NCBI RefSeq assembly: GCF_003054445.1
Contig: NC_042506.1
Coordinates: 1,185,501 to 1,249,500 of the forward strand
Length of the DNA stretch: 64,000 nt
Direction: 5' to 3'
Source: Pichia kudriavzevii
Taxonomy: Eukaryota > Ascomycota > Pichiomycetes > Pichiales > Pichiaceae
The first letter of the stretch is position 1. Every line of letters begins with the position of its first letter. Made by a program: the position numbers and the translations under genes. This document shows positions 1 through 64,000 of this stretch, in pieces. The notes below the pieces were generated by a model. That model did not search any database, had not been told where the DNA came from, and saw only the letters and a program-made list of their open reading frames with translations.

Positions 1-461
1 TGACCAAGAATGAGAAGGTTAGAGATTTGAAATGTGTTCCAATTGACACTGATATATTGGACCAGCTAAAGGAGAGATTGGATTTAAGTGCTAAAATTGC
101 TCAGGCAGAAGTTTCTTCACAAAGTTCCAACAAGGAAAAGAGCTGGATAGAAAAGGCCGCTGAAGATTTAGGTGTCGATGACATTGATGATTTTGAAGAT
201 GATTTCTTGAAGAGAGATAGAAAAAGAAGAGAAGGTAAAGAATTAGATAGGCAAAGTCTAAAGGTTTACAAGGCACAATTGAGAGACCTATTGAAAGTAC
301 CAATCAGGAAATCTGGTAGAAGATCGTACATTGCTGGAGGTTTAAATAATATAGCAAAATTGTTACTTGATAATGAGGGAAGTGATAGTGTGATGGGATA
401 TTTACAGCAAGATGCACTTGCCCTGTTGAAAGACAAGAAACAGAAGAAACAAAAAGTATGA
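1..461 (+). CDS. MAK5: C-terminal part of ATP-dependent RNA helicase Mak5 (DDX24 family)
   Basis: The frame is open from the window edge and ends at TGA 459-461, so only the tail after the helicase core is present. The visible part reads into PIDTDILDQLKERLDLS, then a charged acidic/basic stretch (WIEKAAEDLGVDD, DDFEDDF), then PIRKSGRRSYIAGGLNN, and a Lys-rich end. From memory, this order matches the C-terminal extension of Mak5/DDX24 helicases, nucleolar DEAD-box proteins of 60S ribosome assembly. No DEAD or SAT motif lies in the window, so the call rests on the tail alone. Another nucleolar helicase is possible but less likely. The gene converges on SUP45 with about 110 bp between stops. 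Confidence 0.6.
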   Translation, partial: TKNEKVRDLKCVPIDTDILDQLKERLDLSAKIAQAEVSSQSSNKEKSWIEKAAEDLGVDDIDDFEDDFLKRDRKRREGKELDRQSLKVYKAQLRDLLKVPIRKSGRRSYIAGGLNNIAKLLLDNEGSDSVMGYLQQDALALLKDKKQKKQKV

Positions 462-573
462 TTTTAGAAGCTTGTGTAACATTTTTAAAGCGGATATACA
501 GTATATAGAAAACAAGTACATATACTTACTATGAGAATACGTCTTATATGAGAAAAGGTGATGTTGGTGAGAC

Positions 574-1863
574 TTAGTCAGAAAAATATTCGTCATCTGA
601 ATCATCAGAAACCAATTGTTCAAAGTTAACTTTATATCTTAACAAAGCACCAATACCACCAAAACCTTTAACGAATTGTGCACCTTCTGAAGATCTGTCG
701 GTGACGAACTCTACAGTCGCACCGTAATTTTTGTAGTTTTCAGCTAGCCATTCTAAGAATGGTTGTTCAGCAACAACCTCTAATTCAGAACCGTCTTTAT
801 CAATCAAATAACTCTCCTTTGGAGCGTCTTGACGAACAATCTTGACAACTTCTTCGCCTTCTGCATTTCTCAAAGTATATCTGACATCCTCTAAACCTTC
901 ATAAACTATAATTGTCTCGCAGGCACCTAAGTCTAAGGCTTTCAATGTATCATCGATACCATAACAGAATTTACCAGTATCTCTTGAAATTTCATCAAAA
1001 TATTGCGTGATTAATTTCTTTTCCTGGACGAATTTAACATTGGACAAAGTCTCCGCAGATAATTCAATTGCTTGGTTAAAACCATTTTCACCACCATAAG
1101 AGATATCAACAATTTTGATGATTTTTTGTTGTAATCTCTGATCAAACATATCCGATTTAGATAATTCAGTTTTAAAATCAGCAGAACCTGCTAAAATCAA
1201 ACCTTGAACATTGACTTTATCGTTGGTAATAAAATTTTGAACAGCAACTTCTGCAACTTTTCTGACATAATTGTGTCTCTTTTCATCTCTTAATCTGGAG
1301 AAACGCAAAGCAGATTGACCACCTCTACCATGCTTCTTTGGTAAATCAACTGTAAATTTATGCAAAATCTCTCTTGTGTTACCAGATAAAGCACCGAATA
1401 ATGCACCATTACCATCCATAACGATAAACCCAAATCTATCATCAGACTCCAATAACTCAGCCAACGCTTCAACATGGAACTTGTTATCACACAAATAAAG
1501 GGATGTATTGATCGGTTTGAAAGGTTCAAATGCAATTGTTAATTTTTTCTCCTTACCTTCATCAGTTAAGACTTCACCACAATAAACAACCAACCCATTC
1601 TTCGGAACATTTTGGTATAACTTTAATTTTTGTTGTGTAGAAGTAATTGCTGATAAAACAGACAATCTGTTCACTCTCGATTTAATATTTGATGCAGTTC
1701 CGTATTCATCTGTCAACATTTTTTGTGTGATTGAAATCTGAGTTTTTGGTGGCATAATAAGTGAAATCATGGAAGTACCGTTACCTCTTGCGTTTTGAAG
1801 GGACTTGATCAATTTTTTGACCTTCCACATCTCCACATTTTGATCTGCTGCGTCACTACTCAT
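574..1863 (-). CDS. SUP45: Eukaryotic peptide chain release factor eRF1
   Basis: A 429-residue protein, close to the usual length of about 437. It recognises all three stop codons in the ribosomal A site and, with eRF3, releases the peptide in the cytosol. All signature motifs are visible: TASNIKS (NIKS at residues 59-62) and YLCDNKF (YxCxxxF, about 123-129) for stop decoding, and GRGGQ (GGQ at 181-183) for peptidyl-tRNA hydrolysis. The C-terminus is the acidic [11 protein letters not shown] typical of fungi, which contacts eRF3. The start is the ATG at 1863. It is divergent from GCD2 across about 260 bp, so two translation factors share one promoter region. Confidence 0.97.
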
Positions 1864-2126
1864 AGTGTGTGTATTATAAGCTTTTGCACTACGGAAAATA
1901 GAGTTTTTTCTTCAATAACGTAGAGTTGAATGTTCTCTTTCCCAACTTTGAGAGTTGTGTTCAAAAATTTTTCACCTTGGGTTGATGAAAGAATAGAGAG
2001 AAAAAACCACGAAAAAGAGAAAATAGAAAAAATCTGAATCACTTCACAGAAAGGTCAGTCAATATCTGATACACTCAACAGTTCAGCAAAAACAAGCTAG
2101 TTTAAAAGACACAACACAGTGTATAG
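1864..2126. promoter_or_regulatory. Shared divergent promoter of SUP45 and GCD2
   Basis: The 263 bp between the two start codons must hold both promoters. It is AT-rich with A/T tracts. I see no strong TATA box and no recognised regulator site. Confidence 0.5.
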
Positions 2127-3575
2127 ATGTCTGAAAAATCAAGCCAAGAGCAGCCGCCTTCTTCTGTTGAAGAGAAGAAATTATCTAATAAGGAACTCAA
2201 GGAGTTAAAGAAGAAGGAAAAGGCTGCAAAACGTGCAGCAGCAAAGGCAGGTAGTAGTACTAATGAGTCAGGCGATACCCCACAGAGTGGATCACAAAAA
2301 GGTAAGAAACCAGTAGGCGGTGCTACTAAGACTGTTAGTCAAGTAAAAAAACAGATGAACAATGCAAAGACCCATGATCCAAGTGACAAAGTTCCACCAA
2401 TGTTTGGACATCTACAATCTAAAGAAGAAAAAATATTATCAACACCAGATATTGCATCCATTGTTCATCCGTCAATTCTATCATTAACACTAAAGATGTC
2501 TACCTATAAAGTTGTTGGGTCCAGCTCTAGATGTATTGCGATGATGGAAGCATTCAAAGAAGTGATTAAATCATATAAAACACCAGAAGGAACCAGTTTA
2601 CAAAGACATTTAACCGGACATTTGTCACATCAGATTGAATTTCTAAAGACTGGTAGACCATTGAGTATATCTATGGGTAATGCCATCAGATGGTTGAAGC
2701 AGAAGATTTCGGTGATCCCTATTACTACAGTTGAGGAAGACTGTAAGAGAATCCTAATTGATGAAATTGACATGTTTATAACCGAGAAGATTGTTGTGGC
2801 AGATAGAGTTATTGTTGAGTATGCCGAGAGCCACATTACCAATGATTCCAAGATATTGACGTATGGTCATTCTAAGGTATTGGGTGAATTGTTTGAATAT
2901 GCTGCAATTGAACAAGGCAAAAAATTTGAAATTTACATAATCGATAGCAAACCATTGTTTGAAGGTAAGAAACTAGCCAAAAGGTTGAGTAAACTTGAGA
3001 ATGTTAAGTTGCACTATAACTTAATCAACTCTCTCAGCAGTGTGCTAGAAACCAAGATTGATTACTGTTTTCTTGGTGCACATTCAATGCTATCCAACGG
3101 TAGATTGTATTCCCGTGTCGGTACTGCATTAGTTGCCATGGCATCAAAGAATAAATCTATACCTGTTCTAGTATGTTGCGAGAGTTTGAAATTTAGTGAT
3201 AAAGTTCAGTTAGACTCTGTGACCACTAATGAGTTAGGCGATGGTGACGATTTAATCAATACAAAACCATTCAGTAAGGAAGGTAATGCATTAAAAACAT
3301 ATTTAAAGAGGTTAGACGATGCGAAAGAAGCCAGTACTAAGAAAGGTAAACAGCAGCAGCAGCAGCAACAACAACAAAAACAACAGCAACAAGGATCCGG
3401 CCGTAAAGATGATAATGATTTGAGTAATTGGAAAGAGATCAGAAGTCTAAACATTCTCAATATATTGTATGATCTAACGCCACCTGAATATATTCAAAAG
3501 ATTGTTACTGAGTTTGGCGCATTGCCACCTTCTTCTGTTCCAGTTATTTTAAGAGAATACAAGAGTAGTACATAG
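2127..3575 (+). CDS. GCD2: eIF2B delta subunit (guanine nucleotide exchange factor for eIF2)
   Basis: A 482-residue protein with a Lys-rich, low-complexity N-terminus (residues about 1-95, with KKLSNKELKELKKKEK) followed by the eIF-2B alpha/beta/delta fold. It is the delta subunit of the eIF2B regulatory subcomplex, which senses phosphorylated eIF2. The C-terminal signature with YDLTPPEYIQKIVTEFG and PPSSVPVILREY is typical of Gcd2. S. cerevisiae Gcd2 is about 650 residues, so the disordered N-terminus is shorter here. An unusual glutamine tract (residues about 409-422) lies inside a surface loop of the catalytic-fold region. The start is ATG 2127. The gene is convergent with RTS1, with 82 bp between stops. 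Confidence 0.93.
   Translation: MSEKSSQEQPPSSVEEKKLSNKELKELKKKEKAAKRAAAKAGSSTNESGDTPQSGSQKGKKPVGGATKTVSQVKKQMNNAKTHDPSDKVPPMFGHLQSKEEKILSTPDIASIVHPSILSLTLKMSTYKVVGSSSRCIAMMEAFKEVIKSYKTPEGTSLQRHLTGHLSHQIEFLKTGRPLSISMGNAIRWLKQKISVIPITTVEEDCKRILIDEIDMFITEKIVVADRVIVEYAESHITNDSKILTYGHSKVLGELFEYAAIEQGKKFEIYIIDSKPLFEGKKLAKRLSKLENVKLHYNLINSLSSVLETKIDYCFLGAHSMLSNGRLYSRVGTALVAMASKNKSIPVLVCCESLKFSDKVQLDSVTTNELGDGDDLINTKPFSKEGNALKTYLKRLDDAKEASTKKGKQQQQQQQQQKQQQQGSGRKDDNDLSNWKEIRSLNILNILYDLTPPEYIQKIVTEFGALPPSSVPVILREYKSST
3351..3392 (+). repeat. CAG/CAA tract encoding polyglutamine in GCD2
   Basis: A mixed CAG/CAA run gives nine Gln, one Lys and four more Gln in a loop before the C-terminal part of eIF2B delta. 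It is a likely length-polymorphic microsatellite. Confidence 0.9.
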
Positions 3576-3657
3576 AGTCATTACATAAACACATATATAC
3601 ATACATACAATTACATATACATACACATATATATGTCTCTTTCTCCAATATATATGA

Positions 3658-5218
3658 CTACTTAATCTCCACGTCCGTGACTTTACCATTTTTCAATTCT
3701 TTCACATATTTTTCTAGTTTTTCCCAATGTTCTTCTCTGAGATGCTTACGTTCTTCATCTTCCTTCAATTGGGTCTCGTATAGAACAAAACAACGATCGT
3801 AAACTACTGGATTAGTCTCCATAAATATTTTCAATGCAGAATAAGCAATTGAAGATATTGTTCTATTCCAGTTATTTGACTCTGAAAAATCCAGCTCCGC
3901 CGCCAACTCAGGTTGTGCAATTTTATACATTGAAGGGAATATGATTGGTAAGATATTCTCTGCATTTTCGGTAACCAAGGAAACGAAGTACTCATTATTA
4001 AAGAAGCACAGGACTTTCTCTGACACTTGGTAATGTGATGAGGAGATACATTTGGACAACTGTGCGAATAAGGGAATCTCAATTTTGTTGAACTCTTGAG
4101 GATCAATAATTTCAAATATATCCTCAATCTCATTCAAAAACATCAACTCTTTAGGAGAATTCACCTTTGGCCAATATCTCAACAATCCCATGATGACTTC
4201 CTCGGTCAATGAAGGGTCTTTTTCAAGAAATTGCAAAATACAATAAGCTAATTGGGGGTGGTAAAGAGATAAAGATCTTGGTTTGTGTAGGGGAATCAAT
4301 ACTCTGATCAAAAAGATCTTATGTTCCTCCTTTAGAGGTAATGCAAATCCATTAATGATGGAACCCAGAATTTCCAATAATTCAGATATACCATTAAAAT
4401 GGTCAGTTTCGTAGATAAAGGTCAAGAAAATATTGTTTATGGATTTCCTAATGAAAGATCTCAAACTTAAGAATTTACCATAAATTCGATGTAGGGTTGT
4501 TTTAAGGCAATCTCTTTCTCTGTTATCCTCCGAATCGAAGAGATCCAACAAGGTGAGAACAAACTTGTGGTCAATAAAAGGCTTTGCCACGGAATTGTTG
4601 AAATCTGGGGATTCAACAAACCTTAAGAAGAACTCATAAACTAATTGCATATGGGACCAACCTAATTCATATACGGGTTCGTCTTCATCGGGGTCATATA
4701 TATCACCAATTGGATTAACAGGCGGAGGGATTGGTCTAAAGATATTGATTCTGAACATGTCAACCACATGCCTATACATTTCTTCTGTGAATGTCAATCT
4801 GGTTGTTGATATGAATACGGTCAATTCGTGCAAAGTGATACGCTTTAATTCCTTACCTTGGATATCTGCCGATGGATCGTAGAAATCAAACAAGATTTTA
4901 CATTGGATAACCTTTTGAATGAATAAATCTACATGGAATTGTGGATCAACTTCTTCAAATGGCGGTGATTTTTCAAAAGATTGGGCATTAGCAGAGGGTT
5001 CGAACCTCGAAGAGGAGTGTCTCAGCGGGGTTTTAGGTTTCAGTTCCAGGTCATCCTTTGGTACTTTGTCGAAGGGAGAATGGGCCGTATGGTATTTCAA
5101 GAAATCAATCTCTGACTGTGGGAATTCGTTGTTATTGGAAGGTATATTTGGATGAGCATTTGACTGATTCAATTGGAGGGACTGCGTTGCATCAGGAGTA
5201 GGCGACTGTTGTTGCTGC

Positions 5219-5279
<61 letters not shown>

Positions 5280-5640
5280 GGTTTTGGTTTTGGTTTTGGT
5301 TTTGGTTTTGGTTTTGAATTTGGAGGGGTTTTTGTTTGGATTGTTTTGAGTCTTTCTTTTTCAGGGAGACGGTAGACGAGGAAGAGGATGGCGACTGTGC
5401 ATGCGAATGAGAGTGGGGTTGTGACTGGTGCAATGGAGACTGTGATTGCGGTTGCGGTGAAGGAGAACTGTTTCTTGAGCCTGCATTTGAGCCTGCATTT
5501 GAACTCGTATTAGAGTTGGAATTGGCGTTATGAGAGCTTGATGAGGAGTGTGTAGAATGGGAGTTTGAGTTCTGTGAGGCTGCAGAGTCCTTATCCTTCT
5601 TGGATTTGGACCTGAAGCGTTGCTTGAAACCTTTCATCAT
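3658..5640 (-). CDS. RTS1: B56-type regulatory subunit of protein phosphatase 2A
   Basis: A 660-residue protein beginning [18 protein letters not shown], very like the start of S. cerevisiae Rts1. Residues about 1-190 are disordered: Ser/Asn-rich, with NQ repeats and a run of about 25 Gln. Residues about 220-640 are the B56 HEAT-like domain, recognisable by [39 protein letters not shown] and [20 protein letters not shown]-type stretches. Rts1 directs PP2A in the cell cycle, stress response and septin control. The start is the double ATG at 5640. The long Gln/Asn tract is prion-like in composition. Confidence 0.96.
5207..5317 (-). repeat. polyQ and (NQ)n tract in RTS1
   Basis: On the plus strand this is a long TTG/TTGCTG run followed by TTTTGG hexamers. 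They encode about 25 Gln preceded by six Asn-Gln pairs. It is probably unstable in length. Confidence 0.92.
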
Positions 5641-5997
5641 CCTTGCAGCCTGTTTCTTCTATTTGACCTTGGTTTGCGTTTCTTACAAAATACTATACCT
5701 AACACTCCGAGGGGGGGGTCGTGGATATCCTTGACGAGTTCTCTCACAATACCAATATCTTGATATGCCAATATACGTATATTGATATCTGAATTGTTGT
5801 AAATAAACGTCAATGGAAATCTATATATTAACAACTATATAATGATTTGTATATAATGTATGTATATATAAATAAAAATCAAAAAATTGATTTCTGTGTC
5901 TCCATCGATGGTGCAATATGAAACCATTCCAATTGCGCCCCTAACCCCCCCCCCCCTTCGCTTTTACTCTATCCCTCTCCCTCTCCCGACTTCGCTC
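5641..5997. other. Intergenic, RTS1 promoter and SYM1 3' side
   Basis: No gene seen. It holds AT-rich stretches, a G8 run near 5709-5716 and a C12 run at 5945-5956 just beyond the SYM1 stop codon. Confidence 0.6.
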
Positions 5998-6522
5998 TCA
6001 TTTATCTGTCCTTCTTAGAGAGTGCGCGCGCCAAGAGAGATACCCATTCCAAAGCACACCGGCAAGAGCTGACACCGCCAATCTGGCGCGCGGTGGCACC
6101 ACCGTGAAATTTACCCCCTGCAAAATAGGCCACACCGCCCAGTTGGCCAAAAGCGTCCCCCACCACAACTCGCGCACGCGCGCAGCGGCGCCGGCGGCGC
6201 CGCCGTCCCACGCGCCCACCCAGGCAAGGTAGAGCGCCACGCCAACGGGCGCCCACAGCGTCTGGTCAACCAACGTCCGGGCCGCGCCGCTGAGAAGCGT
6301 GCTACCGCGGACGTGGATCCGACCAAGCACTTGATAAAGGGGATGAGCAATAGGTGCAAATACAATTCCTCCATAGACACCATTGAGAAACATTCGCTTG
6401 GGGGAGAAAACCTTCTCCTCTGCTCCCTGAGCAAGTCCATCACCAAGCGCAAAGAGGGACCCAGTAAGTAACATATTCCCCACTAGTGGGTGGCGGTTAA
6501 ACAGACGCAATAAATGAGACAT
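5998..6522 (-). CDS. SYM1: Mpv17/PMP22-family inner mitochondrial membrane protein
   Basis: 174 residues from the ATG at 6522. The open frame runs on upstream only to a TTG, which I reject as start. The protein begins MSHLLRLFNRHPLVGNMLLT and has about four hydrophobic segments. The family signature is clear near the end: WWGTLLANWAVWPILQ, then NFTVVPPRARL and LWNGYLSWRAHS. S. cerevisiae Sym1 (about 197 residues) is an inner-membrane channel-like protein needed for growth on ethanol at high temperature. Odd: the 3' half (about 6010-6320) is very GC-rich (CGCGCG, GGCGCC), unlike its own 5' half and all neighbours. Confidence 0.88.
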   Translation of the reverse strand: MSHLLRLFNRHPLVGNMLLTGSLFALGDGLAQGAEEKVFSPKRMFLNGVYGGIVFAPIAHPLYQVLGRIHVRGSTLLSGAARTLVDQTLWAPVGVALYLAWVGAWDGGAAGAAARVRELWWGTLLANWAVWPILQGVNFTVVPPRARLAVSALAGVLWNGYLSWRAHSLRRTDK

Positions 6523-6617
6523 GTAAGAATAACCAATGGTTGTCAAGAAAGTTGTTTATTGAGATGGCTCGTTATATATGCACCTGTGGTTGCTAGAAAC
6601 AACAGTGGTAGCGATCG

Positions 6618-6648
6618 TAGTAGTAATAGTAGTAATAGTAGTAATAGT
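6618..6648. repeat. Short TAGTAGTAA tandem repeat
   Basis: About three copies of a 9-base unit in the SYM1 upstream region. Confidence 0.8.
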
Positions 6649-6957
6649 TATATAGGTTATAATGCTAGGTGGGAAATTGATTGTTGTATCCCCATCCCCG
6701 TTTTCCCCCCACCCCAGGGGCACCTCTTTTTATACAGGAAGATATTGATCCACTTCACCCACTGTGTGGTGCACCTGTCCATCCTCACTGAACCTTCTCG
6801 ATAAATTCGGGGGACGGTCAACCCTCGGGCAGTGTTTTTTTTTCTTTTTTTTTACCCTCTCTATCTATCTATATATCGATTCCTCTCCATGTGGCTTGCC
6901 AGTTTTAATGCCAGCCCATTTCTCTTGGCTTTTTTTTTTCAACATGCTAAAAAATAC

Positions 6958-6963
6958 ACGCGT
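6958..6963. promoter_or_regulatory. ACGCGT (MCB-like) box
   Basis: Palindromic ACGCGT about 230 bp upstream of the ATG at 7187. It is the core of the MluI cell-cycle box bound by MBF (Mbp1-Swi6) in yeasts. Function is inferred. Confidence 0.4.
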
Positions 6964-7026
6964 TTTTTTCTCTTTTCTAGTCATGGGTTTTAGGTAGCAC
7001 GAAAGAGGTAGCACAGGTGTCTCCCC

Positions 7027-7032
7027 ACGCGT
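7027..7032. promoter_or_regulatory. Second ACGCGT (MCB-like) box
   Basis: A second ACGCGT 155 bp upstream of the same gene. Paired boxes at this distance are typical of G1/S genes. Confidence 0.4.
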
Positions 7033-7186
7033 TTATTCCCGAAAAGAGAAGGAAAGAAAAAAAAAGATCAACAGTGCATTATTTACATTGGTACATCGTG
7101 GTCTGGTGTAACTTGACCAAAATTAAAATCACGATAGTAACACACTCTCCAGTAGTGTAAAATAACAATCCAGTATAGACAAAAAA

Positions 7187-9127
7187 ATGTCCATCCCTGA
7201 CAATGACATTCTTCGTTTTATTGAAGGCTCGGGCCCGCCCCAGTTTGTCCCCCCAATCCCGGAAAAGACACACTCCCTCCCTGATATCTTGGACCACGAC
7301 TCTAATAATAGCTTCCACTTCCAATCGGCGCAGGGCAACCATCCTAATAACTCCATCTCCAACACCAATGGCAACGACAACGACAACGGCAACGACAAGA
7401 GAAACAGAAATAACAATGACAACGATTCCCACCACAATCTGCTCTCCTCGTCGCCTACGATCCCGCTCGACTCCCCCTCCCCACCTCCTGCTTCACAGAC
7501 TCTACCTCTTCCCTCTCCAGAGAAGCTAAACTTCATCCATTTGCTAAAATTTTCCCTTATTGAGTACATCAAACTACTGGACTCGCACCAGAGCGGTGTG
7601 CAAACGAGAACGGAATATATCCTCTCCTTTATGAAGGTCAATGGCGTCGAAATTAGACAAAAACTAATAAATGATTATATTAACGACCTGAAAAATGATC
7701 GACTCGAACATTCCATCCTTTGTACATTGCCTGAAAACTATATCCAGGAAACTAAATCTTTACTCATAGAAGCAAACAAAAAGAGGAAAGTCTACAATAA
7801 AAAGAAACTCTCCTCTAATAGTGCACTGTCAACACCAACAGAAATTGTCTCCTCACAACCTCTTGTGTTTGCTAGTATACTTAACATCAAAATAGGACTA
7901 CTGTTTAATCAGTCTCAACAACAACATCCAGCTCAGCACCAGCACCAGCATCAACACCAATTGCACCAATTTAGTCCTAATGTGACTTCTATTGCTAGCT
8001 ATTCCAATCTGACCAATAAACTCAAATCTTTTTCATTTCTCCCCAATAAAGAAAACTTCATCATTGACTTATACCCGCAAAATATATGCTCTCATTCTTT
8101 AACTTACTCTAAAATACCTTTACTACTGAACCCTTTAATTAGCGTCAACCTTGAGAATGATCAAATGTTTTCATACATTGAAACCCAGCTAACTTTGCCG
8201 TTAAACCTGTTTCAACCTCAAACGGATAACTTCTCCAACTATTCGAAAATCCTACAGTTCAGATCGATCCTACGTATCTACGATAAAAACGAATTGATCT
8301 ACAGGAAAATAGATCCAATTTCAGGTTCAATTGTCTCAAATGGAACTGTGAAGATCATCTTACCCCTACATGCCAAGCTTTGGTCTTCCCTCATAAACGA
8401 TTACCATAACGGTATAATCCAACCAAATAAATTCGATAATCTTAAAATCACTCACACATTGTACCCAGATGATGACCTGTTGAACTTCAAAAACTCTCCT
8501 ATACACTCATTCGCCTGGGAATTCTACTCAACTCTGAACAATGACGTGCCCGAATGTATTAACATCTCCAAAGAAACATCCGTGACAACAACTCCAGCAA
8601 CAGCCGCCCACTCCCCTCAAGTAACGCAGCGTAAACAAGCAGCTCCCTTGTCCCACAAGCGTTCACGTTCACGCTCGTTCAACGATATACAGTATTCAAT
8701 ACAACCAAGAAACCCCCCTATCTTCGAATTCCACAACTCTACAGTGGACTCATTTGACAATTCTTACTCTATTTCGGACTTTCTCAATGAATCCATGGCG
8801 AAGCCTACCCCCACAAGCATGAACATGAGCATGAACGTCAATATGAACCCAAATATGAATATCAGTATGAATCCAAATATAAATCAAAATATGAATCCAA
8901 ATACAAATCAAAATGTGAATCCAAATATAAATCAGAATATGAATTCTAATATGAGCCCAACCATGAACCCAAATGCAAACACAAATGTGAACATAAATGT
9001 GATCCCAAACCCTACCTCCAATACACACGCAACCACAAGTGTCAGTGCCCCTTCTACGGCTCCTCCAACACAAGGCCTGTTTGACGGTTTAGACATCTCG
9101 TCTTTGAGTGATGAGCCTCTCTTTTGA
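7187..9127 (+). CDS. Unrecognised Asn-rich protein, possible transcriptional regulator
   Basis: A 646-residue protein I cannot assign. Residues about 1-35 include NDILRFIEGSGPPQF, which looks conserved. Residues 55-90 are Asn/Asp-rich. Residues about 110-200 are a helical charged domain (from FSLIEYIKLLDS) ending in a basic stretch KKRKVYNKKK, a plausible nuclear signal. A His/Gln run lies near 246-263, and a folded-looking region at about 310-460. A degenerate Met-Asn-Pro repeat follows (about 545-610). The extreme C-terminus, GLFDGLDISSLSDEPLF, is acidic-hydrophobic like an activation domain. Two ACGCGT boxes upstream suggest G1/S expression. No DNA-binding domain that I know is evident. 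The regulator role is inference. Confidence 0.8.
   Translation: MSIPDNDILRFIEGSGPPQFVPPIPEKTHSLPDILDHDSNNSFHFQSAQGNHPNNSISNTNGNDNDNGNDKRNRNNNDNDSHHNLLSSSPTIPLDSPSPPPASQTLPLPSPEKLNFIHLLKFSLIEYIKLLDSHQSGVQTRTEYILSFMKVNGVEIRQKLINDYINDLKNDRLEHSILCTLPENYIQETKSLLIEANKKRKVYNKKKLSSNSALSTPTEIVSSQPLVFASILNIKIGLLFNQSQQQHPAQHQHQHQHQLHQFSPNVTSIASYSNLTNKLKSFSFLPNKENFIIDLYPQNICSHSLTYSKIPLLLNPLISVNLENDQMFSYIETQLTLPLNLFQPQTDNFSNYSKILQFRSILRIYDKNELIYRKIDPISGSIVSNGTVKIILPLHAKLWSSLINDYHNGIIQPNKFDNLKITHTLYPDDDLLNFKNSPIHSFAWEFYSTLNNDVPECINISKETSVTTTPATAAHSPQVTQRKQAAPLSHKRSRSRSFNDIQYSIQPRNPPIFEFHNSTVDSFDNSYSISDFLNESMAKPTPTSMNMSMNVNMNPNMNISMNPNINQNMNPNTNQNVNPNINQNMNSNMSPTMNPNANTNVNINVIPNPTSNTHATTSVSAPSTAPPTQGLFDGLDISSLSDEPLF
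8815..9005 (+). repeat. Degenerate 12-base repeat coding for Met-Asn-Pro-Asn units
   Basis: Repeated ATGAA(C/T)CCAAAT-type units within the Asn-rich gene give MNPN, INQN and VNPN motifs. This is a coding minisatellite, probably variable in length. Confidence 0.85.
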
Positions 9128-9478
9128 CACCCAGCCGTCCACCGACCCAGTTGGGCCCCGATGTGAAGCGTCATGACATCTACAAGCCAACGTGACAATT
9201 ATGAAAATCTCCGAAACAAAATCAACAACATCGAAATGTTAATAATAATAATAATCATATGCATTCTCTAATTTTTTTTTTTTACAACTTTCTTTTTGCT
9301 CAATTTCTCCAACTTTCTCTGTTTTTTTCGCATTTTAGTGCTTTTTTTTCTCACATCGACTTGAGCTTCCATTTTTTTCACTTAACCAAAATTCATCACT
9401 ACTGTCTGTATATTCACATATCTATATTTTAACTTCCCTACTTTGAAAGAACCCACACATCCCCTCTTTCAACACAAC
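9128..9478. other. Intergenic, MRPL35 promoter
   Basis: No gene seen. It has long T-tracts (9270-9285, 9320-9350) and a TAATAATAATAATAATAAT run near 9240-9257. Confidence 0.6.
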
Positions 9479-10519
9479 ATGTCTATTAGTAAAGGTGTAT
9501 GGAGCAATGCGTCTCGTGCAGCGTCGCTGTCAGTGAAAAACCCGGTCTTGAAACAGGCATTACTCTCGCCAAATTTACCTAATGGGCCAGCGTCGTTAAA
9601 GGCCAATGCAAACAAACGCAGATACACGTCACCAATCGGGTTGGATGGCATCTATCCATTGGCATATGAGCTATTGGAGAAACAAGCTGAGGAGAAATAC
9701 AAGTTGATTGATCAGCTAAATGACAAAATCTCTAAAGATGGAGCAACACCTGAACTTATCAAACAGAGAGAGGAGTTACAAATCGAAGCGGAAATCAATA
9801 ACCCACAAGTGGTATACAATGCTCTATTTGCAACTAATGTGTTAGATAGAACACAGCCTGTGTATAGACACTACCTTAAGAAAAACTGGGAATCTTACAA
9901 GAAGATGCTAACCATGCAGAGAATTGAAACCCTCGCCGTTATTCCAGACACATTACCAACATTAGAACCCGAGGTCGATGTTAATTTGAAATTTACTCAC
10001 AATAACGTTGACACCTGGATTGAACCAGGTAATGTGTTATCCTCAAATGTCACTTGTAAACCCCCAACACTTGAAATAGTCGAATTCAAAGAATCCACCG
10101 ACGATCTTTACACTGTTTTGATTGTTAATCCAGACACACCAGATGTGGAAAACAACACTTATTCGACAACATTACACTGGGGGCTTGCCAATGTCAGATT
10201 ATCTAACAATGATTCAATCATTGACATGCAAAAATTAAGTGAAAACCCAGATATTGAGCTAATCGACTATCTACCTCCTGTACCAGAGAAGAACTTAGGT
10301 AAACAGAGATTTGCTGTCTGGGTGTTCAGACAAGACGGCCAGTTGCCAAATAAAGATGTTACCAGAGAAAAGTTCGATATCAGGGCATTCGTCGGTTCTA
10401 ATAAATTACAACCTGTAGGTGCGCATGTCTGGAGAAGTACTTGGGATCTTAATGTTGCTAATGTTAGAAAGATGTATGGCTTACCAGAAGGTAGAATCTT
10501 CTCAAGGGATCGTTTCTAA
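9479..10519 (+). CDS. MRPL35: Mitochondrial large-subunit ribosomal protein mL38
   Basis: 346 residues from the ATG at 9479. An upstream TTG extends the frame but is rejected. The N-terminus MSISKGVWSNASRAASLSV is Ser/Arg-rich without acids, fitting a mitochondrial presequence. Residues about 60-150 are helical (YPLAYELLEKQAEEKYKLID). Residues about 170-335 carry a PEBP-like fold (LIVNPDTPDVENN, TLHWGLANVRLS, QRFAVWVFRQDGQLP), the hallmark of mL38/Mrpl35 in the 54S subunit. Length compares with about 367 in S. cerevisiae. PEBP proteins such as Tfs1 share the fold but lack the N-terminal half. Confidence 0.88.
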   Translation: MSISKGVWSNASRAASLSVKNPVLKQALLSPNLPNGPASLKANANKRRYTSPIGLDGIYPLAYELLEKQAEEKYKLIDQLNDKISKDGATPELIKQREELQIEAEINNPQVVYNALFATNVLDRTQPVYRHYLKKNWESYKKMLTMQRIETLAVIPDTLPTLEPEVDVNLKFTHNNVDTWIEPGNVLSSNVTCKPPTLEIVEFKESTDDLYTVLIVNPDTPDVENNTYSTTLHWGLANVRLSNNDSIIDMQKLSENPDIELIDYLPPVPEKNLGKQRFAVWVFRQDGQLPNKDVTREKFDIRAFVGSNKLQPVGAHVWRSTWDLNVANVRKMYGLPEGRIFSRDRF

Positions 10520-12885
10520 TCATTATAGTTCATTGTTATTTACTTGTGTATAGATTTGATAATAAAAAAACACTGAAACCCTATCTCCAGTATATCATGA
10601 TACTTTTTTCTTGTTCACTTTCTTTGTTTACTACATCACCATTCGGAAAAGACGAGGTAGAATTTTGCTTTTTGAGTCCTGCTTTATCTGTTGAGATCAT
10701 ATTTGCTCATAAATCAAAACAAATTCGTGTCAGAATACACTTCGTCATTTAGGCTACCTAGGAGTCTGCTCACACCTTCACCTCTCTTCGAAGTTATCCT
10801 TGGACAGTACCTGTTTTTTTTTCAGTTTGGATAAGATATTAGGATTATTTCACACTTTGATGGAAAAGATTTTGCGATAGGCTAGAATCATAGGACGTTT
10901 GAAGCGTCCTTTTGTGACTGATGTTTAAGGTAGCTATTATTTTCTGATGGCCATTACTGTTGAGTTTTGTGTGTTTGATTCAAATATTTTCAGTTTGAGG
11001 ATATAAATTTTGAAATCTTTCAAAAGCATAAAACCGCTAGTAGAAACTATTACAGACCACTTGTTTTAACTCCTGAATATAATGGAAACAAACTAATAAG
11101 AAAACTTCATCTTGCTTTTTGAGAAAACTACATTCCGAAACAATCAACTTTTGGTTATCCGTTGTTTTCCAAATTTCTTATAAATAACCGGAATATCCTA
11201 TTATTCTTTCCCGTATTCTATCGTTGTGAGTAGTTTGTATTTTCGAGTTTATTTCCATGCTGTATAGGAAAAAGTTCTTAAACTACACTACTGAATAGCA
11301 ATTTTGTACTTCCTGTCAGTCTATAATATAAAATACTAACCCCACAGCAGTTTGCCGAATAGCCCAAACTTTCTTGCAAAAACGTACTTGAGAACTCTTT
11401 AGCAAAAGGTTTATTGCTTTGATAGCAAATCCTTCTTTCTTCTGTAGCCTCAAACTGTACCACAAACTTCTACCCCGATGTTACCTTTCATCTTTGTAAT
11501 ACCCTTTACCCTTGATTTTATCTCTAACTTGAAAATAGTATCTTCCTCTTGAACTACTACGAATTTTTTTCTATTTCATCGACCTTTTCCTTTCTTCTTA
11601 GCGTTGGGAACTTTCTATGATAATAGAACGTTGATTTTCCAAAACTCATGCATTAGCGACCAAAGAACTTTCCTATAAACTGGTAAACTTAGAGCTTGAA
11701 AAAGTCACAGGCAAATGAAACTTTCTTTTTCATTTACTGCCTCACTTTTCCCCTCAGGTTACACGTGTGGTCTGTTGGATGGTATAATTATCAAGTTTAA
11801 ACATGTAATTGTGTCGCCTTAATGTGAAGTATTACTTTCAAATTAGTTTCCATGTCCGGTTGTTAAACTGGTTCCCTAAATGTCAAATTAAGTTAAAAAT
11901 ACCCACTCACTACCACACGCTATAGAGACATCCAACTCGCTAATTTTAATACCATATGCTGCTACGGCTTTCCACTAATTAGTTATATGCGACTAATGCT
12001 TATCTTTCCAAGCCGTGTTGATATGCTTAAAGAGCTCGAATATTGCCTTCAAAGCGTTTTTTTTGTTATCAAACGGCTACTTCATGATAAATGATCGGCA
12101 TTGTTGTAACATTGTCAATGAAAAATTAACGTCCGCACCTTGTCACAAAAATAGAGGGGAAGCCATTATTGGAACTTTCCATACAGCTCGATTGATTACA
12201 AACCATCAAACTTGACTCATTTTTTCAACTATTTGCAACAGCAATTGCGTTCTATACGAGTACCATAAAGCTGGTAAACATCTGAAAACCAAAGGCTAGA
12301 TTTAAATTCGGATCCTTTTAAAAGCCGCACACATCTGTTTGGGGAAAAACAGCAAACTAAGCCCCGTGTAAAATCAACTTCCGATTAACGTTTGCAATTT
12401 TGCAACTTGTCTAAATACAAATTCCCTTTATCCTTAAACTTAAAATACTTTGATTATCTTACATCCTATACCGTTGACATTACCGTTACCGGTGAGTCTC
12501 TGGTAAGCTTCTACATTGTTTAACAAAGAAACTTCTAGAAAATAAACAATACTAACAAGTCGCATCTTACAAAGGAAATGACTCACCGGTTGCAACTTCC
12601 CTTTTCAGCTATCTCCATACCATGTGCGTTCCTGGACGTTTGCACCACCCACCCGTATTAGCCTTGGATAACCGAAGCGTTTCAGGGTTATATGTGTCTT
12701 TTGCAACCGAATAGGGTATTCGTTTATTAGTCATGTAACTATGTGTTTATTCTAAACATTCCATAAATATTGATTCTATTGCAGCATTCTCTGTCAGAGA
12801 AGGCAAAATACTGTTTCCACAACAAGCACTAAGCTGTGACCTCCTTTTTTTCCTTTAAAGCTTTCTCTTAATACTATATTGACCA
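10520..12885. other. Long intergenic region upstream of the BUL-like array
   Basis: 2.4 kb, AT-rich, with no coding frame above 70 codons that looks real. A perfect TACTAAC followed by CAG occurs at 11334-11349 and another TACTAAC near 12550, but no GTATGT donor with an open exon pairs with them. An unannotated non-coding RNA cannot be excluded by eye. Confidence 0.5.
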
Positions 12886-14805
12886 ATGCGGACTAGTAAC
12901 AACGAAGACACGTCTTTGCAGCCACCACTGTACGAAAATGACAATGAAACATTGGTTGACATTTTACCATCGTTCCAGATGCATAACTTTATGTTAAACC
13001 GGCCAATTGACGATAAGGCCAATGTAGATCAACCTCCAAACTATGAAGACTCATCGACAATTGCATCAACAGTGGTGTCTAGACAAACTTCCCTTGATCC
13101 ATCAAACTTTCTTTTGAACAACCTAGACAAGCTACAAAAAATTAATATGCCTTTCAAAGCAGAGATCACGCTTACTGAGGAATTAAACAAAGTGGGTGTA
13201 CCCTTCAAACAGGCAAACCCCCTGAAAACCTACAAGCCGGGTGATATGGTTTACGGATTTGTTCTTTTCCAGAATCCAAACAACTTCCCAATTCCCTTTG
13301 AACAGGTGATGATCTCCATGGAATGTGATATTGGTACAGTTTCACCAAATGGTAAAGTCGTTAAAAAGAAAATCATAACGGCCTATGATTTAGAAGCCTC
13401 TTTCAACATGTATGGCGCAGAAGGAGATAACGATACTTATCATATGTTGGATCCATTGGATAAAAATTATCTTGGTTTCGAAAAGAGACGTTTGGATCCA
13501 AACATTCCTATCAAGAAGTTCTTCAAGTTCAGAATTCCTCATTATGTGTTGGATGATTGCTGTGATTCACAGCTTTGGGAGCATTTGAAAACACCACCGT
13601 CATTTGGATTGAATAAGAAAAGTGCTCGAAACACAGCCGCTGCTCTTAAAATCGACAATCATCTAGGATATGGAAGGTTTGATAACCCGTCTTCTCCTAT
13701 GGTTGTTAAGGATTATGCTCCCCCAAATCAATTTGTCTCCTTCTACATTAGTGCTCAATTCATTGGTAAGAAGTTGGATCTTTATAAACGTTTCTATACC
13801 AAGAGCACGCATCACAACTATGATTTCATTTTCTTGAAAAACGTGGAGCACCATTTCCGTGTCACTAGCTCAGTTCCAGAGGAAGAACCCATGCGATTGA
13901 TAAGCTCCACTGATGAGCAGCTACGATTGTTGGAGAATCAAGCAATTGAGGCTATTGAGGTCATGACTGAGCGGGGAATGTTGAACAAGGTCGGTGTCAC
14001 TGCATTGCAGGAGCAAGACGAAATTATTTTCAGCTCCAACGGAAAAGCAAAGCAACAGTATGATGTCACTGCTGATTCTATATGTAAAAAGTATAAACCA
14101 GATTTGTTCACTAAATCAGTCCAGATACACTTCAAGAAAGATTTATTTTCCAAGATGTCAGGTACATTAAATATTGAATTTCAAGTACGAGAAGCAGTGA
14201 AACTTCAATCCTTTTTACCTAGATTATTACAGCAGACAATTACTGCTTCGGAAATTGTACCACCCACAATCCAATTGTGTTTAGAGTTCATTTCTTCAGA
14301 TTTTGCCTCAAAGCCACCTTCAGTGCTAAAAATTGAACCTAACGTTATTGCTGTCGACTTAGAATCCCATTATTCGTTACCGGTTACTTTTGATAGCGAC
14401 TTTGTCCTGCAGGAAAGAAAGGCTGTCACTTCTACAATAACCAAGTTTGCCTTGTACTATAACAAGCTGAATTATATGGCCAAAGAGGGTAAATTTGTGG
14501 TTCCGAAAACTGTATACCATGCCTTGCGAGGCTTAGGGCATGCCAAGTACAATGAGACATATATTCCCCATGTTTTCAAAAATTACTTAATGACACCAAA
14601 GTGGGAATATGATTCCGTATCCCACAAATATAGGGCGTTCATAAGCTTGACTCTAGACTACGATAGCAAGGCATTACAATCCCAACCAAAAGCGTTAGTT
14701 CCAAGCTTCCAAACCTGCTTGATGGCAAGACTATACAAAGTCAGGATGGATGTCAAAATCAAGAAGAAGATGTTGTCCTCGTACTTGCCTGCTGTAGTTG
14801 TGTAG
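12886..14805 (+). CDS. BUL1/BUL2-like alpha-arrestin, Rsp5 ubiquitin-ligase adaptor (copy 1)
   Basis: 639 residues. The N-terminus has two PPxY motifs (PPLY 13-16, PPNY 50-53) that would bind WW domains of Rsp5, and the family's ILPSFQMHN. The arrestin-N region begins near NPLKTYKPGDMVYGFV (about 109) and continues to the Bul signature FRIPHYVLDDCCDSQLWEHL followed by PPSFGL (about 220-246). The C-terminal arrestin half ends near FQTCLMARLYKVRM. Bul proteins target plasma-membrane permeases for ubiquitination and endocytosis in response to nitrogen. It is shorter than S. cerevisiae Bul1 (about 976) but longer than its three neighbours. The reading frame is intact with ATG 12886. First of four direct tandem copies. 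Confidence 0.85.
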   Translation: MRTSNNEDTSLQPPLYENDNETLVDILPSFQMHNFMLNRPIDDKANVDQPPNYEDSSTIASTVVSRQTSLDPSNFLLNNLDKLQKINMPFKAEITLTEELNKVGVPFKQANPLKTYKPGDMVYGFVLFQNPNNFPIPFEQVMISMECDIGTVSPNGKVVKKKIITAYDLEASFNMYGAEGDNDTYHMLDPLDKNYLGFEKRRLDPNIPIKKFFKFRIPHYVLDDCCDSQLWEHLKTPPSFGLNKKSARNTAAALKIDNHLGYGRFDNPSSPMVVKDYAPPNQFVSFYISAQFIGKKLDLYKRFYTKSTHHNYDFIFLKNVEHHFRVTSSVPEEEPMRLISSTDEQLRLLENQAIEAIEVMTERGMLNKVGVTALQEQDEIIFSSNGKAKQQYDVTADSICKKYKPDLFTKSVQIHFKKDLFSKMSGTLNIEFQVREAVKLQSFLPRLLQQTITASEIVPPTIQLCLEFISSDFASKPPSVLKIEPNVIAVDLESHYSLPVTFDSDFVLQERKAVTSTITKFALYYNKLNYMAKEGKFVVPKTVYHALRGLGHAKYNETYIPHVFKNYLMTPKWEYDSVSHKYRAFISLTLDYDSKALQSQPKALVPSFQTCLMARLYKVRMDVKIKKKMLSSYLPAVVV

Positions 14806-15390
14806 TTTGTTTGTGTTTTTTCTAAAACTTGTCTTTTCTCACCTCTATATTCCAAATCCACCGAACTTACTATTTCAGACCTAATTTAAGCCTTGTGTAT
14901 ACAAGGCACTGGTTTTCCACTACAAACACTCCGGATCAAGCCCTAATTCCGAGACCCGTTAAGTATTGCCGAGTATCTCCGAGTTAGCTCGTTATTTTTT
15001 GTTATTATCCCCCCTTATCTCCGTAGCGCAAACAATGGAATATTACTTATCTTACGGTGTAAATTTTGCATGAATTAGTCATCCAACATTCGATGGGGAT
15101 TTTCCTTATCCTATGTTTATTTTTCGTGCTGTAAGAAAGGAGACAATCTAGAATGATAAATTTGTGGCTCCTTTGGGGGGAGGGGGGGGGGGGACAATAT
15201 GTAGATAAGCCAAGCTAAGTTGTTGCTACACTATAAAACCCCGTACATGTCCCTATTTTTCAGCTTGCTCAGTAAAGCATCTTTTTTCCTCTCTTGACTT
15301 ATTTCCTTCTCCAACTTTTATCCCCCATCCAAAACCCAGATAAATTTTAACTAAATGCAAGCACACTACTAATTTAGAAATCCTACGACA
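14806..15390. other. Intergenic between BUL-like copies 1 and 2
   Basis: 585 bp with no gene. A long G-run broken by one A (about 15175-15193) and a TATAAAA at about 15233 lie upstream of copy 2. Confidence 0.6.
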
Positions 15391-17092
15391 ATGCTACCAT
15401 CTAAAAACCCAAACGATGAACTATACGATGTTTTGCCCTCGTATCAATTATATAACCAAATATACAACCGTGCGTTGCTTCCTAACAACAAATTTGGCGA
15501 ACTACCAGCTTACGAAGATGACTGTACAGAATCAGCCACAGCAGAAACTGAAAACTCCAGGTACAGTTCTTCAGTTAAATCGTTTAATCTTATCAACAAT
15601 ATTGACAAATTACCAAGGGTCAATGCTCCTTTGAAAACATCGATTGTCATAAATGACCCATTGAAAACATACCTACCAGGTGAGATCATTGCCGGTCACG
15701 TCAACCTTGAAAACTATGGCTCAGAAATTATCCCATTGGAACAACTTTTTGTCTCCTTGGACTGCGATGTTTCTATATTCAACTCTAAGTCTAATAAAGC
15801 TTATAGAAAAAACCTTGTTAGAATCGTAGACATGGAAGCATCTTTCCCTTTGCCATATCGACGACATGACTGGTGAAACCCTGATTTACCCGAAAAAGTC
15901 TCTAAGAGTGTACTTCAGTTTCAGGATCCCTCACTATATTTTAGATGATTGTTGCGATCACCAGCTTGTCGAACATTTGAAAGCACCGCCTTCTTTTGGT
16001 TTGAATTGCTTTGATTCCTTTAGTAAAAGGACTCAAATTGTTCATGATTTTGCTAAGTTTGGTGAGTTTGTAACTTATTCAATCAAAGCACAATTTATGG
16101 GCGAAAAATTGAACGCAAATGAACACGAATTTATTTTATTAAAGAAAACGCAACATGCGTTTAGAGTTGGAAAAGTACATCAACTTGATGATCATGTTCC
16201 CTTTGGCACTACAATTGAACAACTCAACACACTTGAGAAAGCTGTTTCTGATTCTATTGCTGAAATAAAGGAAAGAAAGATGCTTTCGGACATTGGAATT
16301 GAGAAGGAAAGTGATCAAAGTGACATACTTTATAGTTCAATTGGAAAGCAAAAATTCTCCTACAACGAGGATCCGGGTCAAATGACTGATTATTCAAAGT
16401 ATATGAATTTTGATTTTCCCAAATCTCTTTTCTCGTCTGTTTCTGGAGTTCTTGAAATCAAAATTCATATTGATAAGCTTGCAGCTCTTCCTGGCATTTA
16501 CGAACTTGATGACCTGAATTCTCTGTCAAATACTAGAGTACCCCCGGTAGTCGAATTAGATTTTGAGTTCAAACCAACTAAGCCAAAAAGCAGTTCACAT
16601 TGCCCTTCTTCAATTGATATCGAACCAGTGTTTTTTGCCGTTGATATGCAATCCGAAGGTAAGATACCTTTTGTTTTTGATAACTCATTTTTAGCAATGG
16701 ATAAAAGTGAAATTATGTCAAAGTTTGCTAAATTTAAAGCATATCATGATGAAATGACTAGGTTACAGGAAACTGGTGTCTGTGTTCCCAACTTTTTATC
16801 AGAGACCTTGATTTCGTTGAATCATTTTGTACACCATGAAACCCCTGTAAAGGACATCTTGGAAAGGCAAACTATAAAGTTAAATTGGAATTATGACCCA
16901 AACTCAAAATCGTTTAAATGTTTTGCAGATTTTCCGTTAAAGTATAACGTTGAAACACTCTCCAGCCAGAAGTTTACTCTAGTTCCAGGATTCCAAAACT
17001 GTCTTTTCGCAAGATTGTATAAGGTTTGTTTCAACATTAAAGCTGGAAATGGTAAATGTGAATCAGTATCGTTGCCAATCAGTGTTCACTAA
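15391..17092 (+). CDS. BUL-like arrestin adaptor (copy 2), two frames joined by a +1 shift
   Basis: Frame one runs 15391-15876 (161 residues) and ends four codons after TAT-CGA-CGA. Frame two is open in the +1 frame from before 15866 to the stop at 17092. Read with a +1 shift at CGA-CGA-C, it gives about 566 residues, colinear with intact copy 4 (567). Frame one has DVLPSYQLY, an LPAY motif (38-41, a variant PY site) and the arrestin-N start (LKTYLPGEIIAGHV). Frame two has GETLIYP, FRIPHYILDDCCDHQLVEHL, PPSFGL and the C-terminal FQNCLFARLYKV. Fourteen Arg codons outside the junction are AGA, AGG or CGT. CGA occurs only at the junction, twice. I read it as one gene with recoding. A recent pseudogene or sequence error is the alternative. 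Confidence 0.75.
15853..15876 (+). other. Candidate +1 ribosomal frameshift site, BUL-like copy 2
   Basis: Zero-frame codons are CCA TAT CGA CGA CAT GAC TGG TGA. Skipping one base after CGA-CGA enters ATG ACT GGT GAA ACC, which aligns with SETLLYP of copy 4 as GETLIYP. CGA is decoded by an inosine wobble pair, and CGA-CGA is a strong ribosome-stalling pair in S. cerevisiae. Recoding is inference. Confidence 0.6.
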
Positions 17093-18899
17093 ATAATTTT
17101 CTAAGAAAATAAGAAAAAAATAAGAAAAAAATAAAGTCACAGGATTTCTTATGACTTGTCTTGGTTTTTCTAGGTATATATATTTATGAATTCGTATATA
17201 ACATGCTATAATAAGTTGATTCCGTAAATTTTTAGTTAAAATGTTGATTATTAACATAGTATCTTCTTGGTGATTTTACCTAGTTGTTAAAAAAAAGATT
17301 ACGAACTCTGCAGTTTCAGCCTCGCAAATAAAATGCTACTTTCAGTAAAAGGTTTGAGTAGAAAATAATTTAAGGGCGCTTTACATACCCTAGAAGAAAC
17401 CCTTTAGTGATGTAACCATACCCATTTTCTCTAAATATACATGGACGTATGTGCTACTTGAATTTTACAAAAGATTTGTTTGTTGTTATTTTCTTTTTTC
17501 CCATAGTAAGTAGACAGTAATCATGTAAAGTAGCACCAGCTTTATTTATACAACCACTAAAAACGGAAATTACAAAATCGCTCTGGCGTTTCCTTTATGA
17601 CTTTCATCAACTCTTCCGAACCTCAGCAACATATACTATAACGTAAGGAGTAATTGAACAGCAAATCACACTTAAAAAGCACACATGAAATTCTAGCAGA
17701 GAATAAGTTGAAAACATTGATACGCAACTTTTTCCGTAGAATATATTGGGCCCTAATATAACCTGTGTTGTATACCATTCATGTGTAAAAGACACTTGGT
17801 TTGAGGTCAGTTTGGTTTCTCAGTGTAATCAGCAAAGGCTCGGAAAAAACCTTAAACCTGTTAATGTCGGTATTTATGATTTGTCATGCAGTTTAGTGTG
17901 CTTGTTTTCATGAAGAAATCATTTACTTTTCTTTTGCATGTTTTGTTGGAAAAAAAATATCTTTGACACATTTGGCGGAAAATGGTTCAATCTAACATTC
18001 GTACATTAATTTTTTCCTCTGAACACTACGGAAAACTTTAGAGTTTTTTTTCTGAAATGAGCTATTAGACAAAAATAGTACCAATTTAATAAATTAGTTG
18101 TTAAGAATTAATTGTTAAGCACTTCTATCACTTAGAGTTGAGAAACTGCCGTGACTCAAAGTATGTGGATTTAGTGGTCATGTTTTAGCTAAAATAACAA
18201 TTAAGGGATATCCCTAAAAAAGCATACTCTTTCTCTCAAAAACATCTACATTCTCTTTTCTATTACTCGGAAATAACAAAAATGACCTGCAGAATAAACT
18301 TCTCCCAGCTAAATTACCAGAACCACATTTCAGTGCCGCATAATAAAAAAAGAATGGTTATCCTTACTCGCACGGCGCAAACAACTGTTGCCCGGAGTTA
18401 ATACTAAAAGGCACCAAAAGCTGCAGTCCATAGCCAAAACTGTCCCCAATGTCATGGTTTGCCAAACATATCCGTCTTTCTAGCTCTGTTATACTCCTGC
18501 TTGTTAGTTAAAAGGAGGGGACTTAGAGCAAATACAAGAAAACTGAGTAACTTTTTGCTTCAAATAAGAGATTAGTCATCGGACTGGTGTAGACATTTGT
18601 CGTGATTGTCCAGTGGAATTTCACTCCCAATCCAGAACTTTCAGACAACCCTTTTTTTCTGTAAAACTCCATTGTCTAAAAAATTACTAATTATGTACCC
18701 TTACAAATCAGTCATTAATTAAAAAGTTGACTTGTATGCATAATAATTTACCCAGGTACCACTCTTATAAATTGATAGTTAGCAGTTTCTAGTTTCTCTG
18801 CTTCTCTTTCGCATAGTTATGCTTTTTCAATTCCGTTAGCTCTATCTAAACCAAAGGGAAAGTATACGCCTGACAAATAGTAGAAAATACCGTTCCGAG
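17093..18899. other. Intergenic between BUL-like copies 2 and 3
   Basis: 1.8 kb, AT-rich, no credible gene. A TATAAA at about 18766 precedes copy 3. No repeats of the flanking genes were seen. Confidence 0.55.
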
Positions 18900-20583
18900 A
18901 TGAATCCATTTTACGACATATTACCTTCATATCAGTTGGATAACCACATTTACAACTTTTCCTTATCTAATAAAGAACCACATTGCCAACCACCAAACTA
19001 TGAAGAGCTTTGTTTCTGTCCAATTTCTTCCGACAATCCGGTGCAGACTTCAATATTTCCCAGCAGTGCTATGAAACCCACCAACAATATTTCCAAGCCA
19101 AGACAAAAAAACTTGGCATTAAAGGCAAGCATAAGGTTGCAAAATTCCTCCACGACATTCACTCCGGGCGATACTATATTTGGCTATGTTCGAGTGAAGA
19201 ATGAATCCACAGCAATCATCTTACTGGAACAAGTAATTGTGTCCTTGGAATGTGAAATAGGAATGTTCAGTCACAGATATAATAAATTGGTCTCTCGCAA
19301 CATCATTAAAACGGTTGATTATGAAGCTTCTGTAAGACCACCTTATCGACGGCGTTGTTCCTAAAACCCTACTATATCCCAGTGAGTCAATTCAGTTTCA
19401 TTTTCAATTCAAAATTCCACACTACACACTTGATGATTGTTGCTCTCGCCAATTCATTGAGCATCTAAAATTGCCTCCATCCATGGGTCATCGGCATGTT
19501 AATGTTTCAGAGAAAAAACAAAATTGGGTAAACGATTTTGCCAAACCAGGAGAGTATGTGTCGTACTATTTACAGACAAGTTTTTTTGGCAGAGAAACCT
19601 ATATTGGCAAACAAAACAAACCGGAACCTGACTTATTCCAGGTAAAGAAGATATGCCATGAACTAAGGGTAGAATTGCGTTCACATGGGAATGATATTAC
19701 ATCAAATGGTACTACAATTGAGCAATTGAACGAAATCGAAAGATACGTAGTTAAATCAATTGCAGAGATGGAAGAGAGAAAGATGCTTTATGATATTGGG
19801 ATTGAGACAGAAAAAGAACAGTCAGACATTATAAACAGCACTCACAAAAAAGCAACATACCAGCTAAAAGAGGGCATTGTGGCATTATCTAAAGGAAACT
19901 GTATTGTGGACATTGATTTTAAAAAAGGCTTCTTTTCAAATGTTTCAGGTATCTTTACTATTATCCCCGAAATTTGCAAAATGAATACACTCCAAAGCTT
20001 CTATAAATTCGATTCTTCTTTCTCTCAGAACCTTCCCAAAGTTAAATTGGAGTTGGAATTCAAGCCTGCAAATCTAAGTGACAAGCCTGACTATCCAACG
20101 TTTATTGCCATCGAACCCACACTGGTAATTATAGATATACAGTCTGAAAAACATCTTCCTGTCGTTTTCGATGACTTTTTTTTACTTCACAATAAAAAAG
20201 AAATTGTCTCATACTTTAGCAAGTTTTTAGTCTACCTGTCTAAAGTTATAAAGCTTTCAAAGCAAGGTATTCCTGTTCCAACGCCCTTGATTAAGACATT
20301 AGATTCGTTAACGCACTTTGTTTACCAAGAAATACCAATAAGCGGTTTATTTAGAAAGCAAAATGTTAATTTGAGCTGGGAATACAATAGGTCCTTTAAA
20401 TCTTTCAGGAGTACAGTGGAAATACCTTTAGAATTTGACATTAAGAATATTACTAAGCATAAAATAACATTGTTGCCTGGATTTCAAACTTGTCTTTTTG
20501 CAAGGCTACATAAACTTGAATTAAACATCACAACCAAAACAGGTAAAGGTGGTGTTACTTTTTTACCTATACATGTTGTTTGA
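18900..20583 (+). CDS. BUL-like arrestin adaptor (copy 3), two frames joined by a +1 shift
   Basis: Frame one (18900-19364, 154 residues) has DILPSYQLD, a full PPNY (31-34) and the arrestin-N start (TFTPGDTIFGYV), and ends four codons after TAT-CGA-CGG. The +1 frame is open from the junction to 20583. It encodes PKTLLYP, FKIPHYTLDDCCSRQFIEHL, LPPSMG and the C-terminal FQTCLFARLHKLEL. The joined product is about 560 residues, matching copies 2 and 4. The junction sits at the same codon as in copy 2, though the two genes are well diverged. Only one other CGA codon was found in this gene. The first ATG of the second frame (19471) lies well inside the domain, so independent initiation would yield a truncated fold. 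Confidence 0.75.
19341..19364 (+). other. Candidate +1 ribosomal frameshift site, BUL-like copy 3
   Basis: Zero-frame codons are CCT TAT CGA CGG CGT TGT TCC TAA. Skipping one base after CGA-CGG gives GTT GTT CCT AAA ACC, which rejoins the family alignment. The first Arg codon is CGA and the following base is C, exactly as in copy 2. The stop is again the fourth codon after the pair, but TAA instead of TGA. Confidence 0.6.
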
Positions 20584-23500
20584 ACCGATAAAAAAAGAAA
20601 ACCCTTATGTTTTTAGTCTTTGTTTAATGATGATCAGCATAGTGTCAACGAGAATCTTAAAATTACCCGAGTTTTTTCAGGTCCTCTGTTAATGTAACTC
20701 TCTTTTTGTGTCACCTCGCAAACAAGAATCGCGAACTTACATCAAAAAAGCAACAGCTATATTGCCTGAAAGCTTGAATATGTCACATTTTATGTTGCAG
20801 TAGGATTTGTTACATCAAAATTATTATTTGAAAATCTTTTGATATTGACACAAATGGAGTTTGTAAACTCTTTTTGGCTACCAAGAATTGTACATTTTTT
20901 CAGGGGAGAAAACTTCAGCGGATGGTAACAATAATATTTAATTTGATTGTATAGATGGACAAGATTCGGAAGAAATGAGGCATTAAAAAAAAAGGCAATC
21001 GAGGTTACATTAGTGCAGCTCCTGTCAAGACAAAGTCAAATCCATACTTTACAACCTTTGAATAAAGAAATTTAAGGTTTTATTGAAAACCCTTTTTGTT
21101 TAAACGACCAGCGTACGAAATTTATACTTTTAAGTGAATAAAACTATTAATCTCCAACTATCGTTAGTTTATTTGCTTGAAAAGCAGTAACACTGGCTGA
21201 ACTAAGTTAAATCGTTTGCTAAAAGGATGGTTTAGAAGTGGTATTAACAGACCGAATTTGGAAATTTCCCCAAAACTTATTAAGACCAGACGGTTTCCTT
21301 ACGATAAAACTTCCGTTCTTCATTATTTACACCCGTCCACACGGGTGTACAGTAGCAATAAAAGGGAGATAACATGATACTGAGAATGTATCTTGAAAGG
21401 TTTGCTTATCTTGAGAGAAAAACCAACAGTATTCACCGAAAATACTTCTTTTGTTTCAAGAACATTTTGATTGTTTTTGTATACTTAACACTGTTATGCA
21501 GAAATGAGCCTAGAACTAGTTTACCTTTTCAGTATCTCAGTAGTAACTCAAAAGGATGGTTAGAATTGATCTCTAATCTATACATAGCAAAATAATGAGA
21601 TAGAAACAACTCTTCTGTTACAGTTTTATTTGTCTGATGCCAAAGGCTTTGTTTTTTGTTTTCAAAAATGCGTGTTTGCAAGAATGTTAAATGCAAAACT
21701 GACGATTAATTTTTATACTAACTAGTTGAAAAACTGTTTGGAAGGCACTTAAAATTTCGAGGTTCAACTAGAGATACCACCATGAGGAGAAGAAGCAATC
21801 AGCAGTTTTTTTTTACCTTCCTATGGACAATATCAATATTTCAAATAATCAGCAAAAGACGTAACTAGGTTAAGAAGTTGTCAGTATCCACCAAAGGTTC
21901 AGGAATTGTTATTTTTAAGTTGTTACTTCCGTTCAACTATACGATGTTTCAAACTGAAATGGATTAGTGGAATTTGAAGTACAAGTGGTTGGCATATTTT
22001 TTGGAGGAAGGGTGAGCAGCGACAGAGAATTAATGCTAGCAACAACTTTGCTGATGTTATTACTGCTTTCTAATTTGCCGTAGATGAAATAAAAATCAAG
22101 TAAAAAGACTCCAGCAAAGGACAGCAATATGGACATGATATTGATTTTGAATCCACAATTCAAAATCGACAAGATACATTAGTAAGAAGACGGTGTAGCT
22201 ACACAATCTACACAATGCCATGCACTTACTATATAAAATTAAAATTCTTATATTATGGGAGAACAATTTATTCGCCTTTAAGCTCTATGTATGCTACAAA
22301 TAATTTTGCCAATTATCTTTTTTTATGACTCACGTCTTTGAAGCAATAGTTAAAATTAGTTCCTTTGCAGTACATGCTTATTTTTTTGAAGATTATAGTG
22401 TAAACGTGAGAAGGTTGTATCTTTTGGCTTATATAATAGACAGTTTTATGAAATCACCAAAAAAATGATGATAATGTCTCCTACGTTTCAGACACGGTGA
22501 AAATGTAAAATATTAGTAATTATTGGATATTTGTTTGGGGTATTACAGGCATTTAAACAGATATGTGCATACCACGACCTTTATTAAAACGGCAAGTGTG
22601 GCTATTTCAAAGGTTAAACCAGGCTATGCAAAATCCCAATCCTACATGGATATCTACCAATCTAATTGTGACAGAAAGCCAGAAAAATTTGAGGTAGGCA
22701 CATTGAAAACTATCTAGTATCAGCTAAAATCTCCAAGCAAACTAGTGATGGAGTTTTTAGTGGTGCTTTGCACATCCCAAAGGAATGACATTTGTTCAAT
22801 CAGTAAAGGAAAGTTTGGGAGTCACTAGACTAAGAAAAAGTTATATTCCACAAATGACCACAGATTACCGAAGCTCTTAGATAGTGAACTCAAAAATCCT
22901 ACATTTTTATCCGTGTTTGGCTCAATCTCAACGAATCTTTCGGTGAAGTATGGATATATGCACTAATTTGTATTGTAAAGAAGATCCCTGGTAGAAGGTT
23001 AAGGATAGAGGGAGTTTGGAAACTTTTCACTCTACAGCTGGTATTTCCTCATCCAGACGGTAAGAACCAAAAGACAGTTAATGAGAAATCTATATAGCCG
23101 ATATTTATAGAGAGCCGACTCGCCAATGTGAACAAAAACTATTCAACATGAGTAATGCGAGAACAAATGACAAAGCTAATTACTATGCGAAGTATTACAA
23201 TGTACTTTTACAAAACCAAAAGCTGGCCAATGATTGGTTTATCTTGTGTAAGATGGAAACAAATTAAATCAATGGAAAAAGGATATACCTATCTCTGATG
23301 ACAGATTCCAAAGCACTCCTGTAGGAAATCTTCTGGAATCCATATGCGCTCTACATGTTCTTGTCAGTAAGAATCGAGACCGCGGCCAAAGACTAAGTCC
23401 GAGAGGTAAGAAAGTGCATTGTTTTAAAAAGTTTTTAAGGATGCACCTCAGAAAACTGTTGAAAGAAAAAGTATTTAGAGCCCCTTGAGACGGCCATCCG

Positions 23501-23900
23501 CTTGATGATCTTTTTGTAAGACAAAATCAGTCTTGTATAGCAAAACGTAAACATCTATAGTGAAGTTGCATTAACATAGAAAGTGGTGGTGACAAAGGTT
23601 GTCAAAAATTGCATTTTCTACAATCATAAACAATTGTGGTCAACTAAAGCAAGAAATACAATGAAACTGGCACCTAAAAGTGCGCCGCTTTTTTTTTTGT
23701 TTGCGTATATATCCAGAAATGGTGAAATAAAATCCTGAAAATTATTAAAAAATAAGACTAGACAACAATGATGAATCATTTTCTTTCGATTTGTAGTTGC
23801 ATAGCAAGATTTGCCACCCAAGTTTTGTTATTTCTTGTTCGTGTTCTCTTTCTTGTCTTCTATTGCGTTAATTCTTCTGTAATCACCTTTATATATTATC
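20584..23900. other. Largest intergenic region, between BUL-like copies 3 and 4
   Basis: 3.3 kb, AT-rich, with no frame above 80 codons and no recognisable fragment of an arrestin gene. Two tiny ATG frames (67 residues with a hydrophobic start near 22136 on the minus strand; 39 residues near 23149 on the plus strand) have no recognisable content. It may be a long regulatory region or hold a non-coding RNA. Confidence 0.5.
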
Positions 23901-25604
23901 ATGCAATTAGTTAATGTTTGCGAAAGAGAGCAAATATACGACATATTGCCGTCTTTTCAGCTACATGATCACCTATACCATCGTCGTGTAGTTGAGAAGA
24001 ATGAAACAACAAATCCTCCAACCTACGAAGAAAATTTTTTGCTGGCTTCTCCTAATCAAAGAGCAAATCTCAGAAGCAGTTCACCAATTGAAGCACCTAA
24101 GCTTTTAGATTGTATTGATACACTACAGCAGGTAAATAAATCCATTGAGAGTGTGATTAAGTTGAAGTATCCCACAAAAGTCTATTCACCTGGAGAAATT
24201 ATTTCAGGTTACGTCCACTTAGAAAACAACGGTAACACAATTATTCCTATAGAGCAGATAGTTGTATCATTGGAGTGTGATGTTGGTATTTTTAGTCATA
24301 AGTATAACAAAGCAATTACAAAAACAATCATCAATATGATAGATTTAGAAGCATCAATTGTGCCTCCTTATCAACACCTTTCTGAAACCTTGCTCTATCC
24401 TAAAGCTTTTATGAAACAGTTTTTCCAATTTAGAATACCAAAGTACCTTCTTGATAACTGCTGCGAACGTCAATTGACTGAGCACATGAAGGTGCCACCA
24501 TCTTTTGGTTGCAAACATATTAACATTTCAGGAAAGAAAATTGATGAGGTTAAAGACTATGCAAAGCTTGGTGATTATGTTTCATATACTATAAAAGCGA
24601 AATTTATTGGTAAGACCCCACCTAATTATACAAATAAAGCGCATAAGTCAGATTTTGTACTTCTAGCTGGTGTCTTTCATGATTTCAAAGTAGGGACGCA
24701 TTTGACGTTTAGTGATCATATCCCGTATGGCACTACTAATGAGCAGTTATTTAATCTTGAAAAGTACGTTAGGGAGTCAATTGAAGAGCTGAAGGAAAAA
24801 AAGATGTTGTTTGACGTGGGGATTAAAGAGGAACATGATCAGATAGATATAATCTACAGTTCAGTAGGAAAGCATAAATGCCAAACCAATTGTGACTTGC
24901 AAGTTCCAAAGAAATCACAAGAAGTTACAACACGGGTAAGGAAGCCACTTTTTGGAACTGTATTAGGTAATATTAAAGCTACAGCTGACATTTCCGAATA
25001 TGTTACTATTCAGAGTTTTTTTGCATACTCACATACATCGTGTCCGTTGACCTACCCAAGCGTTACACTTTCCTTGGAATTTCAGCTAATCAATCAAAAG
25101 GATGTGAAGGGGATTCCTTCCATTATAACAATAGAGCCTGAAATAACTGCTGTTGACATACATGCAAATTATAAGCTACCAGTGGAGTTTGATAGTTCTT
25201 TTATCAGCTTGGGAAAAGAAAAAATAGTATCACAGTTTGATAAATTTAAGAGGCTGCAAGCTGAAGTAATAAAACTTTCTCAAGAGGGCCTGGATATCCA
25301 TCCACGACTATTTAAGCTATTGGATTCGTTAACTCAATTTGAATATAGTGAAACTAAACTTCCAAACCTATTCAAAAGGAAAACTTTAAACCTGGTTTGG
25401 AACTATGACTCAGCCAAAAAAAGCCTCCAATGCAATGTTAGGATGCCATTAGAGTTTAACTTCAAGGAAATTTTTAATAAAAAAATAACGTTAGTTCCTG
25501 GGTTTCAGCATTGTCTCTTTGGAAGAATGTACAAGTTGGAGCTACACTTTACAACAAAACATGGAAGGCTTAAACCAATGACACTCCCGATCACAGTTAT
25601 ATGA
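23901..25604 (+). CDS. BUL1/BUL2-like alpha-arrestin, Rsp5 adaptor (copy 4)
   Basis: 567 residues in one uninterrupted frame from ATG 23901. It has DILPSFQLHDHLY near residue 14 and PPTY (39-42) for Rsp5 WW domains. The arrestin-N start is near VYSPGEIISGYVHLENNG, with LEASIVPPYQHLSETLLYP spanning the point where copies 2 and 3 are split. The Bul signature follows as FRIPKYLLDNCCERQLTEHM and PPSFGC. The end FQHCLFGRMYKLEL is shared by all four copies. It serves as the intact reference for the two split copies: between the Tyr of PPY and the Glu of SET it has 12 bases where copies 2 and 3 have 16. Confidence 0.86.
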   Translation: MQLVNVCEREQIYDILPSFQLHDHLYHRRVVEKNETTNPPTYEENFLLASPNQRANLRSSSPIEAPKLLDCIDTLQQVNKSIESVIKLKYPTKVYSPGEIISGYVHLENNGNTIIPIEQIVVSLECDVGIFSHKYNKAITKTIINMIDLEASIVPPYQHLSETLLYPKAFMKQFFQFRIPKYLLDNCCERQLTEHMKVPPSFGCKHINISGKKIDEVKDYAKLGDYVSYTIKAKFIGKTPPNYTNKAHKSDFVLLAGVFHDFKVGTHLTFSDHIPYGTTNEQLFNLEKYVRESIEELKEKKMLFDVGIKEEHDQIDIIYSSVGKHKCQTNCDLQVPKKSQEVTTRVRKPLFGTVLGNIKATADISEYVTIQSFFAYSHTSCPLTYPSVTLSLEFQLINQKDVKGIPSIITIEPEITAVDIHANYKLPVEFDSSFISLGKEKIVSQFDKFKRLQAEVIKLSQEGLDIHPRLFKLLDSLTQFEYSETKLPNLFKRKTLNLVWNYDSAKKSLQCNVRMPLEFNFKEIFNKKITLVPGFQHCLFGRMYKLELHFTTKHGRLKPMTLPITVI

Positions 25605-26274
25605 GATTGACAAAAATAGAAAAGACGTAGCAACCCCATGATGTACTGTTGTTCAGAAGAAAAACCGGCTCTCCTCAGAAACAGAGTATAATTTATCTTC
25701 AGTCACATTTTTTACCGTATGACTAAGTTCTCGAAGAAAAAAAGTTGCTAGCCAATATTCCTTCTACTCATTGACCGTCCAACATTTTTTTGCTCTTTGA
25801 TCGTTGCAAACTAAATTTTCGTACTTATAATATCCTTGAAACAATTTGTGAGCTATAAACATTGGCTCATCTTGGCATGGGTAGCACAAAGTTATATATA
25901 ACGCGGTTCAAAAGGTTGCTCTTCACTAGAACTCAAGGTACACTACTGAAGTCGGAACAGATGACATTCGGTTACCGCTCTTACTAACTTTTTTCTCCAT
26001 TTGCGTACTAGATATTAAGCTATTTCTACCCTTTTGACGTACCATTATTATTCTCTTCTATTTTTTATAACTAATTACTCAGTTTTTCAATGTCTATTTT
26101 TGATATTTTAACGTTATTCTGAAAATGGAAATTTAGTGATTTTTTTTCATTTTCCACCTCTAGTCGCGAGAATGACAAGTTTGGTGATCTTTTTTTTCAA
26201 AAATGAGATTGATGGGTTAAACATCATCCCTAACCACTGCGACATCGAACAGTGGAGCCCTAAATAAAACACAG
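25605..26274. other. Intergenic, NMD2 promoter
   Basis: 670 bp, AT-rich with T-tracts, no gene. A TACTAAC with a following TAG lies at 25982-26012. I found no donor or upstream exon for it. Confidence 0.55.
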
Positions 26275-29200
26275 ATGTCTCGTACAGATGACTTTGAAAA
26301 AAGGAGAGTTGAGCTCTACAAAGCTAATTCACGTGCTTGGGCAGGTGAAGATGTTTTCAAAACTGGCGCCAGTCTAGACACAAGTTTAAAGAAAAATACG
26401 GCCTTTATTAAAAGAATTAGAGCTGGGATAACCAAAGAGAGTGAAAAACAGTTTATTGATGGAATCAGATCGACATCGCTAGAAAAATATCTGAATGAGA
26501 TCTCCTCTGCATTATGTGAATCACTAGGTAAAGTTTCTAAGAATGTTGATCTCCAAAGTGCAGTAGAAGTTGTGTCTTCCCTACATCAACGATTTACAAC
26601 GAAATTCACGCCTTTTATTGAACTTTATTTTGTTAATTCATTTGTGCATCCCACCGAAAAACTAGCCAAAAAAGAGGAAAAAGACCAGGCTACCAAAACT
26701 CGAAATTTATTAAAACTAACAATGGAATTGTATTTAACAGGAGTCTTTAGAAATCTTGATGACATGCCGGATAGTGAATTGCCTCTGTTCCTGATGAAGC
26801 TTAAGAATGCTAAAAAGGGGGACATTCCAGTGATTATTCCTGTTTTAAAACAGGTCATGAGCTACGAGCCAGACTCTGGAATAACCTTATCTGTTATGAC
26901 TTCGTTCTTGAAAAGGTTTGGGAGTATAATCTTTGAAGATAACCCGAGGCACGAAGAAAACTATATGATCTTTATACGAAGACTATTCAAATCTTACACT
27001 GAAAATGCAGTCTCTTTTACTGAAAAGTACTATAAGAATATCATCAAGATGAAAGCTACTGCGAAGGTAATAGCAATAAAGACTGGTAAAATAGTTGAAA
27101 ATATGGAAAACACCGCCGACGAACTGGATCTTATTTTTCAAGAGTTCAAAGGATATTGCGAGTATGCCTGCCCTATGGTTGGTGTTGAATTGCCAAAACT
27201 TGAAGCGGAAATGGAGAAGGGTGAGACCTCCAAAGTAACATTGGTACAACAGACGCAAAAAAGCAATCAATTATGGGACAATGAAGATATGAGAAGATTC
27301 TACGAAGATATTCCGAACTTGGAGTCTATTGTATCCAAGGAAGCGATTGAATCTGTCAATTCTAAAATTCAAGTCAGCGATGTTAAGGGTGCCAAAATAG
27401 TAGACATAATATCAAGGTTAGATATAGCGGAAACCACTAAGGATGTTGACGACATTGTCGTTGATTTTTGGGAATGGGGGTTGAGTAATAGGGCATCGAG
27501 GAATAGATTGAGTAAGCATATTGTCGAGTTAAAAGACGTGTCCAAATTTAAAAACATTGCAAGATTCTTGAAGATTAACCAAAAATACTTTGAAAAATGT
27601 ATTGAGGATTTAATTACTAGGCTAGACAAAAGTTTTAGATTCCAAATACATCATGATACAATTACAGAGAAAGACATTATAATTTTCTCAGAATTAATCA
27701 AATTCAAAATGGTTCCAATCCATGTTATTTTCCACAAAATCAGAACATTAATTTTAAATATTGAAGTAAATGGTAACATTGATTTGTTATCTTTAATGTT
27801 TGAGGGTTGCTCCAAAATATTGTTGTATGATGATGAGTACAAAGACTATACCAGAGAACTAATACAGTTGTTGGTGCAACTTTATAAGACTAAAAAATTC
27901 TCCCACAGTGACAAACTGGCCGTCAGGGTTTTTCTACTTTCATTGAAACCGCAACGCCCAAGGGCACAAAAGAAAATGGAATTGTTGAAGGAAGAAAGAT
28001 TTCTACTTTATTTGATCAAAACCCAGCTTAATAAAAAGACCTACAAGATCGTAAGTAATACGATTAAATGCGCTGATTGGAACAATCTTACAATCTACAA
28101 TAGAATTGAAAAAATCTTCTCAAATGCTGCAGATGTCAGCTACATGAATATTAAATATTTGGCGTCTATATTCAAGGATTTAACTTTAAATTCTAATCAC
28201 TCATTAAGAACTGTTGTTGTTGACCAAGTGATTGAAGATATAACAGTTGGGTTGGAGAATAATGATTATCAAAGCTCGAGAACTAGGATAGCGCAATGCA
28301 TTTACTTCACTGAATTTGTGAATCAGAATATCATCAGCAAAGATTTGTTAGTTCCAATGTTATACAAAATTGTATGTTTCGGACATTCCAACAACTATCC
28401 GAATAAAAACACGTATGCTGAGCTTGACCCTCCTGATGACCATTTCAGAATCAGATTAGTTTCTCTAATGTTAAATAGGTTGCAACCAGATATATTGAAG
28501 AAGAATCAAATCAGTCTCATCATAACATTTATAAAATTCTTCAACTATTATATTTTTACCAAAGATCAGCCCTTGAGCGTTGACTTAGATAGCAATTTGA
28601 ATGAAGCATATGAACACTTGAGAAAGTACTGGAAAGTGGACAATGTTACTAAGCCTAAGTCATATTCAGAAGCGGTGGCAGAACTTCAAAGTGCACTATC
28701 AACTAAGCCGACAGAAAGTAACGAGGAGAAGGATAAAGAAGCATTGGACGAAGATGATAATGATGCAAGTGAGGCCAGTGATGGCAGTGAAGCTAGCTCA
28801 GAGAGTGACGAGGAAGATGATGAAAGCGATGGTGAGGTTGATATGAATGAAGCAATTGGATTGAAGCCGGTTGTCCAAGATAACAACTATGATGAAAGTG
28901 AAAGTGATGATGGAGGATCTGGTGAGGATGAAAGTGACGACGATAGTGAAGATAATAGTGAAAACGATGATTCAGACGAGAGTGACATTGAAGAGGGTAA
29001 GCATGAGGTCGTTCTAGATGATGATAATGATGACGGTATGGACGATCCTGACCAGGCTTTCCATGAAGCCAAGCTAGATATTGAATTCAAGAAAATACTG
29101 GACGAGAGTTTACAGGGAAACAATTCCTCATCTTTGAACAAAGGTTTGTTGAGTGATAGAATCGGAACGCCAGAATCAATCCTGTACAAATTGAAAAATT

Positions 29201-29403
29201 CTGAAGACTCGAGTCCTGAGAACAATGATAAATCTGTTGGAAGAATAAAGTTTACGTTACTAAACCGAGCAGGAAAGAAGGTTCAACCGAAAAACATTCT
29301 TGTTCCTGAAAGTTCGAAAATTGCTATGAATGTGACCAAGGAGCAAGAGCGCTTGCGTGCAGAGAGAGACAAGATCAAGAATTATGTCCTAAACAATGCT
29401 TGA
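26275..29403 (+). CDS. NMD2: Nonsense-mediated mRNA decay factor Upf2
   Basis: 1042 residues, close to about 1089 in S. cerevisiae. The N-terminus reads KRRVELYKANSRAWAGEDVF, as in Nmd2. Three MIF4G repeats span about residues 30-780 (for example SSLHQRFTTKFTPFIELYF, and a third with FTEFVNQNIISKDLLVPML). A long Asp/Glu/Ser acidic tract follows (about 810-920). The Upf1-binding tail contains GRIKFTLLNRAGKKVQPKNI. Upf2 bridges Upf1 and Upf3 in the cytoplasm to destroy mRNAs with early stops. S. cerevisiae NMD2 has a 5' intron. Here the frame is continuous from ATG 26275. Confidence 0.94.
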   Translation: MSRTDDFEKRRVELYKANSRAWAGEDVFKTGASLDTSLKKNTAFIKRIRAGITKESEKQFIDGIRSTSLEKYLNEISSALCESLGKVSKNVDLQSAVEVVSSLHQRFTTKFTPFIELYFVNSFVHPTEKLAKKEEKDQATKTRNLLKLTMELYLTGVFRNLDDMPDSELPLFLMKLKNAKKGDIPVIIPVLKQVMSYEPDSGITLSVMTSFLKRFGSIIFEDNPRHEENYMIFIRRLFKSYTENAVSFTEKYYKNIIKMKATAKVIAIKTGKIVENMENTADELDLIFQEFKGYCEYACPMVGVELPKLEAEMEKGETSKVTLVQQTQKSNQLWDNEDMRRFYEDIPNLESIVSKEAIESVNSKIQVSDVKGAKIVDIISRLDIAETTKDVDDIVVDFWEWGLSNRASRNRLSKHIVELKDVSKFKNIARFLKINQKYFEKCIEDLITRLDKSFRFQIHHDTITEKDIIIFSELIKFKMVPIHVIFHKIRTLILNIEVNGNIDLLSLMFEGCSKILLYDDEYKDYTRELIQLLVQLYKTKKFSHSDKLAVRVFLLSLKPQRPRAQKKMELLKEERFLLYLIKTQLNKKTYKIVSNTIKCADWNNLTIYNRIEKIFSNAADVSYMNIKYLASIFKDLTLNSNHSLRTVVVDQVIEDITVGLENNDYQSSRTRIAQCIYFTEFVNQNIISKDLLVPMLYKIVCFGHSNNYPNKNTYAELDPPDDHFRIRLVSLMLNRLQPDILKKNQISLIITFIKFFNYYIFTKDQPLSVDLDSNLNEAYEHLRKYWKVDNVTKPKSYSEAVAELQSALSTKPTESNEEKDKEALDEDDNDASEASDGSEASSESDEEDDESDGEVDMNEAIGLKPVVQDNNYDESESDDGGSGEDESDDDSEDNSENDDSDESDIEEGKHEVVLDDDNDDGMDDPDQAFHEAKLDIEFKKILDESLQGNNSSSLNKGLLSDRIGTPESILYKLKNSEDSSPENNDKSVGRIKFTLLNRAGKKVQPKNILVPESSKIAMNVTKEQERLRAERDKIKNYVLNNA

Positions 29404-30316
29404 GCAACACGTTATGTATAAATCCATTGCTGTGTAAGTAAGAAAATACATATATAGAATTGAACGGTTTGAGATGGAGCAATCACCAACAAGTTTGTCG
29501 TTCAGTGCAAATCTTTTTTTTTCACTAGTTACAACGTGTCTATATGGCCCCAAATGTCCAATAGTCGATATGTCAGAGACCAAAACAAATGGATAAAGTT
29601 TAGTATAGCATAATCGTAACTATAGTCAAAAACAGAAACGTGACACGCATACTGGCCTATTCACGCATCCTTTACAGCAATTCGTCCAAACATGTACCGT
29701 ATAAACTTCGGTCTGTTGGATTCCCCGAGCTATGTTCCCTACATGGGGATAACTAGGAGCAAGGCAGCATCCAAGACGGTCAGATTTGACCTCTCCTGTT
29801 AAAGGAAGTTGCCCCAAAAAAAAAATTACTGAATCGGGTAATAAAATATCCAGGCGGCCTTATAGAGCATTTGGTGAGAAATGCGACTTTCATACTGCAA
29901 GAAAAAAAAAAGGAGAAAAAAAGAGGTATGTATGGTTACGCAGCACCTACTTCTCCTTCCTCTTACAACCCCGGTGGCCGACAAACTGTGCTAGATACAT
30001 AGCCACTTTGTTTACTTGCAAGAAATTATCGTTTCTTTGGAATGTCAACACAATCTATCTCTCCCATCCCCCCATTGTGATGATGTAGTCTAGAGTTAAG
30101 AAGTTGGCGAAGTGGTCTATTGGCTGTCTGCCCCCCGAAAGAGTCTCTCCAATTTATCACGTATAGCCAATTATTGGCAACATCCGAAATTTTGTATGGC
30201 GCGCGGTTTGTTAGAGAGACGCTGAGAGTTGAAATGGATGAGAATGGGAAGGAGCACATGAGGTAGGAGAAGGTTTCCAGGAGAGAGGAGGTTAGACTCA
30301 GAATAGTAACTCAGAT
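29404..30316. other. Intergenic between NMD2 and ATP21
   Basis: About 0.9 kb, with no credible coding frame. Purine-rich runs (29900-29925) and an A-run near 29817 are present. No tRNA-like structure was recognised. Confidence 0.5.
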
Positions 30317-30892
30317 ATGTCTACCTTAAACGTATGTACACTAACGGTTTTCTGTGACAATGTCCTTTAGAAGGAGCAGGCTTGGTACAGTTGGGAACAA
30401 GGTGAAGCATTGAAGAATAAAAATTATTCTGCAAACAAACACACTCAAGAGGATGAAATAGTGACTCAACACAACTGAGCAATTGTTTTCGCAAGCACGA
30501 CCTTGTTGTTCTTTGAAAATATATGAGGATACTCTGTTGAATCCAGCATGAGAAACGTGTGTTGGAGTTTCTCAGGAGACTATATAGACTCTTTGATCGA
30601 ATTACTAACATTTACCACCACGATACATTGAATCTAGGTTTTCAGATACTCTGCTTTAATTGCTGGTGTTGCATATGGTTTTACCCACGACCTTTCCTTA
30701 AAGGCAGCCCATGCTAAGAAGAAGGAAGAGGAGGAATACCAGAGAAAGATCAAGTTGATTGCTGAAGCAAAGGAACAGTACAAGTTAGCACATCCTCCAA
30801 AGAAGGACGAATCTGCAAGCTTTGATTTAGAGAACCCAAACTTGGACTTTGCTAAGGCTATTGAATCTGCTATTGCATCTTTAGATAACTAA
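30317..30892 (+). CDS. ATP21: ATP synthase subunit e, two exons
   Basis: Exon 1 (30317-30331) encodes MSTLN. Exon 2 (30638-30892) encodes the rest, giving 89 residues. The spliced start MSTLNVFRYSALIAGVAYGF parallels S. cerevisiae Atp21/Tim11 (MSTVNVLRYSALGLGLFFGF). Later come HAKKKEEEEYQRKIKLIAEA and SFDLENPNLDFAKAIESAIA, also as in that protein. Subunit e is a small inner-membrane protein, with one N-terminal membrane helix carrying a glycine motif, needed for dimerisation of mitochondrial F1Fo-ATP synthase and cristae shape. Because exon 1 is five codons, the gene is invisible to simple frame scanning. Confidence 0.93.
30332..30637 (+). other. Spliceosomal intron of ATP21
   Basis: 306 bases. 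Donor GTATGT at 30332-30337, branch point TACTAAC at 30603-30609, acceptor CTAG ending at 30637. Splicing here restores the family sequence exactly across the junction (N then VFRYSAL). The 28-base branch-to-acceptor distance is ordinary. Confidence 0.92.
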
Positions 30893-31367
30893 TTCTAGAT
30901 TCCAGAATTGGTTTTCCCATGTGCTATATTACATGTTTAATATCTACATTCCCTTCACATATTATTTATTTTTTATAAAATTTAACCCTTTCAAAGTAGA
31001 ATCACTGAGAGAGATATTGGAGTAACACAGTCTCAGCTACACGGTATCCACAAACCCCATATTCTTATAAATTGAAAAACTCCCTCAATTCTCGGAGGCG
31101 GAGAAAACATGACCTCGCCTTGGATTTTATTAATTCATTAGATTTTTCCTTCTCTGTGGAGTAGAAGTTGTATTATCTTGTATTGTACTTTATTCTCTCA
31201 GTCATTGAAAAGGCCGGATTACTTGATTTAGTGTGTCTTCCATTGACCCGTTTGCTATCTATTAACTTGGGATACTTTTTTTAGTGTCTACTTTGCATTA
31301 TTATACACTTGGAAGGTTTTTTGCTGTATCATTATACTATATTGATTGATTTATCATTTCATCTAGT
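30893..31367. other. Intergenic between ATP21 and PTC7
   Basis: 475 bp, no gene seen. It holds the ATP21 3' end (TTATTTATTTTTTATAAAA near 30960) and the PTC7 promoter. Confidence 0.55.
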
Positions 31368-32612
31368 ATGTCCAAAAGAATAGTGGCCATTACATCAAAG
31401 TTACTCGATGGGAACATTCTTGCGAGGCCAAATGTCACGTTGAAAATTAAATATACATTGCCATCCATACAAACGGGAAACCAGAGGGCTGGCTTCCATT
31501 CTTCAAGACAAAAACATAGAACAAAAAATGCCAACATTTCATTTTCGAACGAATACGGATCTTTCAAGAACTCTAACTCATGTTTCACCAAAATAGGTTC
31601 AACCAGAAAATTTAGCTCTTCCACAGACGAAGCCTTTCGTAGATTTCGTAGCTTTGCAAATGGTGAGCAATTCACTAAGGTATTTGTTGATTCGGCATTA
31701 TCATATACTGTTTCGGTTGCTTATTCCCCAAAAGATAGGTTGAAAAACAATGCATCAGCAGACGACGGAGTTTATGATGATGGTGAGTTTGTCCAGAACT
31801 TTAAACTGTTGAATGCTAAGAATGTATACGAATCTCCAACAGGTGAAGATAACTATATATTGGCATATACTGAAATTGGTATCGTTGTTGGCGTATTGGA
31901 TGGTGTTGGTGGGTGGGCTGAACAAGGTTATGATTCGAGTGCCATCAGCAGAGAGTTGGCCAACAAAATAACTAAAATTTACTTGGAGTCACCAAAGTTG
32001 ACTCCTATGGAAATATTAAGCCTAGCTTATGAACAAGTGAAGGAAGAAGGGATAGTCAAAGTTGGTTCAACAACTGTTTGCTTTGGTATAATTGACGGTA
32101 ACAATGGAAGATTGTCAACCTTGAATCTAGGTGATTCATGGTTTGGTGTTTTCCGTAAGGACGAGAACGAAAAGTATAAGTGTATCCAACAATCTTCAGA
32201 GCAGGTGCACTATTTCAACGCACCTTATCAGCTATCAGTAATCCCACAAGATTTCTTAGATGCTGCAAAGAAAAGAGGAACCGCTTATCTAATGAACGAA
32301 CCTGATGAGTGTGATAATTATGAATCTAAGTTACGCAGTGGTGACATTGTGGTCTTTACAACCGATGGTATGGTTGATAATATTCTTCCAGAAGATATAG
32401 AACTTTACTTGAATGACAATGTCAATGATGGTGTCAACTTAAATGAGAGCTTGGGCAGCCTAAACAAGAATCTAGTTCAGCAGACTACAGTGTTGAGTTT
32501 AAATACCAATTATAAGAGTGTGTTTTCCCAGAAATTAACTTCTCTGACTAATCAAGATTATATTGGTGGTAAACCAGACGATATAACTTCAGTTATGGTT
32601 TATGTTAAATAA
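31368..32612 (+). CDS. PTC7: Mitochondrial PP2C-type protein phosphatase
   Basis: 414 residues. The first 60 are basic and Ser-rich with RAGFHSSRQ, a likely mitochondrial presequence and cleavage region. The PP2C domain (about 130-414) shows GEDNYILAYTEIGIVVGVLDGVGGW with the metal-binding Asp of LDGVGG, then GYDSSAISRELANKI, LGDSWFGVFR, FTTDGMVDN and the last motif GKPDDITSVMVYV. This is the Ptc7/Azr1 family, which in yeast acts on coenzyme Q biosynthesis proteins such as Coq7. S. cerevisiae PTC7 has an in-frame intron encoding a membrane segment. No such segment or intron is evident here. Confidence 0.92.
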   Translation: MSKRIVAITSKLLDGNILARPNVTLKIKYTLPSIQTGNQRAGFHSSRQKHRTKNANISFSNEYGSFKNSNSCFTKIGSTRKFSSSTDEAFRRFRSFANGEQFTKVFVDSALSYTVSVAYSPKDRLKNNASADDGVYDDGEFVQNFKLLNAKNVYESPTGEDNYILAYTEIGIVVGVLDGVGGWAEQGYDSSAISRELANKITKIYLESPKLTPMEILSLAYEQVKEEGIVKVGSTTVCFGIIDGNNGRLSTLNLGDSWFGVFRKDENEKYKCIQQSSEQVHYFNAPYQLSVIPQDFLDAAKKRGTAYLMNEPDECDNYESKLRSGDIVVFTTDGMVDNILPEDIELYLNDNVNDGVNLNESLGSLNKNLVQQTTVLSLNTNYKSVFSQKLTSLTNQDYIGGKPDDITSVMVYVK

Positions 32613-32660
32613 GTCAACATATGTAGCATGTCTATTTTTTTTTATATTTATTATAATATA

Positions 32661-34169
32661 TTATTCTATAGTTAATATGTCCTCTTCGAAGCAACCTAAG
32701 GGGGAAACGACTTTGAATTGATAAACGCACTTTTCAGGTTCAGTAACCAATTTGATTCCCAATTTGTCACCGCAAACAATATCAACAACCGCTTCTCTAT
32801 AAGGACCATTCCAGCATTTTTCCCCTCCTGTAAACAACAACTCATAATTTTTCTTTTCCTGTGAATATTGTATATTCTCAAACCTACCGATTCTAGTACT
32901 TCTACCATCGGAATTAATTTGCTCTACGGTCGAAGTCAGGCAAAGCTTATAATCATAATCGCCGATGTGTGATGTAACACATTCAGCCATTGCACGAAGT
33001 ATATCATCGGGGCCGTAGTTTTTAGATAATTCATCATTTAGTTGATTTAATTTAGACCTTTTCGACTTCAACGTTGATTGCACTTCAGAAATTTGGTCGT
33101 CAATTGATGAATCGCTTTTCTTCTGCAAATTCGAAGAACCTTTTTCCACCGTTTCTAAGTTTGTTTCTGTATTAATTCCGAGGAAGCCCTCAACAATTTC
33201 CTTGCAAACAGTACCTAATACATCCATTATATGGTCTATTACTGTTGGTTCTAATTCTGATTGCTTTTTTTCTGATTTTAGTTCTAGTATGCTATCCCTC
33301 AAGTTCGATATTTCTAACTTTGTTGAATCAAATTCACCCTTTATCTTAATGATTATGTCGTTAAAGTTAATTCTCGTATTGTCAACGGAAGCGGCAAAGT
33401 TAAGATATTCCTGTGCAGCACTTTTTACTGCCGGATCATTGAAATTATGGTTATACTCGTTGTTCATTTTCTGCAAAACTTTTTCTAAAGATTCTAATTT
33501 TTCAATATATTCCTTCATTTGTGACAAAGAATTAGCTAGTTTGATTTCGGTCTCATCAAGTTTCCCCTCCACATTCTTGAACTTATCCATAATGAAGACC
33601 GCATTTTTGTCCATGGATTTCTTTTCCGTTTCCAATTCCTCTAAGAATGATTGTAGTTCGTCAATATCACTTTCAATTTCATGATACTCTCGGTTTAGGT
33701 CTTCCTTTATTACTTTTGCGTGGTCTATCAACTTATTCTTGAGTATTAATCCCCTCTGGATGTTCCGGTTGTGTATTTGGACATTCTCTAGCCATTCTTT
33801 CCTCAGCTGTTCACATTTATTTTCACAAACTCCTTCTGGTTCGTCGCTACCGTCACAACAAACATCATAATCACAAACGCCATCATCGACTTTCCAACTT
33901 GGTATGTAGTTACTCTTGAAGCCCTCGTTCAAACAAAAAAACTGAGAACTGAAGCAGGCATTTGTCCCAGGCTCATCAGAACCATCAGGACAGTCGCAGT
34001 AATCATCATTTATACGGTCATATGGTATGACTATCTCTGGGTTGTTCAAACAACGCCAATTACCATTGGGGTCAGGTTCATAAAGGTGAAGATTTTCTGG
34101 TGATATACCACGCAGTGAAACTGCACTTGCTGTCCTTAATGAGAGCAAAAGAATTAGCAACGTGTGCAT
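32661..34169 (-). CDS. GTB1: Glucosidase II regulatory beta subunit
   Basis: 502 residues with an N-terminal signal peptide (MHTLLILLLSLRTASAVSLR). The Cys-rich G2F domain follows, including DDYCDCPDGSDEPG and VCDYDVCCDGSDEPEG (about 55-115). A long coiled coil (about 120-370, Glu/Lys/Leu-rich) comes next, then an MRH lectin domain (about 385-495) with YKLCLTS, GRFENIQYS and ECWNG-like GEKCWNGPYREAVVDIVC. The beta subunit presents mannose-bearing glycans to the catalytic subunit in the ER for trimming Glc residues. No HDEL-type tail is present (it ends EEDILTIE), so retention may rely on the partner. Start ATG 34169. Confidence 0.92.
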   Translation of the reverse strand: MHTLLILLLSLRTASAVSLRGISPENLHLYEPDPNGNWRCLNNPEIVIPYDRINDDYCDCPDGSDEPGTNACFSSQFFCLNEGFKSNYIPSWKVDDGVCDYDVCCDGSDEPEGVCENKCEQLRKEWLENVQIHNRNIQRGLILKNKLIDHAKVIKEDLNREYHEIESDIDELQSFLEELETEKKSMDKNAVFIMDKFKNVEGKLDETEIKLANSLSQMKEYIEKLESLEKVLQKMNNEYNHNFNDPAVKSAAQEYLNFAASVDNTRINFNDIIIKIKGEFDSTKLEISNLRDSILELKSEKKQSELEPTVIDHIMDVLGTVCKEIVEGFLGINTETNLETVEKGSSNLQKKSDSSIDDQISEVQSTLKSKRSKLNQLNDELSKNYGPDDILRAMAECVTSHIGDYDYKLCLTSTVEQINSDGRSTRIGRFENIQYSQEKKNYELLFTGGEKCWNGPYREAVVDIVCGDKLGIKLVTEPEKCVYQFKVVSPLGCFEEDILTIE

Positions 34170-34631
34170 TGGTGCCTATACTTGCAGTTATGATGAAAGA
34201 GAATCTGAAATGTACATCTTCATGTCGTAGTGGTGGAAATTTCAGCCCCTGTTACCTTGCATTGCATTGTATTTCTAAGAACAGGTAACTCAAGCGAAGA
34301 TTAAAATTTTGAGTCCGCCAACAACCTGAAAAATTTCTTATCGTACATTTCCTAAAATTGAAAATTTCTTGGTCTGTTCAGAGAAGAAGAAAAAAAAAAG
34401 CCAAGCAGCATTGGAAGCAACTAAATTGTAGCAAAGAGATTAATTGATTTTCCCCTTATTAAAATAACTATATAGTTCGATTCGAAAAGTCATAAAGCAT
34501 TAGAAAAGCCAACTCCGGGTAAAATATTTGGGCATTTAAAGAAAAAGAAAAAGAAAAAGAAAAAGAAAAAGAAAAAGAAAAAGAAAAAGAAAAAGGAAGA
34601 AGACACAAAGAAACAAATCCAAGACAATATG
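34170..34631. other. Intergenic, GTB1 promoter
   Basis: 462 bp with no gene. The AAAAAG repeat listed separately lies just past the 3' end of the Zn-cluster gene. Confidence 0.6.
34541..34595. repeat. AAAAAG hexamer microsatellite
   Basis: About nine perfect GAAAAA units, a polypurine run between GTB1 and the small Zn-cluster gene. Confidence 0.93.
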
Positions 34632-35165
34632 CTATTGGGTTGGAGGATGCAAGTATGAATGGTAGTAACTAGAGTGTTGATGCAATTTCAACAATGGCGG
34701 GTTCGAGGAAGGTTCTAAATGATTTTCACTAGAGAAGGTACCGTTTGAAGGTTGAAGGAAAATAGCGTGGGATGTACGTCTAACTAAATATGATACGTAG
34801 TTGTCATATTGGTTAGGTATATATCGTTGCAAAAGATAAAATGCAGGAACAACAACGTATTCTAATGGTTCTAGAGTTCGAGAAAGTGATCTATAATAAG
34901 CCGGTTGCATTTTTGGTTGTAACCGAATTGGGGTTGGTAAGAAACGGGTAACAACGCCATTGTTCTGCGTATAGTCAACCTGAGCAACCTCTTGGCCTGC
35001 AATGGCGGTGCCGTGTCTGTAGATGCAGTTTCTGCAAGATTTCACACAGTTTCTACACATCGGCCTTGTCTCGTCGCATTTGATTCTTCGTTTCCGACAT
35101 GTCAAACACCCGGTTTTACTTCTCCGGGTAAAGGCCTTCTTCCTGGCCTTATTCTGCTTCCCCAT
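34632..35165 (-). CDS. Very short Zn2Cys6 (fungal binuclear cluster) protein
   Basis: 177 residues from the ATG at 35165; the longer frame begins at TTG and is rejected. A basic N-terminus ([19 protein letters not shown]) leads into the cluster [11 protein letters not shown] followed by six residues, CRNC and six residues to the last Cys, the exact CX2CX6CX6CX2CX6C spacing. An extra Cys lies in the last loop. The rest (60-177) is Tyr/Pro/Ser-rich with no middle homology region. Usual family members are 500-900 residues, so this is a DNA-binding module with almost no effector part. It lies beside the JEN-type transporter on the same strand. Any regulatory link is speculation. Confidence 0.85.
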
Positions 35166-35491
35166 CCAACGACGCAAAGGAATGGACCAAGTTTGTCGAT
35201 ATCATCTGTAAAATACAGACAACTACACCAGCCTGTAAAGGAGGTGGGGCGGTGTCTCCACATTTATAACCAGGGGATCTCCCTTTGGAGCGCAATGTGG
35301 ATCCGACAATGGAGGCCCTTGTGGCATCACCTTGTTGTTATTCGTCCTCCTCTGGCAAGATAATACGTCTTAAAGGGGTAGAAGGGGGATGTAAAAAGGG
35401 TCATAAATTAACCCCCTGCATATTTCAGCTATTAAAGAGATAAGGATATAAATAAAATACAAACATACATCATACATGGAAGCTTCTGGGG
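35166..35491. other. Intergenic, Zn-cluster gene promoter
   Basis: 326 bp, no gene seen. Confidence 0.55.
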
Positions 35492-37063
35492 TTAACATTG
35501 CTGGTTACGAGCGTGCTTTGGAACAATGCATTCTTCCACGTGCTCAATCTTGTCAACGGCTCCGGCGGAATTGCCGAACTCCTCATTAGTAGTTACAGCA
35601 TTCTCAAAGGATGCATTCCTTCTCTCTGGGCCAAATAAGGTGACTATAAGGACAAAAGCAAAGACGCAACCTACAAATATGGCCATGACTTTTGCGTAGT
35701 CGTAGATGGGTTCGCCACTTGGTGAAGTCATTGGGAACTGTTCACCAATTGTCGTTTCGATTGTCGAAGAGGCTGAAGCGGCAAGGTTACCTAATTGATA
35801 ACTGATTCCAACGACAAATGCACGTAAATCAGGTGGTGCTAACTCCGATAAATGCGAAGGCACGACCCCTAGTCCACCTTGCACACACCATTGTAGAAAG
35901 AAAACTCCTGCATTGATACCTGTGCCATCAATAAAAGCCCAAGGGTAAATCAACGCACCTCCAAAGATGCATATCAACATGATCGTCAACCGTCTGCCCA
36001 AAAAGTTAGAGATATGGCCGGTAAATACACCGCCAATAAATGCACCGATATTGGCAACGCAATTGGTCACTGTGGCCTTGTTCTCTGAAAAGGAGTATCT
36101 CACAGTCAATAGGGTAGGATACAAATCTTGTGATGAATGTGACATAAATGAGAATCCCGACATAAACAAAACAAGGTATATCATCATCAACCAGTAGTTC
36201 TTCAACGATTCCACAATTTTCATTTGGAATGTTGGTTGATAAATCCCGTGTTCCTTGTTGTACCTCTCAATCTCCTTTTTTCTTAGAAATGCCTTTGTTT
36301 CAGGTAAAGAGGCTCTGAAAAGTGCAAATAGAAAGGAAATACCAGCACCAAACCAAAAGGTAGCTCTCCACTTATGTGACGAATTGTCAGCAATAGCTCT
36401 TTTAAATACAACGGCAAGCAAATAACCAAAAGCATAACCCTGTTGCAACAACCCACCAATGAACCCTCTGGCTTCTGTAGGACAATCATCCAATGCAGTG
36501 GCAGTGGCATTACCATAAACCCCCCCTAAACAAATACCAAATAGTGCTCTCACGCCTAGAAATTGCCTATAGGTTTTGATAAACCCGCTTCCGATTTCTA
36601 GAATACAAACAATTAACAAGTTTGCAACCAAAGGCCATTTTCTACCATACCTATCACCCAAATAACCAAAAGTGATACCCCCCACTGATCTTAGCATCAA
36701 CACAAGTGTAATCCCCCATGTAATGTCCTTGACGTTCTTATCAAAATCTTTGGCCAATTGTACGGTGTTTAGAGACACTGTAAAGAAATCATACGCGTCC
36801 CAGGTCCATGCGCAGAAGGCACTCAGAAACATCAGCCATTGTCTACGACCCATCATTCTCAAGCCTGGCAATGGATTCAACAAATGTTTATTTTGTTTCA
36901 TCTGTTGCTTTGTTGGCAATAGCTCAGTGAATCTGGTTTTCAGATACCGCTTGATCGTCTCTTTATCCAACTTTGGTGGCCGGCTTTCATTGATGAGTTG
37001 GATTTCCTCATCCTCGGACTTATCGAGCTCTTCTCGTGTATGTTGTGACTCTAAATCAGACAT
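35492..37063 (-). CDS. JEN-family proton-coupled mono/dicarboxylate transporter
   Basis: 523 residues of the major facilitator superfamily with about 12 membrane segments (about 85-490). The JEN signature region reads FMSHSSQDLYPTLL (about 300-313), fitting the conserved NXX(S/T)HX(S/T)QDXXXT pattern except at its first residue. Other JEN features are KDITWGITLVLMLRSVGG, GDRYGRKWPLVANL, and SYQLGNLAASASSTIET near the end. The family imports lactate, pyruvate or dicarboxylates such as succinate and malate with protons at the plasma membrane. Jen1 and Jen2 subtypes cannot be separated by eye. The cytosolic N-terminus has a DKSEDEEIQ acidic patch and several Lys, fitting ubiquitin-driven endocytosis. 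In S. cerevisiae Jen1 is itself turned over by Rsp5 with an arrestin adaptor. Confidence 0.9.
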   Translation of the reverse strand: MSDLESQHTREELDKSEDEEIQLINESRPPKLDKETIKRYLKTRFTELLPTKQQMKQNKHLLNPLPGLRMMGRRQWLMFLSAFCAWTWDAYDFFTVSLNTVQLAKDFDKNVKDITWGITLVLMLRSVGGITFGYLGDRYGRKWPLVANLLIVCILEIGSGFIKTYRQFLGVRALFGICLGGVYGNATATALDDCPTEARGFIGGLLQQGYAFGYLLAVVFKRAIADNSSHKWRATFWFGAGISFLFALFRASLPETKAFLRKKEIERYNKEHGIYQPTFQMKIVESLKNYWLMMIYLVLFMSGFSFMSHSSQDLYPTLLTVRYSFSENKATVTNCVANIGAFIGGVFTGHISNFLGRRLTIMLICIFGGALIYPWAFIDGTGINAGVFFLQWCVQGGLGVVPSHLSELAPPDLRAFVVGISYQLGNLAASASSTIETTIGEQFPMTSPSGEPIYDYAKVMAIFVGCVFAFVLIVTLFGPERRNASFENAVTTNEEFGNSAGAVDKIEHVEECIVPKHARNQQC

Positions 37064-37599
37064 TTGCTATCTTTTGGTATTGTGCATAATCAAGCGTCTC
37101 AGCTAATCAATTGATCTTGCAAGAAAAAGCATAGGATGTATATTCCCCTTTTATACAGGTAATACTGAAAAATAACCTTTGAAGTCAGGCGTTGCCTAGC
37201 AACCAATGGATATACAACAAGCGGGGAAATGGACGGCAGTAATAGATGGTGAGATTTTCATATTGTTTCAATTCCGAAAGCGATGATGTGGCGGAAGTTT
37301 TCATCCTGGTTTCTCGGGGGAGGGGAAAATTACACCAAGGGGTTTAGCGCGATTATTGGGGAGGAGAGAGAGAGAAAGGAGCAAATAGTCCCTTGGTACG
37401 GAAAATTAATTCTCCGCATCCCATGGAATAATAAGGAGTTGGCAATTCCGACATCGGATTGCTTGAAGTTGTAAACCTTATATTACTGTGTTACTTATAA
37501 AGACATATTTAACCAGCTAAGAACTAAAGAAGGAGGGGTATATGGATAAAACGAACTAAAGGGAAAAGCAACAAAGACAAAAGAGGGGTGATACTGGAA
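37064..37599. promoter_or_regulatory. Promoter region of the JEN-type gene
   Basis: 536 bp between the transporter start and the end of the HAD gene. GC-rich GGGG boxes (GCGGGG at 37221-37226 and a CGGGGGAGGGG stretch near 37315-37325) resemble Mig1 repressor sites, which would fit glucose repression of carboxylate uptake. This is inference from short motifs only. Confidence 0.35.
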
Positions 37600-39138
37600 T
37601 CAGGTTATTGGTTGGTCCAAGGCATGCTTATTCCATTCACTCAACTCCTTTGCATGTTCTCTTTCAACTGCAAACTTGACAGCCTCAAATACATTTTCAC
37701 ATTGTTTCTTTGGTGCATATTTAGGCACTGTGTTTGATTGATAGACTCCGGTGTTCACCAAAATGGAGAACCAACTCTCGTCGTGGCTGTTTGCAAATCT
37801 AATATCGGATTCAGGGGTATCTCCAACAAAATAGACAGTTGAAGGTGGTGGGAGGTCGTCTGGGGAGGAGAAGGAGTTGGACGAGACCAGCGTAGCGCCA
37901 CTTGGTTGGTTGATTTTCAACTTGGTCAAGGATTGGAATGTTAGTGGTGCAGAAGAAGGCTGGTCTCGATCACTGGAGTCCTCCTCATCTGACTCTGATT
38001 CTGAATCATTAAAGACTGAAGTATATTTGGAGTCGTCATTCGATGAAAACACTGACGTTTGAGTCGTTGAATCTGCTGTTGAGGTTAGCTCGTCAATGTG
38101 TTCAGTCAAAATCGATTTTCTCCAAGTATGCAAAACTTTTTCCGCAAATTTGAAAGTTGATCTTTGGGGCTTACCAAATCTTATGACCTTCAATTCTTTG
38201 CCAGTATGTTCCCTATACAAGGCGGCAATTGACACCTGTAATGCTCCCATACCATATCTGACCAATCTATAATTGGTTGACCAAACAAAATCAGAATGGG
38301 CAAAATAAATTGGAGGACCATCTTCAAAAGTCTCTGAAATGGTGCCCATATAACCTTCCTTCGACATCAACAACTCTAAGATAATCTGTTGATCTGCTGC
38401 CCAGTTTCTTGAATCAGCGAAAACCATAATGGCGTCGATTTTCGTTTGGGAGAAATCAACATCCTGATGGTCGTCACAATATGAGAGGTCTTCCTCAGTC
38501 ATTGTATAGTAGGGAGTAACCGATGGGTCCCACTTCATTATATCGTACGGGGTGTAGACATTTTTGAACCCGTATTTTTTAGCAACATTTCTACAGGTGT
38601 TCCCCACACCGCCAACAACAAGGACGTTTTTATAGACATCAGAGAGCTCCTTCATTGGCGTGTGGCCTTGAACTATTTGGTCAACAGCAATATCGGTCTG
38701 CAAGCGTCTGGACAAGTCTTGTGCACGCACGCTCTCATGTTTGCCGCCACCATTTGTAACGAAAATATAGGGGACCTTGATGTTGTAAGGATTGTCGCCT
38801 TCTAAGTACTTGATTGCCCGAACACCAGGCTCTAGCGTGTCTGGTCCTCTCACAAGAACACCGTCAATGTCAAATGCAAATGCATACGAGGCCACTCTGG
38901 GATGGTCAATCATATCCTTTTTAAACTTTGGAAGGTCCTTCTCCATAGAGGAGCGGTTGAGATCAACATCAACCGTCGGAATTAGCGGGCGAGGGAGGTT
39001 GGCTAGTTGGGACATTGAAGGGATAGCAGAAACAAATTGGTCAGACAAGGAAATAGAGGAGACCCTCTTCTTCTTCTCCGGGACAAGTTGGTCAATGTTG
39101 TCGTTATTCAAATAAGATGTAGGATTATCAACTGACAT
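37600..39138 (-). CDS. HAD-superfamily hydrolase of the YKR070W/CECR5 type
   Basis: 512 residues. The catalytic motif I is AFAFDIDGVLVRGPD (about 85-99), motif II FVTNGGGKHE, and the acidic motif near the end FVGDTPESDIRFANSHD. Between them are KVLVVGG-like VLVVGGVGNTCRNVAKKYGF and YFAHSDFVW, FGKPQRSTF. S. cerevisiae Ykr070w is about 352 residues and mitochondrial, of unknown substrate. Here there is an extra Ser-rich N-terminus of about 80 residues and a Ser/Asp/Glu-rich insertion (about 345-425) inside the fold. No clear mitochondrial presequence is seen, so location may differ. Start ATG 39138. Confidence 0.85.
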   Translation of the reverse strand: MSVDNPTSYLNNDNIDQLVPEKKKRVSSISLSDQFVSAIPSMSQLANLPRPLIPTVDVDLNRSSMEKDLPKFKKDMIDHPRVASYAFAFDIDGVLVRGPDTLEPGVRAIKYLEGDNPYNIKVPYIFVTNGGGKHESVRAQDLSRRLQTDIAVDQIVQGHTPMKELSDVYKNVLVVGGVGNTCRNVAKKYGFKNVYTPYDIMKWDPSVTPYYTMTEEDLSYCDDHQDVDFSQTKIDAIMVFADSRNWAADQQIILELLMSKEGYMGTISETFEDGPPIYFAHSDFVWSTNYRLVRYGMGALQVSIAALYREHTGKELKVIRFGKPQRSTFKFAEKVLHTWRKSILTEHIDELTSTADSTTQTSVFSSNDDSKYTSVFNDSESESDEEDSSDRDQPSSAPLTFQSLTKLKINQPSGATLVSSNSFSSPDDLPPPSTVYFVGDTPESDIRFANSHDESWFSILVNTGVYQSNTVPKYAPKKQCENVFEAVKFAVEREHAKELSEWNKHALDQPIT

Positions 39139-39732
39139 GTTTCTTTTTGTGTTTTCTTTTTTTTGTTTTTCAGTGTCGGTTTTTTTTTTTCACTCTTTTC
39201 TTTTGATTGCTGGATTGACTGTTGCAAAAGAAACAAACCTGGCTAGTAATAAAAGACAAGATTAAAATAAAGGTAAATGGTAATACTCTATATGAATATT
39301 TGAATATATGGATATATATATATTATTAATATATACATATGTATGAAGATAGAAAATACACCTCCAGTACAAGAACAACGATTTGCAGTCAAGTGTGTGT
39401 ATCCATATATACCTTAGGAATACAATCTCCTTTTATAAGCCATTGGCCGCATATAGGAGAGCATAACCAGCATGCATAGATTGCCATTTGGGGGCTCTGC
39501 ACAAAATAGACTTTGTTTGTTGCCCGCCCTGAAATAGACAAATTAGAAAATCCTGTTGCGGGGAAAGGACGGGGGTCCGGCACAAGAACGGATGCGCCTC
39601 CTCGTCTTCCCCCCCTTGATGTCATAATGACGTACATGTGTGTGTTAAACATGCCCAATGCGGGCAACTGCATACACACTTGTCGTCCGTGCACTTTTAT
39701 GTGCCTCCCCCCCCCCCCCCCCCCCTTTGCCG
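39139..39732. other. Intergenic, HAD gene promoter, with a C19 run
   Basis: 594 bp with no credible gene. T-tracts near 39160-39200, TATATA stretches near 39310-39345 and a 19-base C run at 39707-39725 next to the stop of the following gene. Confidence 0.6.
39707..39725. repeat. C19 homopolymer
   Basis: Nineteen consecutive C directly outside the 3' end of the gene at 39733. Error-prone in sequencing and in replication. Confidence 0.9.
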
Positions 39733-40263
39733 TCACTTTCTGCGCTTGTAGTAGTTTTCCCTAAAAAGCAGCTTTGCAACAAGATGGACCCAGAACACGT
39801 GCACGGCCAATGCGCCACACGCAGGCGGCATTTCTCGCTGTAGATTCGTGAGATCGAAATGATGGACTCGCCACAGCACCAGGCCGAGAACGAGCGCATG
39901 CGCCACCAGCAGAAGGGGCGAGCAGACACGGACGAGAATATACCCAATGAGCAAACACCACCCTCTGGAGTCCAGCTGGGCAAAGTCGTCTGTGTCGTCG
40001 CGTCGGTACCCGCCGGTGTCGTAGTCGTTGCGATTGAGAAAGTCGGAGTAGCTCAAATACCGTTGTGGAGTGGCATTGGCGGTAGTGTTGCTGTCGGCAT
40101 TAGTGTCTGTGCTAGTGGTAGCAGTGTCTATGCTAGTGGTAGCATTAGTGTCTGTGCTAACTGTAACATTAACGCCCTTGTTGGTGCTGTGAGGTGCAGC
40201 GTCTTCTCTGACATTGTCTTCCCCATAAGTGTAGTCGAGATTTAGCCTTCTTCGGTATCCCAT
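39733..40263 (-). CDS. Unrecognised small membrane protein
   Basis: 176 residues, not assignable. The N-terminus is basic (MGYRRRLNLDYTYGED). Residues about 30-65 are a Thr/Asn/Asp low-complexity stretch. RYLSYSDFLNRNDYDTGGYR leads into a hydrophobic part from about residue 101 with two or three predicted membrane segments (LLIGYILVRVCSPLLL, ALVLGLVLW, ALAVHVFWVHLVAKLL). The C-terminus is NYYKRRK, a basic end that could act as an ER-retrieval signal. ATG at 40263. Base composition is more GC-rich than most neighbours. I take it as real because of the long frame, an amphipathic layout and a position filling an otherwise empty stretch, but no function is proposed. Confidence 0.6.
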   Translation of the reverse strand: MGYRRRLNLDYTYGEDNVREDAAPHSTNKGVNVTVSTDTNATTSIDTATTSTDTNADSNTTANATPQRYLSYSDFLNRNDYDTGGYRRDDTDDFAQLDSRGWCLLIGYILVRVCSPLLLVAHALVLGLVLWRVHHFDLTNLQREMPPACGALAVHVFWVHLVAKLLFRENYYKRRK

Positions 40264-42744
40264 TGTAGTTTACCTCTTCGATTTACGGTATATATCCGTG
40301 ATTTCCTCGAAATACAAACCCAATTCCAGTCTTGGAATGACGTATCAAATTTAATCCATCTAGTGTATATCTATCTACAAGTCTGTCAATGTATTATCCA
40401 TGACCTTGCGTTGCCCTTTGGCATAGCCCTCACCACTCCCTACGGGGGATCCATGCGCGCTTATCTTTTCGTTTGTTCCTTCCGTATACGCGCCATGGAA
40501 AATTCTAGCTTTAAGATTCCACGCCTTTGGTCATGTCCCTGCATGGAGGTTGTGTGCCAACGGGGCAGAAACTCACACTCTAGTGATCCGTTAGAGCCAG
40601 AGAATGCACGTCTCATGCATTATATGCATCTACTCCAAGTACTCCCTCTCATGTAGATCATATGGACAAGTATATGATTGAGTGTCTAGAGTGGGGCCGA
40701 AATATTCGTAGCCCCCTTCCCCCCTTTAGAGAACTCGTCTACGTATGTAGTATGTGCTTCTCCATAGCTGATGCAACATACGTTATTTGGAGATTGGGAA
40801 AATATCTAACCTTATCTCCATCTGGGGGTGTCATACAACTATCTACTTCGTTGTTCTTGCTTCTTCTTCTTCTTCTCCTTCTTCTTCTCCTTCTTCTTGG
40901 CCTCTCCGACGTCATTGACAACATAGCCTTCTTTCCCTTTATGCCTCTTTGCAGGTGGCCTGTCTCGCCATAGGCCATCCTCTTGGTGGAATGGTAAACA
41001 TCCATTTGTTTGTATGCATGTAGTAAATGTGTTATATTCATAGACGAATCGAACCCTGATAAATTCTTCAGTGTCACCTCTCCTGGCATCTTTTGGATGC
41101 ATAATATCCAGTTGCCTCCTTGGCTATACTGTGCACAGGATCAGCTCTTAGAAATGGAAGTCGTATGTGGCCATTTGTTTGGAACCGTTTAGTGTTGGCA
41201 CCCACAATGCGGTAGCAAACCCAATGGTTTCCTTCTTGGACTGAATGCGGGGCAAAAACACTCAAATCAAGTTTGGCCAGACATGTAGGACAGTTGCAGA
41301 GGTGCTATAGCAACCAGTAAAGAAGAACAAAGGAAACTACGCGTGTAGGATACGACGGTTACAGTTGTAGGCCCCTCTCTCACAAGAGCTGCAAACTCGG
41401 AATTGTCTTGCTTTCCTTCACTTGGACAACTCGGTATGCTCCTAGCTTTTTGGAGACAGTATACTCAATAAAAGCCTGCAGGTATAATTTTGCAACTACA
41501 TGTCTCCACTAGGTAATATCGTCTAAAGTTGTTTCCACATATAGGCCTGATTTGTTTTTTTCCCCTAAAAAGCCCTCATATGCAGTTCTATGAAATGATC
41601 GCTGAAAGTGCGTTTCTCTTGATATGGGGGGAGGAGCAGATTCCTTGTTGGTGTTTGGCATTCCACATTTAAGAAGTTCAAGTTAGAAATGAAATTGTAA
41701 AGAAATGTGCAATGAGGAAGGGAAGAAAATAAAAGACCCACTTGTATTTGGCCCAAATACGGTATTTACCTACGCTACAAGACTTAAACTCATATGTCGG
41801 GCATGATCTTGAGCTACTCTTTCTGATGGTATAAACTTTTCGTCGGTTTATCTCTCAAGTGCATATAAGAATTGGTCCTATACTACCAACCCCCTTGGGG
41901 TCTAACGCCTGCTAAACATGTTTGGCTCTCTGCAAGGTCCTAGTTTTCATTTAGATTTTCTTGTTATAGAATGCCACACTTGAACAAGATATATCCAGCT
42001 GGCTTGCTGCCTTAATATAAAATAGAAGGGTGTCTCTCTTACAGATTTTCTTTTGATGTTCCCCCTCCCTAATAATTAGAAATAACTCTACGCTGTACGT
42101 CCAGGAACTGAACAAAGTTGAGCTTCCTCCTTTCTATTTTAAGTTACTTGCAATTTTTCAGTCCATTCGGTTCCTTATGCAAAACGCATTACTTCAACTA
42201 TGTGTTTCTTTATTTTACTCTAGATTAGTACTTACTCTACTGTGTATTTTAAATATAGGAAGTGTATTTAGTAGGGTGCGTTTTTATGGGCATTGAAGAT
42301 ACTGTTTTCATTCTTATGGACAACCAACTTTAGCAAAATAAGTTGAATTTTGCTAGTGTTTCTGTTTTAATGGTACAGAATAAAGAGTTTTTTTTACTGT
42401 GTATTGCAGGTAATACTTTTTGAGGATAAATTCAAGCTGTTAGAATATCCATCTAGTAAAACGGGCATTTCTTTCAGTGAAAGAGATATGTAAACGTTTC
42501 ATATATGGAAAAGCTCGCGTCGAGTTGTCAAACTCAGGTTTTCAAAATTTTCAAAATTTAATTTGACAAAACCCTTTGGGTCTTCTATTAGTTAGAAAAT
42601 TATATGAGATAGCTTTCTAGGTTTGTTTTTATAGATAACTCAACTATTGTTACTTCAGTTTCATTTAAAAACATCAGTATACTATGTTGTTAATTCAAAA
42701 TGCTGAACATCACTACAGCAAGAATGACCTTTATTTCAATGACA
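40264..42744. other. Long intergenic region upstream of tRNA-Leu
   Basis: 2.5 kb. Frames up to about 116 codons exist but are compositionally noisy and overlap repeats, so I do not call genes. A CTT/CTTCTC pyrimidine repeat lies at about 40856-40898. I looked for LTR-like ends next to the tRNA and saw none that I can support. Confidence 0.5.
40856..40898. repeat. CTT-rich microsatellite
   Basis: Imperfect TTC/CTT trinucleotide run with CTCC interruptions. Confidence 0.85.
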
Positions 42745-42828
42745 GCATAAGTGGCCGAGCGGTCTAAGGCGACAGACTCAAGTTCTGTTACTCGTAAGAG
42801 TGCGCAGGTTCGAACCCTGTCTTATGCA
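42745..42828 (+). tRNA. tRNA-Leu (anticodon CAA)
   Basis: Acceptor stem GCATAAG pairs with CTTATGC, with discriminator A. The D arm contains TGGCCGAGCGGTCTAAGGC (also the A box). The anticodon stem ACAGA/TCTGT encloses loop CTCAAGT with anticodon CAA, reading UUG. A class II long variable arm (ACTC-GTAA-GAGT) and T arm CAGGTTCGAACCCTG (B box GGTTCGAACCC) complete it. No intron, although tRNA-Leu(CAA) carries one in S. cerevisiae. The pol III terminator follows. Confidence 0.96.
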
Positions 42829-42840
42829 TTGTTCATTAAA

Positions 42841-42846
42841 TTTTTT
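42841..42846 (+). terminator. RNA polymerase III terminator
   Basis: T6 run 12 bases downstream of tRNA-Leu. Confidence 0.75.
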
Positions 42847-42987
42847 AATGCTTGTTGAGAATTGTGTTTTTTTTATCAAGTTGAACATTATGTACAGGTT
42901 CATGGCATCGTAAGAAAGATACTATTGCCTTGTTTCTATCCATGATTCACATAAACATATTTAATATTATATAAAAGCTTCACCTCA

Positions 42988-44283
42988 TTATTTAGTGGAA
43001 TACTCTGTCATTACGTTCAAATCGTTCATTTCGACATCCACCAATTCAATGTCGTCCTTGCCTGTAATTTCGTTTTGATCGAACCTGTATTTGTTGTACC
43101 ATAAGATATCGGTAAAAGTAATCAACAACCCAATCCCGTTGATCAAGCTAAAGGTATCTCCAAATACAATCCAGCTTAAAAAAATAGTTAGTAACTCTTT
43201 GAAAATCCCAGCAACGGACAAAGTAAGTAGTGAGGCATACTGCAACAAAACAAACTCAGATATTGTCATAAAGAACGCCAAAAAGCCGGGTATAATCATT
43301 AAACCAATCGTTCCCCAAGAACCTTTGTTTTCCCAGATTGGTGCATGTAAAAACTCACCAACCCCTTCGACTGCAGACCCAACCATCAGTAACACAAAAA
43401 ACATTCCAGGTGATATATACATCATTGTTAAAATGGGATTTCTTGTATGTTTGTTCTTTTTTAGCATTATTTGAGTCAATGCCCACCTCAAACCAGACAT
43501 ACATGCTGCTAAAAGAACCAATGTTACGCCTAAAAAAATATGACTTGGTTTCAACAATTCCCTGGCTGATACCGACTCTGGATCATCATGCTGACCATAA
43601 ATCATCATTGAAACACCAAATACCATCAATGTGACAATCATTGATATTTTCAAATTTAGTTTCTCCAATTTGAAGAATACCCCCCACATCAATACAAATA
43701 TTAAGGAAGATGTTTTCACCATTGTGTACAAAGATAATGTGATGAATCTGAACGCCGTGTTACCCAATCCAATATCTCCAGCAGAGGCAACACTACAGGG
43801 GAAGATCTTAGTTGCATAATCTTTCAGGGGCATCGTATACGTTGTATCGCCATACTTCTCGATTCTGAATCTTGGAAATATCAATAGCGTACATACTGAA
43901 AGAAATGTCAAAATCAACTGATGGAACGATGTTATCAAAATAGGAAAGGAAAAATCGAGCTTTGAAGTCGAAAACATCCATCGATTATACACACTAATTG
44001 ACATGGAAAACGCATACCACAAGGTGATCGATATAAGTGTAATATTTAGATTTGGATACCTCGAATAAAGGGCGGCCCAAATATTCTGTCGTGATGATTG
44101 AATAGGCTCTTCTTTTGGAACAGCTTCTTCGGTTAAATTATCAATTTCTTGATCCACTACAAGTGATTGAGATCGGCGGTGGATTGGAGATGCAGGCGAC
44201 CTAGGTATCTCAGGAAGACTCGTCAAGGTGTCAACTGGTTGCAGCAATCCCATATCTAAAGTAGTTGATCTTGACCTAGTCAT
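42988..44283 (-). CDS. YMD8: Triose-phosphate/nucleotide-sugar transporter family protein (YMD8/SLC35C2-like)
   Basis: 431 residues from the ATG at 44283; the frame extends to a TTG at 44343 that I reject. The cytosolic N-terminus (1-75) is Ser/Pro-rich. About ten membrane segments follow, with VYNRWMFSTSKLDFSFPILITSFHQ, ASAGDIGLGNTAFRFITLSLYTMVKTSS and GLRWALTQIMLKK, typical of the TPT branch and closest in memory to Ymd8/SLC35C2, a putative Golgi/COPI-vesicle nucleotide-sugar transporter. The substrate is unknown. Other TPT members such as YJL193W cannot be fully excluded. Confidence 0.75.
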   Translation of the reverse strand: MTRSRSTTLDMGLLQPVDTLTSLPEIPRSPASPIHRRSQSLVVDQEIDNLTEEAVPKEEPIQSSRQNIWAALYSRYPNLNITLISITLWYAFSMSISVYNRWMFSTSKLDFSFPILITSFHQLILTFLSVCTLLIFPRFRIEKYGDTTYTMPLKDYATKIFPCSVASAGDIGLGNTAFRFITLSLYTMVKTSSLIFVLMWGVFFKLEKLNLKISMIVTLMVFGVSMMIYGQHDDPESVSARELLKPSHIFLGVTLVLLAACMSGLRWALTQIMLKKNKHTRNPILTMMYISPGMFFVLLMVGSAVEGVGEFLHAPIWENKGSWGTIGLMIIPGFLAFFMTISEFVLLQYASLLTLSVAGIFKELLTIFLSWIVFGDTFSLINGIGLLITFTDILWYNKYRFDQNEITGKDDIELVDVEMNDLNVMTEYSTK

Positions 44284-44781
44284 GGGAACAGGAATTGGGT
44301 ACGGGTCATCCAAAATCTGGGTAAAATAACATACACGAGACAATTGAGTTTAGATGAGAGCAGTGTGAGGAGTACAATTTTCACAGGCACTAATAAAGGA
44401 AGTACGTTTTGGTGTGAATGAACGAAAAAAAAAACAAAAAAACAACAATACGATTCGCACCTGTATGGCACAGTCAGTTGGTGTTCAAGTGCATTTCACT
44501 CTTTTGGCAGTAAGGCAAGATGTAATAATTTATCAAGAGGATGATAATGAAGAGATGGGCAAAACGAGAGGTACAATTATCCGTTTCATACAGTAGTTGT
44601 AGGCCACAATGTAATGACGAAAACCTTGAACTGTGCCGACACAGACACAGTATTTTGCCAGGGCGGGCAGATATCCGGTTTTGGAGGTTGGAGAATCCCG
44701 AAACGAAAATCCAGCAACCCATTGTAGCAAGAACAATGAAATTCAGCGGATAGGTGTTTATCGTCTGGATATTTGAGTTTC

Positions 44782-44787
44782 CACGTG
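44782..44787. promoter_or_regulatory. CACGTG (Pho4-type) site upstream of phosphatase 1
   Basis: CCACGTGG context 219 bp before the ATG. The high-affinity Pho4 core in S. cerevisiae is CACGTGGG or CACGTGTT-like. Role inferred from the downstream gene family. Confidence 0.55.
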
Positions 44788-44844
44788 GGAAAACCCGACG
44801 TGAAGCTTGGGTATTTCCCTTATTACTAGGTTATTACTTCTCAA

Positions 44845-44850
44845 CACGTG
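44845..44850. promoter_or_regulatory. Second CACGTG (Pho4-type) site upstream of phosphatase 1
   Basis: CACGTGGG, about 155 bp before the ATG and 60 bp upstream of the TATA box, an arrangement like PHO5. Confidence 0.6.
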
Positions 44851-44910
44851 GGTTCCTATTACTACAAGGGGGATGTACATCCACTTAACCGTTGTAAAAT
44901 GGAACATGCC

Positions 44911-44918
44911 TATAAATA
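44911..44918 (+). promoter_or_regulatory. TATA box of phosphatase copy 1
   Basis: TATAAATA 88-95 bp upstream of the ATG at 45006, typical of an inducible yeast promoter. Confidence 0.65.
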
Positions 44919-45005
44919 GGGAACATCTCTCATCGAAAGTAGCAACAGGTGAAGCAATGAAAACTTTCGAATAACCAAAAGACAGCAACCAAACATAGGA
45001 TATCA

Positions 45006-46634
45006 ATGTTGAGTTTACCAGTTCTGGCCACCCTAATCAGTGCAATTTCTGCATTACCAATTGGTAGTGATTCACGTATTCCGTCTCCAACATCTTCAGA
45101 GGATCTCTTCCCCACTGATATTGGTTTCTTTGGTGTAACAGCCACCAATTCTGCACCTTTTATGGCACAAACAGACGGTGCAGCTATTACCTATGGCGTT
45201 CCAACTTCGTCTTATACATTGGCGCAGCCAATTGAAACCGCCATCCAGGCCAAGGACCACAGGGAAGGTGATCAAAACATTTTCCAGCTTATGGGTAATC
45301 TATCTCCATACTACATCAGTGATGGTTGGGGCGTCTACGACTACGCAATCCCAGGCCAATGCTCCATCTCACAAGTCCATTTGTTATCAAGACATGGTAG
45401 TAGATATCCAACAGATCCGCTGGTTATCGGTAAGTTGCTCGATAATAAGAATTACACGGTAACTGGTGAATTGGAATTTTTAAACGATTGGAAATATTTA
45501 CAAGGTGTTAATATTTTAACCAAGCTAGGTAACCAACAACTATTTGATAAGGGTGTTAGAACCTTCTTCAGGTATGGCCAATTGCAGGATTGGAATGAAG
45601 ATGCCGAAAAGATAGTAGCAAGGACGACATCACAGGAACGTATCACCTCAAGTGCGGAATACTTCCTTGCAGGGTTCTATGGTTTGGACTGGTATGACAA
45701 GGCCAATTTGGAAATTATTATTGAATCTAATGGATACAATGACACGCTTGCACCTTACGAGCATTGTCCGCTAACAGATAAAACTGAAGCTACTGCCTCT
45801 ATTCCAGCTGATGGATTCTTAGAGAAGTACACTAAGAAGGCAGTTGAAAGACTTAACAAACAGATCAAAGGTTTAACTTTTAATGCCAAGAGCATCCATC
45901 AAATGCAAGAACTATGCGCATACGAGACTAACAACAATGGCTTTTCCCACTTTTGCGGTTTATTTACTCAACAAGAATGGGAGGACTATGAATATTATAA
46001 CTCTTGGACTTGGTACAACAGCAATATGTTTGGCTCACCTAATGGCAGAGCTATGGGTGCTGGTTGGGTTGAGGAGTTTAAACAAAGATTGACAGATTCA
46101 AATGACTTTGATTGGAACACTTTAGCGTTACAAAACACTACCCTTGATACAAACCCAACATACTTCCCTGTTGACCAGAAGTTATACTTCGATTTTTCAC
46201 ATGACTCAGTTATTAGTAACATTTTTACTGCTCTTGGCATGGAGCAGTTCAAGACGAATTTCACCGTTGACGGATCTCTCAGAGAAACGAATTTCCAATT
46301 ATCAAAGGTTGTGCCATTTGCCTCACAGACATACTTTGAGATCATTGAATGTGATGGTGAGGTTTCAGCAAACAGAACGGAGCCAGAGACGAGCAGCAAC
46401 AGCACTACGGGCACTCCAAACAAGTATGTGCACATGATATTGAATGACCATACTATTGACTTGTCGAAGAACTTTCCGGAGTACTGCAGCCCAAGAGTGG
46501 ACGGATGGTGTGAATTTGATAGCTTTGTCAAATACCTGGACACGCTCTGGGAGGTTGCGGATTTTGAAGAGGCTTGCTTTAGTGGAACCTATAATACTAC
46601 CCAGATTGTCACCGATGGTGCACCAGAAAAGTAA
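45006..46634 (+). CDS. Secreted histidine acid phosphatase/phytase-like enzyme (copy 1)
   Basis: 542 residues. Signal peptide MLSLPVLATLISAISA, then catalytic LLSRHGSRYPT (RHG at about 129-131, nucleophile His) and the proton-donor HD in YFDFSHDSVI (near residue 398). DGWGVYDYAIPGQCSISQVH precedes the active site as in PHO5-type repressible acid phosphatases. Several N-glycosylation sequons (NYT, NDT, NTT, NRT) fit secretion to the periplasm or medium to free phosphate from organic esters. It is longer than S. cerevisiae Pho5 (467), mostly through an N-terminal extension. First of three tandem copies. Pho4-type sites and a TATA box upstream suggest induction on phosphate starvation. Confidence 0.9.
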   Translation: MLSLPVLATLISAISALPIGSDSRIPSPTSSEDLFPTDIGFFGVTATNSAPFMAQTDGAAITYGVPTSSYTLAQPIETAIQAKDHREGDQNIFQLMGNLSPYYISDGWGVYDYAIPGQCSISQVHLLSRHGSRYPTDPLVIGKLLDNKNYTVTGELEFLNDWKYLQGVNILTKLGNQQLFDKGVRTFFRYGQLQDWNEDAEKIVARTTSQERITSSAEYFLAGFYGLDWYDKANLEIIIESNGYNDTLAPYEHCPLTDKTEATASIPADGFLEKYTKKAVERLNKQIKGLTFNAKSIHQMQELCAYETNNNGFSHFCGLFTQQEWEDYEYYNSWTWYNSNMFGSPNGRAMGAGWVEEFKQRLTDSNDFDWNTLALQNTTLDTNPTYFPVDQKLYFDFSHDSVISNIFTALGMEQFKTNFTVDGSLRETNFQLSKVVPFASQTYFEIIECDGEVSANRTEPETSSNSTTGTPNKYVHMILNDHTIDLSKNFPEYCSPRVDGWCEFDSFVKYLDTLWEVADFEEACFSGTYNTTQIVTDGAPEK

Positions 46635-47980
46635 TTTTTCATCTAGAAGCTTAACATTTTCTTTGTTATACTACCATTATTATATATATTTCTATTTCGT
46701 TATTGTTTAATTCAAGTAAAAAAAAAATAAATTGATCAAGTATAATATATTTTTTTCAGCAAAAGACCATTATTATTGTTCCAGGTTATAACATATTACT
46801 AGCTGGAGTCCTAAACAGAAATATGGGACATCAGTTGTTCTATTCATTCCTATGCATCAGTTCAGACCCTTTCCGACCGTCATCTGATCAATCATGATAT
46901 ATAGTCATTTTCTGCTAGCCCTGCGTAATGTATAAGAGTGACATTTTCTACGATTTTTAAGAACTTTTCACGCTTGTGCTTCTTCATATGATGAGAAAGA
47001 TAATGTAGTATGTTATGCAGAGAAAATCAAGTTTATAAAAGCATGCTATGGCACACTGCAAAGAAACTGGTTGATAAATCAGACCAAGCTCAAAAGATCT
47101 TTTCCCATTGTTCCGCTATATGAGACTGTCAATAAGACTCAATATACATCAGCTTCAATGGAAAAAACCAGCTAATATACTAGACTTTCAAGGGTATGTG
47201 GCTTTGTTTGCTAATGCTAAAAAGGTCCAATGTGCACTACTACCACGAGAAAGGGAATTGGGTTGAAGAAGTAGAGCATCACAAGAACCACTTTGGCGGC
47301 ACAGCATTTACAGCATGTTACATGTTTACTCCACCCGTTACTTAAGATTTAGTATATTTGTCTTACCACTTTCCAGAGAATCTACACATCTCTCTCAAAT
47401 CGCAAAAAAACCTGAAAAACAGCCGTTGAATACGCATTCAACCCAAACATCATTGAGAGAGTTCTAAAAAACGGATCAATGAAGCATTTAGTAATGTTCC
47501 TCGTGTATAGTAGGTATTTGGAATGTAAAGCCCGTACCGAATCAGCAATTAGTTATGAATTGTTTAAATCCCTTGCTACACTAGCTTACCTTATTCTTAT
47601 TGGGTACGTGAACTTGCAAAGGTTGGTGCTTATCAAACAAAAAAGAAAGGAAACAAGAGGGAACACTCCTTTCCAAGAATGGCTGTGCCGGTTAAGATGG
47701 TGAACTGTATTGGAGTACCAAATCTTGTTGAGGCCAAAATTCATCAGCGGAAAATAACATAATTTTTTCAATGTGGGACTCAAAACTAGCACGGTTGCAC
47801 ACAACGTACTTAGAGAATATATGTGAGTACGGCAATTTGTATGACTGCACATTTCTTAGTTAAAAAGTTCCCCTGTAACGGAGGGAAACACATTGAATCC
47901 CCGTTCAAACAATCAGTGGTGTATTTCTTTACTGATATTCGTGATATACTTATGCACGTTTTCCTCTTATGATTAGGCCA

Positions 47981-47986
47981 CACGTG
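47981..47986. promoter_or_regulatory. CACGTG (Pho4-type) site upstream of phosphatase 2
   Basis: CACGTGGGG 229 bp before the ATG at 48215. A weaker CACGTT lies at 47955-47960. Confidence 0.6.
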
Positions 47987-48043
47987 GGGTTGATCAACAA
48001 TAGGAAAGTATAAAGAAAGTTAAATTTATCAACGAATAGAACA

Positions 48044-48139
48044 ATGTTGCACGTGCTTACCTTTGCTGGTGCTGTTGTAATTACGACTGTAACCATGAAG
48101 AAGGCTAGACCCCTTTCTAAGATTAAGCATATTCCTTAA
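48044..48139 (+). CDS. Small upstream open frame of phosphatase 2 (31 codons)
   Basis: ATG at 48044, stop TAA ending 48139, 75 bp before the phosphatase ATG. The product is hydrophobic at first (MLHVLTFAGAVVITTV) then basic. It overlaps the second CACGTG. It could be an upstream ORF, a relic of a signal peptide, or chance. Low confidence that it is translated. Confidence 0.25.
   Translation: MLHVLTFAGAVVITTVTMKKARPLSKIKHIP
48050..48055. promoter_or_regulatory. Second CACGTG site upstream of phosphatase 2
   Basis: GCACGTGC, 160 bp before the ATG, inside the 31-codon upstream frame. Confidence 0.5.
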
Positions 48140-48214
48140 ATTGAAGGTCTGTCCTATGTTGGTGTTTTTTCTTTTTCGAAATAGCTGCAGTGAAAAACCT
48201 TTACCAAAGGTACC

Positions 48215-49843
48215 ATGCTACAATTACCAGTGTTAGTTACTTTGGTTAGTGCAGTTTCAGGATTACCAATTGGTAGTGATTCACTCATTGCAACTTCTAC
48301 ATCTACAGAAGAGCTCTTTCCAACAGATATTGGCTATTATGGTAAGACTGGGACAAGTATTGCACCTTTTATGGCACAAACAGACGGTGCAGCTATTACC
48401 TATGGCGTTCCAACTTCGTCTTATACATTGGCGCAGCCAATTGAAACCGCCATCCAGGCCAAGGACCACAGGGAAGGTGATCAAAACATTTTCCAGCTTA
48501 TGGGCAGTCATTCTCCATACTACATCAGTGATGGTTGGGGCGTCTACGACTACGCAATCCCAGGCCAATGCTCCATCTCACAAGTCCATTTGTTATCAAG
48601 ACATGGTAGTAGATATCCAACAGGTTCAATAGAAACAGCTGAATTGTTGTCAAAGAAGAACTATTCAGTCAATGGTGAACTAGAGTTTCTAAAGGACTGG
48701 AAATATTCGGAAGGTGTTGGTGTTTTGACCAAACTTGGTAATCAACAATTGTTTGATAAGGGAGTCAGGACGTTCTTCAGATATGGCCAATTGCAGGACT
48801 GGAATGAAGATGCCATGAAGATTGTGGCAAGAACGACATCTCAGGAGCGTATGACTTTTAGTGCGGAATACTTCCTTGCAGGGTTCTATGGTTTAGACTG
48901 GCACGACAAGGCCAATTTGGAGATTATCATTGAGGACAAGGGGTACAATAATACACTGTCTCCAAAGTACGCATGTGATATAAAATCCAAGACTGAAGAA
49001 ACGACTAGAGATGTTACAACTCCGTTGCTTGAGAGATACACAAAAAAGGCTGTTGAAAGGCTCAATAATCAAATAGAAGGTATTAGATTTAGTGCTGAAA
49101 ACATCTATGAAATGCAGGATTTATGTGCATATGAGACAAACAATAATGGGTTTTCCCACTTTTGTGGTTTGTTCACTCAACAGGAATGGGAGGATTATGA
49201 ATACTATAACTCTTGGGTTTGGTACAACAAAAACATGTTTGGTTCGTCTAACAGCAGAGCTAAAGGAGTTGGCTGGGTTGAAGAGTTCAAACAAAGACTA
49301 ACAGGATCAAGCAAGTTTAACTGGGAGACACTAGCTTCCCAGAACACTACTCTTGATACGAATCCAACATATTTTCCCGTTGACCAGAAGCTTTACTTTG
49401 ATTTTTCACATGATACGGTAATCACTCATATTTTTACTGCTCTTGGCATGGAGCAGTTCAAGACGAATTTCACCGTTGACGGATCTCTCAGAGAAACGAA
49501 TTTCCAATTATCAAAGGTTGTGCCATTTGCCTCACAGACATACTTTGAGATCATTGAATGTGATGGTGAGGTTTCAGCAAACAGAACGGAGCCAGAGACG
49601 AGCAGCAACAGCACTACGGGCACTCCAAACAAGTATGTGCACATGATATTGAATGACCATACTATTGACTTGTCGAAGAACTTTCCGGAGTACTGCAGCC
49701 CAAGAGTGGACGGATGGTGTGAATTTGATAGCTTTGTCAAATACCTGGACACGCTCTGGGAGGTTGCGGATTTTGAAGAGGCTTGCTTTAGTGGAACCTA
49801 TAATACTACCCAGATTGTCACCGATGGTGCACCCAACATATAG
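48215..49843 (+). CDS. Secreted histidine acid phosphatase/phytase-like enzyme (copy 2)
   Basis: 542 residues, same architecture as copy 1: signal peptide MLQLPVLVTLVSAVSG, LLSRHGSRYPT and FDFSHDTVITH. Nucleotides 48362-48623 match copy 1 with about four differences (around the codons after QLMG). 48731-48935 match copy 3 without a visible difference, and 49430-49833 match copy 1 exactly as far as I can see. Between these blocks the gene is clearly diverged, for example KYACDIKSKTEETTRDVTTP in place of the copy 1 sequence. The mosaic implies gene conversion with both neighbours. Active-site residues are intact, so the enzyme should be functional. Confidence 0.9.
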   Translation: MLQLPVLVTLVSAVSGLPIGSDSLIATSTSTEELFPTDIGYYGKTGTSIAPFMAQTDGAAITYGVPTSSYTLAQPIETAIQAKDHREGDQNIFQLMGSHSPYYISDGWGVYDYAIPGQCSISQVHLLSRHGSRYPTGSIETAELLSKKNYSVNGELEFLKDWKYSEGVGVLTKLGNQQLFDKGVRTFFRYGQLQDWNEDAMKIVARTTSQERMTFSAEYFLAGFYGLDWHDKANLEIIIEDKGYNNTLSPKYACDIKSKTEETTRDVTTPLLERYTKKAVERLNNQIEGIRFSAENIYEMQDLCAYETNNNGFSHFCGLFTQQEWEDYEYYNSWVWYNKNMFGSSNSRAKGVGWVEEFKQRLTGSSKFNWETLASQNTTLDTNPTYFPVDQKLYFDFSHDTVITHIFTALGMEQFKTNFTVDGSLRETNFQLSKVVPFASQTYFEIIECDGEVSANRTEPETSSNSTTGTPNKYVHMILNDHTIDLSKNFPEYCSPRVDGWCEFDSFVKYLDTLWEVADFEEACFSGTYNTTQIVTDGAPNI

Positions 49844-50521
49844 ATTGTATACTTTGTTTCTACATAGCCTCTAACAACAATTGCTAGTTTCGAAAAGAAA
49901 TCCAGTGATTTTACAGTTGGTGGTATCTTACCAAGACTTTAATTACTTCTATATAGTGTGTAAACAATGTTGGAACAATTCTGAAAAGAATGCTGACGCA
50001 GTTACTCTAAAAACTTTGCATAATCCGCATGCGGCTGAAACTTACTTTAAACCTTATTTATAAGAGTAGTATTGTTGATGGCACTATCGAATTAAAAGAA
50101 GTACAGAAATACCCGTGCTTCTATGCATAGCAGCAAGATAAACACCGGTTGAGAAGCGGAGACAAACGGGTATTTCCCGAACCAGGTCCCACTATCTTTA
50201 AAAGAAGCCAAGATAAATCACAAGAAGTTTTACAGTGAAAGATTGCGCCCTTTCTTTTACAAAAAGTCCAGCCAATAGAGAATTAGATACATCGTTATCA
50301 AAATGTGAGCTTTGAAAACCTATCTAAACTTCAGATAATTATATTTCCTCTTTTCGGTAAAACAAAACACTTTAGAAATAACAATAGAATGTGGTTGTAC
50401 TGTGATGGCCAATTATGCTAAAATGGTACTTGGGCTATAAACAAGGAGGTTGCCGATACTGAATAAACCCCTCTTACCTAAATTTTGCATTTTGTCTGGA
50501 CTGTGAACTCTACACTAAACA
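49844..50521. other. Intergenic between phosphatase copies 2 and 3
   Basis: 678 bp, no gene. Unlike the upstream regions of copies 1 and 2, no CACGTG or CACGTT was found. Confidence 0.6.
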
Positions 50522-52150
50522 ATGCAGAAATTATTGTTACTAGCTACCTCAATTACTACTATTTCTGCATTACCAATAGGCATTGATACCCCGGTTGCCA
50601 ATGTTACCTTGTCAGAGGATTTGTTCCCCACCGATATTGGGTTTCTTGGGAAAACAGCTACAGCTGATGCTCCATTCCTAGCGGAAACCAATGGTGCGGC
50701 AATTACCTATGGTGTTCCGACATCTTCTTATACATTGCCACAGCCAATTGAGACAGCTATCCAAGCTAGAGACCATAGGAATGGCGACCAAAATATCTAT
50801 GAGTTATTTGGAAGTTTATCTCCTTATTATGTTAGTGATGGTTGGGGGGTTTATGATTACGGATTACCCAAACAGTGTTCGATTAACCAGGTTCATGTTT
50901 TATCAAGGCATGGAAGTAGGTACCCAACAAGCCCAAACAGTTTAAGTAAGTTACTTTCGCATAAGAATTACACCGTATCGGGGGAATTGGAGTTTCTAAA
51001 CAATTGGAAGTATTTACAGGGATCGGGAATCTTAACAAAACTTGGTAATCAACAATTGTTTGATAAGGGAGTCAGGACGTTCTTCAGATATGGCCAATTG
51101 CAGGACTGGAATGAAGATGCCATGAAGATTGTGGCAAGAACGACATCTCAGGAGCGTATGACTTTTAGTGCGGAATACTTCCTTGCAGGGTTCTATGGTT
51201 TAGACTGGCACGACAAGGCCAATTTGGAGATTATCATTGAGGCAAAAGGTTTTAACAATTCCCTCGTACCTTACGAGAATTGTCCTCTTAATGGAAAGAC
51301 GTATGCCATTGCCCCATTATCAGCAGATGGTTTTCTTGAAAAGTATACCATGAAAGCGGTAGATAGACTCAACAGCCAAGCTGAAGGAATCGTATTTGAT
51401 GCTAAAAGTGTGAAAGAAATGCAGGATTTATGCGCATACGAGACTAACAACAATGGCTTTTCCCACTTTTGTGGTTTGTTCACTCAACAGGAATGGGAGG
51501 ACTATGAATATTATAACTCTTGGACTTGGTACAACAGCAATATGTTTGGCTCACCAAATGGCAGAGCTATTGGAATAAGTTGGGTTGAAGAGTTCAAACA
51601 AAGACTAACAGGATCAAGTAAGTTTAACTGGGAGACATTAGGGTTGCAAAACACCACCCTTGATGCAAACCCAACATACTTCCCTGTTGACCAGAAGTTA
51701 TACTTCGATTTCTCACATGATTCTATCATTACTAGTATTTTTACTGCTCTTGGCATGGAGCAGTTCAAGACGAATTTCACCGTTGACGGATCTCTCAGAG
51801 AAACGAATTTCCAATTATCAAAGGTTGTGCCATTTGCCTCACAGACATACTTTGAGATCATTGAATGTGATGGTGAGGTTTCAGCAAACAGAACGGAGCC
51901 AGAGACGAGCAGCAACAGCACTACGGGCACTCCAAACAAGTATGTGCACATGATATTGAATGACCATACTATTGACTTGTCGAAGAACTTTCCGGAGTAC
52001 TGCAGCCCAAGAGTGGACGGATGGTGTGAATTTGATAGCTTTGTCAAATACCTGGACACGCTCTGGGAGGTTGCGGATTTTGAAGAGGCTTGCTTTAGTG
52101 GAACCTATAACACTACCCAGATTGTTAAAAACGGTGCCCCAAACTCGTAG
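50522..52150 (+). CDS. Secreted histidine acid phosphatase/phytase-like enzyme (copy 3)
   Basis: 542 residues with signal peptide MQKLLLLATSITTISA, VLSRHGSRYPT and FDFSHDSIITS. The N-terminal third is the most diverged of the three (LAETNGAAITYGVP, YDYGLPKQCSINQVHV). 51038-51242 match copy 2 without a visible difference, and the last part (51737-52110) matches both copies. Active-site motifs are intact. The promoter lacks CACGTG, so expression probably differs from its sisters. It converges on HEM13 with 243 bp between stops. Confidence 0.9.
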   Translation: MQKLLLLATSITTISALPIGIDTPVANVTLSEDLFPTDIGFLGKTATADAPFLAETNGAAITYGVPTSSYTLPQPIETAIQARDHRNGDQNIYELFGSLSPYYVSDGWGVYDYGLPKQCSINQVHVLSRHGSRYPTSPNSLSKLLSHKNYTVSGELEFLNNWKYLQGSGILTKLGNQQLFDKGVRTFFRYGQLQDWNEDAMKIVARTTSQERMTFSAEYFLAGFYGLDWHDKANLEIIIEAKGFNNSLVPYENCPLNGKTYAIAPLSADGFLEKYTMKAVDRLNSQAEGIVFDAKSVKEMQDLCAYETNNNGFSHFCGLFTQQEWEDYEYYNSWTWYNSNMFGSPNGRAIGISWVEEFKQRLTGSSKFNWETLGLQNTTLDANPTYFPVDQKLYFDFSHDSIITSIFTALGMEQFKTNFTVDGSLRETNFQLSKVVPFASQTYFEIIECDGEVSANRTEPETSSNSTTGTPNKYVHMILNDHTIDLSKNFPEYCSPRVDGWCEFDSFVKYLDTLWEVADFEEACFSGTYNTTQIVKNGAPNS

Positions 52151-52393
52151 ATTAGATATGTTGTCTTTATTTTGATGACAATTAGTTTTTCGTTGGAATG
52201 GTGGTTAGAGTCTACTTAAAACATAGGTTTAAATCACTCGGACCACCATTGAAAGCTAGATACCGTAGTCTCTAAGAAAACGAGATTTGTTATATTGTTT
52301 ATCTACTGCAACTAACTAATTAGTGAAGTTGATTACGATCGTTGAAAGCTCATTACACATTATCTAAATTCTAAAGCAAAAAGAAAAAGTAAC

Positions 52394-53350
52394 TTAAACC
52401 CAATTAACCGGATTCCTAGTAACTTTTAGCAATTCGGCTTCTCTCGAACCCTCCTCGGGCTCATGGTTATATAACCACGTAGCAGTCTTAGGCAAACTCA
52501 TCAAAATAGACTCAACCCTTGAACCTGGAGTTTGCAATCCAAACTTTGTACCTCTATCATAGACAAGGTTGAATTCAACGTATCTACCTCTTCTGATTTG
52601 TTGCCATTCTTTTTCCTTTTCTGTATATGGATCGTCTTTATGTTTAGCAACTAGCGGAACATAAGAAGGCAACATTGCATTGAAGCAAGATTCTGCCATC
52701 TCAAGACATTTTTGAGGTGGTAGTCTATTAAAATCATCGTAGAAAATACCACCTACACCTCTAGTTTCACCTCTATGGGCGATAAAGAAATATTTATCAC
52801 ACCATTCTTTGAATTCCGGGAACAATTCCTTACCAAAAGGATCCAATGCTTCCTTGTGTAACTTGTGGAAATGGATGGCATCCTCTTTATACAAGTAACT
52901 AGGCGTCAAATCTGCACCACCACCGAACCACCAAGTTTGCGTTGTACCATCTGGGTTCATGATTTCAAAATATCTGTAATTCAAATGCATCGTTGGAGCA
53001 TGAGGGTTCCAAGGATGTAAAACCATGGACAACCCACAGGCAAAAAAACCAACGGTACCTTCACTGCTGGTCTGGATATCCTTGTGGTCATTCTTCATAC
53101 GCTCAATAGCGCCTGGTGGTAGGGTTCCATGAACTACGGAAACATTGACACCAGCCTTCTCAAAAGTGTCACCATCAGCTAGAACCATGGAACGTCCACC
53201 ACCGCCATTATTACCACGTTCCCATTCATCTGGTCTGAACCTAGCCGTTGGTTCTAGAGTTTCTAAACCAGCGCAAATTTCTGCCTGTTTAGCACGAACT
53301 AAACGTTCCATCTGGACTTTAATAGGTAATGAAGGATCAAGTACGGACAT
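52394..53350 (-). CDS. HEM13: Oxygen-dependent coproporphyrinogen III oxidase
   Basis: 318 residues from the ATG at 53350; an upstream TTG is rejected. It performs two oxidative decarboxylations of coproporphyrinogen III to protoporphyrinogen IX, cytosolic in yeast. Signatures: [91 protein letters not shown] and [17 protein letters not shown]. Length fits the yeast family (328 in S. cerevisiae). A GTTT repeat sits just upstream of the start codon, in the promoter or leader. Confidence 0.97.
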
Positions 53351-53375
53351 TCTATTCTTATTCTCGAATGTCAAC

Positions 53376-53412
53376 TTTGTTTGTTTGTTTGTTTGTTTGT
53401 TTGTTTGTTTGT
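53376..53412. repeat. GTTT tetranucleotide repeat in HEM13 leader
   Basis: About nine TTTG units, only 26 bp upstream of the HEM13 ATG. Probably transcribed as AAAC repeats in the 5' UTR. Confidence 0.92.
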
Positions 53413-53927
53413 TCTGTCTGTTGCTTTATTGGCGAAATGGTAGCGGTGTTTAGAGGGAAGTTGCAGGAAGCTATTAGGGGTGAACTAACGGTTTATATAG
53501 TTGTCGTTCTAGTGTAGTGGTTTTTGAATGAAATGGAAAAGTCGTTACACCAGAGTTCGTTTCGCTAAACGATGAACGATCGATCGAATAACTCTCATTT
53601 TCCCATTATTAATTTTTTTCGGAAGAAAAAACCAGTTGTAACGCCATTTTTATCTGAATTTATTTAATAATATATACAACAAAATACATATATTTGTGTG
53701 TAGGCTAACGTAATCGAAATAAGCAAAAAAAACAACGAAACTCTTGTAGCTAAATGGGTATAAAAAAGAAACTACACTACTCTACACTATACTATACTAA
53801 ACTAAAATATATTGTTAACAAGACAACTATACATATTTTTTCTTTCTTTCTTTCGTTCTCTCTAACTGGATATAAATGATAACGCCGACCATGTAACAAA
53901 AACAGGTATTTTTACCCTTTTATTTTC

Positions 53928-53948
53928 TTGTTTGTTTGTTTGTTTGTA
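53928..53948. repeat. Second GTTT tetranucleotide repeat
   Basis: About five TTTG units downstream of the zinc-finger gene. Confidence 0.85.
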
Positions 53949-53966
53949 TGTTTTTCCTTTCTTTTC

Positions 53967-54779
53967 TTACTTCTTGGCAGTGTACTTCCTTCTGCCCTTC
54001 TTGACTTTCAAATGGGTCTTGTAGTGCTGCATGCAGTTGTCCTGGCGAGAAAACCTTGCATTACAGTCTTTCCAAGGACACACGTGGTTCTTGGCCCCTG
54101 TATGGATTCGGTGATGTCTCGCCAAATGGCCAGATGTTGTGAACCCCTTATCACAGATCTTGCAGATATATTTCCTCACTGTGCCAGTGGCAAGATTGCT
54201 CGTCTTGGTATTCGTGGCCGTGGAGGTGTTGCTTGTATTGCCTGTACTGTTGGTAGTGTCATTATCGCCAGTAATGACGTTTGTCGTTGGGGTCGCAGCG
54301 GTTTTGGAAGTGGTGCTATTCAAACTTGGGTAGTTGTTATCTCCGACGACGGGGATGTGCGCGGAACTAAGCGGTACAGAAGCGGAAGTGGACAATTTGT
54401 TTGGAATTGCATTACCATCAAGTACAGAAATCCCACGTGAATTTGACAAGTAGGGTCCGTTAATGGAGGCATGAGGCGTTAAGAGTGAGATGTTTGGGTT
54501 CAATGGCGGAAGAGGAGGAGGCGGAGGGAGGGCATGGATATCGTTGAGGACCATGCTCAAACTAGGTAGTTTTTGTCTTTGGGTATCGGTTTCATTGATA
54601 TTGACGCTGGTGTTTGTTGCAAGGATACTAACATTGGTCTGTGTGTTTCTAGGTGGGTATGTATTGATGCTTGTGTTGAGAGGATGTAGTCCCGACGACT
54701 GTGCTGTGTATGGATAGTAATTATAACGATGTAGAGGATGCACAAGAGGCATAGGTAGATGGATAGGAGGAGGTAGCAT
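53967..54779 (-). CDS. NRG1: C2H2 zinc-finger transcriptional repressor, Nrg1/Nrg2-like
   Basis: 270 residues. Two C-terminal C2H2 fingers (about 204-256): CKICDKGFTTSGHLARHHRIH, then a linker TGAKNH, then CPWKDCNARFSRQDNCMQHYKTH. Fingers and linker match Nrg1/Nrg2, which recruit Ssn6-Tup1 to repress glucose-repressed, filamentation and stress genes. The rest is Pro/Thr/Asn/Ser-rich and disordered, with a PPPPPLPPLNP stretch near 85-95. ATG 54779 begins MLPPPIHLPMPLVHPLHRYN. The nearly 2 kb upstream spacer fits a strongly regulated gene. Nrg1 and Nrg2 cannot be told apart here. Confidence 0.85.
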   Translation of the reverse strand: MLPPPIHLPMPLVHPLHRYNYYPYTAQSSGLHPLNTSINTYPPRNTQTNVSILATNTSVNINETDTQRQKLPSLSMVLNDIHALPPPPPLPPLNPNISLLTPHASINGPYLSNSRGISVLDGNAIPNKLSTSASVPLSSAHIPVVGDNNYPSLNSTTSKTAATPTTNVITGDNDTTNSTGNTSNTSTATNTKTSNLATGTVRKYICKICDKGFTTSGHLARHHRIHTGAKNHVCPWKDCNARFSRQDNCMQHYKTHLKVKKGRRKYTAKK

Positions 54780-55939
54780 GTTTCAATTGAATTGTGTTTA
54801 TTTTGGGTTATACACTGATCCTACTATAGGGGTCCACGTCGTTTCCCCGTTGGAGGGAGGGAGAACATGCCAATTTCCAGCTGGGGTGTGCTTCCCTTTT
54901 ATTCTGATATGAATGTCAATACACGATGCCGTAGAGCGAGATGGACAGTAGCTGAAAAAAAAGCGGAAACGGTGTTCCCGCTGGTGAGGGGAGTGTCAGG
55001 GTCTGGCGCGGGCGGATAATTGCATCTGTTTCCACACATCTGGAAAATCCCTCAGGGTAAGGAGAGGGGGTGAGGGGTCTCATCCTTGCGAACAGGGCGC
55101 CCCTTGTGAAGGGCATTATCATGTGTGTACTGTTTTTTTCCTCAATGGTCCCAAGGGAGGGGGAAGGGGCGGCAGTTTTGCCGCCGCCACGGAGTTTACA
55201 TTGTGCGTTAGTGGTATGTAGTGTGATAACAATAGGCATGCTAGCGCCACTAAATATACAGTTTGCTTTCTAAAATGGAGGTAGTAATGATCACTATTTG
55301 GTAATAAAGTAGGCTTTCTCTGTAGGAGTCTATAAATAACGATCCAAGAGATTTTGAATAGGGAGGGACAAGGGGGAGGGGAAGGAAAAGGCCCGAGGGA
55401 GCAGGGCACGGCGCGATAAATGGAACCCTACAAGTAAACGCCGAAAAGTATTGTGTTACAGAATGGATAGTTCTTTAACCCGAGAGATTGGCAGTACAAT
55501 ATAAGGGAAAACTAGTAGGGTGCAAAAAAAAAACAAAAAAAAAACAACCATTACAACCGTGTAAATGCACGCTAGTGTACCGTTTAGTCGCTAGTGGTCT
55601 TTTCTCTTGTGCAGAAATTAGGAACTAGTGCGGTGGATAATCCTGGTATAAGGGAGTAGCGCCGTGCAAGGAAAAGAGTGGCGCGGCGCGGAAGATATCA
55701 GGAGTAAGCGAATGTTATTGGGCAGAGGGGTCCAAGTTCCCATTGGCCAGGACGGAGTGTCGGAACCTAAAAATGAAAATCGATTGTGCGGGTGTCGGAG
55801 TTAGAGTGGGTGGTAATTTTCTTTTTGTTGTTGTAGCTGTTGTTTTCTCCTTTATTGTACGAGATTCCGTAAACACGTGGATTAAATAAAACAACCGCCA
55901 TGCGTAGTAGACGCAGAGGAGCAATTAATGATGTGGCTC

Positions 55940-55960
55940 GGTCCGCGGCAAGTGCGGACC
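55940..55960. repeat. Perfect 7-bp inverted repeat with CCGCGG core
   Basis: GGTCCGC and GCGGACC separated by 7 bases. The first arm contains TCCGCGGC, one base off the pleiotropic drug response element (TCCGYGGR). It is either a hairpin or a binding site for a Zn2Cys6 dimer. Confidence 0.6.
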
Positions 55961-56336
55961 GCCCCGAAACAGGAAGGTATCTCCGTGAGGTCAGGCCCCT
56001 CCTATGTCATGTCATGTTTATATATATATATATATTACCTATACATCATATACATTCACTATCTAGATTACACAATACGTCATTATTTGGAAAATTAGTC
56101 AGTTGATTGCTTGGCAGCTTGTTTATACCTCATTTTGTTTTACTCTTCTAAATAGTGATTAAATCGTCATTGTACCATTCCATGTTCCCCCCTCTCGCAT
56201 TCGGAAACGGGTCGGCTTGGCACCCACTCGTTTCTTTTTCCTCCCGTGGTGTTTCCTCTTCCCCCCCCCACATGAGATCCAAAAGTAACGGCGAATTTGC
56301 CTATTACGGCAAGTGTGACGATTCCTTTTTTTTTCA

Positions 56337-56400
56337 CATTTTCGCATTTTCGCATTTTTGCATTTTCGCATTTTCGCATTTTCGCATTTACGCATTTCCC
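56337..56400. repeat. CATTTTCG octamer tandem repeat
   Basis: Eight 8-base units, five identical and three with one to three changes, in the SDS23 upstream region. Confidence 0.92.
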
Positions 56401-56691
56401 TATTTTCTCTGCAAAGGGAATGTGGAGAACTGACACTGTCTCGTCCCAATAGTTTAGACATTCCCTTGTAGACGTGCATCTCATATAAAAAAAAAAATAA
56501 AAAAAAACACACACTCACAGAGACTCACACATGTGGGTCATTATTTCCTTGTCGATTGATATCCATAAACATATACTGTCCTTTATTGGCGCATAGATTA
56601 ACCAATAGACTATCTAATAATCACATCCTTGTGTTGTACATCGTTTGTTACCTCCACCCCTCCCCCACTTGTGTCCCATTGTCCTTAGTCG

Positions 56692-58227
56692 ATGCCTTCT
56701 AGCAAATATCCACTCTCCCCTTCAATGAGAGCTCCAAACTCGCCCCTCTCCCAACCTTCAAGGAAAACCTCAATTGCTGAAATGTTGTCTTCGCCCCCCC
56801 CATTGGAGAATACCGACTTCAACATCAATTCTAATTCCTCTCTGTCAAATCTCGAATTGAATAATCCAAATAGCGTGCCTCACTCCCCTGCAGTGTCCTC
56901 GATTTCCTCAATTCTTAACCAGGACGACTTGGTCAATAACTACGGAACCGATAACGAGGAATATGCATCCTCAATGATGATTTCTAGAAACCCTTCTACT
57001 TCCTCAACGGCCTCTCATTTCTTAAATGGCGCCTCTCTTGAATGGCAAGACATTAAGTTGTCCGAATTGGTGGAACAGAATAAGTTGATACGTATCTCTG
57101 ACAATATAAGTGTCGAGCAGGCATTCCAGACTTTGGTTGAAAATGGGCTAACTTCCGTACCTGTAGAGTCCACCCCAAACGATTTGGATTGCTTAACTTT
57201 CGATTACACAGACTTGAATACTTATTTACTCTTGGTTTTAAACAAGTTGAAAATCGAAAACCTGAATAGCATAGATTATGAACCAAAATCTCAAATCTTG
57301 GATTATATTAAGGCCGCCCAGACAGGTAAACAAGTGCCGGTCTCCTTTGTTATTAGACTATCCCATAAAAATCCGTTTTTGAAATTGAACGAATCGGATA
57401 CATTGTCGACTGTTGTTGAAATCTTGGGTACCGGAGTACATCGAATTGCAATTATTAATAACAACAAGTTGACCGGAATCTTATCTCAGAGGAGATTGGT
57501 GAAGTTCTTGTGGGATAATGCTAGACGTTTCCCTTCAATGGAAGGCTTGTTGTCATCCTCAATCAGATCTTTACATATCGGCTCCTCAAATCCAGTCTCT
57601 ATTTTTGGTGATGAACCCCTAATCGAAGCCTTGATGAAAATGCACAACTTAAAAATGTCTTCTCTCGCAGTTGTTGACAGAAATTACCATTTGTTGGGTA
57701 ATATCTCGGTCACTGATGTTAGGTTGGTTTCTTCATCTTCCAAGTCCGATCTATTGTATAAATCTTCATTACACTTTATCTCAGTCATACTAAATTCAAG
57801 AGGTTTAGAGAATGGGAAAGACTCCTTCCCGATTTTCCATGTTACTGCCCAGACTTCCTTAGGTAGGGCAATAGCTAAACTGGTTGCTACAAAGGCCCAC
57901 AGGCTATGGATCGTCAAGCCCGAGAGTGCATCCTCCACGCCGTCTTCCCAAGATTCAAACTCTAAACATAGCCACAACCACAGCCACAGCCATAGCCACA
58001 GCCATAATCATAAGCTTGAAGATGATGTACATGCGACAGGTAAATTGGTTGGTGTTTTATCATTGACGGATATCTTGAGTTTGTACGCCAAGACGTTAGG
58101 CAAGGCCCACGTTGAACCGAGCTTAGCTAGACGACAACGTAGAAGATCCAGCTCAGGTGTGAGTGCATTGAGCAATGGAAGCCTCGAGATGTTTAGAAAG
58201 AGTATCTCCGAGAGTAGCCAACGGTGA
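56692..58227 (+). CDS. SDS23: CBS-domain protein Sds23/Sds24
   Basis: 511 residues (527 in S. cerevisiae Sds23). The N-terminus is Ser/Pro-rich with SRKTSIAEMLSSPPPLEN, a conserved element that in fission yeast Sds23 inhibits PP2A-type and PP6 phosphatases. Four CBS motifs follow (about 120-460), for example LVEQNKLIRISDNISVEQAF, GVHRIAIINNNKLTGILSQ, PLIEALMKMHNLKMSSLAVV and a last one with KLVGVLSLTDILSLYAKTLG. A His-Ser repeat (HNHSHSHSHSHNH, about 425-440) interrupts the last CBS pair. The end is basic (RRQRRRSSSG). It acts in cell separation and nutrient response. ATG 56692. Confidence 0.93.
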   Translation: MPSSKYPLSPSMRAPNSPLSQPSRKTSIAEMLSSPPPLENTDFNINSNSSLSNLELNNPNSVPHSPAVSSISSILNQDDLVNNYGTDNEEYASSMMISRNPSTSSTASHFLNGASLEWQDIKLSELVEQNKLIRISDNISVEQAFQTLVENGLTSVPVESTPNDLDCLTFDYTDLNTYLLLVLNKLKIENLNSIDYEPKSQILDYIKAAQTGKQVPVSFVIRLSHKNPFLKLNESDTLSTVVEILGTGVHRIAIINNNKLTGILSQRRLVKFLWDNARRFPSMEGLLSSSIRSLHIGSSNPVSIFGDEPLIEALMKMHNLKMSSLAVVDRNYHLLGNISVTDVRLVSSSSKSDLLYKSSLHFISVILNSRGLENGKDSFPIFHVTAQTSLGRAIAKLVATKAHRLWIVKPESASSTPSSQDSNSKHSHNHSHSHSHSHNHKLEDDVHATGKLVGVLSLTDILSLYAKTLGKAHVEPSLARRQRRRSSSGVSALSNGSLEMFRKSISESSQR

Positions 58228-59167
58228 TTATCATTGAATACTATTCAACAATTCTTCATCTACCTAATAAACTACTAAATAACTATTTATTTTCCTTTTT
58301 TGTTCCTTTTACACATTTTTTTCTGTTTCCCTTATTGTTTCGTCCTGTATATCTTATTTAATACGTTACCTAATGTCGAATAAATAGGTTGGTTCGCGTG
58401 GCGCTTCCCCCGCTTTTCGGACATGGTCGGATTTATGTGAAGAATGTATTAATCTGACAAATTTAAGGGTCTCAGCAAATTAACGTCGAGGACGCAAAAC
58501 GAGCATGTAATCAACAAAAATGAAATACTACGAAAACCAAAGGCAAAAAAATACACGTGTTCTTTACGGCAGACGCCATCACTAAAAGAACCTTTCCCCA
58601 GGTTCTTGAAACCAGTTATAAGAAGATGTTTCTTGAGGTCGTAACCTAGTTTAAGTTGGTGGACTTTTTTTGCGTTTCCCCCCTCCAGCCAAAATTAATT
58701 CTACAAGGTATATATGGAGCCAATAGGTTGAAACTTTCTTTTTCCATTTGGTTAGTATACTATTTTCTGTCTGCGGACTATTTAGGTTTAACTATTGGAA
58801 AAGTTATGCTTCTTATTGACATGGTGAAACTAGTGACAACCGAATATAGATAATAAAGGGGAGGGAAACGGGTCCAAGCCCATAAATGTAGGCAGTTTAC
58901 AAGCTGAAAAATCAACTCTCTCATGAACTTCCCGTTGTCACATGTAAACAAATAAATGTCGGTGTTGAAATGTGAATATGATATTCCTTCTACTGGTTAG
59001 TACTTTGTACGATCTTGCAATAAATCAAGGGTACTCCCAATTAGAGTGCACAACGTCGCCATGCGAAAGTTACACCTAAGTGTTCACAACAAAAAAAAAT
59101 GAGCAATGTAATATTCCATTAGGAAGAAGGAAACCAACTTTTGATGAATAATAAAAGTAGGTGTGCA

Positions 59168-59173
59168 CTTATC
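59168..59173 (-). promoter_or_regulatory. GATAAG site (GATA-factor type) 1
   Basis: CTTATC on the plus strand, about 450 bp upstream of the carboxylase ATG. Gln3/Gat1-type activators bind this in nitrogen-regulated promoters. Confidence 0.4.
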
Positions 59174-59396
59174 ATCATCTCTGTAGGAACCTGATTTCTA
59201 AGAGGAGCCAAAAAGGAGTTCAACAACAGCACTGGCTTCTTCGGATCCAGATCTTTGCATTTCCAGAAAGGATACTATATCCGATAGTGTATTTGCTAGT
59301 TTCTTTATCGTACAGCATCCATCACTGTTGGGAGAAGGACAACTAATTGTCTTGTCTCTGTATCAATATCATGCTGTTTCCCATTCAGGCAGATCT

Positions 59397-59415
59397 CGGC
59401 TGCATCGACTAGCCG
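59397..59415. promoter_or_regulatory. Inverted repeat CGGCT-N9-AGCCG
   Basis: Symmetric CGG/CCG half-sites 208 bp upstream of the ATG suit a Zn2Cys6 dimer, perhaps a pathway-specific inducer sensor. Inference from symmetry only. Confidence 0.4.
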
Positions 59416-59483
59416 CACTGGTTTCCTAGAAAGGAATTTTCCACCGCAAAATTGTACCTACAAATTTCCACGGTGGGAATACC

Positions 59484-59489
59484 CTTATC
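59484..59489 (-). promoter_or_regulatory. GATAAG site 2
   Basis: CTTATC about 135 bp upstream of the carboxylase ATG. Confidence 0.45.
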
Positions 59490-59505
59490 AGAATTCACAT
59501 TAAAT

Positions 59506-59511
59506 GATAAG
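59506..59511 (+). promoter_or_regulatory. GATAAG site 3
   Basis: GATAAG 112 bp upstream of the ATG. It forms a close inverted pair with site 2, an arrangement common in nitrogen-catabolite-repressed promoters. Confidence 0.5.
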
Positions 59512-59622
59512 CAAAGGTTGGGTGGGTGAATCAAATAGTTAAGTTAAAAGAAAAGCTAAAATACTTCTTGCAATGACTTAACTTTATGCTGAAACTGATA
59601 TATGTTTACTTGAAATTACAAA

Positions 59623-62600
59623 ATGGAATTCAAAGTCGTTAAGCGTGTGTTGATCGCCAACAGAGGCGAAATTGCGGTTCGGATCATCAATGCTTGCAAG
59701 AAGTACAATTTAACGTCCATTTCAATCTACCCAAAGGAGGACATTGAATCTCTCCACGTCTCACAGGCAGACACGGCGGTCCAACTGGAAGGTACCGGCG
59801 CAAGCGCTTACATCGATATCGACCAGATTGTCAAGATTGCAATTGACGAGAAAGCGGATGTTGTCATTCCAGGCTATGGATTCTTGAGTGAAAACTCGAC
59901 CTTTGCAAACAAGCTCGTTGCCAATGGTATTGCGTTTGCAGGGCCATCCCCGGAGTCAGTTGAGAACTTTGGTTTGAAACACCTGGCAAGACAGATGGCC
60001 ATTGATTGTGGCGTACCGGTTGTTCCAGGATCAGATTTAATTCGTGATGAGACCACGTTGGTCGACACCTGCGAGTCCATTGGATACCCCGTGATTTTGA
60101 AGGCTACAGCAGGTGGTGGTGGTATGGGATTGAAGGTGTGCCACTCGTCGGGGGAAGTTGCAAAGAGCTTTGCGGAAGTCAAGTCGAGAGGTGCAACGCT
60201 ATTTTCCAACACGGGTGTATTCGTTGAGAAATACATCAGGAATGGCCGTCACATTGAAGTGCAAGTTTTTGGTAATGGTCTCGGAGAGGTTGCCTCGTAT
60301 GGTGAAAGAGAGTGTTCGATCCAACGGCGCCACCAGAAGGTCATCGAGGAGACTCCGAGTCCCTTTGTTGAAAGCCTCGGCAAGCAATACGGGTTGAGGA
60401 AGAGCTTGACTGCCTGTGCACGGAAACTTGCGTCCTCGGTCAACTACAAGTCTGCTGGTACGGTTGAGTTTCTAGTCGACGATGACACCGGAGAGTTTTA
60501 CTTTTTGGAAATGAATACCAGATTGCAAGTTGAGCACGGCATAACCGAGCTTGTGTATGGTGTTGATTTGGTTTACTTTATGTTGTTGCAATGTGAACAT
60601 GAGCTGGCAGGCACTGTTTTGGATATCGGCGTTTTAACCGAGAACTTGCAATACAACCATGAAGGCGTGGAGATACCAAACGGCCATGCAATTGAGGTTA
60701 GGGTCTATGCAGAGAATCCACTCAGAGACTTTACTCCATGTCCTGGCAGACTCCATTTGGTTGAGTTCCCAGACGTCAGTTTCACCGACCACCAGCTAAG
60801 AATTGACCATTGGATTGAGACTGGTGGTTGTGTCTCGCCTTACTTTGACCCACTATTAGCCAAGGTTATGGTCTGGTCCCAAACAAGAACGTCGGACAAC
60901 ATCGTCCGTGTGTTGAAGGACACTAAAATCATGGGTCCAGTGAACAACATCCAGTACTGTATTGCGATTCTGGAAAGTGAGGAGTTCAGGAAGGGAGAGA
61001 CTCTAACCAGCTTCTTGGACACGTTTGACTTCCATCCAAAGATGCTTGAATTTGAAGCAGGTGGTAATTACACTACGATCCAAGACCTGCCTGGCCGGCC
61101 TGAAGTTAGACACGGTGTTCCTCGTGCCGGCCCTGTGGACGACCTATCCTTGCAGCTGGCTAATATCATTGTCCACAATGACAGAAACACCGAGGGATTG
61201 GAAATCACAGCCAAGGGCCCTACAATCAAGTTCCATTCATCTGCAATCATTGCTTTTGCAGGCGCAAACTTTCCGATTGTTCTGAACAACGACAAGACCT
61301 TACCCATGTTTGCGGAGCTACACATTCCAGAGGGCTCGGTGGTTGAGGTGGGTAGTGCAGTTGGCCACTCGTCCAAGTGCTACATGGCCATTCGGGGTGG
61401 ATTCCCGGGCGTTTCGAAGTATCTAGGCTCGAAGAGTTGCACACCTGCGCTCAAACTGGGTGGACATCAAGGGAGAACATTTGTTGCTGGTGACTGTTTA
61501 GACATTGCCGAGGTTGAGAGAGTCGATGAGTTCAAGACAGGCTACGCATTACCGCAGTCCTTCATTCCAAATTACGAGGACAGTGAGGTGATTGTTCGAG
61601 TGATCAGTGGACCCCACGACACACCGGACATTGCGTCAGAAGAGGGCTTGCAGACGTTGTACAGCCATCCGTATAGTGTGAACTTCAACTCTAATCGTGG
61701 TGCAATTAGACTCGATGGTCCGGCTTTCAAATTCGAGAGAACCAGTGGGGGTGACGGTGGAGGACATCCGAGCAATATACTCGAGTATCCATATCCATGT
61801 TGTGGTTTGAGCACAGTTGGTAATATCATGGTATTGTTTGGTGTGGATGGCGCAACACTCTCAGGCTTTACGTGCGTTGCTGTTCCTGCGAGTGTGGATT
61901 TTAGGAAGTTCGGGCAAGCTGCAATCAACGGCACGATTCGGTTCAAGCGGGTGTCATACAACGACGCGGTGCAGTTGATGAAGCAGAGAAACGAGTTTCT
62001 CGAGCTGGCGGAAACACGTCCAGTTGCCAGTACAGCAGAAAACATGTATTTGAAGTACGATTCGTTGGAGCAATATGAGAGTGTTGAGTGTGTATTTGGT
62101 AAGACGTTATATCAGAGAGAGGAGGGTGAGAACATGCCGATGGTTTCATTCAGACAGGGCGGTGAGAGCATGATTGTCATTGATTTTGGCACGACGGAGT
62201 TTTCTTTGTTTAACAACGGACGCCAGCACATTCTCGCCAAGGAGATCGAAAGACAGCTGCAAGGCGAGTTTAACTCGATTGAGTGTACTTCAGGTGCCAT
62301 GGCAGTTACGTTTGATCCATTGCTGGTTGCACGGGATGGCTTGCTATCCAAGTTGGTCTTCCTCGAGAAGAACATCCCCAAGATCGAGACGTTGACGGTT
62401 CCATCACGTAAGTTCACATTGCCGGTTTGTTTTGAGCACAGTGCGTTGGATAGCTGCATCAAGAGATACATGCATTCGCAAAGACCGCACGCTCCTTATT
62501 TGCCTAGCAATGTTGAGTATTTGATGAGGGCCAACTGTATTGAGACCTTTGAGGAGTTCAAGAAATGTATTATTGGCAAGGCGGAGGTTGTTACTGCGGT

Positions 62601-63375
62601 ATCGTTTCTGTGTGCAGACCCGTTGCTGGTTAGCGTTGATCCCCGAGCAAGATTCCTAACATCGAAATACAACCCGGCACGTACTTCAACGCCCGCTGGT
62701 GCCATTGGATCCGGCAGTGTGTCTCAGTCCGTCTACCCAGTGGACTCTCCCGGAGGGTACATGATCTGGGGGATGACGTTGCCAAGTTGGTACTGGGATA
62801 CGTTTGGTAGGCTTCACGGCAAGCCATGGCCGTTGGAGGTGTTTGACCAAGTGGTGTATTACGAAGTGTCAGAGGCAGAGCTGGAAGAGCTCAATACTAA
62901 GGTTCTCACGAAGCAGTTGAAGTTTGAGCCCGAGGACACTGTGTTTGATTTTGGCCAGTATTCCGGGTTTCTGGAGTCCATTTCTAGGGAACTGGAGGAA
63001 CTACAGCGGAAGAGGAAGGCGGCGTTTGAAGTTTTGGTCGAGGAGGAGATGACGGATCAACTGCTGTGGGAGAGAGAAAAAGAGGAGGCTAGACTGTCGA
63101 AGACCGACGTTGGGGACTTGTTATCCGATCCAAACACTATCCAGGTGTGTGCTACAATTCCTGCCAATGTCTTCAAACTGAACTTCAAAAAAGACGATGT
63201 GCTTACTGCAGGAAACATCCTTGCGGTGCTAGAAGCAATGAAGATGGAGATCCCACTGAAGATCAGCGACAAGGTAGCCGAACGGGACAACAAATATAGG
63301 ATTGTGGAGAATGTGGTTGAAGAGGGAGATATCGTGGGTCCTGGAGATGCTGTGGCCATTGTGGTTAAGGTCTAA
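59623..63375 (+). CDS. Stand-alone biotin-dependent urea-carboxylase-like enzyme (no allophanate hydrolase)
   Basis: 1250 residues. Biotin carboxylase at 1-450 (VLIANRGEIAVRII, ATP-grasp KATAGGGGMGLKV, FLEMNTRLQVEHGITE). A KipA/PxpC-like domain runs about 475-780 (TTIQDLPGRPEVRHGVPRAG), then a KipI/PxpB-like domain about 830-1060 (GGESMIVIDFGTTEFSLFNN, GGYMIWGMTLPSW). The biotin carrier domain ends the protein with EAMKM, biotinyl Lys 1207. Yeast Dur1,2 has this plus an N-terminal allophanate hydrolase (about 1835 residues in all). That half is absent and not encoded upstream. A LamB/YcsF gene faces it. I infer a lactam/5-oxoproline-type substrate is as likely as urea. Guanidine carboxylase is another option. 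Confidence 0.88.
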   Translation: MEFKVVKRVLIANRGEIAVRIINACKKYNLTSISIYPKEDIESLHVSQADTAVQLEGTGASAYIDIDQIVKIAIDEKADVVIPGYGFLSENSTFANKLVANGIAFAGPSPESVENFGLKHLARQMAIDCGVPVVPGSDLIRDETTLVDTCESIGYPVILKATAGGGGMGLKVCHSSGEVAKSFAEVKSRGATLFSNTGVFVEKYIRNGRHIEVQVFGNGLGEVASYGERECSIQRRHQKVIEETPSPFVESLGKQYGLRKSLTACARKLASSVNYKSAGTVEFLVDDDTGEFYFLEMNTRLQVEHGITELVYGVDLVYFMLLQCEHELAGTVLDIGVLTENLQYNHEGVEIPNGHAIEVRVYAENPLRDFTPCPGRLHLVEFPDVSFTDHQLRIDHWIETGGCVSPYFDPLLAKVMVWSQTRTSDNIVRVLKDTKIMGPVNNIQYCIAILESEEFRKGETLTSFLDTFDFHPKMLEFEAGGNYTTIQDLPGRPEVRHGVPRAGPVDDLSLQLANIIVHNDRNTEGLEITAKGPTIKFHSSAIIAFAGANFPIVLNNDKTLPMFAELHIPEGSVVEVGSAVGHSSKCYMAIRGGFPGVSKYLGSKSCTPALKLGGHQGRTFVAGDCLDIAEVERVDEFKTGYALPQSFIPNYEDSEVIVRVISGPHDTPDIASEEGLQTLYSHPYSVNFNSNRGAIRLDGPAFKFERTSGGDGGGHPSNILEYPYPCCGLSTVGNIMVLFGVDGATLSGFTCVAVPASVDFRKFGQAAINGTIRFKRVSYNDAVQLMKQRNEFLELAETRPVASTAENMYLKYDSLEQYESVECVFGKTLYQREEGENMPMVSFRQGGESMIVIDFGTTEFSLFNNGRQHILAKEIERQLQGEFNSIECTSGAMAVTFDPLLVARDGLLSKLVFLEKNIPKIETLTVPSRKFTLPVCFEHSALDSCIKRYMHSQRPHAPYLPSNVEYLMRANCIETFEEFKKCIIGKAEVVTAVSFLCADPLLVSVDPRARFLTSKYNPARTSTPAGAIGSGSVSQSVYPVDSPGGYMIWGMTLPSWYWDTFGRLHGKPWPLEVFDQVVYYEVSEAELEELNTKVLTKQLKFEPEDTVFDFGQYSGFLESISRELEELQRKRKAAFEVLVEEEMTDQLLWEREKEEARLSKTDVGDLLSDPNTIQVCATIPANVFKLNFKKDDVLTAGNILAVLEAMKMEIPLKISDKVAERDNKYRIVENVVEEGDIVGPGDAVAIVVKV

Positions 63376-63646
63376 TCTGGATGTACTTGTTTAGCCATAT
63401 ATATACATATATATATATATTTATGTATATATCTACATATATTAAATTGTTTTAGTGTTATAATAATAGTTAAAAACACGTCTGGATACGATTAGAAACA
63501 GTCTGGCACCAGGATGTTACAGTTTCTCGTGGAAGTGCATTGGCTGGGCGTCGACCCGAAATTAACGATTCTGTTACAGAGTTCGAGGTTGCTTATACCA
63601 AGGTGGAGTACAGAAGAGCTCTGCATTGTCTGGAGAGTTATATAAA
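63376..63646. other. Convergent intergenic spacer
   Basis: 271 bp between the stops of the carboxylase and LamB genes, with a TATATA-rich stretch at 63398-63445 suited to 3'-end formation. Confidence 0.6.
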
Positions 63647-64000
63647 CTATGCATTGAGTTTCTCAAACGCCCTTCTGGCCGCCTTTATGTTTTCGAGTGA
63701 GTTTGGCATGTCAGAATGCAAGCACAACAAGAACGGTGCATCCTTGAAGTTTAAGGCCACATTCTGTCCATCGTTCGAGATGACAATGTCCTCCAACCCG
63801 GCCTTCAGAACACGTTCGTAGATCATGTCCGGGGTTTTTGGTTGTGAGCTCTGGGATGTGACTAGTCGGCCCTCAGTCGACCAATCAAGATCGGCATAGA
63901 ACTCCTGGATCAAGTCGACACCCATATCCTTGGCAACCGTCTCAAACGTGTGGTTCTTTGCACTGATGACCGGAACCCCAAAGGCCTTGGCAGCTCTCAA
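63647..64000 (-). CDS. LamB/YcsF family protein (5-oxoprolinase subunit A-like), C-terminal part
   Basis: The frame is open to the window end. The apparent start is a TTG inside the gene, so this is the last 118 or so residues of a protein of about 250. It shows GVPVISAKNHTFETVAKDMG, EFYADLDWSTEGRLV, a fungal insertion KTPDMIYERVLKAGLEDI, and the family ending LLCLHSDMPNSLENIKAARR. LamB/YcsF proteins are PxpA-type metal-dependent hydrolase subunits. In bacteria PxpA works with PxpB and PxpC to hydrolyse 5-oxoproline using ATP. In Aspergillus nidulans lamB is needed to use 2-pyrrolidinone. Its neighbour carries the PxpC- and PxpB-like domains fused to a carboxylase. Confidence 0.88.
   Translation of the reverse strand: MRAAKAFGVPVISAKNHTFETVAKDMGVDLIQEFYADLDWSTEGRLVTSQSSQPKTPDMIYERVLKAGLEDIVISNDGQNVALNFKDAPFLLCLHSDMPNSLENIKAARRAFEKLNA

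Follow-up and report, generated by a model that had tools for sequence, protein, structure and literature searches.

In S. cerevisiae, +1 frameshifting joins two overlapping frames in ABP140, EST3, OAZ1, YFS1, LLP1 and Ty1/Ty3, at sites (CUU-AGG-C, CUU-AGU-U, GCG-UGA-C or GCG-AGU-U) that in the programmed genes combine a scarce tRNA for the zero-frame codon in the A site with a plentiful tRNA for the +1 codon; in YFS1 the heptamer is conserved and of ancient origin (PMC12719033; PMC12661321, in the portions available). No chromosomal-gene site with CGA in the P site is among those given in these portions, while CGA is named elsewhere as one of the few codons able to replace the P-site codon of Ty3 (PMC5009743, available excerpt). 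In S. cerevisiae devoid of Mbf1/Asc1, CGA-CGG-C is shifted in the +1 direction while CGA occupies the P site. Efficient shifting in this background requires CGA-CGG-C, its product has been identified as Arg-Gly by mass spectrometry, and extra tRNA-Gly(GCC) raises whereas extra tRNA-Arg(CCG) lowers the shifting (PMC6301793, accessible sections). The same sections describe Mbf1 as the factor suppressing shifts at such codon pairs and cite the finding that S. cerevisiae with Mbf1 exhibits no detectable shift at CGA repeats. A BUL gene in two parts is likewise on record: for BUL3 (YNR069C/YNR068C) of S. cerevisiae, the longer product is held to need recoding and the stop that separates the parts is said to be bypassed (PMC10968208, PMC9105457, excerpts).

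The window, i.e. the whole stretch of 64,000 nucleotides from P. kudriavzevii analyzed here, contains four tandem BUL-like (Rsp5-adaptor) genes on the plus strand, and copies 2 and 3 are broken at the same codon. In copy 2, the N half is encoded in a zero-frame ORF1 (15391..15876, 161 aa, TGA at 15874) with the motifs LPSY (15) and LPAY (38) and a match to Bul1_N (1.9e-13), and the C half in a +1-frame ORF2 (15863..17092) comprising the rest of Bul1_N plus Bul1_C. Copy 3 is built in the same way from ORF1 (18900..19364, 154 aa, TAA at 19362) with LPSY (8), PPNY (31) and Bul1_N (8.2e-10), and a +1-frame ORF2 (19351..20583). Copy 1 (12886..14805, 639 aa) and copy 4 (23901..25604, 567 aa) are intact, the former being used for comparison and the latter reading TAT CAA CAC CTT TCT at the junction position. 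Two further intact BUL-like genes of 744 and 730 aa reside on contig C3. The initial annotation had reported that copies 2 and 3 are split at TAT-CGA-CGA-C and TAT-CGA-CGG-C, respectively, and our reading of the sequence bears this out: the zero frame ends at the fourth codon past the pair in either gene, the distance from TAT to the next aligned codon amounts to 16 bases as opposed to 12 in copy 4, and the +1 frame past the junction stays open for 409 (copy 2) and 410 (copy 3) codons. The arginine codon usage noted there was also recovered, the junction CGA being the sole CGA among 15 arginine codons of copy 2 and accompanied by one other CGA in copy 3. The +1 frame is free of stops from 15830 until the stop at 17090 in copy 2 and from 19336 until the stop at 20581 in copy 3, which leaves 47 and 29 bases common to the zero and +1 frames. 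Following the precedent in the accessible sections of PMC6301793, the skipped base would be 15862 within the CGA-CGA-C heptamer of copy 2 (15859..15865), with GAC (15863-15865) as +1 codon, and 19350 within the CGA-CGG-C heptamer of copy 3 (19347..19353), with GGC (19351-19353) as +1 codon. A shift elsewhere in the 47- or 29-base overlap, or one by -2, would yield the same downstream frame.

Both copies resemble the BUL1/BUL2 alpha-arrestins (Pfam PF04425/PF04426) in possessing both domains and PY-like motifs. Bul1_N and Bul1_C score above the curated Pfam cut-offs (28.7 and 24.2 bits), with 71.4 and 36.3 bits in P0001 and 58.3 and 32.2 bits in P0002, and they are also matched in the separate halves of copies 2 and 3. 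Each N half carries two PY-type motifs of the form [L/P]PxY, candidate Rsp5 sites as judged from sequence. A loop of about 20 residues at the junction, present in copy 1 and in the C3 genes, is missing from copies 2-4. These three form one group in the tree with no clear branching order inside, and loss of the shift in copy 4 is therefore not distinguishable from its never having had one.

Homology is frame-specific both upstream and downstream of the junction. When compared with a profile of the four intact relatives, the downstream +1 halves gave E values of 5.1e-88 (copy 2) and 2.6e-82 (copy 3). Stops past the junction number 51 (copy 2) and 37 (copy 3) in the zero frame and 24 and 23 in the third, whereas the +1 frame has none, so that its openness is more than chance. 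Of 105 columns invariant over the four window copies, 77 lie past the junction. Copies 2-4 are 37-41% identical to each other, and dS among them is saturated in five of six comparisons, the sixth being 2.67; we thus give pN and pS rather than dN/dS ratios. The earlier proposal that selection be compared separately on each side of the junction was followed up, and pN among copies 2, 3 and 4 was 0.355-0.416 upstream and 0.376-0.383 downstream, i.e. the downstream halves are conserved to the same degree as the upstream halves. Neutral decay simulated from copy 2 had produced about 11.7 stops by the time identity was 51%, and none of 500 runs was stop-free, while copies 2 and 3, at 41% identity, have no stops in the downstream frame. 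Conserved, open downstream halves together with saturated dS speak against pseudogenes or a sequencing error.

In a background sample of 314 kb (264 kb plus 50 kb, both strands; 2.9% of the 10.79 Mb genome) we found 16 CGACGRC heptamers, 14 in the larger and two in the smaller part. Only two of these 16 join long zero and +1 frames (open for 100 codons or more in frame 0 before the site and in +1 after it), namely those at the frame overlap common to the paralogous copies 2 and 3. In-frame CGA-CGA or CGA-CGG was absent from 90 ORFs (65,218 codons), where 0.46 were expected and the absence is not significant, as well as from 21 further ORFs (10,134 codons). The 264-kb sample also holds six other overlapping frame pairs of at least 120 codons, with downstream frames of 122-150 codons. 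Our literature search did not return a natural gene using a CGA-CGR-C shift site, and six folds did not reveal a downstream stimulatory RNA structure (z from -0.40 to 0.62). In the protein database, none of 7,997 scored candidates matched the read-through copy 2 at E <= 0.001, and pattern searches led to 29 stretches in a genome contig collection and 72 in a viral one without a relative. The protein and genome collections apparently lack fungal relatives, and the empty searches consequently say nothing about orthologs. An antizyme search as positive control was itself silent, and the two matches among solved structures are at chance level (E 0.59 and 0.66).

The tRNA gene set of the organism fits a +1 shift at CGA-CGR-C. 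Pattern searches, which overlook intron-bearing or odd tRNA genes, pointed at two genes for tRNA-Arg(ICG) (two of four matches pass ARAGORN), one for tRNA-Arg(CCG) (one of seven) and none for tRNA-Arg(UCG) (none of four). tRNA-Gly(GCC) is represented by 11 alike genes among 12 pattern matches and tRNA-Asp(GUC) by eight alike among 14, one of each having been passed through ARAGORN. Judged by tRNA gene number alone, a slow A-site codon is thus paired with a plentiful +1 tRNA, as in the programmed +1 genes of S. cerevisiae. All this makes it very probable that copies 2 and 3 function as BUL-type arrestin genes, with +1 ribosomal frameshifting at CGA-CGR-C giving rise to the full-length proteins of 566 and 560 residues. 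Peptidyl-tRNA-Arg(ICG) would sit on CGA by an I:A wobble pair, the following zero-frame codon, CGA or CGG, would be decoded slowly, and the abundant tRNA-Asp(GUC) or tRNA-Gly(GCC) could enter one base downstream at GAC or GGC. Arg-Asp in copy 2 or Arg-Gly in copy 3 would then be formed and translation continue in the +1 frame. Ribosomes that do not shift would stop four codons on and release a form of 161 or 154 residues that includes the PY-like motifs and an incomplete Bul1_N domain.

The initial annotation's view of a +1 shift required by both genes at their common CGA-CGR-C is well supported, because homology is conserved in a frame-specific manner on both sides of the junction while synonymous sites are saturated, and because a matching heptamer has been demonstrated experimentally to shift in S. 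cerevisiae, the tRNA genes fit and neither an intron nor an error is indicated. That the halves are split genes yielding separate chains, the second by reinitiation at a +1-frame ATG, is very improbable: copy 2 does offer such an ATG at 15866, within the overlap, but copy 3 has none ahead of 19483, where a start would forfeit 17 of the 105 invariant columns (copy 2 positions 158-201), and homology runs unbroken across the junction in both. Readthrough of the zero-frame stop, as proposed for BUL3, is ruled out by the 51 and 37 stops in that frame and by downstream homology in +1. Fixed reading of a four-base codon was rejected as it would be expected to alter other genes. Between copies 3 and 4 there seems to lie the decayed relic of a BUL-like C terminus (21588, plus strand, E 0.0039), which indicates that copies die at this locus; nevertheless, we consider it very improbable that copies 2 and 3 are pseudogenes with an inherited or coincident frame break, since their 409 and 410 codons are devoid of stops despite saturated dS and selection upstream and downstream of the junction follows the same pattern as in intact copy 4.

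Joining of the frames at the RNA level, by a small intron or editing, could draw on a GTAAGA immediately upstream of the junction in copy 3 (19332), but is very improbable. A search for five kinds of donor-like site gave none in copy 2 ahead of 16659, TACTAAC is missing from both genes, with looser CTAAC/CTGAC only at 15482, 19628 and 20087, and the annotation paper likens the branch sites to those of S. cerevisiae (PMC6053246, available portion). Furthermore, aligned residues reach the junction from both sides, leaving just four bases beyond copy 4. That both breaks stem from errors in sequencing or assembly is extremely improbable even though a single assembly was examined, as the break occurs at the same place in two genes without a homopolymer, and the species reference, if it is the same assembly, was built from PacBio (115x) and Illumina (35x) data and corrected for indels (PMC6053246, available portion).

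The proposed ribosomal frameshifting at copies 2 and 3 shares with that in S. cerevisiae mbf1/asc1 cells the +1 direction and, as we infer, arginine followed by the +1 codon; the heptamer is identical in copy 3 and the codon pair in copy 2. In S. cerevisiae, however, reading fails mainly after removal of quality control, in reporters and native fragments, whereas here the full protein would depend on the arrangement in a genome that encodes Mbf1 (with K64, I85 and R89). Since Mbf1 is encoded here and S. cerevisiae with Mbf1 does not detectably shift, the efficiency in normal cells is uncertain; that frameshifting takes place in P. kudriavzevii, and to what extent, we infer. BUL3 differs in that copies 2 and 3 need a +1 shift instead of a bypassed stop. 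The shift may be regulated and the short form useful. It is conceivable, though rather unlikely, that collision-type shifting is deliberate, with CGA/CGG decoding speed and Mbf1-Gcn1-Hel2 setting the amount of full-length Rsp5 adaptor, such that permease sorting would answer to arginine-tRNA supply or ribosome collisions and the short PY-bearing form might act as a competitor.

P. kudriavzevii gene lists may carry copies 2 and 3 as fragments or pseudogenes. Work on CGA-CGR pairs has treated them as places at which the frame is protected by quality control. Two diverged genes that keep such a site, with protein-level selection after it, hint that slippage there may also be something on which cells depend. 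In copies 2 and 3, what normally counts as an error may thus be put to natural use, at a kind of spot where stalled ribosomes are known to lose frame. This raises the testable question of whether collision-type frameshifting is physiological and of how a cell possessing Mbf1 would obtain enough of it.

The window holds four tandem BUL-like genes, which would encode Rsp5-adaptor arrestins, all on the forward strand (copy 1, 12886-14805; copy 2, 15391-17092; copy 3, 18900-20583; copy 4, 23901-25604). Pfam domains Bul1_N and Bul1_C are matched in 4/4 copies, in copies 2 and 3 only once the two frames are connected by a +1 shift or each half is scored separately. Another contig (C3) of the source genome, which comprises 10,791,929 bases in five contigs, contains two more BUL-like genes (744 and 730 aa), both intact. 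The frame breaks at CGA-CGA-C in copy 2 (15859; ...CCA TAT CGA CGA CAT GAC TGG TGA) and at CGA-CGG-C in copy 3 (19347; ...CCT TAT CGA CGG CGT TGT TCC TAA). In both, the zero-frame stop (TGA, TAA) is the fourth codon past the CGA-CGR pair and the junction spacing is 16 bases versus 12 in copy 4, as in the initial annotation, whose tally of CGA among Arg codons (absent from the other 14 in copy 2, once elsewhere in copy 3) was likewise reproduced. Because the +1 frame opens only at 15830 in copy 2 and at 19336 in copy 3, the shift is confined to 47 and 29 bases, respectively. A +1-frame ATG is located inside the overlap of copy 2 (15866); copy 3 has no +1 ATG before 19483. Relative to copies 2-4, about 20 extra residues are present at the junction (alignment columns ~214-238) in copy 1 and in both C3 genes, so that the shift site sits in a loop of variable length.

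Protein identity before and after the junction amounts to 36.7% and 41.2% for copies 2 and 3, 40.9% and 40.3% for copies 2 and 4, and 38.7% and 41.0% for copies 3 and 4. Against copy 1 it drops from 37.8-39.5% to 33.0-34.6%, a family pattern because intact copy 4 shows the same drop (39.5% before, 33.0% after). Scoring selection separately on each side, as had been proposed, gave pN values for copies 2-4 of 0.355-0.416 before and 0.376-0.383 after the junction, with synonymous differences saturated in 5/6 comparisons. When neutral substitutions were simulated on the downstream half of copy 2 (500 runs per level), 0.3 changes per site (51% identity) introduced 11.7 stops on average and left 0/500 runs stop-free; at 0.1 changes per site only 0.6% of runs stayed stop-free. 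A profile built from the four intact BUL-like genes recognized the +1 downstream halves (E 5.1e-88 for copy 2, 2.6e-82 for copy 3) and the upstream halves (1.6e-36 and 6e-27), whereas the wrong frames of both copies all scored E 0.3 or worse. These observations speak against decay of copies 2 and 3. A tentative BUL C-terminus relic (FQKCVFARM) was found by profile search between copies 3 and 4 (21588-21719, forward strand; best alignment 21633-21719; E 0.0039 when 422 intergenic peptides were searched with a profile made from copies 1-4; E 1.6 and 4.5 by tblastn alone) and hints at the fate of a BUL copy freed from selection.

Elsewhere in the window, three tandem forward-strand ORFs of 542 aa each (45006-46634, 48215-49843 and 50522-52150) resemble histidine acid phosphatases (RHGSRYP motif). 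In a position-by-position alignment, their identity drops to 53-64% within a single 150-base stretch and reaches 95-100% over the final two such stretches, a pattern that gene conversion would leave.

A 314-kb sample, made up of the window, the stretch on C3 and 24 further stretches of 10 kb, contains 16 CGACGRC sites when both strands are counted, and only the two at the junctions (2/16) have long frames both before and after them; CGA makes up 7.3% of Arg codons. By our own arithmetic (rate 14/528,000; about 15 and 9 in-frame places), the chance of the heptamer in both overlaps is ~1e-7, a figure that treats related paralogs as independent and takes the heptamer as given. T is the second base past the heptamer in both copies (15866 and 15867; 19354-19355); the accessible text on YFS1 describes a conserved U two bases past the shift site (PMC12719033), and the agreement may be chance. 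Natural +1 sites named in the available parts of the literature are CUU-AGG-C, CUU-AGU-U, GCG-UGA-C and GCG-AGU-U in S. cerevisiae (PMC12719033, PMC12661321) and CUU-CGG-C in YFS1 of three Kazachstania (PMC12719033). In BUL3 of S. cerevisiae, a bypassable stop is described as separating the two frames (PMC10968208, PMC9105457). In the available portion of the P. kudriavzevii genome paper, Ty3-like elements are noted to use a -1 shift, and no BUL case appears (PMC6053246). No report of a natural gene requiring CGA-CGR-C was found in the open-access literature searched.

According to the accessible text, shifting in S. cerevisiae lacking Mbf1/Asc1 needs the heptamer CGA-CGG-C, proceeds in the +1 direction while CGA occupies the P site, and is raised by tRNA-Gly(GCC) and lowered by tRNA-Arg(CCG) (PMC6301793); Gcn1, Gcn20 and Hel2 also hold it back and eEF3 favours it (PMC8848926). 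At the Ty3 site, CGA is among the few codons able to substitute for GCG, and re-pairing is considered unrealistic in the part consulted (PMC5009743); an ICG anticodon would likewise be unable to pair with the first bases of GAC or GGC. Pattern searches and ARAGORN found two Arg(ICG) genes, one Arg(CCG) and no Arg(UCG); the pattern gave 11 Gly(GCC) and eight Asp(GUC) genes, one locus of each checked by ARAGORN. The zero-frame tRNA thus has one gene against 11 for the +1 tRNA in copy 3, and two against eight in copy 2.

Weighing against +1 shifting in this yeast, the genome encodes Mbf1 with K64, I85 and R89 (numbering carried over unaligned to the S. cerevisiae protein), places at which the mutations K64E, I85T and R89K are described in the available text (PMC6301793, PMC8848926), wild-type S. 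cerevisiae is stated there to show no detectable shifting at CGA repeats (PMC6301793), and folding revealed no outstanding RNA structure downstream of the junctions. This leaves three options: a low yield of full-length product may suffice, P. kudriavzevii or copies 2 and 3 themselves may supply something additional, or Mbf1 might be overcome under a certain condition.
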